Shown here: one piece after another, positions 1-64,000 of the stretch | How the letters are laid out: each line of letters begins with the position of its first letter | Numbering within the stretch: position 1 is the first letter of the stretch | From: Sulfurospirillum sp. | Lineage (GTDB): Bacteria; Campylobacterota; Campylobacteria; Campylobacterales; Sulfurospirillaceae | Assembly: GCA_014859685.1 (NCBI GenBank) | Contig: JACUTU010000001.1 | Coordinates: 62,001 to 126,000 of the forward strand | Length of the DNA: 64,000 nucleotides | Direction of reading: 5' to 3' | The notes under the pieces: model-generated | What the model was told of the DNA's origin: nothing | The model's input: the letters and a program-made list of their open reading frames with translations, nothing else | Database searches by the model: none | Position numbers and translations under genes: made by a program

Positions 1-687
1 ATACAAGCGATAAAGCCCTTTATATCAAGCTTTTTAGCAGCAGAACCACTTGATTTTGCGACACTTCGCACCATCGGCATTGCATGTGAAAAAGCAATGC
101 TCAAAGCGACACATGGCATCAACACACACAAGGGTATGATCTTTTGTCTCGCACTTTTTTGTGGTGCTATCCAACAGTTACAAAAAAGAGGGGAAAAGCT
201 TACATGTAAGCACATGCAAGAACAAATAAAATTGCTTGCCAAAAATCTTGTCAAAAAAGATCTCATTGATCAAAACCAACATAGTGCAGGTGCGAGATAT
301 TTTGCTCATAGTGGACATGCCGGCATCAGACAATACGCCCAAGAAGGCTTTATGATAGTCTTTGCAGGAAGTGTGCCATTTTTTCAAAAACAAAGCCAAT
401 ACCATGAACAATCACACGCCCTCAAACTTACCATGCTCTGGCTCATGGCAAATCTCATCGACACAACACTCTATGCAAGAGGCGGCGATGCAGCGCTTTT
501 ATATGTACAACAAAAAGCAAAAGATTTGCTTACATGTAAGTACAAAAACGAAAAAGAACTTAATGCAAAACTTTATGAATTTGATGCCGATCTCATAGCT
601 AAAAACCTCTCAGCAGGAGGCAGCGCAGACCTCCTAGCCCTCACATGGCTAGCCAGCAAACTTCTTGAGGATGAGACCAAGAATTAA
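1..687 (+). CDS. citG: CitG/MdcB-type triphosphoribosyl-dephospho-CoA synthase, 5' truncated by window edge
   Basis: The reading frame is open from base 1 and gives 228 residues to the TAA at 685-687; the N-terminus lies outside the window. The family makes 2'-(5''-triphosphoribosyl)-3'-dephospho-CoA from ATP and dephospho-CoA, the precursor of the prosthetic group of citrate lyase or malonate decarboxylase acyl carrier subunits. Seen here: G-x-x-C-E-x-x-M followed by ATHGINTHKG, close to the family motif aTgGVNTHKG, then a hydrophobic helix, and near the C-terminus the stretch LSAGGSADLLALTW typical of the family. No lyase subunits are in view, so the substrate complex is unknown. Two copies of TTACATGTAA (200 and 530) are each read as Leu-Thr-Cys-Lys. 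Family assignment is confident; the pathway is inference. Confidence 0.86.
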   Translation: MQAIKPFISSFLAAEPLDFATLRTIGIACEKAMLKATHGINTHKGMIFCLALFCGAIQQLQKRGEKLTCKHMQEQIKLLAKNLVKKDLIDQNQHSAGARYFAHSGHAGIRQYAQEGFMIVFAGSVPFFQKQSQYHEQSHALKLTMLWLMANLIDTTLYARGGDAALLYVQQKAKDLLTCKYKNEKELNAKLYEFDADLIAKNLSAGGSADLLALTWLASKLLEDETKN

Positions 688-698
688 TGGGGACAGAG

Positions 699-757
699 AA
701 TTAATGGGGACAGGCTACTTTTTTATAAATCAAAAAAGTAGCCTGTCCCCATTAATT
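699..757. repeat. REP-like element, full 26-bp inverted repeat
   Basis: Arms at 699-724 and 732-757 are perfectly complementary over 26 bp around a 7-nt loop. The core is AATGGGGACAGGCTAC followed by a T run, and its complement. A partial direct repeat of the left end (GAATTAATGGGGACAG) lies just before at 681-696, overlapping the citG stop. The same core recurs at 2420, 3083 and 6751. I recall this AATGGGGACAGGCTAC/GTAGCCTGTCCCC motif as a REP-type palindrome associated with Y1 (RAYT) transposases in many proteobacteria; no such transposase is in this window. It may also end citG transcription. Confidence 0.85.
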
Positions 758-804
758 TCCCATTTGGTATAAATAGCTCAGCCTTTTTCATAATACTAAA
801 ATTA

Positions 805-857
805 TGCCATATTTGACATATATAATTATAAATACTATAATTAAGTCAAATATGGCA
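805..857. promoter_or_regulatory. 13-bp inverted repeat, probable HipB operator
   Basis: TGCCATATTTGAC at 805-817 and GTCAAATATGGCA at 845-857 are perfect inverted copies separated by 27 nt of AT-rich sequence that includes TATAAT-like hexamers. The right arm ends 9 nt before the hipB ATG. The position is what an autoregulated antitoxin operator would have, and the spacing would let two HipB dimers flank the promoter. The dyad is seen directly; the function is inferred. Confidence 0.7.
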
Positions 858-866
858 GGAATAACA

Positions 867-1127
867 ATGAAGAAAATAAATAGCACTGATGAATTAGGAT
901 TAGAAATACAAAAAATTAGAAAAGAACAAAAAATGTCAAGAAAATCTTTAGCACGACTAGCTGGTGTATCCGAACGAACTATTAGTCGGCTTGAAAATGG
1001 TGAATTAATTGATGTTGGCATCACTAAAATATTTTTCATCCTTGATATTCTAAATAGAGCAATCGAAATTACATCAAGCAGTAGAATTTTAACACTTGAT
1101 GAGCTCAACCAAGGGAAGACATATTGA
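867..1127 (+). CDS. hipB: HipB-like antitoxin / XRE-family repressor
   Basis: 86-residue helix-turn-helix protein. The HTH covers residues about 12-60, with QKMSRKSLARLAGVSERTIS as the helix-turn-helix core followed by the XRE signature RLENGE. The start is placed at ATG 867 because AGGA lies 6 nt upstream; an earlier ATG at 804 would put the operator arms inside the coding region and has no ribosome site. The product should bind the dyad at 805-857, repress the operon and neutralise HipA. The stop TGA (1125-1127) overlaps a possible TTG start of hipA, the usual coupling of antitoxin and toxin. It lies between REP-like copies and is probably a mobile cassette. Confidence 0.8.
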   Translation: MKKINSTDELGLEIQKIRKEQKMSRKSLARLAGVSERTISRLENGELIDVGITKIFFILDILNRAIEITSSSRILTLDELNQGKTY

Positions 1128-2344
1128 CCATGAAAAAATTAAAAATCTTTTCAAATAAAAATGAGATAGGAAAATTAATTTTTGACAAAAAATTTGAATA
1201 CTCTTATAACGATAATCCCTCGACTCTTCTATCTATTACCATGCCTAATCGACCCCTTTCATATGTAAGTGATTCAATCCCACCTATTTTTGAAATGAAT
1301 CTCCCCGAAGGTGCACTGAAAGAAAAAATAAAAAATCATTTTGGAAAAATAGAACCAGTTAATGATGTAAGACTGCTTGAAATAATTGGCCCCTATGTTT
1401 TAGGAAGAATTAAAGCAGGCTCAGCTAGTGATATGCAAGAAACTCAAATAAAATTAAATGAATTGCTTGAACCAAAAGAGGGATACTTTGAAAGTATTAT
1501 GGAAAAATTTGCTATTCGCTCAGGAATTTCAGGCGTACAACCAAAACTTTTAGTAGATATTAAAGATGCTAGAACATTAAAACTAGAACACTATATTGTT
1601 AAATCTTGGACAGATGAGTACCCTGAGTTGGCACTCAATGAATACTTTTGTATGAGTGCATGTAAAAAAGCAGGACTTAGTACTCCCAATTTTTATTTAA
1701 GCAATGATCGAAAAATGTTTATTATGAAGCGATTTGACTTTGAAGAAAATGGCGACTATTTAGGGTTTGAAGATATGTGTGTCTTGCTTGGTAAAAATAC
1801 AGATGAAAAATACAATGCAAGTTATGAAGATGTTGCTAAAGCATTCAAAAACATAACGGGCTCTAAAAAAGATATGCATCAATTTTTTAAAGCACTAATA
1901 ATGAATCATTTGCTAAGAAATGGAGATGGTCATTTAAAAAATTATGGTGTAGTGTATAAAAAATACCCTGAAATAAATGATATTCAGATGGCTCCAATCT
2001 ATGATGTTGTATCAACAGCGGTTTATTTACCAAAAGATGTACCTGCCTTAAAAATGTCAGGAAGCAAAATATGGTGGAAGCTAAAAACATATGAAAAATT
2101 TGGAGTTAATACTTGCAAGTTAACAAAAAAGGAAATAATAGCCATTGTTGAAGAATGTGAGAAAGCGGTGCTGAGTACAATCGTGGATGCATTAAACTAT
2201 AAAGAAAAACATCCAGAATGTGAAAATTTCATTAATGTGCTTATTGGCACATGGCTAACATCATTACATACAAATGAAAATCACTATAAAGCCATAGCAA
2301 ATGAAGCAAACCAGCCATTGAGTTCTCAAAAATATTTAATATAA
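1124..2344 (+). CDS. hipA: HipA-family serine/threonine kinase toxin
   Basis: 406 residues if read from TTG 1124 (5 nt after GGGAAG), or 404 from ATG 1130. HipA kinases phosphorylate glutamyl-tRNA synthetase or similar targets and induce growth arrest and persistence. Seen: the N-terminal HipA domain; SGVQPKLL near residue 136 (ATP-loop region, usually SGAQPK); the catalytic loop NGDGHLKNYG near residue 266 containing N-x-D-x-H-x-K-N; and PIYDVVST near 291 supplying the metal-binding Asp. All catalytic residues are present, so the toxin looks active. It follows hipB with overlap and ends just before a half REP copy. The target cannot be told from the sequence. Confidence 0.88.
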   Translation: MTMKKLKIFSNKNEIGKLIFDKKFEYSYNDNPSTLLSITMPNRPLSYVSDSIPPIFEMNLPEGALKEKIKNHFGKIEPVNDVRLLEIIGPYVLGRIKAGSASDMQETQIKLNELLEPKEGYFESIMEKFAIRSGISGVQPKLLVDIKDARTLKLEHYIVKSWTDEYPELALNEYFCMSACKKAGLSTPNFYLSNDRKMFIMKRFDFEENGDYLGFEDMCVLLGKNTDEKYNASYEDVAKAFKNITGSKKDMHQFFKALIMNHLLRNGDGHLKNYGVVYKKYPEINDIQMAPIYDVVSTAVYLPKDVPALKMSGSKIWWKLKTYEKFGVNTCKLTKKEIIAIVEECEKAVLSTIVDALNYKEKHPECENFINVLIGTWLTSLHTNENHYKAIANEANQPLSSQKYLI

Positions 2345-2419
2345 ACAAAAAGCTCTGTAGCGGGTACATTGCCTACTAATGAGCATTGGTATGCAAATTT
2401 TACAAACAGTAGATGTTAT

Positions 2420-2443
2420 AAAAAAGTAGCCTGTCCCCATTAA
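2420..2443. repeat. REP-like element, half copy
   Basis: Contains the right arm only: an A run, then GTAGCCTGTCCCCATTAA, matching the right arms at 732-757 and 6782-6804. No left arm is found nearby. It sits between the hipA stop and the toxin stop at 2450, on the boundary of two cassettes. Confidence 0.8.
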
Positions 2444-2449
2444 CCCCGA

Positions 2450-2743
2450 TTAATCTAAATTTTTATAAGCACTCTCACGAGTAGTTACATGTAAAACCAA
2501 AATCACAAGCTTATTTTCGTATTTTTTATATATCAATCTATACATACGAAGTTTTAAGCGGTAGATAATCTCTTTTTGACCTTTAAGCTTTTTTATCTTG
2601 CCAGATTGCATAAGAGATTTTTCATATTCTGCATTAAAATTTTGAGCAAAATCATATAAAGAATCACGAATAAAAGTTATATCAGCTTTATCAATAACTT
2701 TAAAATCTTTCTTTACAGTAGTAGCAAAATCAATTTCGTACAT
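2450..2743 (-). CDS. RelE/ParE-superfamily toxin
   Basis: 97 residues from ATG 2743, which overlaps the end of the upstream antitoxin gene by 14 nt; a longer reading from 2770 would lie mostly inside the antitoxin and is not preferred. The family consists of small ribosome-dependent mRNA interferases (RelE) or gyrase poisons (ParE). Seen: an N-terminal beta/helix start with ATTVKKDFKVID, a lysine-rich middle (KIKKLKGQ), then YRLKLRMYRLIYKKYENK and a final strand ending VTTRESAYKN, the usual R-x-x-x-Y close. The copy of TTACATGTAA at 2485 lies inside the gene and supplies Leu-His-Val in the last beta strand. RelE versus ParE cannot be decided by eye. Confidence 0.75.
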   Translation of the reverse strand: MYEIDFATTVKKDFKVIDKADITFIRDSLYDFAQNFNAEYEKSLMQSGKIKKLKGQKEIIYRLKLRMYRLIYKKYENKLVILVLHVTTRESAYKNLD

Positions 2744-2960
2744 CCAAACCCAATTCTTTAAAAAATTCATCCATAGAAACAGTTTTAAAATGAGGATCGT
2801 TAAGCCTTTTTTCTGCTACTCTTATATCAAGATAATCAAAGTACATCTCAAGAGCAGAAGCGATAATGTGACTTTTTTTCTCATTCAACTCTTCAGCATA
2901 GCGAGTTATATCATTGTTTAAAGAAGTAGGTAGTGTGATGTTTAATCTAGTAGTATTCAT
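2730..2960 (-). CDS. Ribbon-helix-helix (CopG-like) antitoxin
   Basis: 76 residues. The N-terminus TTRLNITLPTSLNNDITRYA is a classic ribbon-helix-helix: one basic/hydrophobic strand followed by two helices, with an acidic C-terminal tail (MDEFFKELGLD) that would wrap the toxin. The start is firm: AAGGAG precedes the ATG on the minus strand. A perfect 16-bp palindrome lies 22-37 nt upstream and is the likely operator. The gene overlaps its toxin by 14 nt, so the pair is co-translated. As in other RHH antitoxins, it should bind the operator as a dimer and neutralise the toxin. Confidence 0.78.
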   Translation of the reverse strand: MNTTRLNITLPTSLNNDITRYAEELNEKKSHIIASALEMYFDYLDIRVAEKRLNDPHFKTVSMDEFFKELGLDVRN

Positions 2961-2981
2961 AGTTTTGTCACTCCTTTTTAT

Positions 2982-2997
2982 GTGTATAATTATACAC
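2982..2997. promoter_or_regulatory. 16-bp palindromic operator with -10-like core
   Basis: GTGTATAATTATACAC is a perfect palindrome and contains TATAAT on both strands, so repressor binding would cover the -10 element of the toxin-antitoxin promoter. It lies directly upstream of the RHH antitoxin. Confidence 0.7.
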
Positions 2998-3082
2998 TAT
3001 TTTTAAACAATAAGGGGTGCGACTTTTTCGAATCCTATATAAAGCATTACAAAAGGTGGGACATATACAATTGCAGTATGTC

Positions 3083-3104
3083 AAAAAGTAGCCTGTCCCC
3101 ATTA
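3083..3104. repeat. REP-like element, half copy
   Basis: A run then GTAGCCTGTCCCCATTA, the same right arm and orientation as at 2420. It lies between the antitoxin operator and the end of the SGNH-like gene at 3139, again at a cassette boundary. The rest of 3000-3138 shows no gene. Confidence 0.78.
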
Positions 3105-3138
3105 TTCTCCATTTAAATTAATTGCTATTGTACACATT

Positions 3139-4242
3139 TTAATTTGAAAAGTTGGGACGAGAAAAATTTATTTTATTTAAACACTCAGAAGAAGCGTGCA
3201 TAAAATCTAAAAACTCATTATTATGACAACCAACCTTAGATGGATAAAAAGAACCATAGAGATTCACTTTATATTTATTTGACAATTCTATTACTAAATT
3301 TTCCATAGTCTCAATATGCTTGACTGGCTTAGTTACCCCTGCTTTAAAAACATTTGGATGATAAGGAGTTAAGATAAAATTCACTTCGATACCATCTTTT
3401 TGAAACAGTTGAATCAATTTTTCAAACAATACCAAAGCCTGAGTCTCATACATATTACCACTAATTTTATAATCTCCGCCACCAATTTTTATAGTTTTGA
3501 TTACATTTTTAAACTTCACAATATCAGCGCTAGAATATAAATGACTTCCATCTTTTAGTTTAAGAGGTTCTTTATATCCATGCTCAAAAATGTATGACTC
3601 ATTCGGAAATTCAATTTGAGATGTTTTAAATGTAAATTTTATCTCCTTCATGCTCGTCAATAAATATTCTAGGTTAAAAAGATTTTTGAAAAGCGAAAGC
3701 TCGTAGCCATAGTTATTGCGCTCTTTCTTTTTACCCTCAAGCGTACTTAAAAAATTGTTATATTGAAATTGATGCATCAAATATCTTGTGTCCATATTGA
3801 ACTTAAATGTCCAAGGGTCTATGCCGATAAAAATCTTTTTTGGCATTTTTTGGTTTGTTAAAGCAATGTCTGAAAATACAAATAAATCTTCTATGCTCCC
3901 TCCACTAACACCGAGGTTTAAAAGTTTCGGACAAACTTGTTCAATATTTCCTATATTTCTAACTTGAGAAATTTGCATAATATGGCTTGAACCAAATACC
4001 GCGCAATCAAAATTTCCAGCATATTTTGCCATAGATGCCTTAACAACTCTTTCATTCCATCCAGTGGCAACAAGACCATTTTCGGAGCTAAATAATGCCT
4101 CAGAGTAAGCATCAGCGTTGCTAGAAAAGTATTTTTTCAAATATATATAGCCAGGATCAACCACATAATTCACACCGCCGACAAATCCAACAATCAAAAA
4201 CGCAAACAGTCCAACAAAAGCTATAAATTTTTTACTACTCAT
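3139..4242 (-). CDS. SGNH/DltD-like membrane-anchored partner of an O-acyltransferase
   Basis: 367 residues. Residues about 5-25 form a hydrophobic signal anchor, so the rest should be periplasmic. An SGNH hydrolase pattern is visible: FGSSHIMQIS (nucleophile serine block) near residue 85, NLGVSGGSIED (block II Gly) near 110, GIDPWTF, and near the C-terminus FLDFMHAS with the D-x-x-H catalytic pair. Proteins of this kind (DltD, AlgX/AlgJ, PatB) work with an MBOAT protein to transfer acetyl or other acyl groups to extracellular polymers. The MBOAT gene lies 8 nt upstream in the same orientation. The acceptor polymer is unknown; no polysaccharide genes flank the pair. Confidence 0.68.
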   Translation of the reverse strand: MSSKKFIAFVGLFAFLIVGFVGGVNYVVDPGYIYLKKYFSSNADAYSEALFSSENGLVATGWNERVVKASMAKYAGNFDCAVFGSSHIMQISQVRNIGNIEQVCPKLLNLGVSGGSIEDLFVFSDIALTNQKMPKKIFIGIDPWTFKFNMDTRYLMHQFQYNNFLSTLEGKKKERNNYGYELSLFKNLFNLEYLLTSMKEIKFTFKTSQIEFPNESYIFEHGYKEPLKLKDGSHLYSSADIVKFKNVIKTIKIGGGDYKISGNMYETQALVLFEKLIQLFQKDGIEVNFILTPYHPNVFKAGVTKPVKHIETMENLVIELSNKYKVNLYGSFYPSKVGCHNNEFLDFMHASSECLNKINFSRPNFSN

Positions 4243-4250
4243 TAAAAACC

Positions 4251-5711
4251 TTAAAAATTAAAATATAAAAATTCGCTCACTTTTGTAAGCGATAAGATGC
4301 CAAATGAGAGCAAAAACGCAGTAAAAACCGCGACTTTTTTATTTGGAGTGAAAGATTTCATTTTTTGCATTGAGTTTTTGAAAAGTAAAACAAGCGCCAA
4401 TGTTCCCAATATCCACGCAATAGTCATTTTTGAGCCACTAATATTCTCAAACATTCCTGCAAAGGTAATTCCATATTGAGTTAAAAAACCTAGTTTTGAT
4501 TGCAACATTGGGTGTAAAACTACATTATCCAAACTAACCATCCCACCTAAAACTTTCACTGCATCCTCCCACTCTTTAGCTCTAAAAAATACCCAAGAGA
4601 TATTGATAAAGTTAAAAGTTATGAGCCAAGCTAGCCAACTCCATAATTTAAAGCCTATTTTTTGCCATAGCCTATGAAGCACCAAAGCTATCCCATGTAA
4701 AAATCCCCAAAATACAAAAGTCCAAGCAGCTCCGTGCCACAATCCTCCAAGTAAAAATGTGATAAGAAGATTGTTGTATGTTCCAAAATTCCCTTTACGA
4801 TTTCCGCCAAGTGGGATGTAGATATAGTCTTTTAAAAATCTACTAAGTGTGATATGCCATCTTCTCCAAAAGTCCTGAATATCAATAGCTTTGTATGGAC
4901 TGTTGAAGTTTATGGGTAGTTTAATATTAAAAAGTAGTGCAGCCCCTATCGCCATATCTGTATATCCACTAAAATCAAAATAAAGTTGAAAAGTATACGA
5001 TAAACTTGTAGCCCACGCTTCAAAGAGTGCAAGAATAGTTGCATTGTCAAAACCAGCTGTTGCCCACACTGCAAATGTATCAGCTATAACTACTTTTTTA
5101 AATAATCCTATAGAAAATATAAAAAGTCCTAAAGCAATATTTCGGTAGTTTTTTACTTTGTTCCATTTGGATGCAAATTGTGGCATCATCTCCTTATGAT
5201 GAACAATTGGTCCGGCGATAAGCTGAGGAAAAAATGTCACAAAAATCGCATAGTTTAAAAAATCATACTCTTTTGTTTCTCCTCTGTAGCTATCTACCAA
5301 ATAAGCTATTTGTTGAAATGTAAAAAAGCTGATTGCTAGCGGCAAGGCTAAATGAAGCAACTCAAACCCACTTTTCGTAGCAAGATTGATATTGGTTATA
5401 AAGAAATCACTGTATTTGAAGTATCCTAAAAGTGCTAGATTTCCCACTATCCCAAATGTAAGGAGTTGTTTTTTACTTATCTTTTTTTGCTCTTTAGTTT
5501 GTGTCATAGAATTTCCTATGATAAAATTTAAAAGCATACTCGCTAGTATCAAAGGAAGATAAACGATATTCCACCAACTATAAAAAAATAGTGATGCAAA
5601 TACTAAAAAACCTTTTGAAGCAGTGGCAAGTCGTTTTGAGTTAAGATAAAAATATATAAAAAATGTAATTGGTAAAAATAAAAAGATAAATTCGTAGGAG
5701 TTAAAGAGCAT
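4251..5711 (-). CDS. MBOAT-family O-acyltransferase (AlgI/DltB-like)
   Basis: 486 residues with about 11-13 hydrophobic segments, a usual length for AlgI/DltB. These proteins carry acyl groups across the inner membrane for esterification of exported polymers. Seen: the N-terminal LFNSYEFIFLFLPITFFIYF typical of the family; FWRRWHITLSRFLKDYIYIP and GGNRKG in the middle; and LLGGLWHGAAWTFVFWGFLH holding the invariant catalytic histidine. It is transcribed divergently from the small HTH gene, sharing an intergenic region with two inverted repeats, and is followed after 8 nt by its SGNH partner. It lies in the REP-bounded accessory zone, so it may be a transferred surface-modification cassette. 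Confidence 0.85.
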   Translation of the reverse strand: MLFNSYEFIFLFLPITFFIYFYLNSKRLATASKGFLVFASLFFYSWWNIVYLPLILASMLLNFIIGNSMTQTKEQKKISKKQLLTFGIVGNLALLGYFKYSDFFITNINLATKSGFELLHLALPLAISFFTFQQIAYLVDSYRGETKEYDFLNYAIFVTFFPQLIAGPIVHHKEMMPQFASKWNKVKNYRNIALGLFIFSIGLFKKVVIADTFAVWATAGFDNATILALFEAWATSLSYTFQLYFDFSGYTDMAIGAALLFNIKLPINFNSPYKAIDIQDFWRRWHITLSRFLKDYIYIPLGGNRKGNFGTYNNLLITFLLGGLWHGAAWTFVFWGFLHGIALVLHRLWQKIGFKLWSWLAWLITFNFINISWVFFRAKEWEDAVKVLGGMVSLDNVVLHPMLQSKLGFLTQYGITFAGMFENISGSKMTIAWILGTLALVLLFKNSMQKMKSFTPNKKVAVFTAFLLSFGILSLTKVSEFLYFNF

Positions 5712-5755
5712 CTGTTCCTCAATTTTTAAGTTTTTTAGAAAATAGTTTTCGATTA

Positions 5756-5839
5756 TATATGATTAAAGCAAAATATTTGCTTTAAAAGTATAAAAAAAGA
5801 TATATATTTGCGAATTTGAGTAACAGAATTAATCATATA
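5756..5839. promoter_or_regulatory. Nested inverted repeats in the MBOAT/HTH intergenic region
   Basis: TATATGATTAA at 5756-5766 and TTAATCATATA at 5829-5839 are perfect 11-bp inverted copies. Inside them, TTAAAGCAAA (5763-5772) and TTTGCTTTAA (5776-5785) form a 10-bp stem with a 3-nt loop. The stretch lies between the divergent MBOAT (start 5711) and HTH (start 5850) genes. This suggests a shared operator, possibly for the HTH protein. Confidence 0.5.
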
Positions 5840-5849
5840 AAATTTTTTT

Positions 5850-6050
5850 ATGAAATTAACTCAACAAGACATGGCAAGATTGCTAAATATTACGCCGATG
5901 ACACTTAGAAACTGGCGAAAAGAAAAACCTTATTTGTATGACATAATCATAAAAGGCTTTGCGTTTGAAGAGGCTGTTAAAAAAACGCAACAAAATGCCG
6001 ATGAGCTAAAAGCTTTGGAAGAGCAGTTTCAAACGAAAAAGATGCATTGA
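5850..6050 (+). CDS. Small helix-turn-helix protein
   Basis: 66 residues. The N-terminal half, TQQDMARLLNITPMTLRNWR, is a clear helix-turn-helix of the phage/MerR-like small type; the C-terminal half is a charged helix (NADELKALEEQFQTKK). There is no good Shine-Dalgarno before the ATG at 5850, which weakens the start. It lies 55 nt before vapB and could act on the inverted repeats at 5756-5839. Function is unknown; a local transcription regulator is the simplest reading. Confidence 0.55.
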   Translation: MKLTQQDMARLLNITPMTLRNWRKEKPYLYDIIIKGFAFEEAVKKTQQNADELKALEEQFQTKKMH

Positions 6051-6063
6051 CAAAATAACTCAA

Positions 6064-6091
6064 AAAGTATATACTTTAAAATATATACTTT
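6064..6091. promoter_or_regulatory. vapBC operator: palindrome plus direct repeat
   Basis: AAAGTATATACTTT (6064-6077) is a perfect palindrome, and TATATACTTT occurs twice (6068-6077 and 6082-6091) at a 14-bp period. The repeats end 14 nt before the vapB ATG, and ACAAGGAG lies between. The position fits binding of the VapB/VapBC complex for autoregulation. Confidence 0.6.
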
Positions 6092-6105
6092 TACAAGGAG
6101 ATGTC

Positions 6106-6345
6106 ATGAGCGCTGTCGCAAAACTGTTTAAAAATGGTCAAAGCCAAGCGGTGAGATTGCCAAAAGGGTTTCGATTTGAGAATCAAGAAGAACTTTTTAT
6201 AAAAAGAGTAGAAGATGGCATTATTTTGATGCCAAAAAACGACAAAAGCGTGTGGGATCATATGTTTGATAGACTTGATGAATTTTCTGATGATTTTATG
6301 CAAACAAGAGTACAACCAGTGCAAAAAAGAGAGAATTTATTTTGA
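6106..6345 (+). CDS. vapB: VapB-type antitoxin (AbrB/SpoVT fold)
   Basis: 79 residues. The N-terminus SAVAKLFKNGQSQAVRLPKG is the swapped-hairpin AbrB fold of VapB antitoxins (A-K-x-F-x-N-G-x-S-Q-A-V-R-L-P), followed by an acidic and hydrophobic tail that binds the toxin (residues about 45-79). AAGGAG lies 6 nt before the ATG. The stop TGA overlaps the TTG start of vapC. It should neutralise VapC and bind the repeats at 6064-6091. Confidence 0.85.
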   Translation: MSAVAKLFKNGQSQAVRLPKGFRFENQEELFIKRVEDGIILMPKNDKSVWDHMFDRLDEFSDDFMQTRVQPVQKRENLF

Positions 6346-6743
6346 AAAAGCAGATGCTTGACACCAATATCTGCATCTATATCATCAAAAATAAGCCGCA
6401 AAATGCGAGAGAAAAATTTAAAGAGTTTGATGTAGGCGATTTGGTTCTCTCAAACATCACGGTAAGTGAACTTTACTATGGGGCATATAAAAGTGAGCAT
6501 GTAGCAAAAAATCTTTTAGCGTTGGAGCATTTTCTAAAACCCTTTGATATTTTAGAATACGGCATAAAAGCCTCTGTTGCCTATGGAAAAATAAGAGCAG
6601 ATTTGGAAAAAAGAGGGCAAACTATAGGTGGTCTTGATATGATGATAGCCGCCCATGCGCTTTGTCACAACATGACACTTGTAACAAATAACACAAAAGA
6701 GTTTCAAAGAATAAAAGAGTTAGAACTTGATAACTGGGTGTGA
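6342..6743 (+). CDS. vapC: VapC PIN-domain ribonuclease toxin
   Basis: 133 residues from TTG 6342, which overlaps the vapB stop; ATG 6354 is an alternative. VapC toxins cut specific sites in tRNA or rRNA. The PIN domain acidic residues are all visible: MLDTNICIYII (first Asp), ITVSELYYGA (Glu), and GGLDMMIAAHAL with VTNNTKEF (third and fourth acidic positions). Length is normal for the family and there is no damage, so the module looks intact. A full REP-like palindrome follows 8 nt after the stop. Confidence 0.9.
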   Translation: MKKQMLDTNICIYIIKNKPQNAREKFKEFDVGDLVLSNITVSELYYGAYKSEHVAKNLLALEHFLKPFDILEYGIKASVAYGKIRADLEKRGQTIGGLDMMIAAHALCHNMTLVTNNTKEFQRIKELELDNWV

Positions 6744-6750
6744 ATAAAAT

Positions 6751-6804
6751 TAATGGGGACAGGCTACTTTTTTATGAAATCAAAAAAGTAGCCTGTCCCC
6801 ATTA
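6751..6804. repeat. REP-like element, full 23-bp inverted repeat
   Basis: TAATGGGGACAGGCTAC plus T run (6751-6773) is perfectly complementary to 6782-6804 around an 8-nt loop. It is nearly identical to the element at 699-757 (loops ATAAATC and ATGAAATC). It lies between vapC and the convergent glnS end, closing the accessory zone, and may double as a two-way terminator. Confidence 0.85.
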
Positions 6805-6812
6805 TTTTTATT

Positions 6813-9071
6813 TTATTGTGTGTTTAGTTTTTTGGACACTAGTTCGTTGAGTACGCTTGGGTTGGCTTTTCCATCTGTCATTTTCAGTACTTGCCCTATG
6901 AAAAAGCCTACGAGTTTAGTATTTCCGGCTTTAAATTTTGCAACATTGTCCGGATTGTTGGCTATAACTTCATCGATGAGTGGGATGATGATGGTAGGGT
7001 CACTTATCTGTGCTAAACCTTTTTTTTGCACGATAGCATCGGGACTTGCTTTGCTATCAAGCATCTCTTCAAACACTTGTTTTGCTATTTTATTTGAGAT
7101 GGTTTCATCATCTACCATTTTTACAAGCTGTGCAACTTGATTTGGAGTAATTTGTATAGTTTCGTTTGTTTTGAACTCTCTTGCAACTTCGTTGGTGATG
7201 ATATTTGCCAAGCTGATGGGCGAATGTAAAACTGATAGTGCCTCTTCAAAAAAGTTTGATAGTTGAGTGTCTCGTGCGAGAATATTTGCTATCTCATGGT
7301 TAAGCCCTAGTTCATTTGTGTACCTAGAAAAGAGGGTGAGTTCAGTTTCACTCATAGGATCTGCCTTGCCCTCGATAACTACTTTTTTTGTTTGTGTTGG
7401 TTTTGTGGCAGGCTTTTTCGTTTCAGTTTTTTTTGCCCATGAGTCTTTCAGCCCCACGATTTTATTGAAAATGGGATGCTCGCTTGTGTAGTCTATCGGG
7501 TCTGCGTAAAAATAGCCTTGTCTTTCAAACTGAAACCGTTCATCTGGTTTTTCATCTATAGCCGCAGGCTCTATGAGCGCATTTTTGATGATGCGTAAAG
7601 AATCTGGATTGAGATCTTCTAAACCCTCTGGCGTGTCAGTTTTGTAAAGTCTTTCATAGAGTCGTATCTCGGCTTTTTTTGCATGCCTACCACTTACCCA
7701 GTGGATAGCACTTTTTACTTTGATCCCGCTTGTGTCATCACCGCTTTTTGAATCTGAATGATACTGTACTTTTATCTCAACTATCTTGCCGTTTGCATCT
7801 TTGATGATTTGCTTACATGTAATGATATAAGCATGCTTGAGTCGTACGCTTTGATTGGGTGTGAGGCGGTAGTATCCTTGTGGCGGATTTTCCATAAAAT
7901 CATCTCGTTCTATGTAGATCTCTTTGGAAAATGGAAGTTTTCTATAACCCTCTTTCGCTACATCGTGTGGATAGTATGATGCCTCTATTTCTTCTGTTTT
8001 ATTGCTATCAAAATTTTCAATAGTGACTTTGAGCGGATCAAGTACGCACATCACTCGTGGTACTTTTTGGTTGAGATCGTCTCGGATACAAAATTCAAGT
8101 TGGGCAACATCAACCATCGAATTGGCTTTGGCAATGCCGATTTGCTCGCAAAAATTGAGAATCGCTTCAGGCGTATAGCCGCGTCTTTTATATCCAGCAA
8201 TCGTAGGAAGTCTTGGATCATCCCAGCCATTTACGAAGCAACCATTTACAAGTTCGAGTAGTTTTCGTTTACTCATAACGGTGTAATTTATATTTAATCT
8301 TGCAAATTCGTATTGGTATGGACGGGTTTTTTCAGGTTCAAGCGTATCGAGTACCCAATCATATAATTCTCGGTTATTTTCAAATTCAAGTGTACAGATA
8401 GAATGCGTTATGCCCTCGATAAAATCCGATAGACAATGTGCAAAATCATACATCGGATATACGCACCATGTATCGCCTGTTCGAAAATGGTGTGCATGGC
8501 GGATGCGATAAATAAGCGGGTCACGCATCTTCATATTTGCAGCACTCATATCTATCTTTGCTCGCAGTACATGCTCGCCATCTTTGAATTCGCCATTTTT
8601 CATACGCTCAAAAAGATTTAAATTTTCTTCGATACTTCGTGTGGCATACTTACTTCTCGTACCACTTTGAGTGACAGTACCACGCAACTGTCGTATCTGT
8701 TCTTCGCTTGCACTATCCACATATGCTTTGCCTAACTTGATGAGTTTGATGGCGTATTCGTAGAGTTTTGGAAAATAATCACTTGCAAAAAAGAGATTTT
8801 CTCCCCATGTATATCCTAGCCAAGTTACCGCATCTTTGAGCGCTTCTACAAAACGCATATCTTCTGTGGTTGGGTTGGTGTCATCCATGCGTAAGTTACA
8901 ATGTCCGCCAAAAGCACGAGCAATACCAAAATTGATGGAGATAGATTTTGCATGTCCGATGTGGGGAAAACCATTTGGTTCAGGAGGAAATCTCGTTACT
9001 ACAGTTTTATATTTTTTTGCTTCTAAATCTTCTTTGACTATCGTGCGTAAAAAATCTTTGCCTTCGCTCAT
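6813..9071 (-). CDS. glnS: Glutaminyl-tRNA synthetase with C-terminal GatB/YqeY-like domain
   Basis: 752 residues. It charges tRNA-Gln directly with glutamine. Seen: RFPPEPNGFPHIGHAKS (class I HIGH motif, residues about 28-44), a eukaryote-like GlnRS Rossmann core with the MDDTNP signature, VMSKRKL (KMSKS equivalent near 265), the anticodon-binding beta barrels to about 555, a Lys/Thr/Pro linker, and a helical tail (about 575-752) with ANIITNEVAREF and NPDNVAKFKAGNTKLVGFFI, typical of the GatB/YqeY tRNA-binding domain. Such a tail is known from Deinococcus GlnRS. Most Campylobacterota that I know make Gln-tRNA through GatCAB and lack GlnRS, so its presence next to an accessory zone suggests transfer. 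The sequence is intact. Confidence 0.92.
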   Translation of the reverse strand: MSEGKDFLRTIVKEDLEAKKYKTVVTRFPPEPNGFPHIGHAKSISINFGIARAFGGHCNLRMDDTNPTTEDMRFVEALKDAVTWLGYTWGENLFFASDYFPKLYEYAIKLIKLGKAYVDSASEEQIRQLRGTVTQSGTRSKYATRSIEENLNLFERMKNGEFKDGEHVLRAKIDMSAANMKMRDPLIYRIRHAHHFRTGDTWCVYPMYDFAHCLSDFIEGITHSICTLEFENNRELYDWVLDTLEPEKTRPYQYEFARLNINYTVMSKRKLLELVNGCFVNGWDDPRLPTIAGYKRRGYTPEAILNFCEQIGIAKANSMVDVAQLEFCIRDDLNQKVPRVMCVLDPLKVTIENFDSNKTEEIEASYYPHDVAKEGYRKLPFSKEIYIERDDFMENPPQGYYRLTPNQSVRLKHAYIITCKQIIKDANGKIVEIKVQYHSDSKSGDDTSGIKVKSAIHWVSGRHAKKAEIRLYERLYKTDTPEGLEDLNPDSLRIIKNALIEPAAIDEKPDERFQFERQGYFYADPIDYTSEHPIFNKIVGLKDSWAKKTETKKPATKPTQTKKVVIEGKADPMSETELTLFSRYTNELGLNHEIANILARDTQLSNFFEEALSVLHSPISLANIITNEVAREFKTNETIQITPNQVAQLVKMVDDETISNKIAKQVFEEMLDSKASPDAIVQKKGLAQISDPTIIIPLIDEVIANNPDNVAKFKAGNTKLVGFFIGQVLKMTDGKANPSVLNELVSKKLNTQ

Positions 9072-9151
9072 GATTGTTAAACCTTTTTATAATATCCATT
9101 TTAAAAGACTTATTTTACCATCGTTTTTATTAATCGCACTGTAATATAGCT

Positions 9152-9179
9152 TACATGTAAGGATTTTTCCTTACATGTA
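9152..9179. repeat. Inverted pair of TACATGTA palindromes forming a hairpin
   Basis: TACATGTAAGGA (9152-9163) and TCCTTACATGTA (9168-9179) pair over 12 bp with a TTTT loop. It joins two copies of the dispersed palindrome in the metE-glnS intergenic region. DNA uptake sequences of Neisseria and Pasteurellaceae often form similar inverted pairs that act as terminators. Confidence 0.7.
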
Positions 9180-9180
9180 G

Positions 9181-9264
9181 CTGACCTTACGCACTTTTGT
9201 AAAAAAGTTCGTAAATACCTCTCATTTTCTCGAAAAGTACCCTTTTCGTAGCTTTAGTGCGTAA
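9181..9264 (+). repeat. Structured dispersed repeat, copy 1
   Basis: An outer pair TTACGCAC (9187-9194) and GTGCGTAA (9257-9264) encloses two hairpins: ACTTTT/AAAAGT (9193-9208) and CGAAAAG-TACC-CTTTTCG (9231-9248). About 75 nt match copy 3 (47741-47816, reversed), and the 3' half matches copy 2 (47543-47600). It lies between metE and glnS, downstream of metE on the minus strand. It could be a terminator-like RNA or a small mobile element. Confidence 0.72.
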
Positions 9265-9288
9265 CATCGGATGTAAGTAATGCTTTGT

Positions 9289-11571
9289 TTAGTTCGCCAG
9301 CTCAGATCGTACTATTTTTACAGCTTTGATCATATTTTCAAGGCTTGGTTTTACCTCTTCCCACTTTCTTGTTTTTAAACCGCAATCTGGATTGATCCAT
9401 AGTTGCTCTTTTGGCAAAACTTCTAGTAAAAGTTTGATTTGTGTTACGATTTCATCGACACTAGGAACGCGAGGAGAGTGGATATCATACACTCCTGGGC
9501 CTACTTCTTGTTTATAGCCTGTTGCTTTGAAAATTTTTAACAATTCATTGCCACTTCGTGCGGTTTCAATTGAGATAACATCAGCATCCATCGCTTCAAT
9601 AGTTTTGATGATATCGTTAAATTCGCTATAACACATGTGTGTATGAATTTGTGTGTGTGCATATGCGGGGGCTACGGCTATTTTGAAATCTCTCACTGCC
9701 CAATCTTCATAAGTTTTGATTTGTGCTTTTCGTAGTGGATATCCTTCTTTGAAAGCAGCTTCATCAACTTGTATGATTTTTATGCCTGCTTTTTGCAAAT
9801 CATTGATCTCATCACTCAATGCCACAGCTATCTGTTTTGAAACTGCGTCGCGTGGTAAATCATCACGCACAAATGACCAGTTGAGAATCGTTACAGGGCC
9901 TGTGAGCATACCTTTCATAATTTTGTCAGTTTTACTCGCAGCATAAGTAATCCAATCAACGCTCATCGCTTTTGGTCGGCTGATATCCCCATAGATAAAA
10001 GGCGGTTTTACGCAACGACTTCCATAGCTTTGTACCCAACCATTTTGGCTAAAACCGTATCCTTTGAGTTGTTCACCAAAGTACTCAACCATATCATTCC
10101 GTTCAGGTTCGCCATGCACTAAAACCTCAAGCCCACATTCTTCTTGAAATGCAACACATTCATCTATATAGTTTTTCATTACGCTTTCGTAGTTTTCTTG
10201 TGAGATAAGTTTTGCTTTGAAATCTCTTCTAGCTTTTCTAAGCTCGGGAGTTTGAGGGAATGAGCCTATAGTTGTGGTTGCAAGATCGCTGTATCCTAAG
10301 TGTTCTTTTTGAATCTTGATTCTTTGCTCATAAGGTTCTTTTCTAGCAAAAAGCTGTAGATCAGCAACTCTTTTTTGCACTGATAAATCGTGGATGAGTG
10401 AGGATGTTTTTCTATTTGCGACACTTTTTTGATTTGCTTTGAGCGTTTCTTGCTGTGCGTCGCTTAAGCCATTTTTGCCTTTTGCAAAAAGTGTGGTGTT
10501 GAGTTTAATTTCATCTAATTTTTCAAGTGCATAACTCAACCAATCCTTGATTTGTGGATCCATTTTGTTCTCATGCAAAAGTGTAAAAGGTACATGTAGG
10601 AGTGAACAAGAAGAGGAAACAATGATGTTTTCTTTTGGCACGATTTGTGCGATTTGTTCCAATAACTCTTGTGTTTTTTGCACATCATTTTTCCAGATAT
10701 TTCTACCATCGATTACGCCTGCTACGAGTTTTTTACCACTTGAACTGATAGCGTTGAGGCTTGAGAGATTTTCTTTGCCATATAAAAAATCCAAGCCCAA
10801 TCCCCAGATAGGCGTGTTGGTGAAGATCTGTGTTGCTTCATTTGTGTGTTCAAAATAACTCATCACGATGATATGCAAATTTTCATTTACATGTGAAAGT
10901 TTGTCATAAGTTGGCTTGATGAGACTCAAGATTTTTGGTTCCTGATCTTTTGCAAAAATAGGCTCATCGATTTGGATATACAGCTCTTTATCAAGTTTTG
11001 AAAGTTCTTCAAATAATTGCACATAAAGTGGTAAGATTTTATCGAGCAGCATATAAGTATCTTTGCCATCAACCCTTTTTGAAAGTCCTAAAAATGTGAG
11101 CGGTCCTATGAGATTGATTTTTGTTTGAATGCCTAATGCTTTTGCTTCTTTATACTCTTGTAGCACTTTTGTAGCATCAAGTTTGTACACATCTTCAAGG
11201 CTGAGTTCAGGGACTATATAATGGTAATTTGTATTGAACCATTTGGTCATTTCCATCGCTACAAGATCTTCGCTACCTCGCGCCATAGCAAAATACAGTG
11301 CTTCGCCACTGAGGTGTGCAAATCTTTTTGGTACCGCACCTAATGCGTAAGCTGTATCGAGCATATTGTCATACAAGCTAAAATCATTTGAGCTAATAAA
11401 ATCAATCCCAGCTTCTTTTTGGTATAACCAATGGCGTTTTTTCAAATCGCTTGCAACTTTTTGTACTGCATCAAATGAACATTCTTTTGCCCAAAAACTC
11501 TCTAAAACTTTTTTCAATTCTCTTTTTTCGCCGATCCGTGGAAAACCGACAATAAAACTTTTATTTGACAT
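9289..11571 (-). CDS. metE: Cobalamin-independent methionine synthase
   Basis: 760 residues, full length for MetE, which transfers the methyl group of 5-methyltetrahydropteroyl-triglutamate to homocysteine using zinc. It has two (beta/alpha)8 halves; the N-terminal half starts FIVGFPRIGEKRELKK, and the C-terminal half starts near TTTIGSFPQTPELRKAR. Zinc and substrate residues are visible in GEPERNDMVEYF, HTHMCYSEF and INPDCGLKTRKWEE. It is preceded on its own strand by about 530 nt without a recognised gene. Three variants of the ACATGT palindrome lie in or near it (10590, 10887, 11884). No cobalamin riboswitch is recognisable upstream. Confidence 0.95.
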   Translation of the reverse strand: MSNKSFIVGFPRIGEKRELKKVLESFWAKECSFDAVQKVASDLKKRHWLYQKEAGIDFISSNDFSLYDNMLDTAYALGAVPKRFAHLSGEALYFAMARGSEDLVAMEMTKWFNTNYHYIVPELSLEDVYKLDATKVLQEYKEAKALGIQTKINLIGPLTFLGLSKRVDGKDTYMLLDKILPLYVQLFEELSKLDKELYIQIDEPIFAKDQEPKILSLIKPTYDKLSHVNENLHIIVMSYFEHTNEATQIFTNTPIWGLGLDFLYGKENLSSLNAISSSGKKLVAGVIDGRNIWKNDVQKTQELLEQIAQIVPKENIIVSSSCSLLHVPFTLLHENKMDPQIKDWLSYALEKLDEIKLNTTLFAKGKNGLSDAQQETLKANQKSVANRKTSSLIHDLSVQKRVADLQLFARKEPYEQRIKIQKEHLGYSDLATTTIGSFPQTPELRKARRDFKAKLISQENYESVMKNYIDECVAFQEECGLEVLVHGEPERNDMVEYFGEQLKGYGFSQNGWVQSYGSRCVKPPFIYGDISRPKAMSVDWITYAASKTDKIMKGMLTGPVTILNWSFVRDDLPRDAVSKQIAVALSDEINDLQKAGIKIIQVDEAAFKEGYPLRKAQIKTYEDWAVRDFKIAVAPAYAHTQIHTHMCYSEFNDIIKTIEAMDADVISIETARSGNELLKIFKATGYKQEVGPGVYDIHSPRVPSVDEIVTQIKLLLEVLPKEQLWINPDCGLKTRKWEEVKPSLENMIKAVKIVRSELAN

Positions 11572-12098
11572 ATTTTTCCTTAATATTTTTTTATTGTTTT
11601 ATGTTGAGGTGCTAAAAGAGATAAGGAGGATGTACGCCTGAGCGACGAAATGCGAAGTAAGTGTTGTAGTAGGGGCATCTTGGAATGTAGTGAAAAAGAG
11701 CAACGGCGAGTTTTGTTCGGTGTGCGAAAAAGCAGTTGCAATGACTCCTTTGCGGTTTGATAATATAACAAGATGTAAAAAGAACTTGTTGAGAAGGCGG
11801 ATCTTCGTTAAAAACTTCATCGCTTTCTTGTAAAATAGTGTGTTGAAGAAAAAATGCATATCGCAAACAAGTAGCTTGTAGCTTTACATGTACGCTATAA
11901 GCCAATATAGCAGCAAAACGAAAATAATTTTTACCAAAACCACGAGGAGGACGCACTTTGTACCTTTTTCAAAATTTTTTGAAATTATAGCAAAAGTTTA
12001 TAACTAAAAATGCCCGTGTCGTTGTATTTTGAAATTTTGTAGCTATTTTGAAACTTTTTTTTGATAAAATAGATGTCATCTTATTAGCGGAGTCTGTG
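11572..12098. other. 527-nt region without a recognisable gene (metE-ppk divergent spacer)
   Basis: Between the divergent metE and ppk starts. From 11600 to 11956 three mutually overlapping minus-strand frames stay open for 63-114 codons, and plus-strand frames are also largely open, yet none resembles a known protein, and codon use is not coherent in any one. The block is visibly richer in G and C than typical spacers here. GTACATGTAAA at 11884 belongs to the palindrome family. Close to ppk, TGATAAAAT at 12061-12070 could be an extended -10. Possible readings are a decayed gene, a structured leader, or spacer. Confidence 0.4.
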
Positions 12099-14201
12099 TT
12101 GTCAAATTTAAACCATGCCCAAAATTTTATAAATAGAGAGCTTTCATGGCTCAAGTTTAATTCACGCGTCTTGAGTGAATCCACAAAACAAGAGTTGCCA
12201 TTGTTGGAGCGGCTCAAATTTATCGCTATTTATGCTACCAATCTTGATGAATTTTATATGATTCGTGTGGCTGGATTGAAGCAACTTTTTTCAGCTGGCG
12301 TGATTGTTACAGGTGCTGATCAAAAAACACCACTTGACCAACTCAGAGGGATACGAAGCTATATCTTGCAAGAAAAAGAGGTGTTAGAATCATCATACAA
12401 ACAAATCATTGAGAGTTTGAGTGCTGAGAACTTACATGTAAAAAATTATGCAGATATTGGCCCTGAACTGCAAAAAGTTGCTGATGCCTATTTTTTCTCA
12501 AATATCCTGCCTGTTTCAGTGCCAATTGCTGTTAATACAACACACCCATTTCCACATCTCAATAACCTCAGTTTTTCGCTTGCTGTAAAACTTATTGACG
12601 AAGAAAATCCAGAAATTTTTAAGTTTGGAATGATCCGCATTCCACGAGTATTGCCACGATTTTATCAAGTAAGTGACAATGTATATATCCCAATCGAATC
12701 AATCGTTGAAGAGCATGCGCATGAAATTTTTCCTGGCTATAGACTAGTAGCTGCCGCACCATTTCGTATCACAAGAAATGCCGATATGGTTATCGAAGAG
12801 GAAGAGGCTGATGATTTTATGATGATTATGGAACAAGGACTGAAGCTCAGACGCAAAGGAGCTTTTGTACGGCTTGAAATCAGAGAAAATGCAGATGAAG
12901 AGTTGCTCAAATTTCTCAACACACATATGCAGATTTTTTCCAAAGATGTTTACACCTATAGTGTGCCCTTTAACCTCGGAGCTTTGTGGGAAATCGTTTC
13001 AAATAAAGATTTTTCACACCTTACTTTGCAACCGCACAATCCAAAAGTTTTACCACCTTTTAACAATAATGAATCAATTTTTAAAATCCTCTCTAGCCAA
13101 GATGTCTTACTTTTGCATCCTTATGAGAGTTTTGATTCAGTCACAAGACTCGTGAAAGAAGCTTCTAAAGATCCAAAAGTTGTTTCTATCCGAACTACAC
13201 TGTACCGTGTTGAAAAAAATTCAAAAATCATTCAAGCACTCATTGATGCTGCAAGCGAGGGCAAACAAGTAACTGCCATGGTTGAACTTAAGGCGCGATT
13301 TGATGAGGAAAATAACTTACATTGGGCAAAAGCACTTGAAGAAGCGGGTGCACATGTGATCTATGGCATCACCGGTTTTAAAGTTCACGCAAAAGTTACA
13401 CAAGTGATTCGCCAAGAAAATAATGAACTCAAATTTTATATGCATTTTGGTACGGGTAATTACAACGCAAGTACTGCTAGAGTGTACACAGATGTGAGTT
13501 TCTTTACATGTAGAGAAGATTTCGCAAAAGATACTACAACTTTTTTTCATATACTCTCAGGTTTTTCAAAAAGCAAAAAACTCAATACTTTGAGTATGTC
13601 ACCAACGCAGATCAAACCAAAACTCATCGCGCTTATTGTTAATGAAACGAAAATGGGAGATGCTGGACATATCATCATGAAAATGAATTCATTGGTAGAT
13701 ATGGAGATTATAAAAGCACTTTATAATGCTTCAAAACAAGGTGTAAAAATCGAACTTATCATCCGTGGTATCTGCTGTCTTCGCCCTGGCGTTAAGGGTG
13801 TGAGTGAAAATATACGCGTAAAGTCAATCATCGGCAAATACCTTGAACATGCGCGGATTTTTTATTTTAAAAATGCTGATGTGCCTTTTTATATCTCAAG
13901 TGCTGATTGTATGCCAAGAAATCTTGAGCGAAGATTGGAGCTTATGACACCTATATACGAAAAATCTTTACAAGAAAAACTTTTTGAAATGTTACAACTC
14001 CAAATCAATGATAACACTCTAAGTTGGGAGTTGCAAAGCGATGAATCTTATGTAAAAACACAAATTGACCCAGAAGATAAGATCATCAACAACCATATTA
14101 TCCTAGAAGAGTATATCAATAAAATTTATAAAACGCTAAAAAAAGATACTTCGTCACATCAAGCTGAGGCGCTTGCTAGAAAACTATTTAAGGAGAGTTA
14201 A
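12099..14201 (+). CDS. ppk1: Polyphosphate kinase 1
   Basis: 700 residues. It reversibly polymerises the gamma-phosphate of ATP into polyphosphate at the membrane periphery. The start is set at TTG 12099 because GGAG lies 6 nt upstream and the protein then begins [20 protein letters not shown], the normal PPK1 N-terminus; the frame is open further upstream to 12048, and GTG 12096 is also possible. Seen: the N domain, the PLD-like catalytic region with [10 protein letters not shown] holding the phospho-accepting histidine near residue 430, HFGTGNYN, and a second His in EHARIFYF near 583. It overlaps the next gene by one base (TAATG), so the two are co-translated. Confidence 0.94.
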
Positions 14202-14725
14202 TGCTTATTGATTTTGAAGGTATATCGCCACAAATTGGTGCCAAGACTTTTGTAGCACCAAGTGCTTCTGTGATAGGGGATTTGGTTATCGGTGATGAGG
14301 GTTCGATCTGGTATGGCGTGGTTATTAGGGGTGATGTGAATCATATCCGCATAGGAAATCGCAGCAATATCCAAGATCTCAGCATGCTACATGTAACGCA
14401 CAAATCGCTCAAAAATCCTCAAGGCAACCCGACTATCATCGGTGATGATGTGACGATTGGGCATATGGTTATGTTGCATGGCTGTACTATTGAAGATGCG
14501 TGTTTGATTGGAATGAAGGCGGTTGTGCTTGATGGAGCGATAATTGGCAAAGAATCTATTGTCGGCGCTGGATCACTTGTAACCAAAGGCAAAGTTTTTC
14601 CACCTCGTTCACTTATCATGGGAAGTCCTGCTAAAGTGGTGCGAGCATTGAGCGATGAAGAAGTTGCTTCGCTGTATAAATCTGCAAAAGATTATGTGAC
14701 TTTCAAAAATAAATTTATGGTTTAG
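14201..14725 (+). CDS. Gamma-carbonic anhydrase-like hexapeptide-repeat protein
   Basis: 174 residues of left-handed beta-helix built from imperfect hexapeptide repeats, of the YrdA/PaaY group. Metal-ligand histidines appear in the expected series: RGDVNHIRIG near residue 46, MLHVTHK near 65-70 and TIGHMVMLHGC near 87-92. Members bind zinc or iron and may hydrate CO2, although many show no activity. It starts on the ppk stop codon (one-base overlap), and its end overlaps the convergent exonuclease gene by 11 nt. The link to polyphosphate metabolism is positional only. Confidence 0.85.
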   Translation: MLIDFEGISPQIGAKTFVAPSASVIGDLVIGDEGSIWYGVVIRGDVNHIRIGNRSNIQDLSMLHVTHKSLKNPQGNPTIIGDDVTIGHMVMLHGCTIEDACLIGMKAVVLDGAIIGKESIVGAGSLVTKGKVFPPRSLIMGSPAKVVRALSDEEVASLYKSAKDYVTFKNKFMV

Positions 14726-15497
14726 GGACTTTCTTTTTCTTTTTTGGAGGATTTGGTTTGGCAAATGCTATGAGATCCTCTGTTGTGATAATAGTTTCTG
14801 GTAGATTTGCAAGTGATTTTTGAAATACAATAAATGCAGCTTTGGCATCACTGTAGGCTCTGTGCATCTGTTCGGCTTTGATATCCAAAAATTCACATAG
14901 ATGCGCAAGTCCATATTTGGGCGCTTGTAGTGTTTTTCGTGCTAGATCGATCGAACACATTCGCCTATTGAGCAGTGGCCCAAAACCGCATTTTTCCAAA
15001 GATTCAGAGATAAAATAATAATCAAAATTTACATTGTGCGCTACAAAAACAGCTTCACCTAAAAAAAGTCGAAATTGCTCAAGTGTCATCGCAAGTGATG
15101 GCGCATCTTTGAGGTCTACTTCGCTAATGTGTGTGAGGCGAGCGATATTTTCAGGGATATATGCACAATGCACAAAACTCTCAAATCTCTTCAAAATTTT
15201 TCCATCTTGCACCATCAATGCACCTATCTCAATGATCTGTCCGGTGCTTATCTTTGAACCCGATGTTTCAATATCGACGATACAAAATCTTTGCTTTCTA
15301 ATAGGTGTAAAAGTTGTTTGAAGCGCAATATTTTCGGCTTGCAAACTCACTACAGGCAAGCCTAAAACGCGTAAATTTTCAAGATTATCTACTTCATAGT
15401 ATTCTAATTCTTTGATGCTTTTTAGTTTGGCTTGAAATTCTTTGAGCGGCTGTTTTTCAAGTGCTAATTTGTAGATATAGCGATCAAGTATTCGCAT
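14715..15497 (-). CDS. DnaQ-like (DEDDh) 3'-5' exonuclease
   Basis: 260 residues. An N-terminal extension of about 75 residues precedes a DEDDh exonuclease domain like the proofreading epsilon subunit of DNA polymerase III. Acidic and catalytic residues are visible: CIVDIETSGSK (ExoI, D and E near 74-76), HNVNFDYYF (ExoII), and HRAYSDAKAAFIVF (ExoIII with the His). The C-terminus is very basic (PNPPKKKKKVPKP), which may bind nucleic acid. It is translationally coupled to trpF upstream (14-nt overlap). Whether it is the true epsilon subunit or a free repair nuclease is not decided by the sequence; the N-terminal extension argues for a stand-alone Campylobacterota form. Confidence 0.85.
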   Translation of the reverse strand: MRILDRYIYKLALEKQPLKEFQAKLKSIKELEYYEVDNLENLRVLGLPVVSLQAENIALQTTFTPIRKQRFCIVDIETSGSKISTGQIIEIGALMVQDGKILKRFESFVHCAYIPENIARLTHISEVDLKDAPSLAMTLEQFRLFLGEAVFVAHNVNFDYYFISESLEKCGFGPLLNRRMCSIDLARKTLQAPKYGLAHLCEFLDIKAEQMHRAYSDAKAAFIVFQKSLANLPETIITTEDLIAFAKPNPPKKKKKVPKP

Positions 15498-16083
15498 ACT
15501 TTGCCTTTGTTATAAATTCTCTTACTTTAATGTGGTCTTTTTTACCCTTGCTTGCTTCAACCCCACTACTCACATCAACTCCATAAAATCCAAAAGATGT
15601 AATTGAAGCTAGATTGTTGCTATTAAGTCCGCCTGCTAGGATGATTTTTGAGCAATCAATACCAGCAAAAAAATCCAAATCAACGCGTTTTCCCTCGCCT
15701 CCAAAGCTCGGAACAAAAGCATCTACAAGCCGATATTGATCTTCATAGCGTAAGATATCTCTCTTACATGTAGCTCTGATTACTTTGAGATGTGCCACTT
15801 CAAGCTTATCGTAAAAATCTTGTGTAGGCTCAAAGTGAATTTGTGCTATATCTGTGTGAGCTAGCTTACATGTAAGATTAATCTCCTCACTACTTGCATC
15901 CACAAACAAGCCAACTTTTTGTACAAAAGGGGGCAATGTTTGCACGATCTGTGCTGCAATGTGTGGCTCTATGTATCGTGGAGATTTTTTATAAAATACA
16001 AATCCAAGTGCGTCAGCACCTGCATGTACGCACGCAAGTGCATCGCTTAAGTTTGTGATGCCACAAATCTTTACTTTTAGCAT
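15484..16083 (-). CDS. trpF: Phosphoribosylanthranilate isomerase
   Basis: 199 residues, TIM-barrel enzyme of tryptophan synthesis that converts N-(5-phosphoribosyl)anthranilate to the carboxyphenylaminodeoxyribulose phosphate. Seen: VKICGITNLSDALACVHAGA with the catalytic Cys at the start, DALGFVFYKKSPRYI, the catalytic Asp region LVDAFVPSFGGEGKRVD, and the phosphate-binding IILAGGLNSNN and GVDVSSGVE. It overlaps rpe by 7 nt and the exonuclease gene by 14 nt, forming the tight operon rpe-trpF-exonuclease. No other trp genes are near. Two palindrome copies (15764, 15866) fall in it, read as Thr-Cys-Lys. Confidence 0.94.
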   Translation of the reverse strand: MLKVKICGITNLSDALACVHAGADALGFVFYKKSPRYIEPHIAAQIVQTLPPFVQKVGLFVDASSEEINLTCKLAHTDIAQIHFEPTQDFYDKLEVAHLKVIRATCKRDILRYEDQYRLVDAFVPSFGGEGKRVDLDFFAGIDCSKIILAGGLNSNNLASITSFGFYGVDVSSGVEASKGKKDHIKVREFITKAKYANT

Positions 16084-16718
16084 CGCAAAGACTCTATAGC
16101 ATCTTTATAAGAGGGATTTGAAAAAACATAATTGCCAGCTACGACGATATCTACGCCCGCTTCTGCTAGTATCGCGACATTTTTATCATTGACGCCACCA
16201 TCAACTTCAATGAGTGTTTGCAAACCTTTTGCATTAATCATAGCCTTGAGTTCTTTGGCTTTTCGAATAACTGATGGGATAAATTTTTGCCCACCAAATC
16301 CCGGATTGACGCTCATCAAAAGTACCATATCAAGATCCTCAAGCAGATATTCAATAGCGCTAGGCGGCGTGTGTGGATTGAGCGTGATAGCTGGCTGGAT
16401 ACCATAACTTCTTATTTTTTGAATTAATCTATGCGGATGTTTTTCCTCTTCTATATGAAAAGAGATAAATTGTGGCTTCAGTGGTGCGAAAAGATCCACA
16501 AAAAAAGTGTTATTTTCAACCATCAAGTGAATATCAAGCGGTTTTGTTGCTACTTTTGCAACGGCATTTACAACAACAGGTCCTATGGTAAGGTTTGGTA
16601 CAAAATGTCCATCCATTACATCTACATGTACAAGGTCGCAACCACCATCGCAAATGGCTCTAATCTGTTCATCCAATTTGCCAAAATCAGCACTTAAAAT
16701 ACTAGGGGCAATTTTCAT
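16077..16718 (-). CDS. rpe: Ribulose-phosphate 3-epimerase
   Basis: 213 residues, a complete epimerase of the pentose phosphate pathway, interconverting ribulose 5-phosphate and xylulose 5-phosphate. Motifs: IAPSILSADFGKLDEQ at the N-terminus (Ser and catalytic Asp region), VHVDVMDGHFVPNLTIG (metal-binding His and Asp), LDIHLMVEN, MSVNPGFGGQKFIP, and IEVDGGVND (second Asp). First gene of the operon with trpF and the exonuclease; the STAS/CheX gene ends 13 nt further upstream, so transcription probably continues from there. Confidence 0.95.
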   Translation of the reverse strand: MKIAPSILSADFGKLDEQIRAICDGGCDLVHVDVMDGHFVPNLTIGPVVVNAVAKVATKPLDIHLMVENNTFFVDLFAPLKPQFISFHIEEEKHPHRLIQKIRSYGIQPAITLNPHTPPSAIEYLLEDLDMVLLMSVNPGFGGQKFIPSVIRKAKELKAMINAKGLQTLIEVDGGVNDKNVAILAEAGVDIVVAGNYVFSNPSYKDAIESLRC

Positions 16719-16731
16719 CTGTTTTTTCTCC

Positions 16732-18117
16732 TTATTTGGTTAAAAATAAACTCAATGGTTTGTTATCTATGCGCATATCAATTTGTGCACCTTTTTTGCC
16801 TTTTTGAGCGGTAATAATATCTTTGAGATTTTCAAAAGTTCGAGGCATCGTGATCTCTATCTTTTTGCCCATTTTACTGATATTTTGGATGATTTTTCCT
16901 CCGACTATATGGACAAATTCACTGAGTGCTTCTAGCAACTCACTATTGTTATGTTTTTCCTCAAGTAAGATTTTACAACATTCTAAAGCTGTTTGTTTTT
17001 CAAATATCAAAATGAAAACTCTCTTTATATCCCCATAAAATCCAAGCGTCACGCTCAGAGCTTCTTGTGAATTTAACGGCTCAAGTGGTTGGATTTTGAT
17101 CGCTGTGCGTACGCTTATGTGTTTTGAGAGAATTTCAATAGTTTTGAGAGTCGCCTCGCTAATAACCGGCAGATAAGAGATCAGCTCTTTTGTGATGCCT
17201 TTACTTTTTTTTACAACACTTTGCGTGCTATGTGTTTGTGCTAAAAGTTCTTTGTCCGCAAAAATATCTGTGATATTAGGATAGATGACCACACCAGAAT
17301 CTTCTAAATCATGCACTAACTTTTTGCTTATCTTTCTAGCATTTAAACCACATATTGCAACAACAGCTTCATATTCCGCCCCTATTATTGAGAGTTTTGA
17401 GATAAATTGTACCCCGTGTATATTGATGGAAGAGACATTGCTTGCATCAAATAAAAATACTTTAAAACCAACTTGCAATGAATTGTTGTGATAAAGCATA
17501 TCAAAACTATTATCCATGGTGGAATCAACAAATCCTTTGAGTGTATAGATGATAATATTTTCTCGGATAAAAACAGTTGGGTTTTTGTCAAAATTTCCAA
17601 GATAAGAGTACCGCAAAGCAAAATCAGCCATGCGTGCTTTGCTTGTAAATTCAATTTCATCCTTTGCACTCAGCGGAGCATAGCCTCTCTCATAAAGTTC
17701 TATTGCTAGTTGATTTTTGTATTCATTGTTATCATGATAGATAATGATATTTTTTTCACCCGCATCTTTTGGAGTATTGCCTAAAAAGAGCATTGCAATC
17801 TCACAAGTATCAAAGAGTGAGAAAAAAAGATCATCTTTGAAGATATCGATAATCATACTGTATTTTTTAAGATTATAATCACAAAAACCGATAATCGCTC
17901 CATTTTTTTCTCGCACTCGCTGGAGAGATTCTACGAGAATGCAGATACCTCTTTTGTTGAAAAAAATTACTTTTTTCAGTGATATAAAAATACCATCTGG
18001 TTTAAGCCGCACAAGTTCATCAATATCTAATGGAGCGATGATATCGATAGCATTGTTTCCATCTATAAAACCCGTAGGATGAAAAAAAGCTACTTTTTGT
18101 TTAAGAACTGGTTTCAT
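16732..18117 (-). CDS. STAS-like / CheX-like multidomain regulatory protein
   Basis: 461 residues with no membrane segment. Two STAS-like alpha/beta units are visible: residues about 1-110 (VAFFHPTGFIDGNNAIDIIA, then FISLKKVIFFNKRGICILVE) and about 170-285 (IIYTLKGFVDSTMDNSFDML, then LFDASNVSSINIHGVQFISK). A C-terminal domain (about 320-461) looks like CheX: GFYGDIKRVFILIFEK followed by LLEALSEFVHIVGGKIIQNI, resembling the E-A-x-x-E-x-x-N-x-x-x-G helix of CheX/CheC phosphatases, although the Asn is shifted or replaced here. It lies 6 nt after the HDOD gene. The pair suggests signal modulation, perhaps of chemotaxis or c-di-GMP pathways; this is inference from domains. Confidence 0.6.
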   Translation of the reverse strand: MKPVLKQKVAFFHPTGFIDGNNAIDIIAPLDIDELVRLKPDGIFISLKKVIFFNKRGICILVESLQRVREKNGAIIGFCDYNLKKYSMIIDIFKDDLFFSLFDTCEIAMLFLGNTPKDAGEKNIIIYHDNNEYKNQLAIELYERGYAPLSAKDEIEFTSKARMADFALRYSYLGNFDKNPTVFIRENIIIYTLKGFVDSTMDNSFDMLYHNNSLQVGFKVFLFDASNVSSINIHGVQFISKLSIIGAEYEAVVAICGLNARKISKKLVHDLEDSGVVIYPNITDIFADKELLAQTHSTQSVVKKSKGITKELISYLPVISEATLKTIEILSKHISVRTAIKIQPLEPLNSQEALSVTLGFYGDIKRVFILIFEKQTALECCKILLEEKHNNSELLEALSEFVHIVGGKIIQNISKMGKKIEITMPRTFENLKDIITAQKGKKGAQIDMRIDNKPLSLFLTK

Positions 18118-18123
18118 GATCGC

Positions 18124-18924
18124 CTAAAATTGCTCTTGTATGATTGTATGAAATTCCTCAAGCAAATGCTCATCAAAATCACTTGGCAATTCAAAAAGAT
18201 CACTTAAAGAACTTTGAATCATCACGGGGGTACTAAACTCATATATTAGAAGAAGACGGACAAATTGCAAAGCCCTTGCGTTAGCACCAAAATCTCCCTT
18301 TTTTACATCTGCAATGTCAGCTATAAACTCAATGGTAGTTTCAGGAAATTCCCATTTTTTAGCAATGATGGCAGCGAGTTCAAAGAGTGTTCGCCCACTC
18401 ATTTTGATCAAAATCGCTTCATAACTCATATTTTTTTTCACTTTGAGTATGCTAATAGTATCTTTCACATTACGAAAAAGCATTTCACACACGATAAGTG
18501 TAGCTGGAATAATGGTGATAGCACCCAAAAGATTCTTGTCTTGATTGCCAATTTTCTCTAATATCTTTGACCAGTGCAAAATGAGTCTTGCTTGGAGATC
18601 TTGAAATTTATGTGTATCAAAGGAAAATACTTCCCATTTTTTAGGCAACAGAAGTAAAACAAAATAGCTATAAATTATTTGTTTTACCCTTGCAAGTCCC
18701 AATATGCCAAAGATTTGTCTTGTTTGTTTGATCTCATTTGCAAATCCAAAGATGGGTTTATTGACAATTTGTTGCAAGTAATGCACAAGAGCCTTATCTT
18801 CATCTGCGATATTTGCCGCCTTGATCATATCTGCTTCGTTGATGGCTTGAATGCAATCTTTGAGTATTTTTGGAACAGGAGGTACGCTGTCGATGTAATT
18901 ATTGATGGTGCTTTTTGAAAGCAT
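18124..18924 (-). CDS. HDOD-domain signalling protein
   Basis: 266 residues, almost entirely one HDOD domain. The start, INNYIDSVPPVPKILKDCIQ, is the usual L-P-x-x-P-x-x-x-x-x-x-L opening, followed by VHYLQQIVNKPIFGFANEIK (the V-N-S-P-x-F-G segment) and the long helix QIFGILGLARVKQIIYSYF. HDOD domains lack the metal-binding HD and act as protein interaction modules in signal transduction. It is upstream of and spaced 6 nt from the STAS/CheX gene, a partnership that points to a shared signalling complex. The target is unknown. Confidence 0.75.
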   Translation of the reverse strand: MLSKSTINNYIDSVPPVPKILKDCIQAINEADMIKAANIADEDKALVHYLQQIVNKPIFGFANEIKQTRQIFGILGLARVKQIIYSYFVLLLLPKKWEVFSFDTHKFQDLQARLILHWSKILEKIGNQDKNLLGAITIIPATLIVCEMLFRNVKDTISILKVKKNMSYEAILIKMSGRTLFELAAIIAKKWEFPETTIEFIADIADVKKGDFGANARALQFVRLLLIYEFSTPVMIQSSLSDLFELPSDFDEHLLEEFHTIIQEQF

Positions 18925-19047
18925 ATGAAACCTTTTATGATATTTCTTGTGTATTTTACCCTCTTTGTATTTATACTTTCATAAAAGATTTAGATGATTT
19001 GTGCTAAAATCTGTACTTATGTTTACAAAATTTAAGCTTAACTTTTG

Positions 19048-19053
19048 TATAAT
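19048..19053 (+). promoter_or_regulatory. rpmB -10 element
   Basis: TATAAT in the context TTTTGTATAATCCC, 27 nt before the rpmB start. The context closely matches that before ispG (59484). No clear -35 is present, as is usual for sigma-70 promoters in this phylum. AAGGA lies close to the rpmB ATG. Confidence 0.65.
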
Positions 19054-19079
19054 CCCAAAAAAATTTTAAGGAAACTATC

Positions 19080-19268
19080 ATGGCAAGAAGATGTGCTATT
19101 ACAGGCAAAGGCCCAATGACAGGTAACAATGTCAGTCACGCAAACAATAAAACAAAAAGAAGATTTTTACCAAATCTAAGGACTGTACGCGTTACACTCG
19201 AAGATGGTACAACAAGAAAGATCAAGGTTGCTGCCTCTACGCTTCGTACTATGAAAAAAAATTCTTAA
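19080..19268 (+). CDS. rpmB: 50S ribosomal protein L28
   Basis: 62 residues. The N-terminus [20 protein letters not shown] and [12 protein letters not shown] are diagnostic of L28, a structural protein of the large ribosomal subunit. Only one of the paired zinc-type cysteines is obvious, so it is probably a zinc-independent form. It has its own promoter (TATAAT at 19048) and AAGGA ribosome site. A weak inverted repeat follows the stop (AACCC near 19268 and GGGGTT near 19290), and the K+ channel gene begins 30 nt later. Confidence 0.96.
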
Positions 19269-19298
19269 CCCTTCTTTGACTTTTCAAAAGGGGTTTGC

Positions 19299-20429
19299 AT
19301 GTCACCTATAGGAAATTTAGAAAAACTTCTGCACTGGTCGACAAGATCAACCCCACATGTAGATATCGATTCTGAACTATATCTACACCTCAAACCCTTC
19401 CGTCTCCCACTTATCTTAGTAGTTTTGATTATGATGGTGGGAGCGCTTGGGTATATCATCATCGATGATTTTACTCTTATGGATGCTATCTACCAAACTG
19501 GAGTTACATTTACCACTGTTGGTTTTGGAGAGATTGCTCCTATCTCAAATGCCGGAAGATTATTCACCATCACACTTATTATATTGGGGTTTGGTGTTTT
19601 TTCATTTTCAGTAGGTATTTTGGTTGAAGTACTCAATAAAGGTGAGCTTGTCAAAACCTTAAAGGAGCGAAATATGCTATATAAAATCGCTAGACTCAAA
19701 AATCATTTCATCATCTGTTATCACAATGACATAACCATAGAACTCTCAAAACAGTTTCGCTCAAATCACATTCCATTTGTGGTCATAGCGCCAAATACCA
19801 ATCTTGAAGAGATAGCAAAAATCCACAAATATCCCTATTTTGTGCAAGAAGATCCACATACTGAAGTGGCACTGTTAAAATCTTTTGCCTCAAGTGCTAA
19901 AGGTATCATAACGCTAGGCGAAAATGTAGCCGATAACATCGCACTTATCGCTTCTGCAAGATTGTATGAAAAAGAGTTAGAATTAAAAAGAGCTTACCAA
20001 ATCATCGCAAGTGCTTCAGCCGAAAAAGATATTGAAAAACTCAAAAAATTGGGTGCTGATGTTGTGATGTCTCCAACCCAATTACTCGCACAAAGAATAA
20101 GTGCTATGAGTTTGCGACCTGACATCAATGATATGATCGAAAAACTCATCTATAGAAAAGACGCACCCATCGATATGGAAGAGATAATAGTGCCTGATCA
20201 TTCGTGGCTACGGTTCAAGAAACTTAAAGAAACACATTTGCGAGAGATTACCAATGTTTCTATAGTGGGCATTCGCGATATAAATGACAAATTTTTACCA
20301 ATGCCAAGAGGCGAAACGCTCATCACAACAGGTTGCAAACTCCTAGTGATTGGAACTGGTGAGGGTATCCGTGCTACTAAAAGAATAGTAAGAAAAAAAG
20401 AAAAGCCAGAGGAACTCAAATATGTTTAA
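19299..20429 (+). CDS. Two-TM potassium channel with RCK (TrkA-N/TrkA-C) domains
   Basis: 376 residues. Two membrane helices (about 34-58 and 90-115) flank a pore loop with the selectivity filter TTVGFGE near residue 77. The cytoplasmic part has a Rossmann-type RCK domain (about 125-250) and a TrkA-C domain (about 285-365, with GIRDINDKFLPMPRGE). This is a ligand-gated K+ channel of the Kch/MthK type. In the first RCK strand the usual glycine-rich nucleotide loop is replaced by FIICYHNDITIEL, so NAD(H) binding is doubtful. RBS AAAGGGG precedes the ATG. It overlaps argJ by 8 nt. Confidence 0.88.
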   Translation: MSPIGNLEKLLHWSTRSTPHVDIDSELYLHLKPFRLPLILVVLIMMVGALGYIIIDDFTLMDAIYQTGVTFTTVGFGEIAPISNAGRLFTITLIILGFGVFSFSVGILVEVLNKGELVKTLKERNMLYKIARLKNHFIICYHNDITIELSKQFRSNHIPFVVIAPNTNLEEIAKIHKYPYFVQEDPHTEVALLKSFASSAKGIITLGENVADNIALIASARLYEKELELKRAYQIIASASAEKDIEKLKKLGADVVMSPTQLLAQRISAMSLRPDINDMIEKLIYRKDAPIDMEEIIVPDHSWLRFKKLKETHLREITNVSIVGIRDINDKFLPMPRGETLITTGCKLLVIGTGEGIRATKRIVRKKEKPEELKYV

Positions 20430-21615
20430 TCTTTTTCCACTTAAGGGTGGATTTGATAATGTGCAGGGATTTTTTTGCGATGGTGTCAATGTCGGGATGA
20501 AAAAAAGTGCAACTGATGGTGATGTAGCTTTTGTCCGCAGTGATGTAGCGTGTGAAGTAAGCGCTATTTTTACAAAAAACCGTTTTGCAGCAGCACCTAT
20601 TAAACATTTTTTAGGATATCCAAAGGGGTTTAAAACCAATTTTTTATTGCTCAATTCTAAAAATGCAAATGCAATGACTGGACACGAGGGAGTAGCGGAT
20701 ATAGAAAAACTTTTTGAAAAACTCCACTTGCGATTGGCAAATATACAAAATCCAATCATGAGTTCGACGGGCGTTATTGGATATCGCTTGGATTGTGAAA
20801 AAATTGCAACTGCTTTTGATAAGTTTGATTTTAATGCAAAAAATTCTGATGCAACGGCTAGAGCTATTATGACAACAGATCGATTTAAAAAAGAGATTTG
20901 TTTCAAAGTGGAGCTTGAAGATGGGAGTTTTTTTCATATAGCTGCGATCTGCAAAGGTGCTGGTATGATCAATCCGCAAATGGCAACAATGCTTTGCTTT
21001 ATCTTGAGTGATGCCGCAATCCCAAAAGAAGATATGGATATTCTGTTGCACCAAAGTGTTACAAAATCTTTCAATACCATCAGTGTAGATGGTGACACTT
21101 CTACAAATGATACGGTCATGTTGCTCAGCTCAAAATGTTCAGGAGTCTACGATAAAGAAGCTTTTAGTGAAGCATTGGATCTTATATGTAAGCATCTATC
21201 CTTAGAAATACTCAAAGATGGCGAGGGTAGCAATAAAGTAGTAGCTTTTGAAGTTAAAGGTTGCGAGGATGAAAAGCAAGCACAAAAAGCAGCAAAAGCA
21301 CTTAGTAATTCGCTACTTGTAAAAACAGCGATTTTTGGAGCAGACCCTAACTGGGGACGCATAGCCTCAACTATAGGTGCTTGTGAAATTACATGTAATG
21401 AAGAGTCTTTGGTGATTCATTATGATACCGTTTTGGTTTATAGCAAGGAACATCCAAGTTTGGACGCACAAACCGAGCAAAAAGCCGCTCTTGTCATGCA
21501 AAAAGATAGTTTCAAGATCACTTGCGATTTAGGAGTAGGTGATGCTTCATATACCGCTTATGGTTGTGACTTGAGCTATGAATATGTCAAAATCAACGCA
21601 GATTACCGCACATAA
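20422..21615 (+). CDS. argJ: Glutamate N-acetyltransferase / amino-acid acetyltransferase
   Basis: 397 residues, full length. ArgJ moves the acetyl group from N-acetylornithine to glutamate (and may also use acetyl-CoA) in arginine synthesis. The precursor cuts itself before the nucleophilic Thr: KGAGMINPQMATMLCFILSD is visible near residue 190, with the T-M-L cleavage site. The C-terminal region contains DPNWGRI and a beta-rich ATP-fold end. It overlaps the channel gene by 8 nt. An exact TTACATGTAA at 21389 is read here as I-T-C-N. Confidence 0.95.
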   Translation: MFNLFPLKGGFDNVQGFFCDGVNVGMKKSATDGDVAFVRSDVACEVSAIFTKNRFAAAPIKHFLGYPKGFKTNFLLLNSKNANAMTGHEGVADIEKLFEKLHLRLANIQNPIMSSTGVIGYRLDCEKIATAFDKFDFNAKNSDATARAIMTTDRFKKEICFKVELEDGSFFHIAAICKGAGMINPQMATMLCFILSDAAIPKEDMDILLHQSVTKSFNTISVDGDTSTNDTVMLLSSKCSGVYDKEAFSEALDLICKHLSLEILKDGEGSNKVVAFEVKGCEDEKQAQKAAKALSNSLLVKTAIFGADPNWGRIASTIGACEITCNEESLVIHYDTVLVYSKEHPSLDAQTEQKAALVMQKDSFKITCDLGVGDASYTAYGCDLSYEYVKINADYRT

Positions 21616-21671
21616 TTTGGCAAAGATTAAACAATCTTTTGTTAAACTTACCCAATAAAAAAGGAGAAAAC

Positions 21672-21899
21672 ATGTTACACGAATACAGAGAAGAGATCTC
21701 AGCTTTAAAATTAGAAAATGCTCATTTTGCAAAGATTTTTGAAAGACACAATGAACTCGATCAAAAAATAGCAGACGCAGAAGAGGGTCGCGAACACATC
21801 AGTGATTTGGAATTAGACAAACTCAAAAAAGAAAAACTCAAACTCAAAGATGAAGCATACGCTAGCATTATTGATTATAAAAAAGAGAAGGGCTTATAA
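21672..21899 (+). CDS. DUF465 / YdcH-family small coiled-coil protein
   Basis: 75 residues. The start is ATG 21672, 6 nt after AAAAAAGGAG; an upstream extension is not needed. The sequence is a charged helical hairpin: [20 protein letters not shown], then [17 protein letters not shown], then [16 protein letters not shown], matching the H-N-x-L-D-x-x-I pattern of DUF465. Function is unknown. The stop is almost superposed on the stop of the uppS remnant on the other strand; together they form the perfect palindrome GGCTTATAAGCC at 21891-21902. Confidence 0.85.
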
Positions 21900-22058
21900 G
21901 CCTTTCTTCTCAGCTTTTTCTACAATCGCCGATAATTCTTCTTTTGAAAAATCTGGCCATAGGGTTTGGGTAAAAACAAGTTCAGCATCACAAGCTTGCC
22001 ACAATAAAAAATTAGACAACCTCACATCTCCACCAGTACGAATTAACAAATCAACAGC
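21894..22058 (-). pseudogene. uppS: Undecaprenyl diphosphate synthase remnant (C-terminal 54 codons only)
   Basis: The minus strand reads [20 protein letters not shown], then [17 protein letters not shown], to a TAA at 21894-21896. This is the C-terminal active-site region of cis-prenyltransferases (I-R-T-x-G-E-x-R-x-S-N-F-x-L-W-Q and the W-P-D-F block). Directly upstream in frame is a TAA (22059-22061), and the sequence before it shows no UppS similarity, so roughly the first 180 residues are missing. It cannot be a working enzyme alone. UppS is essential for the cell wall, so an intact copy must exist elsewhere, or this is a deletion or assembly join. Confidence 0.85.
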
Positions 22059-22093
22059 TTAAAAATATTTTATCTCTATCAATTCATTTAGGT

Positions 22094-22900
22094 TTATTCC
22101 ACCAATGCTTCTTGGATTTGCATTTCTCTGTCATCGTATATGCGGAGTTTTTTTGCGTTTATGCACTTGCCTTCTTCTATTTCGCAGATGATAATTTGCA
22201 TGATTTTTTTACAATTTTTTGGTATTTCTAACGAGGCTGGTAAGCCTGTGAGCATTCTTTGGAGTGGGGCTTCTTTGTCCATGCCGATGATGCCATCACG
22301 ACAGCCGCTAAGTCCTACATCGCTAACATATGCACAGCCGTTTTCGATGCAAAGATCGTCTGTTCCTATGTGTGTATGAGTGCCTAAAATAGCACTTACC
22401 TTGGATTGTAGCAATAAAAATAATCCTCTTTTTTCTGCGGTGGATTCTGCGTGAAAGTCTATGATGATATTTTTGATGCCATCTTGTTGGAGTTGCTCTA
22501 CTTTTTGTTGCGTTATGGAAAAAGGATTTGCAACCATGGGCATGGCAAAGTGTCCTAGAACATTGATTGTAGCTAGTTTTTCACCGCCAACATCAAATAC
22601 TCTATACCCAACACCCGGGACTGTCTTTGGAAAATTGATTGGCCGCAAAAGGGGCATGCTATCTAGTAGAGGCAAGATCTCTTTTTTATCCCAAGTGTGG
22701 TTGCCGCCACTCATACAATCAATGCCACAAGAAAGGAGTTCAGTGGCATTTTTTAGTGTCAATCCAAAACCGTGGCTCGCATTTTCATAGTTTGCCATGA
22801 CAAAATCAATGCCAAAATCTTGCCTTACATGTAAGAGATTTTCGTAAATTATATCGCGTCCTGGCTTGCCTACGATATCACCTATAAATGCTATCTTCAT
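22094..22900 (-). CDS. YmdB-family metallophosphoesterase (TIGR00282)
   Basis: 268 residues, full length. The family are di-metal phosphodiesterases that hydrolyse 2',3'- or 3',5'-cyclic nucleotides. Metal ligands are visible throughout: FIGDIVGKPGR at the start, NYENASHG, SGGNHTWDKKE near residue 66, IIDFHAESTAEKR, and LGTHTHIGTDD near 175. An exact TTACATGTAA at 22825 gives Leu-Leu-His-Val. It overlaps the ATPase gene by 4 nt. In Bacillus YmdB influences biofilm and motility decisions; the role here is not shown. Confidence 0.9.
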   Translation of the reverse strand: MKIAFIGDIVGKPGRDIIYENLLHVRQDFGIDFVMANYENASHGFGLTLKNATELLSCGIDCMSGGNHTWDKKEILPLLDSMPLLRPINFPKTVPGVGYRVFDVGGEKLATINVLGHFAMPMVANPFSITQQKVEQLQQDGIKNIIIDFHAESTAEKRGLFLLLQSKVSAILGTHTHIGTDDLCIENGCAYVSDVGLSGCRDGIIGMDKEAPLQRMLTGLPASLEIPKNCKKIMQIIICEIEEGKCINAKKLRIYDDREMQIQEALVE

Positions 22901-23670
22901 AACTGTTTTCCAAGAATTTGTGTATAAAAGTTGTAAAATTGTTTGGCGGTTCGTCCGCTCCTTGAAGCACGGTAACTTGCAAATATTTTGGCTTGTTTAT
23001 GCAACTCTTCCTTGTCACATGTAAGTGTTTTACAGTATTCATTTACGATGTTTAGATACTCATCAAGTGAGCCTTGATAAAAGGAAAGCCATAAGCCAAA
23101 GCGATCAGAGAGTGAAATCTTTTCCTCGACCATATCGCCATAATGGATCTCAATCTGGCTTACTTGTGTTTGTTGGTTTTCGCTTTGAAATTCACTTACT
23201 AAATGTCGCCGATTTGAAGTGGCATAGATTAAGACATTTGCAGGCGGAAGTTCTATCGAACCCTCAAGTATCGGCTTGAGTCCTTTATAAGAGTTGTCTC
23301 CACTTTCGAAAGAGAGATCATCGCAAAAAATGATAAATTTATATTCAAGCTGGCGTAAATCATCAATGATTTCAGGTAAATCGTGCAGATCTTCTTTTGC
23401 AAATTCTATGAGCCGTAAGCCATCTTTTTTATAGGCATTGAAAACAGCTTTAATAAGTGAAGATTTACCAGTTCCGCGTGCACCCCATAGCAAAGCATTG
23501 TTACATGTAAGCCCTTGCACAAAAGCGTGTGTATTGTCTATGAGCTTCTTTTTTTGTGTATCTATTCCTATAAGCGCATCAAGTGTTATGGGGTCAATAT
23601 CTTTGACGCCTCGCAGTTTTCCTTTTTTTGCACGCCAAATAGCGGCATATGTTTTTTTCCAGTTTATCAT
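22897..23670 (-). CDS. DUF815-family AAA ATPase
   Basis: 257 residues. P-loop ATPase with Walker A WGARGTGKSSLIKA near residue 63 and Walker B KFIIFCDDLSFE near 115, then a sensor-1-like LIYATSNRRHL and the arginine-rich tail FASYRASRSGRTAKQFYNF. This matches DUF815, related to DnaA-type AAA+ proteins, often predicted ATPases of unknown role. It directly follows mfd (start codon adjacent to the mfd stop) and overlaps ymdB, positions conserved in related bacteria as I recall. Two palindrome copies (23015, 23501) are read as Thr-Cys-Asp/Asn. Confidence 0.82.
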   Translation of the reverse strand: MINWKKTYAAIWRAKKGKLRGVKDIDPITLDALIGIDTQKKKLIDNTHAFVQGLTCNNALLWGARGTGKSSLIKAVFNAYKKDGLRLIEFAKEDLHDLPEIIDDLRQLEYKFIIFCDDLSFESGDNSYKGLKPILEGSIELPPANVLIYATSNRRHLVSEFQSENQQTQVSQIEIHYGDMVEEKISLSDRFGLWLSFYQGSLDEYLNIVNEYCKTLTCDKEELHKQAKIFASYRASRSGRTAKQFYNFYTQILGKQL

Positions 23671-26634
23671 TTATATTTTCCTCTTTCGCAAATACTCCAA
23701 CACAGCTATGATGATATCATCATCGTCTTTACTACGAGCTTTGATAAGTGTTTTGGTTTCATTTTGCTCTTTGATAGTAATGTTTTGTCCATAATTTGAA
23801 ATAAAGACAACATCGTTAATGGAGGCTAAGATTTTGATCGTGATAAGATCTAAAAATTGTTTTGTTTGCACATCAAGTTTTCCAAAACGATCAACCATCT
23901 CTTCTTCTATTTCTAAAACTTCAGCTACACTCACGCAATGCGAGAGCCGTCTGTAAAGTTCAAGTCGTACGCGGTCTTCATGGATCAAATCTGCATTGAG
24001 ATATGCGCTTATAGAAAGTTTTATATCTACTTCTTTTTTCTTGATAGGCGTTTGATTTAAAAGTGTAGCGATGGCATCTTCGAGCATTTTTAGATACAGT
24101 GAATAGCCGATATTTTTGATGTGTCCACTCTGCGCTTCACCTATGAGATTGCCTCCACCACGGATTTCAAGGTCATGATACGCCAACACCGCTCCACTGC
24201 CTAGATAGGAGTTGGACTCAAGTGCGATGAGCCGTTTTCTTGACGCAACGCTTAAATTTTCTTTGTCTTTGACTAAAAAGTAGCAATACCCTTGCCGTTT
24301 TCCTCGACCTACTCGACCTCTGATTTGGTGTAAATCTGCCATGCCGAAATTTTCACTGCCATCAACAATGATCGTATTGACATTTGGGATATGGATACCA
24401 GATTCGATAATGGAAGTCGAGAGCAAGATATCGTACTCTTTATTTTCAAATTTCATCATCTCCTCTTCGGTGACTTGTGCGTTTATTTTTGAGTGTAGTG
24501 AAAGGATTTTTATCTGTGGTAAGAGTCTTTGGAGTTGTGCTTTTTTGATCTCAATACTTGCTATGCGGTTGTGGACAAAAAAGACTTGCCCTCCGCGTCT
24601 AAGTTCTCTCATAATCACTTCTTTGAGCAATTTTTCATCATAATCTTTGACAAAAGTGCGCAAATCTTGTCTATCGCTAGGCGGAGTAAGTATCTGCGAA
24701 TACTGCTTAATGGAACTGAGCGCCATGTTGAGGCTTCTAGGAATTGGAGTTGCGCTCATGGAGAGAATATGGACATTTTCTCGCATCTGTTTGAGTTTCT
24801 CTTTTTGCTTGACACCAAATTTATGCTCCTCATCAACCACAATTAAAGCCGGATTTCCTAGCTCTACGCTCAACAGTGAATGTGTTCCCACGCATACAAG
24901 TAATTTTCCCTCACGCAAGTCGTGTAAAATAGTTGATTTTTGTTTCGCGCTTGTGAAGCGATCGAGTTTTTCTACACGGATACCATAGGGTTTCATTCGA
25001 GTGTATAGGGATTTGTAGTGTTGTGTACACAGCAGTGTTGTGGGTGCCATCATAATGCTTTGATAGCCATTGAGTGCGCTTAAAAATATCGCATTCATTG
25101 CCACTTCTGTCTTGCCAAAACCCACATCGCCACTTAGTAATCTATCCATCATTTGACCAGAACCAAGATCAGTAAAGATCTCTTCGATACATTTTATCTG
25201 ATCATCTGTGTAGGTAAAACCTGCATCTTGTTGAAATGCAGCGATTTGTGGCTTTACATGTAAGACATTTGCCCTAATCATCTCTCTTGCTGCTGCTGTT
25301 TTTACAATCTGTGCGGCTATCTCAAAAAGTTTCTCTCTCGTTTTGGCTTTGAGTTTTTGAAAACTTCCCTTGCCAAGCTTATCAACAACCGCCAAATGAC
25401 CGCCCTCGCCGATGTAGCGATCAATCATATGGAGATTTTCAACAGGCAATAAAAGCCTATCTTCTCCAAGATAAGCAATGACTACAAAATCTCTTGTTGC
25501 ACCTAGTACGGTTGTATTTTGTAAGCCTTGAAAAATCCCGATACCATAATTTTCATGCACAACATAATCACCTATGTTGAGTTCATCAAGTATCATATTG
25601 GAGCGTTTGCGTTTTTTTCTTTTTTGCTCTTTGTTTAAAGAGAGAATAATCTGTTTTTCACTGATAAGATTAACTATCAACTCGCTTTGTACAAAAGGCA
25701 TATGCACATCTAAGCCCTGCTGGCGAAGAAGAATCTCATTTTTTGCAAGAAGGGTAATTTTTTTATTTTTGTGAAAATCAAGAAAATTTTTCACCGAAGC
25801 AATTTCAAGCGTTTTATATATTTTGGCTTCAGGAATCATCTTAAGTGTGTGAAGTTTTTGTGCAATTTGCGGATCAAAGAGTGTAATTTCGTCCATATCT
25901 TCGTGAAAAGCGTGCAATTTTTTAATATTAAAAACTTCAAAATAATCATCACAAAATTCCCGAACCGCCCAAAGTCCAAGAGAATTCATATCTTTGATAA
26001 AACTATCTGTTTGTATCTCTTCTAAACTTTTTTGTGCTATTTGGCTTGTTTTGATATCTAAAGCAAAGAGTGCTGGTGGAATGATAAGTTTTTCTAACTC
26101 TTGCGGTTGGCTTTTTTGTGTTTGTGGATCAAAAACTCTTAAGCTCTCAATCGTGTCATCAAAAAAGGAGATCCGAAAAGCATCTTGTGTATTGATCGGA
26201 AATATATCAATTATATCGCCCCTAAAAGAGACTTCGCCTTCAACTTGCACCACATCAGCAACGCAATATCCCCATTGCAAAAGGGTTTCTTTGAATTCAT
26301 GCAAAGCAACTGTTTCACCAAATTCAAGCGTGATTGTCTGAAAAAAACTTTTTGGAGGAAGCGGGCTAAAGAGTGTATGCAACGGAGCGATGAGAACTTT
26401 TTTAGACTTTGGATCCCCATAATATGCTCTGAGCGTGGTGTTTAGAGCATAAATCTCCTCTTTGTAAGGGAGCAAATCTTCTCCAAAAGAGGCTCGAAGA
26501 TCTGGGAGTATATAGGCGTTTCTGCCTGCAAAAACTATCGCATCACGAACCCGTTTGGCTTCTTTATCATTGGCAACACAGAGCAGGTTTGTATCTGTTT
26601 GTGTTTGAAAATATTCATAACAAGCTGCTTGCAA
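23671..26634 (-). CDS. mfd: Transcription-repair coupling factor
   Basis: 987 residues, shorter than E. coli Mfd (1148) but usual for this phylum. Mfd is a DNA translocase that removes stalled RNA polymerase and recruits UvrA. Domains in order: the UvrB-like N-terminal part (about 1-300), the RNA polymerase interaction domain with LDELNIGDYVVHENYGIGIF (about 345-410), the RecG-like helicase with SGDVGFGKTEVAMN (Walker A near 505), VVDEEHKFGVKQKE, SMSATPIPRSL and RGRVGRGKRQGYCYF, and the C-terminal TRCF domain. It sits between bactofilin and DUF815. uvrB is elsewhere in this window (53542-55518). Confidence 0.95.
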   Translation of the reverse strand: MQAACYEYFQTQTDTNLLCVANDKEAKRVRDAIVFAGRNAYILPDLRASFGEDLLPYKEEIYALNTTLRAYYGDPKSKKVLIAPLHTLFSPLPPKSFFQTITLEFGETVALHEFKETLLQWGYCVADVVQVEGEVSFRGDIIDIFPINTQDAFRISFFDDTIESLRVFDPQTQKSQPQELEKLIIPPALFALDIKTSQIAQKSLEEIQTDSFIKDMNSLGLWAVREFCDDYFEVFNIKKLHAFHEDMDEITLFDPQIAQKLHTLKMIPEAKIYKTLEIASVKNFLDFHKNKKITLLAKNEILLRQQGLDVHMPFVQSELIVNLISEKQIILSLNKEQKRKKRKRSNMILDELNIGDYVVHENYGIGIFQGLQNTTVLGATRDFVVIAYLGEDRLLLPVENLHMIDRYIGEGGHLAVVDKLGKGSFQKLKAKTREKLFEIAAQIVKTAAAREMIRANVLHVKPQIAAFQQDAGFTYTDDQIKCIEEIFTDLGSGQMMDRLLSGDVGFGKTEVAMNAIFLSALNGYQSIMMAPTTLLCTQHYKSLYTRMKPYGIRVEKLDRFTSAKQKSTILHDLREGKLLVCVGTHSLLSVELGNPALIVVDEEHKFGVKQKEKLKQMRENVHILSMSATPIPRSLNMALSSIKQYSQILTPPSDRQDLRTFVKDYDEKLLKEVIMRELRRGGQVFFVHNRIASIEIKKAQLQRLLPQIKILSLHSKINAQVTEEEMMKFENKEYDILLSTSIIESGIHIPNVNTIIVDGSENFGMADLHQIRGRVGRGKRQGYCYFLVKDKENLSVASRKRLIALESNSYLGSGAVLAYHDLEIRGGGNLIGEAQSGHIKNIGYSLYLKMLEDAIATLLNQTPIKKKEVDIKLSISAYLNADLIHEDRVRLELYRRLSHCVSVAEVLEIEEEMVDRFGKLDVQTKQFLDLITIKILASINDVVFISNYGQNITIKEQNETKTLIKARSKDDDDIIIAVLEYLRKRKI

Positions 26635-27039
26635 TTATTTTGAATCCTCTGCTTTCTTGTGAGTTATTTGCTGTGTTTTTGGTATGTCCTCTTTGATCTT
26701 GCTTTCACCCTCAAAATGTGCTTTTGCTTCGATCATCAACTCTTTGCTCAACACTTTGCCTAAAAAAGTGCCACCCTCTAAAACCTCTACACTATCGCAC
26801 TGTGCTTCTCCCTCAAATATTCCATTTATGATCAATTTAATTGCTACGATTTGTCCATTTATCTTGCCATTTTTGCCTATTGTGATGATGCTTTGTGAGT
26901 GGATTTGTCCTGTTACTTCACCATCTACATGTAGCCTTGAAGCAAAATTAAAAACACCATCTATTTTTGCTCCACCTGCTATGATGGTTGTTTCTGAGCT
27001 TGAAACTGTGCGTTGATTGTCTTTATTAAAGATTGCCAT
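26635..27039 (-). CDS. Bactofilin
   Basis: 134 residues. The middle is a run of short beta-helix repeats (IIAGGAKIDGVFNFASRLHV, GEVTGQIHSQSIITIGKNGK, INGQIVAIKLIINGIFEGEA) typical of bactofilins (DUF583), polymerising cytoskeletal proteins; the H. pylori homologue CcmA sets helical cell shape together with M23 peptidases. The gene overlaps the upstream M23 peptidase gene by 61 nt and ends one base before mfd. The overlap and pairing support a shape-determining complex of peptidase and bactofilin. Confidence 0.9.
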   Translation of the reverse strand: MAIFNKDNQRTVSSSETTIIAGGAKIDGVFNFASRLHVDGEVTGQIHSQSIITIGKNGKINGQIVAIKLIINGIFEGEAQCDSVEVLEGGTFLGKVLSKELMIEAKAHFEGESKIKEDIPKTQQITHKKAEDSK

Positions 27040-27881
27040 GGGACTCTTTTCTCCTTTTTAAATATTTCTTCAAAATTATTACTATTCCATTGTGTAAAAT
27101 TCTTTGGATCAAGTGGTCTTGTAACAAATCGTAATTCATAATGCAAATGCGGACCTGTAGAGAGTCCACTACTTCCTGTGTAAGCTATGATATCACCTTT
27201 TTTGACAAATTCACCAGCTTTGAAGGGGAATTTGCTACTAAGATGTGCGTAGCTTGTTTTAAAACCAAAATTGTGATCAATGATAACTAAATTTCCAAAG
27301 CCACTGCTTTTGTGAAATCCGGCGAATTCCACAACACCATCAGCCGGCGCACTTACGGGCGTCATTATATCGGCACGCAGATCCATGCCTCTGTGAAATT
27401 CTTTTGTCTTTAAAATCGGATGAATTCTCCAGCCGAAATTTCCACTTGTTCCTTTGTTTTGCACCACATCGCCACTTGGGATATTTGAGAAAAAAAGTTT
27501 TTGCTGTGTAGTGTTAAAAGAGATATTTTCTAATCGCACATTGATTTGCTCTTCGAGTGATGACTTGATGCCGACAAGCTCTTCAATATCAGAGACTTTA
27601 TCTTTGATGGCGTCAAACTCTTCGGTTTTTTCTTTGATTTGTGATTGTAGGGCTTCATTGCTTTGTATAAGTGCAATTTGTTCTTTGGCAAATTGCACTT
27701 TTTTACCTTCAAGATCATTTACTTCTTGCATCAAAAGTGATATAAAAAATGAACCACTCACAATCAAAAAAATCACAAAAAAACTAAAATACAAAATAAA
27801 TCGTTTGATGATCTGGTGCAACAAATAGTGCTTTGAGCCATGAATATCGGTGATGGTCACGGTAAATCTATTACGCACCAT
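26979..27881 (-). CDS. M23-family peptidoglycan endopeptidase (Csd1/Csd2-like)
   Basis: 300 residues. One N-terminal membrane helix (about 30-52), a coiled coil (about 55-110), then a LytM/M23 domain with all zinc and catalytic residues: FHRGMDLRAD (H-x-x-x-D, near 165), the conserved APADGVVEFAG, and GPHLHYELRF (H-x-H, near 245). It should be anchored in the inner membrane and trim peptidoglycan crosslinks in the periplasm. Its 3' end overlaps the bactofilin gene by 61 nt, the arrangement I recall for Helicobacter csd1-ccmA, where both are needed for cell curvature. Confidence 0.88.
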   Translation of the reverse strand: MVRNRFTVTITDIHGSKHYLLHQIIKRFILYFSFFVIFLIVSGSFFISLLMQEVNDLEGKKVQFAKEQIALIQSNEALQSQIKEKTEEFDAIKDKVSDIEELVGIKSSLEEQINVRLENISFNTTQQKLFFSNIPSGDVVQNKGTSGNFGWRIHPILKTKEFHRGMDLRADIMTPVSAPADGVVEFAGFHKSSGFGNLVIIDHNFGFKTSYAHLSSKFPFKAGEFVKKGDIIAYTGSSGLSTGPHLHYELRFVTRPLDPKNFTQWNSNNFEEIFKKEKRVPWQSLIKTINAQFQAQKQPS

Positions 27882-29025
27882 ATTCCTTTAAAAATGTTGC
27901 AACAACGCTAAATGAGCCAAAAACAAGATAGTCTTCTTGCGTGTTTATGGCTGTAAAAAAACCGTAATCTATATCTAGATTTTTAAGATGATGTTCAAGT
28001 GTGGCGCTTGGTAACATGCGAGGATGGCTTACATGTAAGATCTCTACGCGTAAAATGATAGACTGCAATATCTCAAGTATGCCTACAAAATCCTTATCTT
28101 TATAAGTATTGTAAATTAAAACAACTTTTTTTCCACTAAAATGTGCTGCAAGCACTTTTGCTGCCATAATATTGTGACCGACATCTATAGTTACATTTTG
28201 TGCTATTTTTTGGCACCTCCCAAAGAGCTGTAAGCCTTCAAGCTTCGAAACATCGGGCGTAAAACCTAAAAGTGAAAAAGCACAAAAAGCACTACAAAAA
28301 TTATCATATAAAAATGCTGGATAATTGTGCTGGTTTACATGTAAGAAAAGGGAGTTGTAAAAATCTTGCTGTAAAAAACTTGCTGCAAAGTAGAGATCTG
28401 TATGTAGTGTTTCTACTCTTTTGCGGGCAATTTCATAAACTTGTGGCTCGTATTGTTTGGCAATAATGGCATCATTCTTGATACTATTTATTTTTGTTGT
28501 GGCTATCATTTCTATGCTTGTGCCTAAAAAATCTTGATGATCATAGCCAATGGGTGTGATAATGGAGAGTTCTTTCGCAAAAACGCTTGTTGCATCATGT
28601 TCTCCGCCAAGTCCTGCCTCAAGTACGACAAATTTGCAATGACTTGAAAAAATAAGCATAGCAAGCAGTGTTGTGTATTCAAAATAGGAGAGGGCTTCCC
28701 TTTGTTCTATGGTTAAAATCTGCCAAAGTTGTGCGTGAAACTGTTCAAGAATAATATCGCTTACATCGGCACCATTGAGCCAAATGCGTTCATTGAAAGA
28801 TACGATATGGGGTGAACTATAATGTCCAACGGTTTGGCCGCTTACATGTAGTATATGTGCCAAAGCCCTACCTGTTGTTCCTTTGGCGTTTGTACCGATG
28901 ATATGAATGATTGTGGACAGGTTAAAGTGCTGCTTGATGGTTGCAAAAATCTTCGGAAATCTTTCATAATTGATTTCACTGTAATACAAAGGTTTTTGTG
29001 CCAAAAATTCATCTAATCCTTGCAT
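27871..29025 (-). CDS. folC: Dihydrofolate synthase / folylpolyglutamate synthase
   Basis: 384 residues. Mur-ligase-like enzyme that adds glutamate to dihydropteroate and to folates. P-loop IGTNAKGTTGRALAH near residue 43, HYSSPHIVSFNERI (the Omega-type loop), VLEAGLGGEHDAT (metal-binding Glu), PIGYDHQDFLGTS, and in the C-terminal domain IDVGHNIMAAK. Slightly short compared with the usual 420 residues. It overlaps the M23 gene by 11 nt. Palindrome copies at 28029 and 28335 each give Leu-His-Val; a variant lies at 28842. Confidence 0.92.
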   Translation of the reverse strand: MQGLDEFLAQKPLYYSEINYERFPKIFATIKQHFNLSTIIHIIGTNAKGTTGRALAHILHVSGQTVGHYSSPHIVSFNERIWLNGADVSDIILEQFHAQLWQILTIEQREALSYFEYTTLLAMLIFSSHCKFVVLEAGLGGEHDATSVFAKELSIITPIGYDHQDFLGTSIEMIATTKINSIKNDAIIAKQYEPQVYEIARKRVETLHTDLYFAASFLQQDFYNSLFLHVNQHNYPAFLYDNFCSAFCAFSLLGFTPDVSKLEGLQLFGRCQKIAQNVTIDVGHNIMAAKVLAAHFSGKKVVLIYNTYKDKDFVGILEILQSIILRVEILHVSHPRMLPSATLEHHLKNLDIDYGFFTAINTQEDYLVFGSFSVVATFLKEYGA

Positions 29026-29031
29026 ATGACA

Positions 29032-30576
29032 CTAAATCTTTGGCATAACTTGATTTCTACCAGCTTCCTTAGCTTTGTAGAGCATCTGATCTGCTTTTTC
29101 AATTGTTGTTTCGGTTGTGTTATTGTCGCTTCTTTGTGCAACGCCACAACTTACATTGACAACTATTCGTTCATTTTTGTAAAGAAACTTATAGTTTTCA
29201 ATGATAGTGCGGATCTTTTCAGCAAAATGTACACCCGCTTGCAGATCAACTCCTGGTAAGATAACTAAAAATTCTTCACCACCGTATCTACCAACAAAAT
29301 CTGCTTGACGGATATATTTTCTCAGTATTTTGCCAAAAGCAGAAAGTATCACATCGCCAGCATCATGGCCATAAGTATCATTAATGACTTTGAAATGATC
29401 TATGTCTAAAAAGCACAGTGTATAATCAATTTTGTAACGAGAATAAGCTTCTTCAGCTCGTTTTAATTCATCGTTTAAAGCTCTTTTAGTCGCAACATTG
29501 GTGAGAAAGTCTTCTTTGCTCTCTTTTTTTGCCACGAGTAAAGCGGTTTCTAGCTGGTGTACTTTTTCGTGTAGTTTGCTAATGGTTTGTTGATTTTCAC
29601 TCATTTTTATACTGAGATTTTTTGTCTCAAACTCAAGTGAGGTGGCGATGTGCATAAGCTTTTGTTGGATTGATTCAAAACTGTCTTGAGAAAAATTAAG
29701 TGCGCTGAGATCTTTTTTAATACTACAAACCTGTTCATGGCTCATATTGCTATTTTGCATGAGAGCAAGAACTCTTTTGTTGATCTCATCGAGGAGTTTA
29801 TCAAGCGTCGAGATTCTTTTTTTTACCTCAGCTCTATCGAGTTCTATTCTCTTTTTAATGAAGTTTTTAATCTCTTGTTGCATCGCTGGAGAAGCAAGTG
29901 ATTGGGGAGAGTTGCGTAATTCGTAGCTGATAGTTGCAAGCTCATCATTCATACTTGAAGCAATTGAGGGTGAAAGCGTGGCTATCACAAGTGGTGCTAT
30001 GCTGTCATAAACCTCTTGATCTTCCTCTTTTGAGAGTAAAGCGTAGATGTCAAGCACCATTTTTTCAAGATCTTCTTTGTTTATCTTGCCATATCTGTCG
30101 AGTTTTTTTAAAAAGTCACTATTGTAAGCAGTGATGAAATCAAACCATTTTTCTTTTATAAGTTCTATTGATTTGAGGTCATGTTTGTTTTCAAGTCGAT
30201 CAAGTGCCGCATTGGCAAGAGTAGTTGCTTTTTTGTTGTGCAAAAGTGTGATAGCTTGTAATACCCTTTTTGATAAAAGTAGCAATTCGCTGATAAGTTG
30301 TTCTGAATCGCCTTCGTGCATACGGTTGAGTCTAGAGATAAAAAACACCAAAAGTTCATCGATGGTAGCGATATTTTTACTCTTGGCTTCACTTTGTAAT
30401 TTTGAGTCAAGTTTTTGAATATACTTGGAAAGCTTTTGGCAATCTTCTACAAGCACACCTTTACTTTTTGCGATGGAACAAAAAGTATTTTGGTAATTAT
30501 CGGGCGTAAAAGTAAGATGTTCTGTTCGAAGCTTTTCAAAACTCTCTTTAATTATTTCATTGATTGTGCTTGCCAT
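29032..30576 (-). CDS. Diguanylate cyclase with long helical N-terminal region
   Basis: 514 residues. The C-terminal GGDEF domain (about 350-512) has the active site GRYGGEEFL near residue 437 and an intact inhibitory I-site R-Q-A-D five residues before it, so it should make c-di-GMP from GTP under product inhibition. The first 330 residues are predicted helices without membrane segments, with a coiled coil near 225-345 (IELDRAEVKKRISTLDKLLD); no known sensor domain is recognised. This layout is common in Campylobacterota. The gene overlaps lptE by 20 nt and precedes folC by 6 nt. Confidence 0.88.
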   Translation of the reverse strand: MASTINEIIKESFEKLRTEHLTFTPDNYQNTFCSIAKSKGVLVEDCQKLSKYIQKLDSKLQSEAKSKNIATIDELLVFFISRLNRMHEGDSEQLISELLLLSKRVLQAITLLHNKKATTLANAALDRLENKHDLKSIELIKEKWFDFITAYNSDFLKKLDRYGKINKEDLEKMVLDIYALLSKEEDQEVYDSIAPLVIATLSPSIASSMNDELATISYELRNSPQSLASPAMQQEIKNFIKKRIELDRAEVKKRISTLDKLLDEINKRVLALMQNSNMSHEQVCSIKKDLSALNFSQDSFESIQQKLMHIATSLEFETKNLSIKMSENQQTISKLHEKVHQLETALLVAKKESKEDFLTNVATKRALNDELKRAEEAYSRYKIDYTLCFLDIDHFKVINDTYGHDAGDVILSAFGKILRKYIRQADFVGRYGGEEFLVILPGVDLQAGVHFAEKIRTIIENYKFLYKNERIVVNVSCGVAQRSDNNTTETTIEKADQMLYKAKEAGRNQVMPKI

Positions 30577-31075
30577 TTTGCATTCCTTTTATAGTTATCG
30601 CCGAGATAAATTCATTGATTGCATCAAGTGATGCGGATTTGATTGCTTCAAATCGCAAGTTATCACTGATGACGCTGTTCGCCGTGATAGGAAAATCGAA
30701 CTCACCGCTTGTGCTAAGTGTTCCTGTTTTTTTATTTTTATCACTATAACTTATGCTTAAATTTACAGTCGCTTTATAAGCTATGATATAGCCATTTTGG
30801 TCATACACGATTGGTTTGAAACTCACAGAACCAAAGCTCACATGTAACATAGAATCTGCATCTTCTTGAGCGCTTAATTTGCCATGAAAACGAGTGATAA
30901 TAGCTTCACTAATAGCATCTTTTACAATAACACTATTTTTTGGATCAAGCCTTGTTATGGAAATTTGTGGGTAAATCTTTTGTCCTAAAATATCTCTTGC
31001 GTATTGCGCACTTGGTTTGTAGCCACAGCCGATAAAGAGGGTCAATACACATAAACCCATAACGAAATTTTTCAT
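30557..31075 (-). CDS. lptE: LPS-assembly lipoprotein LptE
   Basis: 172 residues. A lipoprotein signal peptide ends LFIGCGYKPS, with the lipidated Cys at residue 17. The mature part begins GYKPSAQYA, typical of LptE, which plugs the LptD barrel and helps deliver LPS to the outer leaflet. The remaining fold (alternating strands and helices, ISITRLDPKNSVIVKDAISE) fits LptE at a usual length. It follows leuS by one base and overlaps the GGDEF gene, the order I recall from C. jejuni. lptD is not in view. Confidence 0.82.
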   Translation of the reverse strand: MKNFVMGLCVLTLFIGCGYKPSAQYARDILGQKIYPQISITRLDPKNSVIVKDAISEAIITRFHGKLSAQEDADSMLHVSFGSVSFKPIVYDQNGYIIAYKATVNLSISYSDKNKKTGTLSTSGEFDFPITANSVISDNLRFEAIKSASLDAINEFISAITIKGMQNGKHNQ

Positions 31076-31076
31076 A

Positions 31077-33530
31077 TTATTTGACTACCAAATTGACGAG
31101 TTTATTTGGCACGAAGATCTCTTTTATGAGCGTTTGATCAACAAGCCATTTGGCACATTCCTCTTTCGCATATGCAAATATCTGCTCTTTTGAAGCATCT
31201 TTTGCTACACTAATCTCTGCTCTTTTTTTGCCATTGATAGTAACTGCTAAAACGACCACCGCCTCATCAAAAACTTCTTCTTGAATCTGTATCTTTGTAA
31301 AGTTTTTCAAATCAAAAAGCGAGTCGCTGAGTTCCCAACAAATATGTGGGATAATCGGCTCTAAAATATTTAAGAGTATGAAGTATCCCTCACTCCAAAC
31401 TGCTTTATCTTCTTGTACACCAAGAGCATTAAGTGCTTCCATGCATGCCGCTATAAGAGTGTTAAAAGCGTAGCCATTGGTGAAAACTTCTTGAGATTTT
31501 TTGAGTGCTTCATAGACTTTTTTGCGTGCATATTTGCTTGTATCTGGTAGTTTTGTATGATCAATTTGTGGCAAGGTGTGTACTTTGCTGACATTATTGC
31601 TGCGGTCTGCAAGTCTTTTGATAAATCTAAAAGCACCCTCAACTGCACTATCGTTCCATTCAAGCTCTTTAGCTGGAGGTGCTGCAAAAAGGATAAAAAG
31701 TCTCGCCGTATCTGCACCAAATTGTTTGATGATGGAATCAGGATCGACCGTATTGCCTTTTGATTTGCTCATCTTTGAGCCATCTTTGAGTACCATGCCT
31801 TGTGTGAGGAGATTTTCAAAGGGTTCACTTGCGTTCGTATAGCCCAAATCCCGTAAAACTTTAGTAAAAAATCGTGCATATAAAAGATGCAATATCGCAT
31901 GTTCAATGCCACCAACATATTGATCCACGCTCATCCAATAATCACTACTAGCACGATCAAACGCACTTTCTTGCCAAAGGCTAGCATCCGTTGTGTAGCG
32001 TAAAAAATACCAACTTGATTGAAAAAATGTATCCATTGTATCAGTTTCTCTTATCGCTTGTGTCTTACATGTAGGGCATATTGTATGTTTCCAAGTCGGG
32101 TGTTTTACAAGAGGATTTCCCTCTCCATCGATTACTACATCCTCAGGCAATGCCACAGGTAGATTTTCTATCGCCTCAGGTACTAAACCACAATTTGGAC
32201 AATGTATCATAGGGATTGGTGCGCCCCAATATCGCTGACGGCTGATTCCCCAATCACGGAGTTTATAGTTGATAACTTTTTTTCCTTTGCCGTATTTTTC
32301 AAAATGTGCGATAATCTGCTCTTTGGCTTGTGATGAACTAAGTCCCGTAAAAACTCCAGAATTGATCGTCACACCATAATCACAAATCGCGCAATTTCCA
32401 TCAAACTCTTTTGTATTTACAGATATACTTTGTGTGATAGATAAGCCATATTTGCTAGCAAATTCAAAATCTCGTTCATCATGTGCAGGAACTGCCATAA
32501 CAGCGCCACCACCGTATTCGATGAGAACAAAGTTTGCAACCCAGACAGGGATCTTTTTGCCAGTAAGAGGATGGATAACATTGATGCCAAGAGCTAGCCC
32601 TTCTTTTTGAGCCATAGCCCGATCTCTCGCACCTACTTGGCGCATCTGCTTTATTTTTTCAACGCTAGATGGGTCGAGTAAGTTATGTTCTATAAGATGA
32701 TTTATTATAGGATGTTCCGGAGCTAAAGCGCTATAAGTGACGCCATAGATTGTATCAGGTCTTGTAGTAAAAACGGTATATTTTTCAAATTTATGATTGA
32801 GTTTTTCTTGTGAATCCTCATCGAGTGTAAAATCAAATTCCAAGCCCTCGCTGCGTCCGATCCAATTTTCTTGCATGCTCAACACTTGAGAAGGCCAACC
32901 ATTTTTAAGTTCTTTCATATCATCCAACAAGGCTTGTGCATATGCCGTAATCTTGAGATAATACCCTGGCATTTCTCGCTGTTGGACAAGATTGTCACAT
33001 CTCCAACATTTACCATCTTCTACTTGTTCATTTGCTAAAACAGTTTGACATGTATCGCACCAATTGAGTTTTGAACTTTTTTGATACACAAGTCCTTTGT
33101 TATACATTTGGATGAAAAGATTTTGCTCATGCTTCGTGTAGAGCGGATCACTCGTTGCAAATTCTCTTGTTTTAGCAAAAGAAAGTCCAAGAGAATTGAG
33201 CTCGTTTCGCATATAGTCTATATTTTCATAAGTCCATTTTTTTGGATGCGTTTTGTTTTTTATTGCGGCATTTTCTGCTGGCATACCAAAAGAATCCCAA
33301 CCGATAGGATGGAGTACATTAAACCCTAGTTTGCGATAATTTCTTGCAATTGCATCACCTATGCTATAGTTTCTTACATGACCCATATGGATTTTACCGC
33401 TTGGATATGGAAACATACTGAGGATATACTTCTTCTCTTTGCTAAAATCATTGCTTGGTTCAAAGATACCGTTTTCGTCCCAGTATTTTTGCCATTTTTT
33501 TTCTATCTCGCGAGGGTTATAGACCATCAT
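31077..33530 (-). CDS. leuS: Leucyl-tRNA synthetase
   Basis: 817 residues, full length. Class I enzyme that charges tRNA-Leu. HIGH region [15 protein letters not shown] near residue 45, a zinc-type cluster ([20 protein letters not shown] with CWRC), the CP1 editing domain with [12 protein letters not shown] near 255 and [12 protein letters not shown] near 345, KMSKS as [15 protein letters not shown] near 590, and the C-terminal anticodon domain ending [10 protein letters not shown]. It lies 14 nt after the DUF6394 gene in the yajC-secDF cluster. A variant of the palindrome at 32065 encodes a Cys of the Zn-like knuckle region (CPTCKTQ). Confidence 0.97.
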
Positions 33531-33544
33531 TTACTCCCTAAAAT

Positions 33545-33883
33545 TTAAAACTCTTCTCTTGCTTTTGATGCTTCTATCAAGACTAAAGCCAGTGAAAAAA
33601 TATTTGCCACAATCGCGCCAATCGCCAAGGCTATTGCCATTGTGTTATTTCCAGATACTTCTAAAAAAATAAAAGCAGGAATGAGATGCAAATCAGCCAC
33701 AAGAGAACTTGCAAAAAGTTCAGCTGAGAGGATGTTTTTAACCCCAATTTTCAATAGCGTTGAAACAAGATTAATGCTTGCTGCAACAAAAAGTGCAGTT
33801 CCATTTTGCTCATACAAAAAACCCACAGTTGTTGTGAGACTCATGAGTGCAAAAAAGATAAAAATTACTTTTCCCCAATCCAT
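33545..33883 (-). CDS. Small membrane protein, DUF6394-like
   Basis: 112 residues with three or four hydrophobic helices (about 5-22, 28-45, 58-78, 82-104). It resembles the DUF6394 proteins found between secF and leuS in related bacteria. Function is not known. Its position within a cluster of secretion genes suggests a membrane role, but nothing in the sequence is diagnostic. Confidence 0.62.
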   Translation of the reverse strand: MDWGKVIFIFFALMSLTTTVGFLYEQNGTALFVAASINLVSTLLKIGVKNILSAELFASSLVADLHLIPAFIFLEVSGNNTMAIALAIGAIVANIFSLALVLIEASKAREEF

Positions 33884-33898
33884 ACAAAACTCCTTAAA

Positions 33899-34870
33899 TT
33901 ATACTATCCCCTGCTCGTATTGAGCTCTCATTTTTTCTTTTTCTATGCGTCGTTTTTCTCGCATCGCTTCTTTTGATTTATAATCCTCTACATTAAATCG
34001 TAGTAATTTGAGTACCGGTGAAGCCACAAATATAGAACTATAAGTTCCTACGATGATACCCACTAAAAGTACAAATCCAAAACCGTGAATAATCTCTCCA
34101 CCAAATAAAAATAGTGTTAAGATAACAAAAAAAGTTGTGAACGAAGTAAGCATTGTTCTTGAAAGTGTTTTAGAAACAGAAAAGTTGATTACTTCAAAAA
34201 GGTTGTAAATCTTCATCTCTTTGAGGCTTTCCCTGATTCTATCAAAGACGATAATGGTATCATTGAGTGAGTATCCTAAAAGAGTGAGTAAAGCCGCTAA
34301 TATATCGAGGTTTACATCTATTTGAAACAATGCGATCGCACCAAAAGCTATCGAGATATCATGTATAAGTGCAATAATGGAAGCCAAGGCAAATCGCCAT
34401 TCAAAACGAAATGCGATATAAAAAAGAATGGCAATGATAGAAATAATCATCGCCATAATTCCATTTTCACGCAATTCGCTTCCAACTTTTGGTCCTACGA
34501 TATCAACTCTTCGCACTTCAAAATCACCAGTGCCATTAAGTAGTGAACTCACCTTGTCGCTCAAATCTTCTTGCACAGAATCACTGCTGCTAGAAAATCG
34601 TATAATAACTTCTTGTGGCGAGCCAAACTCTGTGATGATGGCATTTGCAAAAGTTTTATCAACTGTTATCTTTTTTCGGATATCTTCTATGGGTGCTGGT
34701 TTTTCATATTTTACTTGAACAATCGTTCCACCTGAAAAATCGATGCCATAATTGATCCCTTTTGTAAACAAAAAGAAGTAAGATAGAAGGATGAGTGTAG
34801 CAGAAAATATCATAAATAATGAGCTTTTGCCCATAAAATCATATGTTTTATCTCTTGAAAATATCTGCAT
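33899..34870 (-). CDS. secF: Protein translocase subunit SecF
   Basis: 323 residues from ATG 34870, which overlaps the secD stop as TAATG; a longer reading from 34900 lies inside secD and is not preferred. Six membrane helices of the SecD/SecF RND-type module with the conserved GIDFSGGTIVQVKYE near residue 45, VGPKVGSELRENGI, and TLLGYSLNDTIIVFDRIRE near 210 with the key Asp and Arg of the proton path. SecDF uses the proton gradient to complete export by SecYEG. It follows secD directly. Confidence 0.95.
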   Translation of the reverse strand: MQIFSRDKTYDFMGKSSLFMIFSATLILLSYFFLFTKGINYGIDFSGGTIVQVKYEKPAPIEDIRKKITVDKTFANAIITEFGSPQEVIIRFSSSSDSVQEDLSDKVSSLLNGTGDFEVRRVDIVGPKVGSELRENGIMAMIISIIAILFYIAFRFEWRFALASIIALIHDISIAFGAIALFQIDVNLDILAALLTLLGYSLNDTIIVFDRIRESLKEMKIYNLFEVINFSVSKTLSRTMLTSFTTFFVILTLFLFGGEIIHGFGFVLLVGIIVGTYSSIFVASPVLKLLRFNVEDYKSKEAMREKRRIEKEKMRAQYEQGIV

Positions 34871-36453
34871 TATTTTGCTCCTTTTTTCATGCCAAACCAC
34901 AATGAGATATTGGCACCCTTCTCGATGCGTGGTAAGAGATACTGATAAATCCCGTGTGTACCAAGGATTGCTGTAAGCATTGAAGCAAGTATTCCTATGC
35001 TCATGGTCACCGCAAATCCTTTTACAGGACCTGTGCCATAAGCATAAAGAATTACCGCTACGATAAGTGTTGTGATGTTTGCATCCAAGATCGCACTCAT
35101 GGCATTGGCATACCCATCTTCGATCGATTTTGCAACGCTACTTCCAACACGAAAAAGTTCTCTAATGCGTTCATTTATGATGACATTGGCGTCCACAGCC
35201 ATGCCGACAGTCAGCACCAAGCCTGCCATTCCTGGAAGCGTGAGCGTTGCACCAAAAAGTGCCATAACTGCGATGATGATAAAGATATTGACTATGAGTG
35301 CGATATTTGAAATGATACCAGCAAGTCCATAATACATCACCATAAACACAACAACAAGTAAAAAGCCAGATATGAGTGCGATGAGGCTTGCTTGTATACT
35401 GTCGGCTCCAAGGCTTGGACCCACACTTCTTTTTTCAAGTAGTTTTACAGGTGCCAACAATGCGCCACTTCGCAATGCAATTGCAACATCGTGCGCTTCT
35501 TGTATGCTAAATCCCCCACTTATTTGACCGCTACCACCGCCTATTCGCTCACGAATAACAGGTGCTGAATAAACTTTTTCATCAAGCACGATTGCTAAAT
35601 GATTGCCGACATTTTTGGCCGTAAAATCACCAAATACTTTAGCACCCTCGCTGTTGAGAGTGAAGTTGATAACAGGTTGATTCATCTGATCAAAAGCAAC
35701 TTTTGCATCGGTAAGCATACTGCCATCGAGTATTGGAATCTCTTTTAAAATATGTTTTGTGCGTGTGTCTCTTGCATCTTCCAAGATCACATCTCCATAG
35801 CTTGTCGCTTCTGCTTTACTCATACTAGAAGCTCTATCGGCTCTTTTTTCATCAACTGCCATAAGTTGCAAGTGTGCCGCTTTGGCTATGAGTTCGCGGG
35901 CTCTTTGTTCCTCATCACCAGTTTTGATACCAGGGAGTTCAACAAGGATATTTTCCACACCAGATCTGGCTACATTTGGCTCAGCTAACCCGAATTGATC
36001 GAGTCTGTTTCTGATAGTTTCAACTGCTTGATTGATTGCGTATTCTTTGGTTGATTCTTGCTCTAAAGAGCTGAGCGTTAAACCATAAGATAGCTCATTT
36101 TTTTCTACTATCAAACCTTCAATTTTTTTAAGCATAGTATCAAGATTTTTCTCTTCATCTTTATCTAAAAGTGTGAATGTGATCGTTTCGTTGTTGATTT
36201 TAAGTGCGTCGATGATGATATCTTTATCATCTGTAAAAAATTTTACGCTTGACGCGATAGACTTGATTTTTGATTTTATTGCCTCGTCCGTTTTGACACC
36301 TAAAAGCATATGAAGACCACCTTGGAGATCAAGCCCCAAAGATATCTTCGCACCCTTTTGTGTTTGCAGGAGTGTAGGCAGTGAAAACCCCACTCCAAAT
36401 ACAATAGCGAGGAAAAAAATCACCAAACGGTAATTTAATCCACCTTTATTCAT
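34870..36453 (-). CDS. secD: Protein translocase subunit SecD
   Basis: 527 residues. N-terminal helix, then the large periplasmic region with GLDLQGGLHMLLGVKT near residue 38 and NRLDQFGLAEPNVARSG near 150, then five more membrane helices with GVAVDANVIINERIRE-type sequence (GMAVDANVIINERIRELFR near 410, carrying the conserved Asp and Arg). It partners SecF in proton-driven late export. It overlaps yajC by 8 nt and secF by one base, so yajC-secD-secF are co-translated. Confidence 0.96.
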   Translation of the reverse strand: MNKGGLNYRLVIFFLAIVFGVGFSLPTLLQTQKGAKISLGLDLQGGLHMLLGVKTDEAIKSKIKSIASSVKFFTDDKDIIIDALKINNETITFTLLDKDEEKNLDTMLKKIEGLIVEKNELSYGLTLSSLEQESTKEYAINQAVETIRNRLDQFGLAEPNVARSGVENILVELPGIKTGDEEQRARELIAKAAHLQLMAVDEKRADRASSMSKAEATSYGDVILEDARDTRTKHILKEIPILDGSMLTDAKVAFDQMNQPVINFTLNSEGAKVFGDFTAKNVGNHLAIVLDEKVYSAPVIRERIGGGSGQISGGFSIQEAHDVAIALRSGALLAPVKLLEKRSVGPSLGADSIQASLIALISGFLLVVVFMVMYYGLAGIISNIALIVNIFIIIAVMALFGATLTLPGMAGLVLTVGMAVDANVIINERIRELFRVGSSVAKSIEDGYANAMSAILDANITTLIVAVILYAYGTGPVKGFAVTMSIGILASMLTAILGTHGIYQYLLPRIEKGANISLWFGMKKGAK

Positions 36454-36718
36454 CGATTTTCTTCGCTATATATTCTTTTGCAACTTTTACCACAACTTCT
36501 TCATTAAGCTTGAGTTTGATAAAATCTTCCTCTGGTTTGAGTACTTCACACATCAAACCACCGTTTGTAATGACTTTGTCACCTTTTTTAAGGTTAGCCA
36601 ACATCTCCTTGTGTGTTTTTGCCTGTTTTTGTTGCGGGCGAATAACCAAGAAGTAAAATATCGCAAATAGTACGACTAATGGAAGCAATGAAGCAAACAT
36701 ATTTCCGCCATCTTGCAT
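36446..36718 (-). CDS. yajC: YajC, SecDF-associated membrane protein
   Basis: 90 residues. One membrane helix (about 8-25) followed by VIRPQQKQAKTHKEML, the diagnostic R-P-Q-x-K-x-x-K stretch, and a small beta domain (LKKGDKVITNGGLMCEV). It joins SecDF at the translocon. ATG 36718 is preferred because AGGA lies 5 nt upstream; ATG 36700 is an internal alternative. It is divergent from lnt, whose longest reading would overlap the yajC start. Confidence 0.93.
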   Translation of the reverse strand: MQDGGNMFASLLPLVVLFAIFYFLVIRPQQKQAKTHKEMLANLKKGDKVITNGGLMCEVLKPEEDFIKLKLNEEVVVKVAKEYIAKKIDE

Positions 36719-36741
36719 ATGAATCCTTTGAAGAGAAATTT

Positions 36742-37974
36742 TTGAAGGGTTATTTTAACACTTTTATTATAATAAAAGCCTTTTTTGTAGCTTTTGCTCT
36801 GAGTGCTTTTATCTATTTTGAATATTTTGGCTTACATGTAAAGCTCCTAGATTCCCTTTTTGCTATTGCTGGATTTTACGCACTTTTTCGTGCAAAACCA
36901 AAAGAGGCTTTTTTTATCGGCTTTTTTATTGGACTGTTTTGGTTTTACTGGATCGCTTTGAGTTTTCGCTATTATGAGCTTGTGTGGCTTATACCGCTTG
37001 TGATCTTAGGAGTTGCTCTTATCTACGGCACAATATTTTATCTGTTTGCGCGTTTGAGTCCTTATGGTATGCTTCGTGCTTTGGGCATCGTGTTTTTTAG
37101 TTTTGTTGCACCTTTTGGTTTTAATTGGTTGCAGTTTGAATTAGTATTGATAAACTCCTATTTTTCGAGTGAATTTTTTGCTTTTGCAGGCTTCATTTTT
37201 TTGATTTATCTTGTAAATATTGCCCCAAAAAAGTGGAAGATATTACCTCTTTTAGCGCTTATTTTACTGAGCTTTTATCCTTTGCATGAAAGCCCTAAAG
37301 ATCTGCCACCGCTTGGTATTGAAATAGTTAATCTAAAACTTGATCAAGCAAAAAAATGGAATGAAAACTACAAGCAAGATATCGTGCAAGAAAATTTAAA
37401 ACTAATCGAAAAAGCCTATGAAAGTGGTGCGAGCGTGATTGTATTTCCAGAGAGTGCGATGCCTGTTTATCTCAATCTTGATGCGCAACTTTATGCTAAA
37501 TTGCAAGCACTTTCACAAAAAATTACCATCATTACGGGTGCTTTGAGTGTGGTAAATCAAGAAGTTTTGAACTCTACTTTTGTATTTGAAAAAGGGGAAG
37601 TGCAAGTAGCCCATAAAGTCATTTTGGTGCCTTTTGGTGAGCAGATTCCACTGCCAAAATTTGCAAGAAATTTTATCAATAAGATATTTTTTAACGGTGC
37701 TAGCGATTATGCACACGAGCAAAATCCACAAGATTTTCTCGTGCGTGGTGTCAAGTTTCGCAACGCCATCTGTTTTGAAGCCACAAAAGATGCCTTGTAC
37801 ACGCATAATCCAGATTTTATGATAGCCATCAGCAATAATGCGTGGTTTACTCCATCCATCGAGCCGACACTGCAAAATTTATTACTAAGATATTATGCTC
37901 AAAAATACAATACGATTATCTATCACAGTGCAAACGCTGGCAAAAGTGGGGTTATTTTTCCATCAAAGCGTTGA
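36742..37974 (+). CDS. lnt: Apolipoprotein N-acyltransferase
   Basis: 410 residues from TTG 36742 (GAAGAG upstream); ATG 36679 would add 21 residues but would overlap the divergent yajC start and lacks a ribosome site. Lnt adds the third acyl chain to lipoproteins in the inner membrane. It has about six N-terminal helices, then a nitrilase-like periplasmic domain with the catalytic triad visible: Glu in VIVFPESAMPVY, Lys in VAHKVILVPFGEQIP and Cys in NAICFEATKD. It is shorter than E. coli Lnt (512) but normal for the phylum. The 3' end overlaps the convergent NIT-sensor gene by 23 nt. Confidence 0.88.
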   Translation: MKGYFNTFIIIKAFFVAFALSAFIYFEYFGLHVKLLDSLFAIAGFYALFRAKPKEAFFIGFFIGLFWFYWIALSFRYYELVWLIPLVILGVALIYGTIFYLFARLSPYGMLRALGIVFFSFVAPFGFNWLQFELVLINSYFSSEFFAFAGFIFLIYLVNIAPKKWKILPLLALILLSFYPLHESPKDLPPLGIEIVNLKLDQAKKWNENYKQDIVQENLKLIEKAYESGASVIVFPESAMPVYLNLDAQLYAKLQALSQKITIITGALSVVNQEVLNSTFVFEKGEVQVAHKVILVPFGEQIPLPKFARNFINKIFFNGASDYAHEQNPQDFLVRGVKFRNAICFEATKDALYTHNPDFMIAISNNAWFTPSIEPTLQNLLLRYYAQKYNTIIYHSANAGKSGVIFPSKR

Positions 37975-39301
37975 GGTTGGATTGGAGTTTTTCTAGCATT
38001 TTCTTTACATGTAAGAGGCTTTCTGCTGATTCTATAGCGATATCTTCAGTTGCATTTACTTGCTTGTCAAAGTTTGATTTTTGTTTCCCTTCGACGCGTA
38101 ATTCTTTGAGGGCTTCTTCTACATCATCGCTTAAAAATTGTAACTCTTTGAGGGCAAATTCTGCTTTTGTGATCGCTTCTTGAGAGTGACTCATAGCAGA
38201 ATTTACTTTTGTAATAAATGTTGCGATGTGTCCTGAAGCCTCTTTGAGTTCATCTTCGCTATCCTCATCTACAAGCAATTCATGTTTTTCAAGTGCATTG
38301 AGATCTACATTTTTGAGGTTTCTAGCTCTTTTTATGAAATCATTAAGATGGGTTACTATCTCTTTTGACATGAGAAAAGTGTAGAGTATGATGATGAGGA
38401 CAACTAGCAAAGCGATGTATTGAAAAGTGACAAAAAGATTGTTTTTACTCTCGCTAAAATCAGTGTATAGCCATACCGCATTGTCCATAGTGTTGAGCAG
38501 TTTGACATTATCTTGATAAATAGTAGAGATAATTTTATTGATTTCATTTTCATCTTTGGCAAGTTTCATCATATATACATCATGCTCTATCCAAAATTCA
38601 TGGCATTCTTTGACGCTGTGAAAAACATCTGAAATATTTTTGATAGCTTCATCTTTGACAAATCGTTCAATCACAGTAGCGTATATCTTTTTTGCTGCCA
38701 TAAAATTGAGATAATCCTCTTTAGAATCTGTTCGCAAATAGCGTTCCAAAAAAAGTCCCATGCGTTGGCTTAACATCCTTTGCCTACCAGAATCATCGAT
38801 ATAAATACCCTGCATATTTGCTAGAACCATCTCTTTAACGACTCTATCTGAGAGTTGCAAGATAGTAGTCGTTTTTTGTATGAGTGTTTCTATGTCTGGC
38901 TTGGCTCTTTTCATGAGCGTTTTAAGATGCGTAATATTTGCATTAAAATTTTCCCAAATTGACGCCACTTCGTCTAATTTTTCTTTTATTTTTCTATCTT
39001 GCGGCGCATAGATACCTTTGAGTGCATTGCCAAAGCGAAGATCGTTTAGATTTTCACCAAAGGTGTCCATCGCACTATCTAGCTCACGAAAATCAACAAG
39101 ATTTTTAAGCTTGATATAAAAAATCTCTTTGCTCATCTTCTGTGAAAGCATCCGTTGCTTGCCTGCTATATTGATGATGCGTGCGTCTTTTTTACTTTTG
39201 TTATTCATATAAACTGTCACTATGATGATGGAGATGATGATAAAAGATAAAAGTCCCCCGATAAATTTGAGCTTCTTTCCTATACTGCTTGGTTTAAACA
39301 T
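37952..39301 (-). CDS. Membrane sensor with duplicated NIT/PilJ-type (NarX P-box-like) periplasmic domain, no output domain
   Basis: 449 residues. Helix 1 (about 12-32) and helix 2 (about 290-312) enclose a helical periplasmic domain with two P-box-like motifs, NIAGKQRMLSQKMSKE near residue 45 and DSGRQRMLSQRMGLFLER near 170. Such motifs bind nitrate and nitrite in NarX/NarQ and define PilJ/NIT sensors. After helix 2 there is only a HAMP-like helix and a coiled coil of about 130 residues; no histidine kinase, GGDEF or full chemoreceptor hairpin is seen. It follows a Crp/Fnr gene by 9 nt, under an FNR-box promoter next to the nap operon. A role in nitrate or nitrite sensing is inferred; the output route is unknown. 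Confidence 0.72.
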   Translation of the reverse strand: MFKPSSIGKKLKFIGGLLSFIIISIIIVTVYMNNKSKKDARIINIAGKQRMLSQKMSKEIFYIKLKNLVDFRELDSAMDTFGENLNDLRFGNALKGIYAPQDRKIKEKLDEVASIWENFNANITHLKTLMKRAKPDIETLIQKTTTILQLSDRVVKEMVLANMQGIYIDDSGRQRMLSQRMGLFLERYLRTDSKEDYLNFMAAKKIYATVIERFVKDEAIKNISDVFHSVKECHEFWIEHDVYMMKLAKDENEINKIISTIYQDNVKLLNTMDNAVWLYTDFSESKNNLFVTFQYIALLVVLIIILYTFLMSKEIVTHLNDFIKRARNLKNVDLNALEKHELLVDEDSEDELKEASGHIATFITKVNSAMSHSQEAITKAEFALKELQFLSDDVEEALKELRVEGKQKSNFDKQVNATEDIAIESAESLLHVKKMLEKLQSNLNALMEK

Positions 39302-39310
39302 TTTTTTCCT

Positions 39311-39976
39311 TTACTCATATATCTCTCGCAAACTAAGCTCATCTAAAATCACGATATTGTTTTCAATAGTGTTAATTATAGCGTTTCTTGTCAATTTTTT
39401 GAGAATTCTTGAGAGTGTTTCTGGCTGGATGTGTAGCATGTACGCTATCTCATGTTTCTTCATAGCGTTGAAATTGTCAAGCTCATGGATGAGCATATGT
39501 GCAACTTTTGCAGTACCATCAAACACAACATCTCTGCTGATGATACATTGCAATCTTTGGATCATTCCAAAAGCTTCTTTGAGGATTGTGTGCATAAAAG
39601 AGGGCTGTGTTCGCATGAGTTGTTTAAAGGTTTGACTATCAAAGATAAGCACTTCACTATCTTCTAAAAATTCAGCATTGGCGTAACAGCTGATTATAAA
39701 ATTATCACAGAGTTTTGAAGCAGAAAATATGAGAGAATTTTTTGAAAGCTTATACAAAAAGATCTCATTTTCAAAACGGTCAACTTTGTAAAATTTTAAG
39801 CTACCACTTGTGATATAGTAGATCTCTTCTTTGTCTTCTTTTTCATAAAATAAGATATCCATAGCTGAGAATTGCTTGATCTTTACAGCTTTGCAAAGTT
39901 GTTCAAGTATGATCGCATCAAGCCCTTGAAATAGCGGAATCTCTTGCAAATATTTTTTAATCTCTCTAGTTTCCAT
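39311..39976 (-). CDS. Crp/Fnr-family transcriptional regulator (nap-proximal)
   Basis: 221 residues. N-terminal cyclic-nucleotide-like beta roll (about 10-125), a dimer helix, and a C-terminal HTH with HEIAYMLHIQPETLSRILKK. The recognition helix has E-x-x-S-R, the FNR-type reading of TTGAT. The four-cysteine Fe-S cluster of FNR is absent (the Cys residues are scattered), so it does not sense oxygen in the FNR way; DNR/NssR-type NO or nitrite responses are possible. A consensus box TTGAT-ACAA-ATCAA lies upstream at class II spacing, so it is probably self-regulated. It is co-transcribed with the NIT-type sensor. Confidence 0.85.
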   Translation of the reverse strand: METREIKKYLQEIPLFQGLDAIILEQLCKAVKIKQFSAMDILFYEKEDKEEIYYITSGSLKFYKVDRFENEIFLYKLSKNSLIFSASKLCDNFIISCYANAEFLEDSEVLIFDSQTFKQLMRTQPSFMHTILKEAFGMIQRLQCIISRDVVFDGTAKVAHMLIHELDNFNAMKKHEIAYMLHIQPETLSRILKKLTRNAIINTIENNIVILDELSLREIYE

Positions 39977-40008
39977 ATATGCTCGATATAATTACAAAAA
40001 ACTTTAAG

Positions 40009-40050
40009 ATTATATTATAAGTATAATTTTTTAGCATTGATACAAATCAA
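40009..40050 (-). promoter_or_regulatory. FNR-type box and -10 of the Crp/Fnr-NIT-sensor operon
   Basis: A consensus dyad TTGAT-ACAA-ATCAA lies at 40037-40050. On the minus strand TATAAT occurs at 40009-40014 (22 nt after the box, ideal for class II activation near -41.5), and again at 40014-40019. The operon start is at 39976. The box is seen directly; activation is inferred. Confidence 0.75.
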
Positions 40051-40058
40051 GATAGGCT

Positions 40059-40595
40059 TTAGAAAAGATAGTCATCTAAGATGTTGTTCAAAAGTTTATC
40101 TTCTGTGATTTCTTTTTCTTTTGCTAATTTTTGTAGTTTTTCGATGCAAGTGATAGAGATATCAACGCCTACTCGTATGCAACCTTCCTCTTTTTGTCGC
40201 ATCAAGGCGTAAGTTTCTTCCATCTTTTTTTGCATATTCGATGCTACTGGTGCACGCATGGATTTGTATTCGATTAGTTTCTCATCTTTGTAAACGCCAG
40301 AAACTTCCGCATGAACCCAATAATATCCACCATCTTTGCGAAGATTTTTGATATAACCGCTCCACATCTGCTCTTTTTTGAGTGTTTCCCACAATGTTGC
40401 AAACACAGATTTTGGCATATCTGGATGCCTTACGATGTTGTGCGGTTTACCGATGAGTTCGGTTGCCTTGTAGCCGCTTATGGCTGCAAAAACTTCATTG
40501 GCGTAAGTGATTTTTCCCTTAAGATCTGTTCTTGAGATGATGATCTCATCTTGTGGTACAGCTGTTTGTATGATTGCTTGATACATGGTTTGCAT
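40059..40595 (-). CDS. PAS-domain protein (Aer-like, no output domain)
   Basis: 178 residues. One PAS fold (about 15-120): DEIIISRTDLKGKITYANEV, FAAISGYKATELIGKPHNIV, RHPDMPKSVFATLW, and the closing KNLRKDGGYYWVHAEVSGVY, a pattern shared with Aer-type redox sensors and many chemoreceptors. A helical tail follows (about 125-178) with no catalytic or receptor signalling module. It is the last gene after napD (9 nt gap), so it is probably part of the nap operon. It may bind a flavin or another ligand and act on a partner in trans; the partner is unknown. Confidence 0.75.
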   Translation of the reverse strand: MQTMYQAIIQTAVPQDEIIISRTDLKGKITYANEVFAAISGYKATELIGKPHNIVRHPDMPKSVFATLWETLKKEQMWSGYIKNLRKDGGYYWVHAEVSGVYKDEKLIEYKSMRAPVASNMQKKMEETYALMRQKEEGCIRVGVDISITCIEKLQKLAKEKEITEDKLLNNILDDYLF

Positions 40596-40604
40596 GCGTA
40601 ATCC

Positions 40605-40955
40605 TTAAAGTTTCTTTTTCAAATCGCCATGATAATTTATCTTCTCAGCAGTTATGCTATCATCGTTGAGCATACTTGGCACAATATCACTATGTTCTAG
40701 TTTTTCTCTTTCTCTATCGAGTTCATCTTCACTGTAAGAAAGCATCATTTCAGCACTTATTACATGTGCAATTGCTTCGATTGATTGCACCTTTTTCATC
40801 TCTTCATCTATACCCTCACCATCTACGGTTACTATGATCTTGCCGATACTTGCATCGTGAAAATGATAATCACAAAAATCGCAATTTTTGACAATTTGCA
40901 GTATCTCATCTATGTGTTGGCTCTTGGCTTGTATCACTATACTTGAAACATTCAT
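40605..40955 (-). CDS. napD: NapD, Tat-signal chaperone for NapA
   Basis: 116 residues from ATG 40955, preceded by GGAG; a longer start at 40967 is less likely. The N-terminal ferredoxin-like fold begins MNVSSIVIQAKSQHIDEI and includes GKIIVTVDGEG and AHVISAEMMLSYSEDE, the NapD pattern. NapD binds the NapA twin-arginine signal peptide and holds back export until the cofactor is in. It has a C-terminal tail of about 30 residues longer than E. coli NapD. Overlaps napL by 4 nt. Confidence 0.88.
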   Translation of the reverse strand: MNVSSIVIQAKSQHIDEILQIVKNCDFCDYHFHDASIGKIIVTVDGEGIDEEMKKVQSIEAIAHVISAEMMLSYSEDELDREREKLEHSDIVPSMLNDDSITAEKINYHGDLKKKL

Positions 40956-41908
40956 GGTAAACTCCATTTCATTATAAATTTATCATCACTACCGCTAAAA
41001 AGGGTATGTTCATCTTGAAAAACAATGCTGTTGAGTGTGCTTTTTTGTCCTACTAACAAGTGCAATGCTTTTGAGTTTGCAACATCAAAAATAGCGATAT
41101 CGTTTTTCTCATTGATAGCAAAAGCAGCCTTTTTTGCACGGGGACTCAAAGCGCCGGCATAAATTAAAAAAGGTGCATCAAATCGTTTGTAGCTCTCATT
41201 TGCAATGTTATAAATAATGCCCCTGCGATCTTGCCCAGCAGCCAAAGCATAACCATTTGTTATATCAACTTTATAGATATTGTCCACATTGCCGCCTTTG
41301 AGAATTGATGATACTTCTCCCTTGTCGATGTAAATCACAAAAATTTCACCAGATTCACCTGCTGTGATAACTTGTATTTTTCCCTCATCAAGCATAAAAT
41401 CTGAAAAATGAGATAAACTCACCTGAAAACGGTAAATCTCTTTTTGCTTTGTGATATCAAAAAGTATGACCTCATGACTTAAAAGTGCTAAAAAAACCCT
41501 ATTGCTATCAACAAATTTTGCTTTTGCAATGTAGAGTTTTTGAGAACTGTTGATGAGTTTTGTGTGCGTTTTACCCTTTACATGTAAGAGTTCTCTTGAA
41601 CCATTACTTGCTTGCACAACGGCAAGATACGCATCGCTTGACGCATCAAAATCTACAGAAAAAATCTTTGGTTTCATCATATCGCCCATAAAATCTTTGA
41701 TATCTCCAAAGAGTATCTCAAAAGTTTTTGCATGAGTATTTGTATCGAAAACTTCAATGCTGCCAGCGTCATTGGCGATGATGAGCGAATTTTTATGTAC
41801 AAGTAAATCTTGCACATTTCCACGAGCTTCGATCACGGCTGTTGGTTGTAAATTCACTGCAAATGCAGATGACCACAAAGCAAAAAGAATTATAAAAAAT
41901 CGCATCAT
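40952..41908 (-). CDS. napL: NapL, periplasmic WD40-like protein of the nap operon
   Basis: 318 residues. Cleavable signal peptide (RFFIILFALWSSAFA), then repeated strands in a beta-propeller-like pattern (SIEVFDTNTHAKTFEIL, EVILFDITKQKEIYRF, DIAIFDVANSKALHLL, ending LFSGSDDKFIMKWSL, close to a WD repeat). This is NapL, found only in Campylobacterota-type nap operons, of unclear but accessory role in nitrate reduction. It overlaps napF by 4 nt and napD by 4 nt. An exact TTACATGTAA at 41578 is read as Leu-Leu-His-Val-Lys. Confidence 0.87.
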   Translation of the reverse strand: MMRFFIILFALWSSAFAVNLQPTAVIEARGNVQDLLVHKNSLIIANDAGSIEVFDTNTHAKTFEILFGDIKDFMGDMMKPKIFSVDFDASSDAYLAVVQASNGSRELLHVKGKTHTKLINSSQKLYIAKAKFVDSNRVFLALLSHEVILFDITKQKEIYRFQVSLSHFSDFMLDEGKIQVITAGESGEIFVIYIDKGEVSSILKGGNVDNIYKVDITNGYALAAGQDRRGIIYNIANESYKRFDAPFLIYAGALSPRAKKAAFAINEKNDIAIFDVANSKALHLLVGQKSTLNSIVFQDEHTLFSGSDDKFIMKWSLP

Positions 41909-42405
41909 TGTCTCGCTCCTTTTATCTCAAGTGCATCGCTTGGACATACGCTCACACACATACCGCAATTTGTGCAAGACTCTTTTTTGATGATTGGACG
42001 AAAGACCCCAAAAAATTGTATAGCCCGCTCGTTACACGCATCCAAACAACTACTGCACATGACGCTTTGCCACGCAAGACATTTTTGCGTACTGATACTA
42101 AAAGTTGCTTGAATCCGCATATCCTTACATGTAAGGCTTAAAACTGCACCCATACATGTAAGCGCACATTTTTCACAATAAGTACAACCATTTTGATCAA
42201 ATACAAGTGCCGCTAAACCCTCTTTGTCTATAAAGATGATCTTCTCATTGCAAGCATTTACGCATGGTTTGTCTATACATGCAGGGCATTTTTGGTTAAA
42301 AAGTTCTATTTGATCACAATAAGGCGGTCGCACAATGCTCGTGTCTGTTTTTTTGAACCGTGATGCAAAGGAGGAAAAAACCTCCCTTCTTTGCATATTG
42401 CGCAT
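41905..42405 (-). CDS. napF: NapF, polyferredoxin
   Basis: 166 residues. Several [4Fe-4S] motifs are present: CPACIDKPCVNAC, CTYCEKCALTC, CSSCLDAC and CTNCGMCVSVCPSDAL. There is no signal peptide, so it is cytoplasmic as in other NapF proteins, which are thought to assist NapA cofactor assembly. A degenerate twin-arginine-like RFKK lies near the start but without a hydrophobic stretch. The gene begins one base after the napB stop. Two palindrome copies lie in it (42125 exact, 42152 variant), both falling at cysteine codons. Confidence 0.88.
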   Translation of the reverse strand: MRNMQRREVFSSFASRFKKTDTSIVRPPYCDQIELFNQKCPACIDKPCVNACNEKIIFIDKEGLAALVFDQNGCTYCEKCALTCMGAVLSLTCKDMRIQATFSISTQKCLAWQSVMCSSCLDACNERAIQFFGVFRPIIKKESCTNCGMCVSVCPSDALEIKGARQ

Positions 42406-43011
42406 CTATTTTATACCTTCGTTAAGATTGTCGATCAAATTTGAACTGCTGATGCCATTTTTTGAGCGAAAATCTGGTTGGAACTCATTTGCCACGAGTG
42501 GTTCATTGTTTGATTGTGGTACATGGCATGCTGAACAATTATATCGCTCCATGCTCACGCCTTCTCTTTTGTGCATTGCTGTGAGTACATCTGTTGAATT
42601 CCTGATTATTTTTCCCTCTTTGATCACTTCTCCATTTGCTCCAAGTTGTGTCAGCGGTCTAAATGACGCAAGGTGACTAAGCGGCGTTGGGGTTGCTTGG
42701 ACATCTTTTGCAACTGCTGGATCATGACATCCTAAGCAAGAGTTATAATCTCCCGTAATAGGCAACATTCCCTCGATATCGTGAGGAATCATCGGCGGTG
42801 CATTTTCAAAAGATCTTTGGATTAATTTTGACTCACCAGCCGCTGCCTGTGTATAATCAGTTGCATCAGGCACTACTGTTTTTTCAGAGTAGAGATCTAC
42901 TTTACGCAAACCCAACTCTTCTTCGTGGTAAGCATTGCCTACAACCGCGCAACCACTTACGATAAATGCTAACATCGCAACACTTATAATCCATGTTTTC
43001 TTACTAAACAT
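42406..43011 (-). CDS. napB: NapB, diheme cytochrome c subunit of periplasmic nitrate reductase
   Basis: 201 residues. An N-terminal signal (KKTWIISVAMLAFIVSGCAVVG) holds a lipobox-like SGC, so it may be lipid-anchored or cleaved. Two heme c motifs are visible, CLGCH near residue 94 and CSACH near 160, with additional histidines (ATPTPLSHLASFRPL, TAMHKREG) as distal ligands. NapB passes electrons from the NapGH quinol oxidase to NapA in the periplasm. It lies 8 nt after napH. Confidence 0.92.
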   Translation of the reverse strand: MFSKKTWIISVAMLAFIVSGCAVVGNAYHEEELGLRKVDLYSEKTVVPDATDYTQAAAGESKLIQRSFENAPPMIPHDIEGMLPITGDYNSCLGCHDPAVAKDVQATPTPLSHLASFRPLTQLGANGEVIKEGKIIRNSTDVLTAMHKREGVSMERYNCSACHVPQSNNEPLVANEFQPDFRSKNGISSSNLIDNLNEGIK

Positions 43012-43019
43012 TTTCTCTC

Positions 43020-43838
43020 CTATCCGTTTTTATTGATATAATTTCGTACACCAAATGCTAGAGCATTGTCTTGGCAAACCTCTATGCATCGACCACAATT
43101 TGTACATTCGCCCCACACGATATCGCCACTTTTTTTACCTATGATATCGAGGACTTGTTTTTCAGGGCAGACAGCTTTGCATTGCATACAAAGCGTACAA
43201 TTTGGCTGGTTGTGTTTTACTCTCAAAAGGCTTTGTTTCGCACTTAAAGAGTAAAAAGCACCTAAAGGGCAGATGTGTCCACACCAACCATTTTTTACCG
43301 CAAATAGGTCAAAAAGAAAAATACAAGTAACAGCAGCCACGCCCATACCCATACCAAAAACAATGCCTCGATGTAGCATTGAAATGGGTGATACCATTTC
43401 AAAAGCAGCAATGCCGGTTATAAATGATAGGATAAGCGTGAGTCCTAAAACCCAGAAGCGAACACTTTTACCTAGCCAAATTTTTCGTTCAACCCCCTCA
43501 AGATATAAAATCTTTCGAAGATAATTTGCACTATCTGTGATGATATTGATAGGGCAAATCCACGAGCAAAAAGCGCGTCCTGCAAAGAGAGCATAAAAAG
43601 CAAATATGATTGCACCACCAATGAGAACATCCGATGCTAGCAACGCCCCCGCACTGAACATTTGCAAAAGAGCAAATGGATCTGCAAGAGGAATAGTTTT
43701 GAAAAGCAAAGAAGCACTTAAATTGCCCTGCAAAATTTTCCAACCATAGGCATTGGCAGCAAAATACAAAAACAAAATACTCAGTTGCGAAACTCTTCGT
43801 AAAAGTAAAAATCTATAATTTTTGAAAAAATTACTCAT
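43020..43838 (-). CDS. napH: NapH, membrane quinol dehydrogenase subunit
   Basis: 272 residues from ATG 43838, overlapping the napG stop by 8 nt; a reading from 43886 would lie inside napG. Four membrane helices, the FCSWICPINIITDSANY cytoplasmic C-x-x-x-C-P motif, CGHICPLGAFYSL, and two C-terminal ferredoxin clusters (CTLCMQCKAVCPEKQV and CTNCGRCIEVCQDNAL). With NapG it oxidises menaquinol and feeds NapB/NapA, replacing NapC, which is absent here as usual for this phylum. Confidence 0.93.
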   Translation of the reverse strand: MSNFFKNYRFLLLRRVSQLSILFLYFAANAYGWKILQGNLSASLLFKTIPLADPFALLQMFSAGALLASDVLIGGAIIFAFYALFAGRAFCSWICPINIITDSANYLRKILYLEGVERKIWLGKSVRFWVLGLTLILSFITGIAAFEMVSPISMLHRGIVFGMGMGVAAVTCIFLFDLFAVKNGWCGHICPLGAFYSLSAKQSLLRVKHNQPNCTLCMQCKAVCPEKQVLDIIGKKSGDIVWGECTNCGRCIEVCQDNALAFGVRNYINKNG

Positions 43839-44655
43839 CGAAAATTCCTTTGTCACTGTTGAGGTAATCTTGTGGTGCAAGTTCACTTCTTTTTGTTTTT
43901 GTTGTCACATCACTTGAGACGCCATCAAGGCGTGATTCATCATTTTTGTCCCAGCCTTTGATGTAGTGATCTGCGATGTCTCCTTTTGCAAGAGCTGTTG
44001 GAAGCACAAAAATAGCTGCTTTTTTTGTGATACAAGCACGCTCGCACATACCACAACCTGTGCAAATATCACTCACAACTTTTGGCACGAGATACGCATG
44101 TTTACCTGTTCGTGCATTTCTTTTGTATTCAAGCGTTATTGCCTCATCTAGCAATGGACAAGCTCTATAGCAAGCATCACATTGAATGCCCCAATACGCT
44201 ACGCACGATTCCTCATCTACAACAGCGAGTCCCATCTTTGCTTTCTCTATATCCAAAACTTTTTGTCCATCTTTGAGTGATGAAACTTTGTCAGCTTCAA
44301 GCGCTCCTGTTGGACACGCTGGTACACATGGTATATCTGTGCACATGTAACAAGGTTTTTGTCTTGGTATAAAATATGGTGTTCCCATAGGTTTATTGTC
44401 CCCTGGCTTAGCAAGATGCAAAGTATCATATGGGCATGCTTCAACACATTGCCCACACTTGATACATGCACGCAAAAAATCAAACTCTTGCAATGCTCCT
44501 GGTGGACGCAAAATCAATGGTGATGCTTTTGCTTCTTGCAAATAACCGCTCCAAATCATACCACCCAAGGCAGACAATCCGATACTTTGTGCCATAAGTG
44601 ATATGAATTTTCTTCTATCACTTATGACTATTTTCTTTTTATTAAGATTGCTCAA
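43831..44655 (-). CDS. napG: NapG, periplasmic ferredoxin-type quinol dehydrogenase subunit
   Basis: 274 residues. Twin-arginine signal SDRRKFISLMAQSIGLSALG at the N-terminus, then four [4Fe-4S] motifs: CIKCGQCVEACPYDTL, CYMCTDIPCVPACPTGAL, CDACYRACPL and CTGCGMCERACITKKA. It is exported by Tat and docks on NapH. It lies 26 nt after napA. The variant GCACATGTAA at 44341 sits in the second cluster. Confidence 0.94.
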   Translation of the reverse strand: MSNLNKKKIVISDRRKFISLMAQSIGLSALGGMIWSGYLQEAKASPLILRPPGALQEFDFLRACIKCGQCVEACPYDTLHLAKPGDNKPMGTPYFIPRQKPCYMCTDIPCVPACPTGALEADKVSSLKDGQKVLDIEKAKMGLAVVDEESCVAYWGIQCDACYRACPLLDEAITLEYKRNARTGKHAYLVPKVVSDICTGCGMCERACITKKAAIFVLPTALAKGDIADHYIKGWDKNDESRLDGVSSDVTTKTKRSELAPQDYLNSDKGIFDE

Positions 44656-44681
44656 AACAATCTCCTTTTTGCATAATTTAT

Positions 44682-47501
44682 TTACGCTTTATAGAGCTTA
44701 ACAGCACATTTTTTATAGTCTGTTTGTTTTGACATTGGACAAGTTGCATCCAAACAAACTTTGTTGATAAATACTTTTTCATCAAACCAAGGCACGAAGA
44801 TAAGTCCTCTTGGCGTTCTATTTCTGCCTCTTGTCTCTACTCTGGCTTTGACTTTTCCACGACGAGATTCGATCCAAATAGTTTGACCTTGGATAAAACC
44901 TTTTGCACTCGCATCTTCTGGATGCATATAGCAAAGTGCTTCAGGAACAGCACGGTAAAGTTCAGGAACTCTCATAGTCATCGTGCCACTATGCCAATGT
45001 TCAAGCACACGGCCAGTACACATCCAAGTATCAAACTGTGCATCTGGCATCTCTGGCGGATCCATATAAGGTCTTGCAAAAATTTTGGCTTTGTTTTTCA
45101 AAGACTGTTTTGTTTTGTTGGTAATATTTTGCAAATCGCCTTGTGCCAACTCTTTTGCTATAGGTCCATAGAATGCAAACTCAGCACCATTGGCAGCTTT
45201 TGCGGCATATGGGTCATACTTTGCATTAAATCTCCATTGCGTTTCTTTGCCATCAACAACTGGCCATTTGAGTCCTCTTACTCTGTGGTAAGTGTCAAAA
45301 TCAGCCAAGTCGTGTGCGTGACCCCTTCCAAAGTTTGCATACTCTTCAAAAAGGTATTTGTGTAAGAAATAGCCATATCCTTCAAATACTTTGCCATCAC
45401 TTCCTACCACTTTTCTGCTATCGCCGATACATTCAGAATTATCAAAACCAGCTTGAATCGGATCATTTGCATCTATTTTGAAAGATTTTGCTTGCTCATT
45501 GCCAAAAAGAATTTCGTACATAGTTGTATCTTCACTGTATCCCATTTTTTTCGCATCTTCTATAACGCTTGGGAGTTTTTTAGGGCTTCCATCAGCATTT
45601 TTTCCACGAAGTGGTTGCTCACCCCATACATCTTTTACTGTAAATCTTTTTGAAAATTCAACCCACTGCCAAGTATCACTCATCGCATCGCCAACTGGAA
45701 GCACTTGTTGTTTCCAAAGTTGCGTTCTTCGCTCAGCGTTGCCATATCCGCCCCATTTTTCATAGATCATAGCACTTGGCAAGATGAGATCACTGACTTT
45801 TGCAGAAATTCCCGGGTAGCCATCAGAACAAACGATAAAATTATCCATTTGTCTTGCGGCTTTGATCCAATGGTTTGCATTGGCTGAATCTTGGTATGGA
45901 TTGCACACATTAACCCATGCAAATTTTACAACTCCATCTTCGATATCTCTGTGGATTTTCATGATGTGTTGGTTGCCTACGGGATTGAGTGTTTTTGCAG
46001 GTATTTTCCAGACTTTTTCGACTATTTCTCTGTGTTTTGGCACCGCCACCATCATATCAGCTGGAAGTCTATGACAAAATGTTCCAACTTCACGAGCCGT
46101 ACCGCAAGCACTTGGTTGTCCTGTGAGTGAAAACGCGCCTGAACCTGGTTTTGCTTGTTTGCCTAGTAAGAAGTGGACATTGTAGGAAAGTGTATTGACC
46201 CAAGTTCCTCTTGTGTGTTGGTTCATACCCATAGTCCAAAAACTTACTATTTTTCTGTTTTTTTCAACATAAAGGTTTGCAAGCATTTGAAGTTTTTTCT
46301 TAAACTCTTCGATATCTTCTAGTGGATCGCCTTTTGAAATAGTAGCAACATAATCAAGCGTATATGGTGCTAAAAATTTTTTATATTCTTCAAAACTTAT
46401 TTGCCAATGTTTTAAGCCTTGATCTTTGTTTTGCATCATATCACCCACTTTGTAACCAAATGGCTCAAGTGCAGGTGCTTCTTTTGCAGAAACTTCTTTT
46501 TGCATCTCTTTGTTTACGATCTCAAGTTCTTTGTCTGAATATTTGCCCTCTTTTATTGATTTTTCATCACTTCTTCGCATACCATAGCCTATATTTACAG
46601 GCTGAGAAGCAAATACGATGTGCTTATTTACAAAATCCCAATCAATGGCTTCTGGATGATTGTATACGATCTCTCTTGCTATGTAATTCCAAAGAGCTAA
46701 GTCGGTGTTTGGAGAAAATATGATCTCAATATCTGCAAGATCTGAACATCTGTGCGTGTAGGTAGAGATGTTGATAACTTTTACGCGATCTGGATCTGTG
46801 AGTTTACGATCACTTACGCGAGACCAAAGAATAGGGTGCATTTCGGCCATATTTGCGCCCCAAGTTACGATAGTGTCGGTAAGCTCGATATCATCATAAC
46901 ATCCACTAGGCTCATCGATACCAAATGTTTGGTAAAATCCCACAACCGCACTTGCCATACAATGTCTTGCGTTTGGATCTAATGCGTTTGATCGGAAACC
47001 ACCCTTCATCATCTTTTGCGCTGCATAACCTTCCATGATTGTGTATTGACCAGAAGCAAACACAGCAACGCCCTCAGGGCCACTTGCTTTGAGTGCTTTT
47101 TTGGCGTGAAATTCCATCTCATCAAAAGCTCGTTGCCAGCTTATCGGTTTGAACTTGCCATTTTTGTCAAACTCACCTTTGTCATTCATACGCAAAAGAG
47201 GTTGTTTGAGTCTATCGGCACCGTACATAATTTTTGCATTAAAATAGCCCTTGATACAGTTGAGCCCACGATTTACAGGAGCTGCTGGATCACCTTTAAC
47301 CGCAACGATTTTGCCCTCTTTTGTAGCAACCATGATACCACAACCAGTACCGCAGAAACGACAAACTGCTTTATCCCATCTCCAATCAGCTTGCGTTTGC
47401 GCTGCTGCTGCTTGAGCTGATTGTGGAATGCTAATCCCCACCGCTGCTGCTGCACTTGCTGCTGCTGTTGTCTTTAAAAAGTCTCTTCTTGAAAGCGACA
47501 T
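44682..47501 (-). CDS. napA: NapA, catalytic subunit of periplasmic nitrate reductase
   Basis: 939 residues. Tat signal [20 protein letters not shown], then the [4Fe-4S] site [20 protein letters not shown] near residue 47, and the molybdenum ligand Cys in [18 protein letters not shown] near 178 (Cys codon, not Sec). It has the large insertions usual in Campylobacterota NapA (E. coli NapA is about 828). It reduces nitrate to nitrite in the periplasm with bis-MGD. First gene of napAGHBFLD plus the PAS gene. A 380-nt spacer upstream holds a Crp/Fnr-like dyad and two structured repeats. No exact TTACATGTAA occurs in the gene. Confidence 0.97.
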
Positions 47502-47542
47502 AAACTCCTCCTATTTTGGATTCAAACTGATCTCGCGCAATG

Positions 47543-47600
47543 TACAAAAAAGTTCGTAAATACCTCTAATTTTCTCAAAAAGTATCTTTTTGTAGTTTTA
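47543..47600 (+). repeat. Structured dispersed repeat, copy 2
   Basis: Matches 9204-9256 of copy 1 in the same orientation. The second hairpin is kept as CAAAAAG-TAT-CTTTTTG (47576-47592), where copy 1 has CGAAAAG-TACC-CTTTTCG: the second base pair changes from G-C to A-T on both sides. The first hairpin is damaged. GCGTAACATC at 47640-47649 matches the end of copy 1 after an inserted stretch. Confidence 0.68.
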
Positions 47601-47692
47601 GAGGGGGCAGTAGAGACTTACGAACGCGTTTGTTTCAATGCGTAACATCAATCACAAACCAAATTGTACTCCTTAGCCAAAAGAGAAATCTA

Positions 47693-47704
47693 TGACTTAG
47701 GTCA
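47693..47704. promoter_or_regulatory. Crp/Fnr-like dyad upstream of napA
   Basis: TGACTTAGGTCA is a TGAC-N4-GTCA dyad (minus strand TTTGACCTAAGTCATAG), a close variant of TTGAT-N4-ATCAA. It lies about 190 nt before napA and between the inverted repeats at 47543 and 47741. It may bind one of the two Crp/Fnr regulators in the window. The rest of the 47502-47881 spacer shows no gene. Confidence 0.45.
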
Positions 47705-47740
47705 AATATTACAAAAAGAACAAATGTCCCTACGACCCCC

Positions 47741-47816
47741 TAAAGCTACAAAAAGGGTACTTTTTGAGAAAATGAAAGGTATTTGCGAACTTTTTTACAA
47801 AAGTGCGTAAGGTCAG
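47741..47816 (-). repeat. Structured dispersed repeat, copy 3 (inverted)
   Basis: The reverse complement matches copy 1 (9181-9256) almost base for base, including the end CTGACC. Hairpins: CAAAAAG-GGTA-CTTTTTG (47749-47766) and ACTTTT/AAAAGT (47789-47804). With copy 2 it forms an inverted pair bracketing the putative napA control region. Confidence 0.72.
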
Positions 47817-47881
47817 TTAGTATCTTGTAAGAGTTTAGAAAAGTTTCCCCCTTGTGCTTTTTGCGTGTAATCTGCACTCTC

Positions 47882-49591
47882 TTATGAAGAGCAACTTACA
47901 TGTGAAACACCGGCAATATTGAAGAGTTCATGAGGTTTTCTTTTGTAGTATTTCTCTTCAATCTCACTCGATAATTCAGCGTAAGGGTTGTTCATCACTT
48001 CTTGCAATTCATAAATAAGACCATAATCTCCTTTTGCAGCTTGCAAGTAAGCAGGAACTAAAAACCACTCTCGTAATGTGTATTTGGGGTTGATGGATTG
48101 CATCTTTTTTGCAAGTATTTCACGAGATACGGATGCGTTTATGCTGAGAGCTGATCGCCATTTTTGAAGCCACTGTGTCCAGCGTTTTAAGAGTGCTTCA
48201 TCGTGCATATTTTCATGATAAAAGCTTTTTGTAAGCAGTGTTATATCTTCAGGCACCCAAGAAAGTTCCCTGAAAAAAATCGTATAATCAACTTCAGTCT
48301 CAATCATAAGCTCCATAAGCTCATTAAAAAGAGTTGCATCAAAGTTTTGCAAGCCTAATTTGGCAGTCCACATGGCACGCAAAGACTCTTGCATCGTCTT
48401 AAAAAAATCATTTCTAATTTGTTCCAATTTATCCTGTGCATCGTGATCTAGTAGTGGTTTGAGAGCTAGGCATACCATTGCAAAATTTTGTTCAGCTGCT
48501 TTTGGCTGGTTAAAAAAAGAGAAATGCACACCGCCACCAGTCCAAGGCTGATATCGTGGATCAAACGCATCTATAAAGCCAAAAGGACCAAAATCTAGCG
48601 TATAGCCACCTATTGCACAGTTATCGCTATTGAAATTTCCTTGACAGTACCCTACACGGATCCAATTTGCAACAAGTGATGTAAGTCTATTTTGAAATTC
48701 TTTTGCAAATAAAAGCACTTTTTCTTCAAATGGCAGATGTTGGTCGATTTCTTTATTGTATTCGCGTTCTATCGCATGTAAAACGATTTTTTTAAGCTCG
48801 TTTAGTGCATGAGGATGCTCAGATTTACGCGCACGCCTGCCAAAAAGTTCTAGCTGCCCTACGCGCAAAAATGAGGAAGCAACGCGTGTATTGACGGCAA
48901 CCGCTTCCTCGATCATGATTTCTGGATCTTTAGAGTAAGAACCCTGCCTAAACCATGGGCGGCTGACAGTTTCGGAAGTAGAAACATAGAGGCTCAAAGA
49001 ACGAGATGTTGGTATGCCAAGAGCGTGCATATGTTCTTGTGCTAAAAATTCACGCACGCTTGAGCGAAGTACAGCTTTGCCGTCCGCACCCCTACAATAG
49101 GGAGTTTTTCCTCCGCCTTTGAGCTGCATTTCCCAACGATTGCCATCAATAACTGCTTCGAGTATAGAAATCGCACGCCCATCACCATATCCATTGCCTG
49201 TGCCAAATGGACATTGATCATAGTATTCATGACCATATATAGAAAGGGCATAGCCACACGCCCAGCCCAGTTTTTTCATAGGCTCCGGAAGCATTGAAGT
49301 ATCGCCGCTAAACATCCTCATAAATGGCTCGCAAGTTGCTAGGGTATCTGAAAAACCAAGTTCACGAAAAAAATTCTTACTGTGTATGATGTATCGAGGA
49401 TTTTTGATGGGCGTAGGTTTTACGGGAACAAAATGACCACTCAATACTTCTCTTGAATGATGATCCACACCATCTTTGGTAGCTTTCGGATCAGCATTCA
49501 AGCTATTTAAAAGCGAGTAGTCTGCATATTTTGCAAGATCATCAAGGGATTTTATGGTAGTTTTATTGCTATGATTATAATTTGTACGCAT
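47882..49591 (-). CDS. selO: SelO/YdiU-family protein AMPylase
   Basis: 569 residues, full length for the UPF0061 family. SelO is a pseudokinase that transfers AMP to Ser, Thr or Tyr of target proteins and affects redox stress responses. Seen: [19 protein letters not shown] (family start), [30 protein letters not shown] (nucleotide site), [30 protein letters not shown], and [20 protein letters not shown], which replaces the kinase catalytic and DFG loops. It ends S-C-S-S; the Cys (codon TGC) sits where some eukaryotic SelO proteins carry selenocysteine. It follows the second Crp/Fnr gene by 72 nt and may share its transcript. Confidence 0.93.
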
Positions 49592-49663
49592 CGTATGCCT
49601 TTAATAGGATAAATTTTATCTTATTGTAGCAGGTGAAAATAAACTCGCAGCAATAAACTGAAT

Positions 49664-50305
49664 TTAGCTGAAAAGTTCGCTAAGAAGATCTTTGTTGATG
49701 ATGTTTATCTCGTTTGCCGCATTACTGTCGATGATTTTTTGTTTTTTAAATTTGCCCAAAGTTCTTGAGAGTGTTTCTGGAGTGATGTTGAGCAAGGCGG
49801 CTATTTGTGTTTGTTTGAGTTCGTTAAAGAGTTTTTCATTTTCAAAAAGAAATTTGGCGATTTTGCCCTCAGAAGTGAGAACTACCTCGTTGGTGATCAC
49901 TTCTGACATGATTTTGAGTTTTGCGGCAAGGGATTTGATGATACTGATCGAAATATCTGGATTTTTAAAAAAATTTTCCTCTAGTTTTTTATAATCAATA
50001 CGCATCACCTCACCTTTTGTGCTAAACTCAGCACTCGCAGGGTAGGGCATTGACTCAAAATTTGCCAATTCTGCTACAAGATTGATCGGTCTAAAAGTAT
50101 GCAAAAAGATTTGCGCACCTTTGAAGTTTGTCTTATACAATCGTAGCGTGCCACTAAGTAAAATATACATGTAAATAGGCGCATCACCCTCATAGAAAAG
50201 TATCTCTTTGACATTGTAAGAGTGTACGCTTGAAATCTCTCTAAGCTTATCAATACTTGCATCATCGAGTTTTGCAAACAGCGGAATTTGGCGAATATTG
50301 TGCAT
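49664..50305 (-). CDS. Crp/Fnr-family transcriptional regulator (second)
   Basis: 213 residues with a cyclic-nucleotide-like beta roll (EILFYEGDAPIYMYILLSGT) and C-terminal HTH KQTQIAALLNITPETLSRTL. The E-T-L-S-R recognition helix predicts TTGAT-type sites, the same as the regulator at 39311. No FNR cysteine cluster is present. It is the last gene of the operon beginning at 52831, whose promoter has a consensus FNR-type box, so autoregulation is likely. Only 2 nt separate it from the FmdE-like gene. Signal unknown; a DNR/NssR-like response to NO is a reasonable guess. Confidence 0.84.
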   Translation of the reverse strand: MHNIRQIPLFAKLDDASIDKLREISSVHSYNVKEILFYEGDAPIYMYILLSGTLRLYKTNFKGAQIFLHTFRPINLVAELANFESMPYPASAEFSTKGEVMRIDYKKLEENFFKNPDISISIIKSLAAKLKIMSEVITNEVVLTSEGKIAKFLFENEKLFNELKQTQIAALLNITPETLSRTLGKFKKQKIIDSNAANEINIINKDLLSELFS

Positions 50306-50307
50306 GA

Positions 50308-50922
50308 TTATCCTTGCTTTAAAGTCACCATCTTATCATTTTTTGCATTGTCTATCAAGATTTTTTTGACGCGTTCTTGCCACAGTTTGCCAAACTCCCC
50401 TTTTTCTTCTGCACTAGCTTGCAAGCTCATAACTTTAGGCATCAACGCTTGCAATTTCGCACTTGGTGGTACACAACTAGGATCATACGCCACTTGTACG
50501 CTTGCGTTTGTATCAACCCTAATAAACCTTACATGTAAGTCAATGGCAACACCAAAATCCATCAACGAATGCCTTGCAAAATTGCCATTGATTCCCTTAA
50601 ATCCACTCTCTTTCGTAGCTCCTGTGATATTTGAGATGACATTTGAGATCACGCCTGTGACTCCCTGTGTTAAACTATCTTTGAATTCCACTTGTATGCC
50701 ACCACGAAGCGGCAGACTATCTGGGTATAAAACCTCCAAAGCTCGCTTACATGTAAGGTATGCTCCGGCTACAGTTGGGCAACTATGCCCCGCCGCTTTT
50801 ACTATCTGTTTATAATTAAACTTGATGATTCCACCTTTTACGCTTCCCAATATCTCGGCAAGCGGATCATATAAAATGATAGGTGCAACATCGTTGAAAA
50901 ATTGTGGAAAATTTTCTTGCAT
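50308..50922 (-). CDS. FmdE-like protein
   Basis: 204 residues, no signal peptide. The motif KAAGHSCPTVAGAYLTCKRA near residue 44 matches the G-H-x-C-P-x-x-x-x-G of FmdE-type proteins (named after a subunit gene of formylmethanofuran dehydrogenase but found widely), and the later DPSCVPPSAKL adds a possible second Cys ligand. Metal or cofactor binding is likely; the reaction is unknown. It sits between the DUF59 gene (1 nt) and the Crp/Fnr gene (2 nt) in one operon. Two palindromes (50529, 50747) supply Leu-His-Val and Leu-Thr-Cys-Lys. Confidence 0.65.
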   Translation of the reverse strand: MQENFPQFFNDVAPIILYDPLAEILGSVKGGIIKFNYKQIVKAAGHSCPTVAGAYLTCKRALEVLYPDSLPLRGGIQVEFKDSLTQGVTGVISNVISNITGATKESGFKGINGNFARHSLMDFGVAIDLHVRFIRVDTNASVQVAYDPSCVPPSAKLQALMPKVMSLQASAEEKGEFGKLWQERVKKILIDNAKNDKMVTLKQG

Positions 50923-50923
50923 T

Positions 50924-51220
50924 TTAGGCTCCTAATGCTTTTTTGACTTCTTCGCTTGCCATCGTGATATTCCAAGCTGGCTCCCAAACGATTGTAACTT
51001 CACAACTCTCAACCCCATCAAGTCTTTCAACAGCTTCTCTTGTCCATGTTTGGATAAGTTCATGCAAAGGGCAACCTCTTGTAGAAAGTGTCATGGTAAC
51101 GCTTACATGTGAGTCCTCAACCGCTACGCCATAAATCAATCCAAGCGAGTAGATATCAAATCCAACTTCTGGGTCTATTACCGTTTTTATCGCTTCTATT
51201 ACGCTGTGTTCATTGAGCAT
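50924..51220 (-). CDS. MIP18/DUF59-family iron-sulfur assembly protein
   Basis: 98 residues. The family pattern is complete: VIEAIKTVIDPEVGFDIYSL, GLIYGVAVEDSHVSVTMTLS, TRGCPLHELIQTWTREAV and VTIVWEPAWNITMASEE, with the reactive Cys in TRGCP. DUF59 proteins (SufT, PaaD-like) help mature Fe-S proteins. In this operon it may serve an Fe-S or heme-iron client such as the FmdE-like protein. It overlaps the upstream membrane-protein gene by 11 nt. Confidence 0.88.
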   Translation of the reverse strand: MLNEHSVIEAIKTVIDPEVGFDIYSLGLIYGVAVEDSHVSVTMTLSTRGCPLHELIQTWTREAVERLDGVESCEVTIVWEPAWNITMASEEVKKALGA

Positions 51221-52499
51221 TTGTTGCTTCCTTTTTAGGTTTGAATGTTAATGTAAAATAGATATTGTCTATCACCAAAAGTGTTCCGATGCCCATAATG
51301 ACAGAGGCTATTGCAAATGTCAAGTAACTTGTAAAAATGATACCAACACAGCCAAGCGCCATTCCTACAAATGTAATGAAAAATTGCACATCAGCCTGTT
51401 TTTCTTTTATCATCTGGTTTAGCATTGGAACTTTCATCTTACCCACAAGTGGAGAAAATCGCTGGTACCAAACCAAAAATGGCAGTATTTTATAGATATG
51501 TCCCACGATAAAAAAAAGTAAAAATCCAAAAAAGAATAAAAATCCAAAAAGGATAAAATACTTTTGCTCACTGCTAAATATACCCACAAAAAATACCACT
51601 ATACATGTAAGCAGTGTAAAAAAAGAAGCTATCATATTTTTGGCCCAAAAATCATTTTGGCGTCGTATCCTAGCTCTAAATATATCAAACATCTGTAAAA
51701 TCGCAAGTAGCATGGCAAAAGCACTCAAGGCAACACCCGTATAAAAAAGCTCGCTTACATGGAAGAGTTCTGCGACTAGCAAAACACTGAGTCCTGTGAT
51801 TATGGCATAAAAAGCCCATTTTATTTTTTGCTGGCTATAGCCGTGCGAAAGCGAGAACATAGGCAATAACACCATTGCGACACCCATAATGCTCATTATC
51901 ACATACCCAAAAATAGTCGTAGCAATGTGTATTTTGGCTAAACTCATCAAGTCTGGATAGAACCCATAGAGCAAATTAAGTGCCATGAAAAATCCCACGC
52001 TAGAACCGATAAACAAAAAGACATTGGATGCAAAGATATATTTTGCAACGATATCAAAGCGCTCTAAGTTTTTGTAAGTCAAAAAGATATTTGCTACAAA
52101 GATGAGCATAGAAAGATAGATCATCATCGCACCATAAGGCACCACAGCCATATATTTATCCACGCCCAAACCAAAGCAAAAAAGTATAATTCCACCCAAA
52201 AAAAGATAAAACTGTACATATGCAAAATCTTTTGAAAAGACAGGAATTTCAAGTACCACGGGAATGAGCTGATACATGGCTCCAAAGATGGTCATCATCA
52301 CAAACCCCAAAAGATACAGGTGGATGAGCGAAGCCATAGAGGATGAGAGAAAATACCCATCAATCTCATTTGCATAAAATGGCAACAAAAAAGCACTCAC
52401 GGCATAAAAAATCGCAGCAGCTATAAAATAATGTGCCACAAGAACAAACGGTGGCGCCATCTGTGTGGCAAGGTTGCGTGCCATCTTTAGCCCATACAA
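51210..52499 (-). CDS. Heme-copper-oxidase subunit I/NnrS-like polytopic membrane protein
   Basis: 429 residues, about 12 membrane helices. Histidines are placed as in heme-copper oxidase subunit I or NnrS relatives: VLVAHYFIAAAIF in helix 1, SLIHLYLLGFVMMTIFGAMY in helix 2, LAKIHIATTIFGYVIMSIMG in helix 6 and LFFIVGHIYKILPFLVWYQR later. The full CuB ligand set of a true oxidase (H-x-x-x-Y or HH pairs) is not apparent, so it is more likely a heme-binding NO-related or assembly protein. It is second in the FNR-box operon after the DUF2249 gene (overlapping it by 13 nt; ATG 52484 is an alternative start). Confidence 0.6.
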   Translation of the reverse strand: MYGLKMARNLATQMAPPFVLVAHYFIAAAIFYAVSAFLLPFYANEIDGYFLSSSMASLIHLYLLGFVMMTIFGAMYQLIPVVLEIPVFSKDFAYVQFYLFLGGIILFCFGLGVDKYMAVVPYGAMMIYLSMLIFVANIFLTYKNLERFDIVAKYIFASNVFLFIGSSVGFFMALNLLYGFYPDLMSLAKIHIATTIFGYVIMSIMGVAMVLLPMFSLSHGYSQQKIKWAFYAIITGLSVLLVAELFHVSELFYTGVALSAFAMLLAILQMFDIFRARIRRQNDFWAKNMIASFFTLLTCIVVFFVGIFSSEQKYFILFGFLFFFGFLLFFIVGHIYKILPFLVWYQRFSPLVGKMKVPMLNQMIKEKQADVQFFITFVGMALGCVGIIFTSYLTFAIASVIMGIGTLLVIDNIYFTLTFKPKKEATNAQ

Positions 52500-52831
52500 C
52501 TAGCATCGTTCAAATCAGCAAGTTCACTCAACCCTTTTTTGTAAAAAATCTCCAATTTTACTTTGCCATTTTCAAGTTTGCTCTCTTGAACTTCAAAGTT
52601 TTTATCGATTTTAGGGTATAAGCCCATCGGACTTTTGTGGTTGATCATGATAAGTTTTGTACACTCATCTTTGATCATCGCTAGCCCTAACATCGCATTT
52701 ACCATCGGCTCTGGCGGCACACAAGTTGAACTATCAAATTCTATCACACGCATACCATCTTGCTCATATTCAAAAAAAGGAACACTTGCTCCCTCTACAT
52801 GTAAGGCTTTTTTAAATGAAGACATATTCAC
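52487..52831 (-). CDS. DUF2249-like (TusA-fold) protein
   Basis: 114 residues (112 from ATG 52825). The pattern MRVIEFDSSTCVPPEPMVNA (C-x-P-P-E-P-M), KLIMINHKSPMGLYPKID and KLEIFYKKG follows the TusA-like DUF2249 fold, with Cys and Pro residues at the position used for sulfur transfer in TusA. First gene of the five-gene operon; CTACATGTAA at 52795 is near its start. DUF2249 genes often accompany denitrification and NO-response genes as I recall. Role here is inferred from context. Confidence 0.68.
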   Translation of the reverse strand: MNMSSFKKALHVEGASVPFFEYEQDGMRVIEFDSSTCVPPEPMVNAMLGLAMIKDECTKLIMINHKSPMGLYPKIDKNFEVQESKLENGKVKLEIFYKKGLSELADLNDASCMG

Positions 52832-52850
52832 TCCTATTTATTTTTGAAAC

Positions 52851-52893
52851 ATTATATACAAGAGTGGCGGTTAGAAACATTGATTTGTATCAA
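52851..52893 (-). promoter_or_regulatory. FNR-type box and -10 of the DUF2249-FmdE-Crp operon
   Basis: TTGAT-TTGT-ATCAA lies at 52880-52893, and a perfect minus-strand TATAAT at 52851-52856, 23 nt apart, which fits class II activation. The operon starts at 52831. The box overlaps the last codons of the neighbouring SprA-like gene. Confidence 0.78.
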
Positions 52894-53426
52894 GCGTATT
52901 GTGAAAAGAGTTGTGGGGAATCTTGTGTTTGTGAGTAGGCTTGTGCGCCTTTTTGGATTAATTCTTCTCTGCTCTTCAATCCAAGTTCAATTCTTGCTTG
53001 CATCTCAATCATACTTGCCGTGGCTGCGACACTATAATCTGTGCTACTAGGATCACTTGGAGCGAGTGCCGCACTTCTTACTACTTGCATCTTTGCGATA
53101 GTTGCTTGTGGATCTGCCTCGCTTGAACTATCGATAGCGACTTCGCCACCAATGGCATAGAGTTTTCCATCAGGCCCTTGTTGGTAGGAAAAACTTGCCC
53201 CGCTCTTGATGACGCCCCCACCAGAAGCGATATGTGCCGCCTCATGGCGTCGCACCCCTGCATCACTTGCTTGAAGTTTTGTAATTTGTGCTTTTTCACT
53301 AGAAGTAAGCGCTTCGTTTTTAGAGGCACTAGCATTTTCATCGGAATTTTGTGTTGTTTGTGTGTTTGTAAGTGGTTGTCCGCTTAGCCGCAGTAAAGAG
53401 TTATCTAAATACCCACCAACTTTCAT
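52890..53426 (-). CDS. SprA-family putative metalloprotease
   Basis: 178 residues. A zinc-binding helix VRRHEAAHIASGGGVIKSGA (H-E-A-A-H near residue 62) is followed by SFSYQQGPDGKLYAIGGEVA, in which a third ligand may lie; this is the SprA-related family of putative metalloproteases. The first 45 residues are a low-complexity Ser/Thr/Asn region without a signal peptide, and the C-terminus ends with helical repeats. Substrate and location are unknown. Confidence 0.72.
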   Translation of the reverse strand: MKVGGYLDNSLLRLSGQPLTNTQTTQNSDENASASKNEALTSSEKAQITKLQASDAGVRRHEAAHIASGGGVIKSGASFSYQQGPDGKLYAIGGEVAIDSSSEADPQATIAKMQVVRSAALAPSDPSSTDYSVAATASMIEMQARIELGLKSREELIQKGAQAYSQTQDSPQLFSQYA

Positions 53427-53445
53427 AATGGCATCCTTGTTTAAG

Positions 53446-53508
53446 CTACTTCTCTACAAGAAATGAGAAGTATTGATGCACTTTTTTGCAAAAGAAAAAG
53501 TGCGTAAG
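53446..53508 (-). repeat. Structured dispersed repeat, copy 4 (diverged, both hairpins kept)
   Basis: Same architecture as copy 3 in this orientation: AAGCTAC start, hairpin TACTTCTC/GAGAAGTA (53447-53472), hairpin GCACTTTTT-TGCAAAAG-AAAAAGTGC (53478-53503), then GCGTAAGG. The stem bases differ strongly from the other copies but both stems stay perfect. It lies between the uvrB end and the SprA-like start. Confidence 0.6.
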
Positions 53509-53541
53509 GGCAATTATTTTAACATAATTTTGTTAAAAATT

Positions 53542-55518
53542 TTAGAGTTTTCGTAGTTTTGCTATCTCATCTCGTAATTTTGCTGCTTTTTCAAATTCAA
53601 GTGCCTTTGCCGCTTCGTGCATTGCTTTTGTGAGTTCGCTTACAATCTTTTTTCGTTCGCTCGCTGGCATTTTTTGTAGCTTATCAGCTTTTTGTAGCAA
53701 TGCTTCTGTATCTTCAACTCTAAGGTTTTCATCGAGTTTACGCGTGGTTGTTGTTGGCGTTATGTTGTGCAGTGTATTGAATTCTTTCTGCCGTTCCCGC
53801 CGTTCTTGCGTGATTTGTATCGCGTATTTCATCGATTCTGTGATCTTGTTGGCAAAGAGCAAAACCTTTCCATTTACATTGCGAGCCGCGCGTCCCATGG
53901 TTTGAATGAGGCTTGTGCGACTGCGTAAAAACCCCTCTTTGTCTGCATCAAGAATTGCCACAAGTGAAACTTCGGGCAGATCAAGCCCTTCTCGTAAAAG
54001 ATTGATACCTATAAGCACATCAAAATCACCATTTCTCAAGGCTCTTATGATTTGATTTCGCTCTATGGCATCGATCTCTGAATGCATGTATTTGACTTTG
54101 AGTCCGAGTTCATTGTAGTAACGGCTCAGTTCTTCGCTCATTTTTTTGGTGAGCGTGGTTACCAAAACTCTCTCATTTCGTGTAATCACTTTTTTGATCG
54201 CATCAAAGAGTGTTTCAACTTGATTGTCGCTTGAAAGTATCTCGATGAGTGGGTCTAAAAGACCTGTTGGTCTGATGATCTGTTCAGCGGTATTTTCACC
54301 ACTAAGAGTGAGTTCAAGTTCATTTGGTGTAGCTGAGACAAAAAGATACGCTGGTGCTTTGTTGATAAACTCATCAAACATCAAAGGACGATTGTCCAAA
54401 GCACTTGGCAATCTAAAGCCATACTCTACCAAAACCTCTTTACGGCTCCGATCGCCTGCAAACATTCCACGAAATTGTGGCAAGCTTACATGTGATTCAT
54501 CCACGATGACAAGATATTCCTTGCCCATCGCTTCAAAATAATCAAACAAAGAGTAGGGCGTTTCACCCTCTTTGATACCCGTCAGATATCTTGCGTAGTT
54601 TTCAACTCCTTTGCACGCCCCCGTGGCTTGTAGCATTTCAAGATCAAATTCAACTCTACTTTTAAGCCGTTGGTATTCAACAATTTTATTTTCTTTTTGA
54701 AAATACGCCAAACGAAGAGCGAGTTCCTCTTCTATGTTTTTGATGGCATCTTTGAGCCGTTCTTGTCCAACTATAAATTGGTTTGCCGCATAGATATCAA
54801 CTCTTTTTTTCTTTTCAAGCACTTGACCACTCAGCACTTCAAAGCTATAGATGTCCTCGATCTCATCACCAAAAAATTCAAGCCTAAGAGCCTCATCTTC
54901 ACTATAAGCTAAAAAAATATCAATGATGTCGCCATTGACACGAAAACATCCCCGTTCAAAAAAATTATCGTTTCTTTTGTAACCCATATCTACAAGTTGC
55001 AAAAGGAGTTTTTTTTGATTTATATTCTCACCAACTTCAAGAACTTGCACCATATTTTTATATTCGTGCGGATTTCCTAAACCATAGTTAGCCGAAACTG
55101 AAGCCACACAGATAACATCATCAAAACTCAAAAGCGAGGCAGTTGCAGAGAGTCGTAGCCGTTCTAACTCTTCGTTTATGGAGCTATCTTTTTCGATAAA
55201 AAGATCCGTTCTTGGGATATACGCCTCGGGTTGGTAGTAGTCATAGTAGCTGATAAAGTATTCAACATGATTGTTAGGAAAAAATCCTCTAAACTCACTA
55301 TATAGCTGTGCCGCAAGTGTTTTATTGTGTGTCATGATGAGCGTTGGCAGGGCGGTTTGCTCAATGATGCGAGCCATCGTATGCGTTTTGCCGCTTCCTG
55401 TAACACCTACAAGTGTTTGATAAGTGTTCCCTTTTTTGATGCACGCTGTGAGTTTTTCTATAGCCTGAGGCTGATCCCCAGCAGGAGAAAATGGAGTATG
55501 GATAGTAAATCTTGACAT
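53542..55518 (-). CDS. uvrB: Excinuclease ABC subunit B
   Basis: 658 residues from ATG 55518 (protein [20 protein letters not shown]); a longer frame from 55611 has no similarity in its first 31 residues and overlaps the antitoxin gene on the other strand. UvrB is the damage-verifying ATPase of nucleotide excision repair. Walker [10 protein letters not shown] near residue 40, the beta hairpin [20 protein letters not shown] near 95, DESHVSLPQ, helicase [13 protein letters not shown] near 540, and the UVR motif for UvrC ([20 protein letters not shown]) at the end. A palindrome variant lies at 54486. Confidence 0.97.
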
Positions 55519-55569
55519 AATTCTGCTTTTTTTTGTTACAATTATAGCAAAGTAAACAAAGGAGTTTGG

Positions 55570-55797
55570 ATGCAAACAGTACAACTTGATATTCAAGATG
55601 ATAAATTTCAAGCATTTCTCACTATCATAAAGAATCTAAAAGATGATATGATTAAAGATATTCGAACAAGTGATGCTATCTTGGACATAGAATCTATAAA
55701 AATTGATTCGCAAGATTATCTGGACATGCAAAACATCAAAAAAGAGCAAAATCCAAAATACTCTTTGCAAGAAGCAAAAGAGTTGCTTGGATTGTAG
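55570..55797 (+). CDS. Antitoxin of a RelE-like module
   Basis: 75 residues starting [20 protein letters not shown], with a strand followed by helices and the C-terminal [13 protein letters not shown], a layout common to small antitoxins that precede RelE-family toxins. AAAGGAG lies upstream. It is intact, and its TAG stop directly abuts the toxin ATG at 55798. The toxin is frameshifted, so the antitoxin may be a survivor of a decaying module or a guard against a related toxin. Confidence 0.7.
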
Positions 55798-56042
55798 ATG
55801 CGAGTAAGTATAGATGAAAAAGCCATTAAACAACTTGTGAAAATAGAGAAAAAAGATGCAAAAATATCTTTTTAAAAATAGAATTGTTAAAAGATTTTCC
55901 TCAAATTGCAAATTTAAAAAAGATGGTAAATTTTTATCCACCGTTTCGATTGCGTGTGGGCGATTTTAGGATTTTATTTGATGTTGTTGATGAAGCAATT
56001 ACAATTTATGCCATTAAACATAGAAAAGAAAGTTACAAATAA
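55798..56042 (+). pseudogene. RelE/ParE-family toxin with a frameshift
   Basis: From ATG 55798 the frame gives 25 codons (MRVSIDEKAIKQLVKIEKKD ending A-K-I-S-F) and stops at TAA 55873-55875. A -1 shift there, at TCT-TTT-TAA, continues F-L-K-I-E-L-L-K-D-F-P to a RelE-like end with FRLRVGDFRILFDV and YAIKHRKESYK before TAA 56040-56042. The joined product of about 81 residues has the R, Y and H-R-x-x-Y positions of the family. Either one T was lost from the run of five T or slippage on TTTTT restores the frame. Loss of function is the simpler view. Confidence 0.75.
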
Positions 56043-56060
56043 TTTACAATAGGAAAAACA

Positions 56061-56294
56061 ATGCAAGAAGAAGAAAATATAGTCAATGCGTTAAGTTTGA
56101 AGGTGCAGGATCTTTTGAGCAATTTTAGACAGTTGCAAGAGGAAAATAGTTCTTTGCGTCAGGAAGTTGTGACTATTAAAGCACAAAATGCGGCAAAAGA
56201 TATCCAGATCAACAAACTTGAAGAAGAGTTGCTCAAAAAAGAGCTTGAAGCTGAAGATATCTTGGGTAAGATTGAGGAAGTGTTAAAACGATGA
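56061..56294 (+). CDS. Short coiled-coil protein (ZapB-like)
   Basis: 77 residues, nearly all one coiled coil with heptad hydrophobic spacing (VNALSLKVQDLLSNFRQLQE, ENSSLRQEVVTIKAQNAAKD, LEEELLKKELEAEDILG). It resembles the ZapB/initiation-control type of small coiled coil, but there is no diagnostic motif. It overlaps the next small gene by 4 nt, so the two are probably co-translated partners. Possible role in division or scaffolding; not certain. Confidence 0.6.
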   Translation: MQEEENIVNALSLKVQDLLSNFRQLQEENSSLRQEVVTIKAQNAAKDIQINKLEEELLKKELEAEDILGKIEEVLKR

Positions 56295-56509
56295 ATAAAC
56301 GCACAGTTTCCATCGGGGCAAAAGATTTTGATATCAAGCTCGATGGTGAATTTGCAGAGTATTTTGATGCTTGCTTCAAGGAGAGTTTTGGCACAAACCA
56401 AAAGATCCAAACCAAAGAACTACTCTGGGCATTCGTGCAAAAATGTTATGATACATACCTGCAAAACGCTGAACTCAAAAAGTTACTCGAAAAGCTAGAA
56501 AAACTTTAA
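56291..56509 (+). CDS. Conserved small protein of unknown function (possibly ZapA-like)
   Basis: 72 residues: a short beta start (RTVSIGAKDFDIKLDG), a helical middle (FAEYFDACFKESFG) and a coiled-coil tail (LQNAELKKLLEKLEKL). It is not recognised as a named family; the short beta hairpin plus helix recalls ZapA, which partners ZapB, but the match is weak. It follows the ZapB-like gene with a 4-nt overlap (ATGA), which supports a two-protein complex. Confidence 0.55.
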   Translation: MNKRTVSIGAKDFDIKLDGEFAEYFDACFKESFGTNQKIQTKELLWAFVQKCYDTYLQNAELKKLLEKLEKL

Positions 56510-56590
56510 GCTATGTTTTACAGTTATTGGGTTAAAATTCTTTCCAAGTCGATAAGTGTATCGGCAAAATTCAAACAAAAGGAGTAAACC

Positions 56591-57145
56591 ATGAAAAAAG
56601 GTTTTACTATGATCGAGTTGATCTTCGTGATCGTTATACTAGGTATCCTAGCAGCTGTTGCAGTTCCAAGACTAGCAGCTACAAGAGATGATGCTATACT
56701 AGCTGGACTTAAAACAGATATCAATACAGCACTACAAGCTGTTCCTGCTTGGTATCAAGGTCAAAGAGATGCTAGAATTATGCAAGCAGTTCAATTAGAT
56801 ACAACTACATGGAATCAAGCGACATCTGGTGAAGAAGCATACACATGGAGCGATGGTGGTAATGTGTGTGTGACTTTAGCTGTTGTAGATTTTAATACTA
56901 CAGGTGCCTCACAATTCAGTATAGCAGCTGCTGGCGCAGAAGTGAATGCAACAAATGGTAGATGGTTGGCTACTGCACAAGGTGTTCCAGTATTAAGATT
57001 GGTTAAAGGGGTTTTAGCTGATGATGGTACAGTAATTGCTCCAGCAAATCCAACTGTTAACTGTGCTACATTATGGGATACAGCAAATGGGTTAGGTTTA
57101 ATTGAGCAAAATATCACTATGGCTGGCAAAAGAGTTCAGTGGTAA
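56591..57145 (+). CDS. Type II secretion/type IV pilus pseudopilin
   Basis: 184 residues. Class III signal peptide MKKG cut before FTMIELIFVIVILGILAAVA, followed by PRLAATRDDA and a globular C-terminal domain with two cysteines (NVCVTLAV and TVNCATLWD) that may form a disulfide. It resembles GspG/PilA-type pseudopilins. AGGAG lies before the ATG. It is followed by a second, related pseudopilin. These could serve type II secretion or DNA uptake; comEC lies 5 kb downstream but no assembly genes are in view. Confidence 0.82.
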   Translation: MKKGFTMIELIFVIVILGILAAVAVPRLAATRDDAILAGLKTDINTALQAVPAWYQGQRDARIMQAVQLDTTTWNQATSGEEAYTWSDGGNVCVTLAVVDFNTTGASQFSIAAAGAEVNATNGRWLATAQGVPVLRLVKGVLADDGTVIAPANPTVNCATLWDTANGLGLIEQNITMAGKRVQW

Positions 57146-57149
57146 TCAC

Positions 57150-57635
57150 TTGAAAAATACTTTTTTTAAAAAGGCTGGATTTATTCCGGCCTTTACTATG
57201 GTTGAGCTTATTTTTGTTATCGTTGTGCTTGGTATACTGGCGGCTGTTGCTATTCCACGACTTGCAGCTTCGAGAGATGATGCTGTGCTAGTCAAAGGCA
57301 AATCGCAAATTTCTGCTATCAGAAGTGGCATCGCTTTGCAAAAAGCAAAACGCATGATGGAAGGAACCGTTCCTTTTATCCCAGCTTCACTTGACAATGC
57401 AGCCTTAGACACGGACAATGAGCGACTTTTTAACTTCACAGATGGCAATGCTTCAAATATCCTCGAATACCCAATCCTCTCAAAGTTAAATAGCGATGGC
57501 TATTGGTTTAAAGATACAAATACAACTTACAAATTTCAACTAACAACAAGCAACATAGCGACCTTTACTTACAGTTCATTAAATGGCACTTTTAACTGTT
57601 CCATCTCACCAGATTGCAATACCCTCACCCAATAA
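57150..57635 (+). CDS. Second pseudopilin, related to the preceding one
   Basis: 161 residues from TTG 57150; no strong ribosome site, and a longer frame to 57102 lies inside the first pilin gene. A 16-residue leader ends GFIPA, then FTMVELIFVIVVLGILAAVA and PRLAASRDDAVLV. The residue before the cleavage site is Ala rather than Gly, a variant common in this phylum as I recall. The pilin helix is almost identical to the first gene's, so this is likely a tandem duplication with a diverged C-terminal domain (cysteines in FNCSISPDCN). It ends one base before the priA TTG. Confidence 0.75.
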   Translation: MKNTFFKKAGFIPAFTMVELIFVIVVLGILAAVAIPRLAASRDDAVLVKGKSQISAIRSGIALQKAKRMMEGTVPFIPASLDNAALDTDNERLFNFTDGNASNILEYPILSKLNSDGYWFKDTNTTYKFQLTTSNIATFTYSSLNGTFNCSISPDCNTLTQ

Positions 57636-57636
57636 C

Positions 57637-59472
57637 TTGTACTACTATCGCATCTCTCTTTTAGCCTCACCGCTTGCCCCCTTGACTTATGAGAGTATCG
57701 AACTCTTACATGCAGGAGATATAGTAACCGTTACACTCAACAAAAAAATCAAACAAGGTGTTGTACTCTCTTTGGTGGATAAACCTAGCTTTACATGTGA
57801 GCAAATTTGTGCAAATGAGGGCAAAAGTTTCTTACATGTAAGCCTAGAGATAGCTTCATTTATCAGTGAGTATTATGTTTGTTCACTGGGAGAAGCTTTA
57901 GGACTTTTTACACCATTGTTGCACACAAATCCAAAACCACAAACACTTCCAGCCCTAGCCATTGAGCTTTCAAGCAAACAAGAAGCGGCATTTGCTTTTA
58001 TCCAATCACATGAGAAAACACTCCTTTTTGGCGATACTGGTAGCGGTAAAACAGAAGTGTATATCAAATCTATCCATAAGTGTTTGCAAGAGGGCAAAAA
58101 TGCCATTTTACTTATGCCAGAAATTGGTTTGACACCGCAAATGAAAAAGAGGCTTAAGTCTCATTTCGGTGTATTTGTGGCTATTTGGCATTCCCGCATT
58201 ACTAAAAGTGCAAAAGAAAAGATCATACAAGATATCGAAGGGGGCAAAGTTCGCATCATAGCAGGAACTCGTTCGGCACTATTTTTGCCACTTGAGCGAG
58301 TTGGACTCATTGTGGTAGATGAAGAGCATGATGATAGTTACAAATCAAATGCCAATCCTCGCTACAACGCCAAAGATCTTGCACATCTTTTTGCAAAAAA
58401 ATACACCGCCAAACTCATTTTAGGAAGTGCCACGCCATCTGTGGGCAGTTATAAAAATACCCCGCATTTTAGACTTGATGAGACTTTCCATGCAAGTTCC
58501 AAAAAGATTGTATATGAAGATATGCACAATGAACTCAGCCCCTCTTTGCTTGCAAAAGTAGAGCAGTATCTTGAAGCAAAAAAACAGATTATCATCTTTT
58601 TACCAACAAGAGCAAACTTCAAATATATCGCCTGTCGTGAATGTGGTGAAAATATTCTCTGCCCGCATTGTAGTGTTGGCATGAGTTTGCATAGTGATAA
58701 AAATGCACTTGTTTGCCATTATTGTCATTTTACCCAGCCGATTCCAAAAGCGTGTCCAAGTTGCGGTTGCAAAGAGATCGAAGCAAAACGGATAGGAACA
58801 GCGGAAGTAGTTTTGCAACTCAAGGAGCGATTTGGTGATGCACGCATAGAAAAATTTGATAAAGATGCTATCACAACGCATAAAAAACTCAACGATACAC
58901 TGAAAAAACTCAATGAAAATAGTATCGATATTCTTGTTGGGACGCAGATGTTGGCCAAAGGACACGATTATCCAAATATCGCATTGAGCATCGTTATGGG
59001 TATCGATACACTGCTCAATATCCCTGATTTTCGCTCACGAGAAAAAGCGCTTGCACTCATCATCCAAATAGCAGGACGAGCTGGTCGAAACGGCGAGGGC
59101 GAAGTTTATATACAGAGTAAAAATGCCACGCTGTGGAGCAAATATATCGGCAATTATGAACTATTTTTACAAGAGGAACTAGCGTTTCGCAAGGAACTTT
59201 ATCCGCCATTTAAAAAACTTATGAGGATTTTAGTGTCCCACAAAAAAGAGCAAAAAGCACAAGATATTTTAGAGCAAATCAAAGCAAATGCCATGAAATT
59301 TCCAAGTGTAGAGGTTGTAGGTTATGGCAAAGCAGACATCGCTATGATAGCTGGTAAATACCGCTACAACATCCTTCTGCGTTCAAGCGATACCAAAGCA
59401 CTTTTGCAATACGCCCATCTAGCCAAACGATACCCAGTACAGATAGATGTTGATCCATTATCTTTTTCTTAA
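57637..59472 (+). CDS. priA: Primosomal protein N' (replication restart helicase)
   Basis: 611 residues from TTG 57637, which gives the normal PriA start YYYRISLLASPLAPLTYES; ATG 57583 would add 18 residues overlapping the pilin gene and is the alternative. PriA reloads DnaB at stalled forks. Walker A LFGDTGSGKTEVYI near residue 135, DEEHDDSYKS, the zinc-binding cysteines CRECGENILCPHCSVGMSLH and CHYCHFTQPIPKACPSCGC near 335-375, and QIAGRAGRNGEGEVYIQ. Shorter than E. coli PriA (732), normal here. Two palindromes (57791, 57832) give Phe-Thr-Cys-Glu and Leu-His-Val. Confidence 0.93.
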   Translation: MYYYRISLLASPLAPLTYESIELLHAGDIVTVTLNKKIKQGVVLSLVDKPSFTCEQICANEGKSFLHVSLEIASFISEYYVCSLGEALGLFTPLLHTNPKPQTLPALAIELSSKQEAAFAFIQSHEKTLLFGDTGSGKTEVYIKSIHKCLQEGKNAILLMPEIGLTPQMKKRLKSHFGVFVAIWHSRITKSAKEKIIQDIEGGKVRIIAGTRSALFLPLERVGLIVVDEEHDDSYKSNANPRYNAKDLAHLFAKKYTAKLILGSATPSVGSYKNTPHFRLDETFHASSKKIVYEDMHNELSPSLLAKVEQYLEAKKQIIIFLPTRANFKYIACRECGENILCPHCSVGMSLHSDKNALVCHYCHFTQPIPKACPSCGCKEIEAKRIGTAEVVLQLKERFGDARIEKFDKDAITTHKKLNDTLKKLNENSIDILVGTQMLAKGHDYPNIALSIVMGIDTLLNIPDFRSREKALALIIQIAGRAGRNGEGEVYIQSKNATLWSKYIGNYELFLQEELAFRKELYPPFKKLMRILVSHKKEQKAQDILEQIKANAMKFPSVEVVGYGKADIAMIAGKYRYNILLRSSDTKALLQYAHLAKRYPVQIDVDPLSFS

Positions 59473-59483
59473 CACTTTTTTTG

Positions 59484-59489
59484 TATAAT
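59484..59489 (+). promoter_or_regulatory. ispG -10 element
   Basis: TATAAT in TTTTTTTGTATAATTCT, 12 nt after the priA stop. The context matches the rpmB promoter at 19048. A start near 59497 would give ispG a leader of about 150 nt containing a possible RNA fold. Confidence 0.6.
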
Positions 59490-59514
59490 TCTAGCCTTAA
59501 GATATTTTTTAAAA

Positions 59515-59605
59515 CCCTCTAACCGACAAAAGTTTGTCACGATGGAAACCCCGAAGCTCTTGCTATTGGTTTATCGGACAAAATTGCCTCGCATGGGGCT
59601 TTAAA
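59515..59605 (+). ncRNA. Candidate structured leader RNA upstream of ispG
   Basis: TTTGTC (59533-59538) can pair either with GACAAA upstream (59525-59530) or with GACAAA downstream (59577-59582); the second choice extends with CGA/TCG and encloses AAACC/GGTTT (59546-59550, 59568-59572) and AGC-TCTT-GCT (59555-59564). The alternative pairings could form a switch. It does not fit the TPP, SAM, cobalamin, fluoride, preQ1 or c-di-GMP consensus I know. It lies between a TATAAT and the ispG start. Confidence 0.38.
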
Positions 59606-59650
59606 AAATGTGCATATAAAAAATTTTTCCTGAAAAAAAAGGGATATTAA

Positions 59651-60709
59651 ATGATACAAAGATATAAAACCGAGCAGATTTTTGTAGGTGGCGTGCCTAT
59701 CGGCGGAGATGCTCCTATCGCTGTGCAGTCGATGACATTTTCTAAAACACATGATGTAAATGCCACCGTGGAGCAAATCAAAAAGTTACATTTTGCAGGT
59801 TGTGATATCGTGCGAGTTGCAGTGCCTGATTATGAGGATGCACATGCCCTTAAAGCCATCAAAGAACAGATCCAACTCCCACTAGTCGCAGATATCCACT
59901 TCAATTATCGCCTTGCACTCATTGCTGCTGCGGTGGTTGATTGTATCCGTATAAATCCTGGCAACATAGGCAGTAAAGATCGCGTGCGAGAAGTTGTAAA
60001 AGCATGTAGCGAGCGAAAGATTCCTATTCGTATTGGTGTAAATTCAGGAAGTTTAGAAAAAGAGTTTGATCAAAAATACGGAGCAACTCCCGAGGGTATG
60101 GTGCAATCAGCGCTTTACAATATAAAATACCTAGAAGATTTGGGATTTAACGATATCAAAGTTTCACTTAAAGCTAGTGATGTACAACGAACGGTGCAGG
60201 CGTATCGCAAACTCAGACCACTCACAAACCATCCGTTTCATTTAGGTGTTACAGAAGCTGGTACAAAGTTTCACTCCACGATCAAATCCTCTATCGCTTT
60301 GGGTTCTTTGTTGCTTGAGGGCATAGGTGATACAATGCGCGTTTCTATGACGGGCGAACTTGAAGAAGAAGTGATCGTAGCACGAGCGATTCTCAAAGAC
60401 AGCGGTATCGTAAAAAGTGGGGTCAATATCATCTCTTGCCCTACATGTGGACGCATTGAAGCAGATCTCATCAAAGCCATCAAGGAAGTGGAAGAACGAA
60501 CAAGACACATTAAAACACCACTCAATATCTCAGTGATGGGTTGCGTAGTCAATGCCATTGGTGAAGCAAAACACGCAGATGTTGCCATAGCATATGGAAA
60601 AGGACAGGGACTTGTGATGCGAAACGGGGAAGTTGTAGCGAAACTCAAAGAGGAAGACCTTGTGGAGCGATTTTTAGAAGAAGTACAAAAGGCCGCAAAA
60701 GATGGATAA
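59651..60709 (+). CDS. ispG: 4-Hydroxy-3-methylbut-2-enyl diphosphate synthase (flavodoxin)
   Basis: 352 residues. IspG (GcpE) is a [4Fe-4S] enzyme of the MEP isoprenoid pathway converting MEcPP to HMBPP. Seen: [20 protein letters not shown] at the N-terminus, the TIM-barrel [16 protein letters not shown] and RINPGNIG, and the cluster ligands [13 protein letters not shown] near residue 260 and a third Cys in [14 protein letters not shown] near 297. AAAAAGGG precedes the ATG. It overlaps dnaB by 8 nt. Confidence 0.97.
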
Positions 60710-62129
60710 TCTACACAATATAAACATAGAGCGGTCGATTTTAAGCTCGGTATTTTTTACCCCATCAGTGTTTGAAGATGTAGCTGCTCTTTTAAAGCCA
60801 AAAGATTTTTACCTGCCATCGCACCGTTATATCTTTGAAGCGATGGAGGAATGTGAACGAGATGATTTGCCTATCGATGAAGAGTTTGTGAAAAAAAAAC
60901 TCCATCATGAGGGAAGATTTGATGAGCAAGCAATGCTTGAAATTCTCTCAACAAATCCACTTCCAGCACTCAAAGCATATGTGCAAGAGATCCGTGAAAA
61001 GTCTATCAAAAGAGAACTTGTAGCACTTACTGTGGACATAAAAGATGTCACTGTCGATAAAGATTTGCCATCACACGAAGTGCTTGATTTGGTGCAACAA
61101 AAACTCTATCAGATAACAAACGACAGTGGCACAAAAGAGTTTCGAGAATCCCCCGAAATGACACGCTCCACTATAGAGCATATTTTAGCGATGAAGCAGC
61201 GAGGCAACGCTGGAATTGTCGGTGTGGATACTGGTTTTCGCGAGATAAACAAACTCACAACTGGTTTTGGCGATGGAGATCTTATCATTGTGGCAGCACG
61301 GCCAGCAATGGGAAAAACGGCTTTTTGTCTGAACTTAGCGCAAAAGGCACTCGATGATGGCAGAGGAGTTGCGATATTTTCACTTGAGATGCCAGCTGAA
61401 CAGTTGATGCTTCGGATGTTAAGTGCAAAAACTTCCATTCCTTTACAAAAATTAAAAGTTGGCGATATGAATGATGAGGAGTGGGAACGACTCAACAGTG
61501 CGGCATCGACGATGAGTGAAAAGCAATTTTTTGTTGATGACAATGGCAATGTGACCATTCACAATGTCCGTGCAAAACTGCGAAAACTTAAAACACAACA
61601 TCCTGAAATCTCACTCGCCATTATCGATTATATTCAACTTATGAGTTCAGGCGGAAACAAAGATAGACACTTGGAAGTAAGCGATATATCAAGGGGCTTA
61701 AAGCTTTTGGCTCGTGAACTCAATATACCTATCATCGGACTTTCACAACTCAACCGTGGACTTGAAAGTAGGAGCGATAAACGACCAATGCTGAGCGACC
61801 TTCGAGAATCAGGTGCTATCGAACAAGATGCGGATCTTATTATGTTTGTGTATAGAGATGATGTATACCGCATTCGTGAAGAGAAAGAAAAAGAGCAAAA
61901 AGCACGCGTTGATGGCAGAGATTATAAGAGTAATTTTTTTGAAAAACCAGAAGAACAGGCTGAAGTTATCATCGGTAAAAACAGAAATGGTCCTGTCGGT
62001 GTTGCCAATCTTGTGTTCCAAAAAGCATGCACAAGATTTGTAGATTCTGGCGGTATTCCTGTGCAATATATCTATAATGATAGCAACATAGATAGCAAAG
62101 AAGCTAGTATAGAACTTCCAAAACTGTGA
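60702..62129 (+). CDS. dnaB: Replicative DNA helicase DnaB
   Basis: 475 residues. N-terminal helical domain ([20 protein letters not shown]), a linker helix, then the RecA-like domain with Walker [17 protein letters not shown] near residue 205, [18 protein letters not shown], Walker [15 protein letters not shown] near 310, [20 protein letters not shown] and [15 protein letters not shown]. Hexameric helicase that unwinds the fork. It starts inside the end of ispG (8-nt overlap) and its TGA overlaps the comEC GTG. Confidence 0.97.
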
Positions 62130-63379
62130 TTGAGCCAGCACCCCTTATCACTAGTAAAAAAGAGGCACTTTATCTTTTTTTAGGGGTGTTTTTGCTGCTT
62201 ACACTCTCATTTTCTAAAGAGTATTTTGCATTTTTGCAACTCAAAAATCAAGGTTTACATAAAGCTAGAGCTGTTGTTTCAAGTGTGTATGAAAAAACTT
62301 CAAAAAACAATAAATCTTATCTTATATACAAACTTAAAACAGACCATTTTTCATTATATACTGTGTCTTGGAAGATGCGTAAGATTGCGGTACATACGCC
62401 TGTGATAGTGGAGTTTAGCGCCGAAAAAATCTCATTTTATGAATACATGCACGGTTTTTTTGCAAACAACACACAATTAAAAATGCTTGAAGAAACCCCA
62501 CAAGATCCGCTGAGAACTTTTGTGAAAAATCAGCATGAAAGTATTGTAATGCAAGAGCTTTTTGGTGCACTCTTTTTTGCTGAACCTACTTCAAAAACAT
62601 TAAAAATCAAAATCAATCAATGGGGAATTTCACATCTTGTGGCTATCAGCGGGTTTCATCTAGGGCTTTTGAGTGTTCTCTTATTTTTTGTCCTCAAACC
62701 TGTGTATGTGTATTTTCAAGATAGGTATTTTCCTTATCGTCATGCAAGTGCTGATCTTGCGTTTATTGTATTGCTACTTTTGGGGGCTTTTGTGTATTAT
62801 ATCGGTGCTATACCATCAGTGCTTCGCGCGTTTAGCATGAGTGTTTTGGGCTTTATCATTATATCTTCACATGTAAAGATTTTTTCTCTTACAAATCTTT
62901 TTTTAAGTGCAAGCATTGTCTTGATATTTGTTCCTCAAATGCTTTTTTCAATTGGATTTTTATTTTCAATTATGGGCGTTTTTTATATCTTTTTATTTTT
63001 TGAACATTTTAAAAAGCTTGCTAAATGGCAAATATTTTTACTTATCAATGTTTGGGTGTATATTTTGATGTTGCCTGTTGTACATGCTGTGTTTGAAATG
63101 TTTACTTTTTTTCAACCTTTTAGTATTGTTTTAAGTATGCTTTTTACAGTTTTTTATCCTTTAAGTATGCTTGCACATCTTTTTGGAATTGGCGGAGTAA
63201 TTGATGGGTATTTGTATGCGTTTTTAAATATGCCTATGGAAATTTTTTCTTTACATGTAAGTGCGTATGGACTTATTTTTTATCTTTGCTGTTCACTATT
63301 TGCTATCAGATACAAGAGTGCAGCTTTGCTTTTGCCGCTCATCTCTTTGGCACTTTTGTTTGTTGAGAATGTAGCATAA
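62126..63379 (+). CDS. comEC: ComEC/Rec2-type DNA uptake channel (short form)
   Basis: 417 residues from GTG 62126, overlapping the dnaB stop by 4 nt. About 10 membrane helices; the competence domain signature HLVAISGFHLGLLSVLLFFV near residue 170 and GAFVYYIGAIPSVLRAFSMS are clear. The N-terminal OB-like segment is present; the C-terminal metallo-beta-lactamase domain of long ComEC proteins is missing, as usual in Campylobacterota. It moves single-stranded DNA across the inner membrane in transformation. Its 3' end overlaps the convergent BrkB-family gene by 84 nt. Two palindromes (62867, 63251) lie within it. Confidence 0.88.
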   Translation: MIEPAPLITSKKEALYLFLGVFLLLTLSFSKEYFAFLQLKNQGLHKARAVVSSVYEKTSKNNKSYLIYKLKTDHFSLYTVSWKMRKIAVHTPVIVEFSAEKISFYEYMHGFFANNTQLKMLEETPQDPLRTFVKNQHESIVMQELFGALFFAEPTSKTLKIKINQWGISHLVAISGFHLGLLSVLLFFVLKPVYVYFQDRYFPYRHASADLAFIVLLLLGAFVYYIGAIPSVLRAFSMSVLGFIIISSHVKIFSLTNLFLSASIVLIFVPQMLFSIGFLFSIMGVFYIFLFFEHFKKLAKWQIFLLINVWVYILMLPVVHAVFEMFTFFQPFSIVLSMLFTVFYPLSMLAHLFGIGGVIDGYLYAFLNMPMEIFSLHVSAYGLIFYLCCSLFAIRYKSAALLLPLISLALLFVENVA

Positions 63380-63999
63380 TTTTGCACCATACAGATATAA
63401 AAGCCAAGAAAAATAAATCCACAAAAAGAAAAACATTAAGATACTAAAAGAGCCGTAAATACTCAAATAAGTTTTATTGTATGACACATAGTACACAAAA
63501 ACAGATTTGGAGATATACCAAATGAGTGAAGCAAAAAATGAAGCGATAAGCGCACTTTTTTTATGGATCTTAGTATTGGCTGAGATAGAGTACATGATAA
63601 AGAAAAGCAACCAGATGATAAGATAAGGCACAAAAGAGATAAAGTTGATCGAGTTGGTATAAGCATTGGTTTCAAACATTTTTTGGATGATAGTAGAGAG
63701 ATAAAAAGAGATAGCAAGCCCTAATGGCATCATAGTAAGCATCGTCCAGTAAGTCGTGATAGACTCCCAAAGAGAGCGTTTTGGAACTTTAAAAATTGCT
63801 GCGATAATCTTCTCATAATCTAAAAAAAACATAATGGAAACATACAACACAAAGATGAGTCCAGTTGATCCCATATTTCCTGTGTTGTCCATAAATTGAT
63901 TGATGTAACCAGCAATTGCCCCTTGTTGTGTTGGCATGAGAGAGTTAAAAATAAAATCTTGAATTTTTGCATAGTTTTCTTTGAAACTAGGCATTTTTG
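63296..63999 (-). CDS. YihY/BrkB-family membrane protein, 5' end beyond the window
   Basis: At least 232 residues; the frame is open to the window edge upstream of ATG 63994, and the visible part begins after the first expected membrane helix, so the N-terminus is probably outside. Five or six membrane helices: STGLIFVLYVSIMFFLDYEK, SITTYWTMLTMMPLGLAISF, NFISFVPYLIIWLLFFIMYS, SALIASFFASLIWYISKSVF and YGSFSILMFFFLWIYFSWLL (the G-S-x-x-x-x-x-x-x-x-x-x-Y motif of the family). Once called RNase BN, now viewed as a membrane protein of uncertain function. It overlaps comEC at the 3' ends by 84 nt. Confidence 0.8.
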   Translation of the reverse strand, partial: KMPSFKENYAKIQDFIFNSLMPTQQGAIAGYINQFMDNTGNMGSTGLIFVLYVSIMFFLDYEKIIAAIFKVPKRSLWESITTYWTMLTMMPLGLAISFYLSTIIQKMFETNAYTNSINFISFVPYLIIWLLFFIMYSISANTKIHKKSALIASFFASLIWYISKSVFVYYVSYNKTYLSIYGSFSILMFFFLWIYFSWLLYLYGAKLCYILNKQKCQRDERQKQSCTLVSDSK

Positions 64000-64000
64000 T

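Follow-up and report, generated by a model that had tools for sequence, protein, structure and literature searches.

The short hairpin-bearing repeats found in the window (the whole stretch of DNA analysed, 64 kb in length) are copies of a non-autonomous DNA transposon, a MITE without genes, as concluded from their inverted ends, their 7-bp target duplications and the existence of an empty site in two genomes of the same genus. They define a new family of MITEs in Campylobacterota, related to a probable parent from the IS4 superfamily, and represent a known kind of element. The interpretation favoured here, with a probability of roughly 0.85, is that this MITE of 90-160 bp is moved by the transposase of an insertion sequence (IS) with the same ends, and that its interior is constrained in the master copies that transpose. 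The interior is more than random filler: two of its stems keep pairing while their sequence changes, and a linker hardly changes at all. The family is a large dispersed one in Campylobacterota, many of which are sulfur oxidisers, and it offers a natural data set on why a gene-less transposon should retain a folded interior: between species, the linker and the stems show opposite modes of evolution, and within a genome the copies decay freely.

An earlier note on this DNA had described four copies and their stems, all of which are present. When the window was searched by nhmmer with a profile built from 34 copies located elsewhere in the genome, the window copies being excluded, exactly these four were returned as significant matches, with E values from 3e-33 to 2.9e-8 (Table 1). 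The next match to the same profile (E 0.18) is the palindrome of copy 1 against itself, and the best match in the reversed window, used as a control, had an E value of 0.85. The locations given previously were right, the borders being corrected as in Table 1. The number four holds for the window; genome-wide, blastn with copy 1 as query finds the element in at least 41 places of the 2.1-Mb genome. Copies are also found in relatives, the family being scattered across this genome and related Campylobacterota, and nearly all of them are intergenic. Instead of the covariance model that had been suggested, the analysis relied on a profile search and on pairs counted directly.

Table 1. Copies of the element in the window and features of copy 1, with the corresponding profile matches
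Feature	Position	Strand	Basis	Profile match (nhmmer)
MITE copy 1, complete short form, 90 bp	9181-9270	+	sequence, blastn, flank alignment, profile search	9181-9266 (+), E 1e-30
Copy 1 hairpin H1: TTACG-C-ACTTTT / AAAAGT-T-CGTAA	9187-9214	+	sequence	
Copy 1 hairpin H2: CGAAAAG TACC CTTTTCG	9231-9248	+	sequence; helix covaries across genera	
Copy 1 right terminal inverted repeat, GTGCGTAACATCGG	9257-9270	+	sequence, copy alignment	
MITE copy 2, complete but decayed, 125 bp	47527-47651	+	sequence, empty-site comparison, profile search	47527-47650 (+), E 2.5e-21
MITE copy 3, cut off within hairpin H3, right end missing	47720-47816	-	sequence, profile search	47816-47711 (-), E 3e-33
MITE copy 4, highly diverged, lacking the right half	53446-53513	-	sequence, profile search	53512-53446 (-), E 2.9e-8

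A separate repeated feature of the window is the palindrome TTACATGTAA, which occurs 21 times (for example at positions 200, 530, 7813, 9151, 15866, 22825, 42125, 50529, 50747 and 57832), the next palindromic 10-mer occurring 4 times; 19 of the 21 lie inside large ORFs. Its density is about 2.7 per 10 kb here versus 0.07 in loci of other genera, and CTTACATGTAAG is found 193 times in the 2.1-Mb genome versus 0 for the reversed control. Its appearance suggests an iterated palindrome of the HIP1 type, an uptake signal or a methylation site.

Complete copies of the MITE measure 90-160 bp and, in this genome, carry the terminal inverted repeats CTGACCTTACGCAC / CTGATGTTACGCAC; in a sister genus CTGACCTTACGCAC stands at both ends of the element. 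Alignment of the copies with their flanks shows that the full element starts with CTGACCTTACGCACTTTT and ends with GTGCGTAACATCAG, the inverted repeat being imperfect. The outer TTACGCAC/GTGCGTAA pair previously noticed in copy 1 exists and corresponds to the terminal inverted repeats themselves; the GCGTAAGG end, thought to be shared by the copies, is absent from copy 2, where that end has decayed. Full-length forms of about 140-160 bp (L111, L170 and many copies of this genome, such as L012 and L015) have the order H1, spacer, H2, linker TAGCTTTAGGGGGTTGTAGGGAC, H3 and H4, leading to the right end. H1, in copy 1 as in the full-length forms, consists of the left end paired with an internal inverted copy of itself that is usually eroded, a perfect version being kept in L150 (TTACGCACTTTT CAT AAAAGTGCGTAA). 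H2 is CGAAAAG..CTTTTCG, H3 is GGGAC..GTCCC and H4 is CACTAAAACG..CGTTTTAGTG, the latter continuing into the right end. The plan of two hairpins that had been proposed is indeed seen, but it corresponds to a deletion form, full members having three or four: the short copy 1 is without H3 and H4, and a form of about 116 bp in the sister genus is without H1. In copy 4, the stem ACTTCTC/GAGAAGT takes the place of the usual H2. The element is too short for a transposase gene, and there is no sign of one.

The suggestion of a tiny non-autonomous mobile unit, also made in the earlier note, has been borne out, since the family has inverted ends and 7-bp duplications, one of its sites is empty in other genomes, and an autonomous relative has been found. 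Target-site duplications were searched for in 103 non-redundant elements from this genome and other Campylobacterota, including a few same-ended ones from other phyla. The 7 bp on either side are identical in 45 of them, against 1.4 expected and at most 5 when the right flanks were shuffled. Lengths 4-6 and 9-11 stay close to background, length 8 gives 6 exact cases, and the agreement between flanks, 73-87% per position at length 7, collapses at 6, 8 or 9. The consensus of the duplicated 7 bp is TTANTAA. Moreover, the site of copy 2, whose target duplication today reads ATTCAAA / TCACAAA (4/7 matching), is present but unoccupied in G001 and G002, the two genomes of the same genus, the coding flank being 84% identical and the far side carrying a conserved non-coding box. 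This copy (region 47501-47710) is located 26 bp upstream of where napA, the gene of the nitrate reductase NapA, starts, at a site that is empty in the sister species, and it separates napA from the conserved box CTATGACTTAGGTCAAAT, which has an FNR-like TTGACCTAAGTCATAG on the other strand and stands close to napA in G001 and G002. The element may reshape promoters and, in the case of copy 2, a rewiring of nitrate respiration is possible.

The end of the element leads to a candidate source of transposase. In a scan of 85,000 genomes, the 17-base end TGACCTTACGCACTTTT was found in Sulfurimonas, Sulfurovum, Sulfuricurvum and other Campylobacterota, together with chance matches and unrelated same-ended MITEs in Bacteroidia and Chloroflexi, and several of the matches lead directly into a transposase gene. 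One of them (L154) is an intact IS of 1,112 bp with the ends CTGACCTTACGCACTTTT and CTGACCTTACGCAACAAG, whose transposase of 353 aa has a complete YREK motif, Y-(2)-R-(3)-E-(6)-K (YEKRWKIEEFHKSIK). A second intact IS (L201), of 1,102 bp, is 64% identical to the first and shares the first 14 bases of the end. No intact copy was found in the genome under study, which holds only a remnant (64% identity over 33 residues, with one stop) beside the end CTGACCTTATGCAACAAG; because of this, the MITE copies of this genome are probably dead and decaying. Furthermore, neither of the two intact ISs has a clear 7-bp duplication. For both reasons it is their ends that tie the IS to the MITE, the missing duplication being the weakest link of the parent assignment, and the comparison of left ends is partly circular, many elements having been collected by that end. 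The linker is commoner in relatives with the transposase (6/15) than in those without it (44/384, p = 0.006), according to our own reading of the search results.

Two further observations concern elements with similar ends. Eight loci (L087, L118, L127, L132, L134, L138, L161 and L185) from Bacteroidia, Chloroflexi/Anaerolineae, Sulfurovum and Sulfuricurvum are same-ended MITEs with unrelated hairpin-rich interiors, these ends having spread with many different interiors. In addition, the genome contains a degraded IS4-type element (L071, G000:C23:6526-7224) with ends CTGAACTTTCGCACCTAA that fit the ISPepr1 end consensus, and 8 copies of its relatives, about 82% identical, exist in genome G010. 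This element (L071/L072) was rejected as the parent and is regarded as a relative, its ends agreeing in only 12/14 positions and its transposase being unlike that of L154.

As regards classification, the ISPepr1 subgroup of IS4 has CT ends, an AT-rich target, a duplication of 7-8 bp and a size of 1.5-1.6 kb (PMC2266710). Following that scheme, the 7-bp duplication of the MITE, the 5'-CT ends, the AT-rich target and the YREK motif of L154 point to this subgroup for the parent, although it differs from the subgroup in size (about 1.1 kb) and fits its end consensus only partly. A likeness to the IS701 family is also seen, the L154 transposase scoring 333 bits against the NCBIfam model transpos_IS701_2 (NF049921, cut-off 250), but IS701 elements make 4-bp duplications and are mostly without the tyrosine of YREK (PMC2266710), in contrast to the 7 bp of the MITE and the full motif present here. 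Length 4 being at background in the MITE flanks, an IS701-type duplication is not seen in them, and a size of 1.1 kb fits neither group. The mobilisation of the MITE by this IS can be pictured as follows: a DDE transposase of the IS4 superfamily (IS701_2, with ISPepr1-like motif, ends and duplication) would have recognised the MITE ends in trans, excised or copied the element and inserted it at TTANTAA-like sites with duplication of 7 bp, the source of the enzyme probably being the same-ended IS of about 1.1 kb that is intact in other Campylobacterota.

The behaviour of the stems differs within the genome and between genera. The change from G-C to A-T that distinguishes H2 of copies 2 and 3 from that of copy 1 is real in those copies, but it does not stand as the compensatory change it had been taken for: over 42 copies of the genome the pair is G-C in 24, G-T in 6, A-C in 9 and A-T in 3 (Fisher p = 0.70), and the stem positions vary independently. 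Since the two positions mutate independently, the copies of this genome decay regardless of pairing. Between genera, on the other hand, structure is conserved over sequence, as had been proposed for the copies in general. When arms defined from sequence anchors only were exchanged between elements (44 distinct arm pairs for H2 and 44 for H4), own arms beat swapped arms, and for both hairpins 0 of 20,000 permutations reached the observed sum. The pair counts agree in showing strong covariation between genera. For H2, 91.7% of the cells are paired versus 61.9% after shuffling, with a covariation score of 0.72 versus 0.18 and all 7 pairs changed on both sides; for H4, the values are 93.2% versus 72.5% and 0.56 versus 0.19, with 9/10 pairs changed on both sides. 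Slid controls collapse, and the covariation score was reached by 0 of 500 shuffles for either hairpin, in counts that somewhat favour structure through the removal by hand of six H2 and three H4 seemingly misregistered rows (all retained in the arm-swap test) and with shuffle controls that are inflated by the relatedness of the copies. Stems may be wholly replaced and still be perfect, as CCCATATC/GATATGGG in L088, CCTGCATC/GATGCAGG in L240, TTTTCATC/GATGAAAA in L247 and CATAAAA/TTTTATG.

Whereas the stems are rewritten between genera, the 23-base linker TAGCTTTAGGGGGTTGTAGGGAC hardly varies among 15 of them. With up to 3 mismatches allowed it is found in 50/399 Campylobacterales genomes and 15/87 genera, with up to 64 copies per genome, the reversed control giving 0 matches. 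Mean pairwise identity is 88% in the linker, 62% in H2, 59% in H4 and 26% in the spacer, in an alignment of 35 non-redundant elements that were selected for the most part by their ends; the linker's first few bases had in addition served to orient them. Since conservation extends to the linker sequence and to stem pairing alike, recognition of the ends by a transposase is insufficient as an explanation, although the conservation of the linker could also reflect recent spread between genera instead of constraint.

Several explanations have to be weighed for this conserved interior. It might act as RNA, the TAGCTTTAGGGGG strand being transcribed from neighbouring genes and the hairpins serving as 3'-end stabilisers, terminators or processing sites to the benefit of the host or of the element, and the true covariation of H2 and H4 agrees with such a role. 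So does the fold, full elements folding far better than shuffled ones, with z -6.9 as RNA (the value of L111) and z -4.4 as DNA. G.T mismatches also exceed A.C in H2 and H4 (32 vs 17, p = 0.04), and in H3 outside this genome (30 vs 7), the latter count being biased by a 5' arm that lies within the conserved linker. Within the genome, however, mismatches are symmetric (17 G.T vs 12 A.C) and stems decay freely, and the elements show no preferred orientation relative to the genes beside them (26 in the same sense, 17 antisense, 22 convergent and 19 divergent). No Rfam family is matched either, the window giving nothing at the gathering score of Rfam 15 and 8 loci nothing relevant at E up to 1, and no terminator signature in the form of a T-run was seen by eye. 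An RNA role for the interior is consequently considered rather unlikely, and of the alternative formulated earlier, an RNA or a cruciform DNA element, the RNA part has the weak G.T excess in its favour. Alternatively, the covariation could be purely mutational, template switching in quasi-palindromes copying one arm from the other with no selection involved. The exchange of entire stems for unrelated perfect ones (L088, L240 and L247) is what such a process would produce, H2 of copy 4 has seemingly been rebuilt from the preceding TTCTC, and about 90% of the stem cells are Watson-Crick, with few G.U. As a complete account it is nevertheless rather unlikely, since it leaves unexplained both the conservation of the unpaired linker and the fact that stems within one genome decay independently instead of being rewritten.

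Another possibility considered is that the interior hairpins, nested in the MITE, serve a RAYT transposase (HUH tyrosine type) as substrates of the REP kind. RAYT-like Y1_Tnp genes are present in 15/18 carrier genomes, this one included, and the linker has a GTAG adjoining H3, GTAG repeats having been reported from Sulfurovum NBC37-1 (PMC3733652). Nevertheless, the linker is found at 0/20 RAYT loci (about 1 kb per side, 6 mismatches allowed), the GTAG lies here inside the H3 stem while REP tags are unpaired (PMC3733652), and the unit flanked by target duplications is the whole element from end to end, not a hairpin; nesting of this kind is therefore very improbable, and an IS200/IS605 or REP/RAYT origin of the element, hinted at by hairpins, GTAG and TTAC, is rejected on account of the target duplications and the RAYT flanks. 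The genome has a RAYT-like HUH transposase gene of its own (L296, G000:C9:32501-32830, 219 aa), with no recognised repeat partner. In the favoured reading, the constraint would fall on those master copies that transpose and would act on their DNA in folded form while it is transposed or replicated, with template switching that rewrites palindromes as a possible contributor, and it would not reflect a job done by each inserted copy; the mismatch bias, slightly toward RNA, speaks against a purely DNA version of it. More tentatively, and with somewhat less than even odds, H2, TAGCTTTAGGGGGTTGTAGGGAC, H3 and H4 may together form a conserved structured module, a hitherto undescribed RNA or single-stranded DNA fold, that gives the MITE a selective advantage in transposing or in persisting in the host and has been maintained in at least 15 genera of Campylobacterales, its stems being rewritten.

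In the literature collection searched, no paper on this family or on MITEs of Campylobacterota was found. The element can be compared with known repeats. GTAG-tagged REPs and their RAYTs (PMC3733652) likewise consist of short palindromes, the stems of which differ from family to family by complementary changes; they differ in that the element described here has neither an unpaired GTAG tag nor a repeat-flanked RAYT gene, and in that its mobile unit has inverted ends and target duplications. A likeness is also seen to bacterial MITEs such as NEMIS/Correia, ERIC, RUP and Nezha (listed in PMC3733652). It extends to size, terminal inverted repeats and the lack of coding capacity, as well as to an intergenic location, strong secondary structure and many copies per genome. 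The ends and target duplications of those MITEs are other than those of the present element, which differs from them, moreover, in its four-hairpin interior, with a linker that is almost invariant across 15 genera and stems that are rewritten.

Follow-up and report, generated by a model that had tools for sequence, protein, structure and literature searches.

What does a compact five-gene operon next to the nitrate reductase genes of a Sulfurospirillum species do for the cell? The module to which it belongs keeps company with denitrification genes in Campylobacterota, Thermus, rhizobia and haloarchaea, but has no known role, whereas the catalytic enzymes of denitrification and nitrate respiration are already well charted. 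Here, we describe the operon in the window, by which we mean the whole 64,000-nt stretch of DNA that was analysed, together with its relatives in other genomes. As the operon combines one transcription unit, one type of regulator and one pair of putative heme ligands, the role of its orphan genes can be tested directly.

The five genes and their promoter

The five genes lie on the minus strand. The first encodes a small DUF2249-like protein (112 aa, 52487..52825), and is followed by genes for a 12-TM membrane protein with the heme-copper-oxidase fold (424 aa, 51210..52484, start ATG), a DUF59/FeS_assembly_P (MIP18-like) protein (98 aa, 50924..51220), an FmdE-like protein with invariant H46 and C48 (204 aa, 50308..50922) and a Crp/Fnr-superfamily regulator (49664..50305). 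In 5′ to 3′ gene order, the genes are separated by 2 nt, overlap by 11 nt, and are then 1 nt and 2 nt apart. An alternative TTG start at 52499 is possible for the membrane protein. A perfect Crp/Fnr box of the Nss/DNR type, TTGATACAAATCAA (TTGAT-N4-ATCAA, minus strand, 52880..52893), stands 23 nt before the −10 element TATAAT (minus strand, 52851..52856; no −35 element is listed) and overlaps the final codons of the upstream SprA-like gene, which ends at 52890. Thus, a preliminary description of this DNA was right that the genes form a single operon-like cluster behind the box and TATAAT, and its box coordinates and spacing hold in the sequence. The spacing would fit a class II activator promoter. 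The box lies about 49 nt from the inferred start, much like the Nss box TTGA-N6-TCAA of Nitrosophilus labii, which is found 48–49 nt before the start site (PMC11539149).

Is the box real? The one-mismatch form is not enriched within the window (10 found versus 8.2 expected), and 9 of the 12 perfect boxes in the whole genome fall inside ORFs, so a single box taken alone is weak proof. Those nine would fit the view that the genes are neighbours by chance or for housekeeping reasons and that the box is fortuitous, but we consider this view hardly credible because gene order and box are both conserved. A perfect TTGA-N6-TCAA was found within 120 nt of the DUF2249 gene in 40 of 73 relatives' loci, against a mean of 0.32 in shuffles; most of these boxes lie 51–57 nt upstream of the gene, and the 40 contain 27 different spacers. 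As judged by comparing these sequences, conservation among relatives settles that the operon box is real. Comparison also shows that this Nss/DNR-type box occurs before napA: perfect boxes precede napA by 27–65 nt in five relatives. In the window, the nap (periplasmic nitrate reductase) cluster, identified from its translations, occupies 40605..47501 on the minus strand with napA first (above the cut-off), and an imperfect box matching at 7/8 positions, TTGACCTAAGTCAT, lies 190 nt upstream of napA (minus strand, 47692..47705). A second Crp/Fnr regulator is encoded downstream of the nap cluster (minus strand, 39311..39976) and has a second perfect box 61 nt upstream (minus strand, 40037..40050). 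A box directly before the regulator gene is mostly absent in relatives.

The operon regulator has no cysteine in its 213 aa, and we rejected its identity as FNR because there are no cysteines to hold a [4Fe-4S] cluster. It is Nss/DNR-like by its lack of cysteine, its E-x-x-S-R helix and the TTGA-N6-TCAA box before the operon; this likeness is one of motif. The FNR/DNR-type box and the helix of the preliminary description are therefore retained, and only the name FNR falls away. Nss regulators (NssA/B/C in Wolinella and NssR in Campylobacter jejuni) control nitrate, nitrite and N2O reductases (PMC6682613), and the operon box shares their target motif. The operon had also been described as self-regulated. 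The five-gene unit is present here, but most relatives do not have the regulator gene at the end of theirs; by this comparison, the five-gene arrangement with self-regulation is a lineage variant.

The DUF59 protein scores well above the Pfam FeS_assembly_P cut-off (66.6 versus 23.5 bits). The FmdE-like protein (PF02663) reaches 22.6 bits against a cut-off of 22.9, and all 21 of its 21 relatives match at E ≤ 0.01; it contains three cysteines, too few for the ‘Cys-rich’ label it had been given. The DUF2249 protein of the window does not have its own Pfam match, but 26 of 39 aligned family members match PF10006 at E ≤ 0.05. PF01206 matches three of the 39. We rejected the proposal that the DUF2249 protein is a TusA-like sulfur carrier because the acceptor cysteine, which would stand beside the PP motif, is not conserved: the residue there is C in 29 proteins, T in 5, S in 4 and V in 1 (n = 39). 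Foldseek matched the DUF2249 model to the SirA-like fold 3hz7 (TM 0.76 of target, E 0.16), with no match at E ≤ 0.001, and searches of PDB sequences with the DUF2249 and FmdE alignments gave nothing at E ≤ 0.1.

The membrane protein and its histidines

The membrane protein falls just below its Pfam cut-off (29.2 versus 34.8), and a PDB sequence search with its alignment gave no match at E ≤ 0.1. Its AlphaFold2 model (pLDDT 92.4) has 12 long helices arranged as three four-helix units, which form an internal repeat. With VIA-align, the model superimposes over nearly the whole chain on the cbb3 oxidase subunit CcoN (8smr; Z 35.0, 387 residues, rmsd 3.0) and on NorB (4xyd; Z 32.8, 378 residues, rmsd 3.4). 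In heme-copper oxidases and NO reductases, six histidines bind the metals: one each in TM2 and TM6, the HH pair of TM7 and the H-x-H of TM10. We aligned these ligand positions against CcoN relatives, which retain all six. Across 18 aligned homologues from bacteria and archaea, the only invariant histidines were H55 (TM2) and H186 (TM6); H329 is replaced by M, Q, S, K or T in other homologues, and the TM7 pair and TM10 H-x-H have no counterpart in this alignment. Thus, the protein has the heme-copper oxidase/NO reductase fold but not the full set of six metal-ligand histidines, and of the earlier ‘heme-copper’ assignment the fold survives whereas the copper and high-spin heme ligands do not. 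As only two histidines are invariant, the protein probably binds one heme and is probably neither an oxidase nor an NO reductase.

This bears on the possibility that the membrane protein is an NO-consuming enzyme in its own right, a pared-down relative of the heme-copper/NOR family. The fit to NorB and the way in which the protein tracks NirS and NosZ (see below) agree with such NO detoxification, but the missing TM7 and TM10 ligands argue against it, as does a qNor already encoded in the genome. We regard it as decidedly unlikely.

Both H55 and H186 align with the low-spin ligand of the last unit of CcoN, and F315 takes this place in the third unit. The second conserved histidine lies in TM6, not in TM10 as in CcoN. 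To our knowledge, the TM2/TM6 interface of oxidases and NO reductases holds no cofactor. One bold reading is that a single bis-His heme has moved to this interface and has converted an electron-transfer core into a membrane receptor for NO or redox signals, which would prompt the cytosolic DUF2249, DUF59 and FmdE-like partners to repair metal centres; bacteria and archaea that denitrify would share this one machine. In this proposal the heme is placed by pseudo-symmetry rather than from coordinates, and the proposal as a whole seems unlikely to us.

The HCO homology (HCOH) proteins of Pei et al. 2014, which include NnrS, are said to have the HCO fold, three 4-TM units, two conserved histidines and a denitrification context; if so, the membrane protein has all four in common with them. 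Pfam scans of its relatives found COX1 in 37 of 65 and NnrS in none, a missing match being weak evidence. A circular permutation of the oxidase fold was unsupported, as unit profiles put all three units nearest the third unit of CcoN. The idea of a permutation had come from Pfam aligning unit 2 of the membrane protein with unit 1 of COX1.

Gene neighbourhoods and co-occurrence

The preliminary description had named a neighbourhood survey as a test that could overturn it. Among 80 Campylobacterota loci, DUF2249 lies directly upstream of the membrane protein in 75 of 77 testable loci and DUF59 lies downstream in 71 of 76. Comparison of these loci shows that DUF2249, membrane protein and DUF59 form one conserved core unit across Campylobacterota, and the neighbourhood is thus conserved outside this genome. 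The five-gene order is identical in two relatives. In one relative the five genes are followed by a second Crp gene and then napAG, and in four others FmdE and napAGHB run continuously on one strand. Of 108 genomes found to have FmdE, 89 were entered, and in 23 of these the FmdE and napA genes are no more than 4 kb apart. Relatives of the membrane protein adjoin nar, nirK/nor or nos genes in Thermus, Sinorhizobium, Aminobacter and haloarchaea. Comparison thus shows the module beside nar, nap, nir, nor or nos genes in several phyla.

Co-occurrence was counted in 199 genomes of the order, uncorrected for shared ancestry. NirS or NosZ was found in 84 of 98 genomes with the membrane protein and in 11 of 101 without it, kinship being ignored. 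With the same proviso, NapA-positive genomes gave 80/93 and 10/66. Together with the neighbours in relatives, this bears out the link to nitrate/NO metabolism that had been offered as a guess. A link to Hcp was unsupported (20/98 versus 36/101). By eye, the NosZ link is weak in family f11.

These data also speak to a dedicated role in maturing the molybdenum centre of NapA, through sulfur or metal handling by a TusA-like DUF2249 protein, DUF59 and the FmdE-like protein. FmdE does adjoin napA in relatives, and a MoaB/Mog-like gene (annotated by eye) follows the third of the genome's intergenic perfect boxes. However, 66 of 159 NapA genomes do not have the membrane protein, the TusA-type cysteine is absent from 10 of the 39 DUF2249 proteins, and outside the phylum the module has nirK/nor or nos neighbours with no nitrate reductase in view. 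We give this explanation rather little credence.

A model for the operon

We tentatively propose that nitrate respiration and denitrification have an accessory module that tends or senses NO-exposed metal centres, and that the operon is its form in Campylobacterota, a reading that we consider a serious possibility though short of probable. Its setting in denitrification and nitrate respiration is well supported; its biochemistry we infer. In our model, nitrate or NO would act through the Nss-type regulator to turn on the operon, and the regulator, as the product of the last gene, would raise its own level. The membrane protein would hold one heme b between H55 and H186, as suggested by the two histidines and the fold, and would bind NO or accept a redox signal rather than reduce NO. 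Together with the cytosolic DUF2249, DUF59 and FmdE-like proteins, it may mature or repair the iron-sulfur and molybdenum centres of NO-exposed enzymes. The first client in the lineage of the window may be Nap; as the module adjoins nirK/nor or nos outside the phylum, Nap would not be a general client.

The related pieces already in print are Thermus DrpA/DrpB and the haloarchaeal DUF2249 proteins. In a literature search that left most subscription papers outside, we found no experiment on the operon or on homologues of the membrane protein, and for DUF2249 with DUF59, NO, nitrate reductase or FmdE, only the Thermus and haloarchaeal papers were directly relevant. In Thermus, DrpA (DUF2249) and DrpB (DUF1858-DUF2249-DUF2249) are together required for growth on nitrate; in drp mutants, nar and dnr are no longer controlled by nitrate, and the double mutant has structural components of the enzyme at about wild-type level but little activity (PMC6282519). 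The authors mainly interpret these data as nitrate sensing, and see in the lost activity a further level of control needed for maturation (PMC6282519). In Haloferax mediterranei, all four DUF2249 proteins increase under denitrification (PMC11218638).

Could the module be a sensor, in which the membrane heme protein, with DUF2249 as its partner, responds to nitrate or NO and signals to Nss-type regulators, as proposed for DrpA/DrpB? The loss of nitrate control in the Thermus mutants (PMC6282519) fits this, and 10 loci (L084, L086 and L113 among them) have a regulator gene immediately upstream in the same orientation; in L083 and L090 it lies downstream. However, a neighbouring regulator occurs only sporadically, neither DUF59 nor FmdE-like proteins belong to a signalling family, and the Thermus double mutant also lost enzyme activity, in which its authors see a maturation level (PMC6282519). 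We consider a sensor possible, but rather doubtful. Under our preferred reading, the ‘nitrate sensor’ results could alternatively reflect maturation or protection of the enzyme.

The Thermus region has the order nar-drpA-drpB-hypothetical-protoglobin-membrane protein-DUF59. Like the window, it has DUF2249, a homologous membrane protein, DUF59 and a nearby nitrate reductase (PMC6282519) and control by a Crp-family regulator without Fe-S (PMC6282519; PMC7694296). The window operon differs in having the FmdE-like protein and its own Crp, in Nap replacing Nar, and in having no DUF1858 protein (DrpB). Hemerythrin genes adjoin a paralogous membrane protein, which favours our preferred reading. A shorter DUF1858-DUF2249 (DrpB-like) protein is encoded near the core in eight other Campylobacterota loci (cluster c6).

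Operon layout and conservation of its core

The operon consists of five minus-strand genes (49664-52825), with spacings in the window sequence of 2, -11, 1 and 2 nt. Their products, in order, are 112 aa (DUF2249-like), 424 aa (membrane protein), 98 aa (DUF59/FeS_assembly_P), 204 aa (FmdE-like) and 213 aa (Crp/Fnr-superfamily regulator) long. Ahead of them on the same strand are a perfect Nss-type box, TTGATACAAATCAA (52880-52893), and, between box and operon, a TATAAT (52851-52856). The transcription start inferred from this -10 lies about 49 nt past the first box base. In Nitrosophilus labii, of the same phylum, exact boxes lie 48-49 nt ahead of predicted starts (PMC11539149). As the preliminary description stated, selO (47882-49591) follows, 72 nt after the operon; because no terminator-like site is listed between the two, read-through into selO is possible.

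Conservation of the neighbourhood beyond this genome had been set as a test, and we found it. Among 80 named loci, DUF2249 was directly upstream of the membrane protein gene in 75 of 77 testable cases and DUF59 downstream in 71 of 76 (misses: L085, L087, L097, L104, L112, L127, L130 and L161). Of the 199 genomes searched in the order, 120 matched the membrane protein; a closer group comprises 98 of them (E <= 1e-37, a cut set after viewing the match list), and the matches outside it are a paralogue. At 27 of the 80 loci, FmdE came next in the same orientation. The full five-gene order was present at L090 and at L083, the nearest named relative, where the regulator gene (L083:7000-7600) is split into two ORFs of 85 and 114 aa. 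Beyond the five genes, L090 has the second regulator and then, two genes further along, napAG; in L101, L105, L109 and L113 FmdE precedes napAGHB on one strand, and in L148 it lies back to back with napA. When 89 of the 108 FmdE-positive genomes were entered, with 55 NapA places, 54 FmdE-NapA pairs shared a contig, 23 of them <=4 kb apart. In Aliarcobacter butzleri (same phylum; L166) the core, namely the first three genes, sits on a plasmid amid transposase genes and can thus move. The module also occurs in L131, a metagenome bin whose title, Helicobacter pylori PMSS1, seems doubtful for a genome of this kind.

The upstream box and the Crp/Fnr regulators

Judged from the window by itself, the box carries little weight: 10 sites were present when one mismatch was tolerated, against 8.2 expected, and 9 of the 12 perfect boxes in the whole genome fell within ORFs. 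Among 73 loci of relatives, 40 had a perfect TTGA-N6-TCAA <=120 nt from the DUF2249 gene, versus a mean of 0.32 and a maximum of 2 in 200 shuffles. Among these boxes 27 distinct spacers occurred, and most boxes lay 51-57 nt upstream. Comparison genes from the same loci with >=60 nt of free upstream DNA carried a box in 27 of 209 cases, some of which may be denitrification genes. Retention of the operon box in relatives shows that it is real. Five loci without a box at DUF2249 (L101, L102, L107, L109 and L110) have an extra small membrane gene in front, CopD-like with a score below cut-off, which is itself preceded by a perfect or near-perfect box. A perfect box was also present 27-65 nt upstream of napA in five relatives; L090 napA has a 7 of 8 box at 58 nt, and window napA one of 7 of 8, but 190 nt upstream.

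Only two HTH_Crp_2 proteins scored above cut-off in the genome, both within the window. The operon's regulator has no cysteine. The second (39311-39976) is encoded behind the nap cluster, and ahead of its gene is a perfect box identical to the operon's (40037-40050); a PAS-domain gene sits between this box and nap. The genome's third intergenic perfect box is at G000:C23:114992-115005 (L012, L172), and the gene just downstream reads, by eye, as MoaB/Mog-like (molybdenum cofactor synthesis). Only in certain lineages does the regulator adjoin the core, which makes self-regulation a local feature. Of the "self-regulated five-gene operon" described earlier, the packed genes, box and TATAAT stand, whereas self-regulation does not extend to the core in general.

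The membrane protein and its partners

The AlphaFold2 model of the membrane protein has 12 long helices (mean pLDDT 92.4) and matches, over nearly its full length, both cbb3 CcoN (Z 35.0, 387 residues, rmsd 3.0, 12% identity) and NorB (Z 32.8). Its three four-helix units are alike, each being closest to CcoN's last unit. H55, H186, H329 and K332 are invariant in 65 close homologues. When the set is widened to 18 sequences (eight close ones, four paralogues and six from other phyla), H55 and H186 are the only histidines kept, alongside Q72, Y331 and a PF-[LI]-x-W motif; outside the close homologues H329 is replaced by M, Q, S, K or T. In the alignment, H55 and H186 each coincide with the residue that binds the low-spin heme in CcoN's last unit. 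The natural reading is that the protein would hold one bis-His heme, with neither copper nor a high-spin heme anticipated. The likeness to NorB could suggest an NO reductase, which the histidine pattern makes unlikely. Pei et al. reportedly described in 2014 proteins of HCO homology with two conserved histidines in denitrification settings, which makes it probable that the family as such is not new. The paralogue (<=24% identical; L045, L065, L066, L068-L071, L073-L076 and others) often accompanies a hemerythrin gene and in some cases a short DUF2249 gene as well; in 15 of 16, Met replaces H329.

The DUF2249 family matched PF10006 in 26 of 39 relatives and, weakly, TusA in 3 of 39, and its predicted fold resembles SirA-like 3hz7 (TM 0.76 of target, E 0.16). 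All 39 have a C-terminal cysteine (C110), whereas the TusA-type cysteine is not conserved. C50 of the DUF59 protein, which has a W-E-P motif, and H46 and C48 of the FmdE-like protein are invariant.

Nitrogen-oxide context and proposed function

The 98 genomes with the closer membrane protein included 93 with NapA, 72 with NirS and 71 with NosZ, against 66, 5 and 8 in the 101 others (raw counts ignoring shared ancestry). Among NapA-positive genomes, NirS or NosZ was present in 80 of 93 with the protein and 10 of 66 without. By these counts the module tracks nitrate reduction alone less closely than it does the metabolism of NO and N2O. In family f11 this link is weak, as judged by eye.

A tblastn search against plasmids gave 112 records, of which seven were examined, including that of A. 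butzleri. A Thermus plasmid has the order nar operon, drpA, drpB, hypothetical gene, protoglobin, membrane protein, DUF59. In Sinorhizobium meliloti, norCBQD, hemN, pirin, DUF2249, membrane protein and DUF2249 are followed by nnrS, nirK, a formylglycine-type protein and a Crp/Fnr gene. Haloprofundus has nirK, three DUF2249 genes and the membrane protein; a second plasmid has the membrane protein near a hemerythrin/DUF542 pair and DUF2249 genes. Aminobacter has nosRZDFYL, FAD:protein FMN transferase, membrane protein, DUF2249 and DUF59, and Haloferax larsenii has a cbb3-type subunit I annotation, with halocyanin and DUF2249 in the vicinity.

Experimental evidence comes only from related parts, Thermus Drp and Haloferax DUF2249. 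Thermus without DrpA and DrpB no longer has nar expression under nitrate control and shows little nitrate reductase activity though the structural components are made (PMC6282519), and all four DUF2249 genes of Haloferax mediterranei are raised during denitrification (PMC11218638). The lost nitrate control would fit a module that purely senses, which we consider rather unlikely. We tentatively prefer that the module cares for NO-exposed metal centres, based on the Thermus and Haloferax data, the paralogue's hemerythrin partners, the DUF59 protein and the NO-type box. Metal-centre care and sensing may also be joined.

The module's parts and its setting are already known, some of them only in part. 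In the literature searched, which included few subscription papers, we found no statement of a core unit common to Campylobacterota, Thermus, rhizobia and haloarchaea, of Nss-type box conservation and the FmdE-nap link, or of the loss of catalytic ligands in the membrane protein. In the window's genome neither NirS nor Hcp scored above threshold. It encodes a qNor at G000:C7, about 193.4-195.6 kb (L170), with, by eye, a small Rrf2-like ORF ahead.
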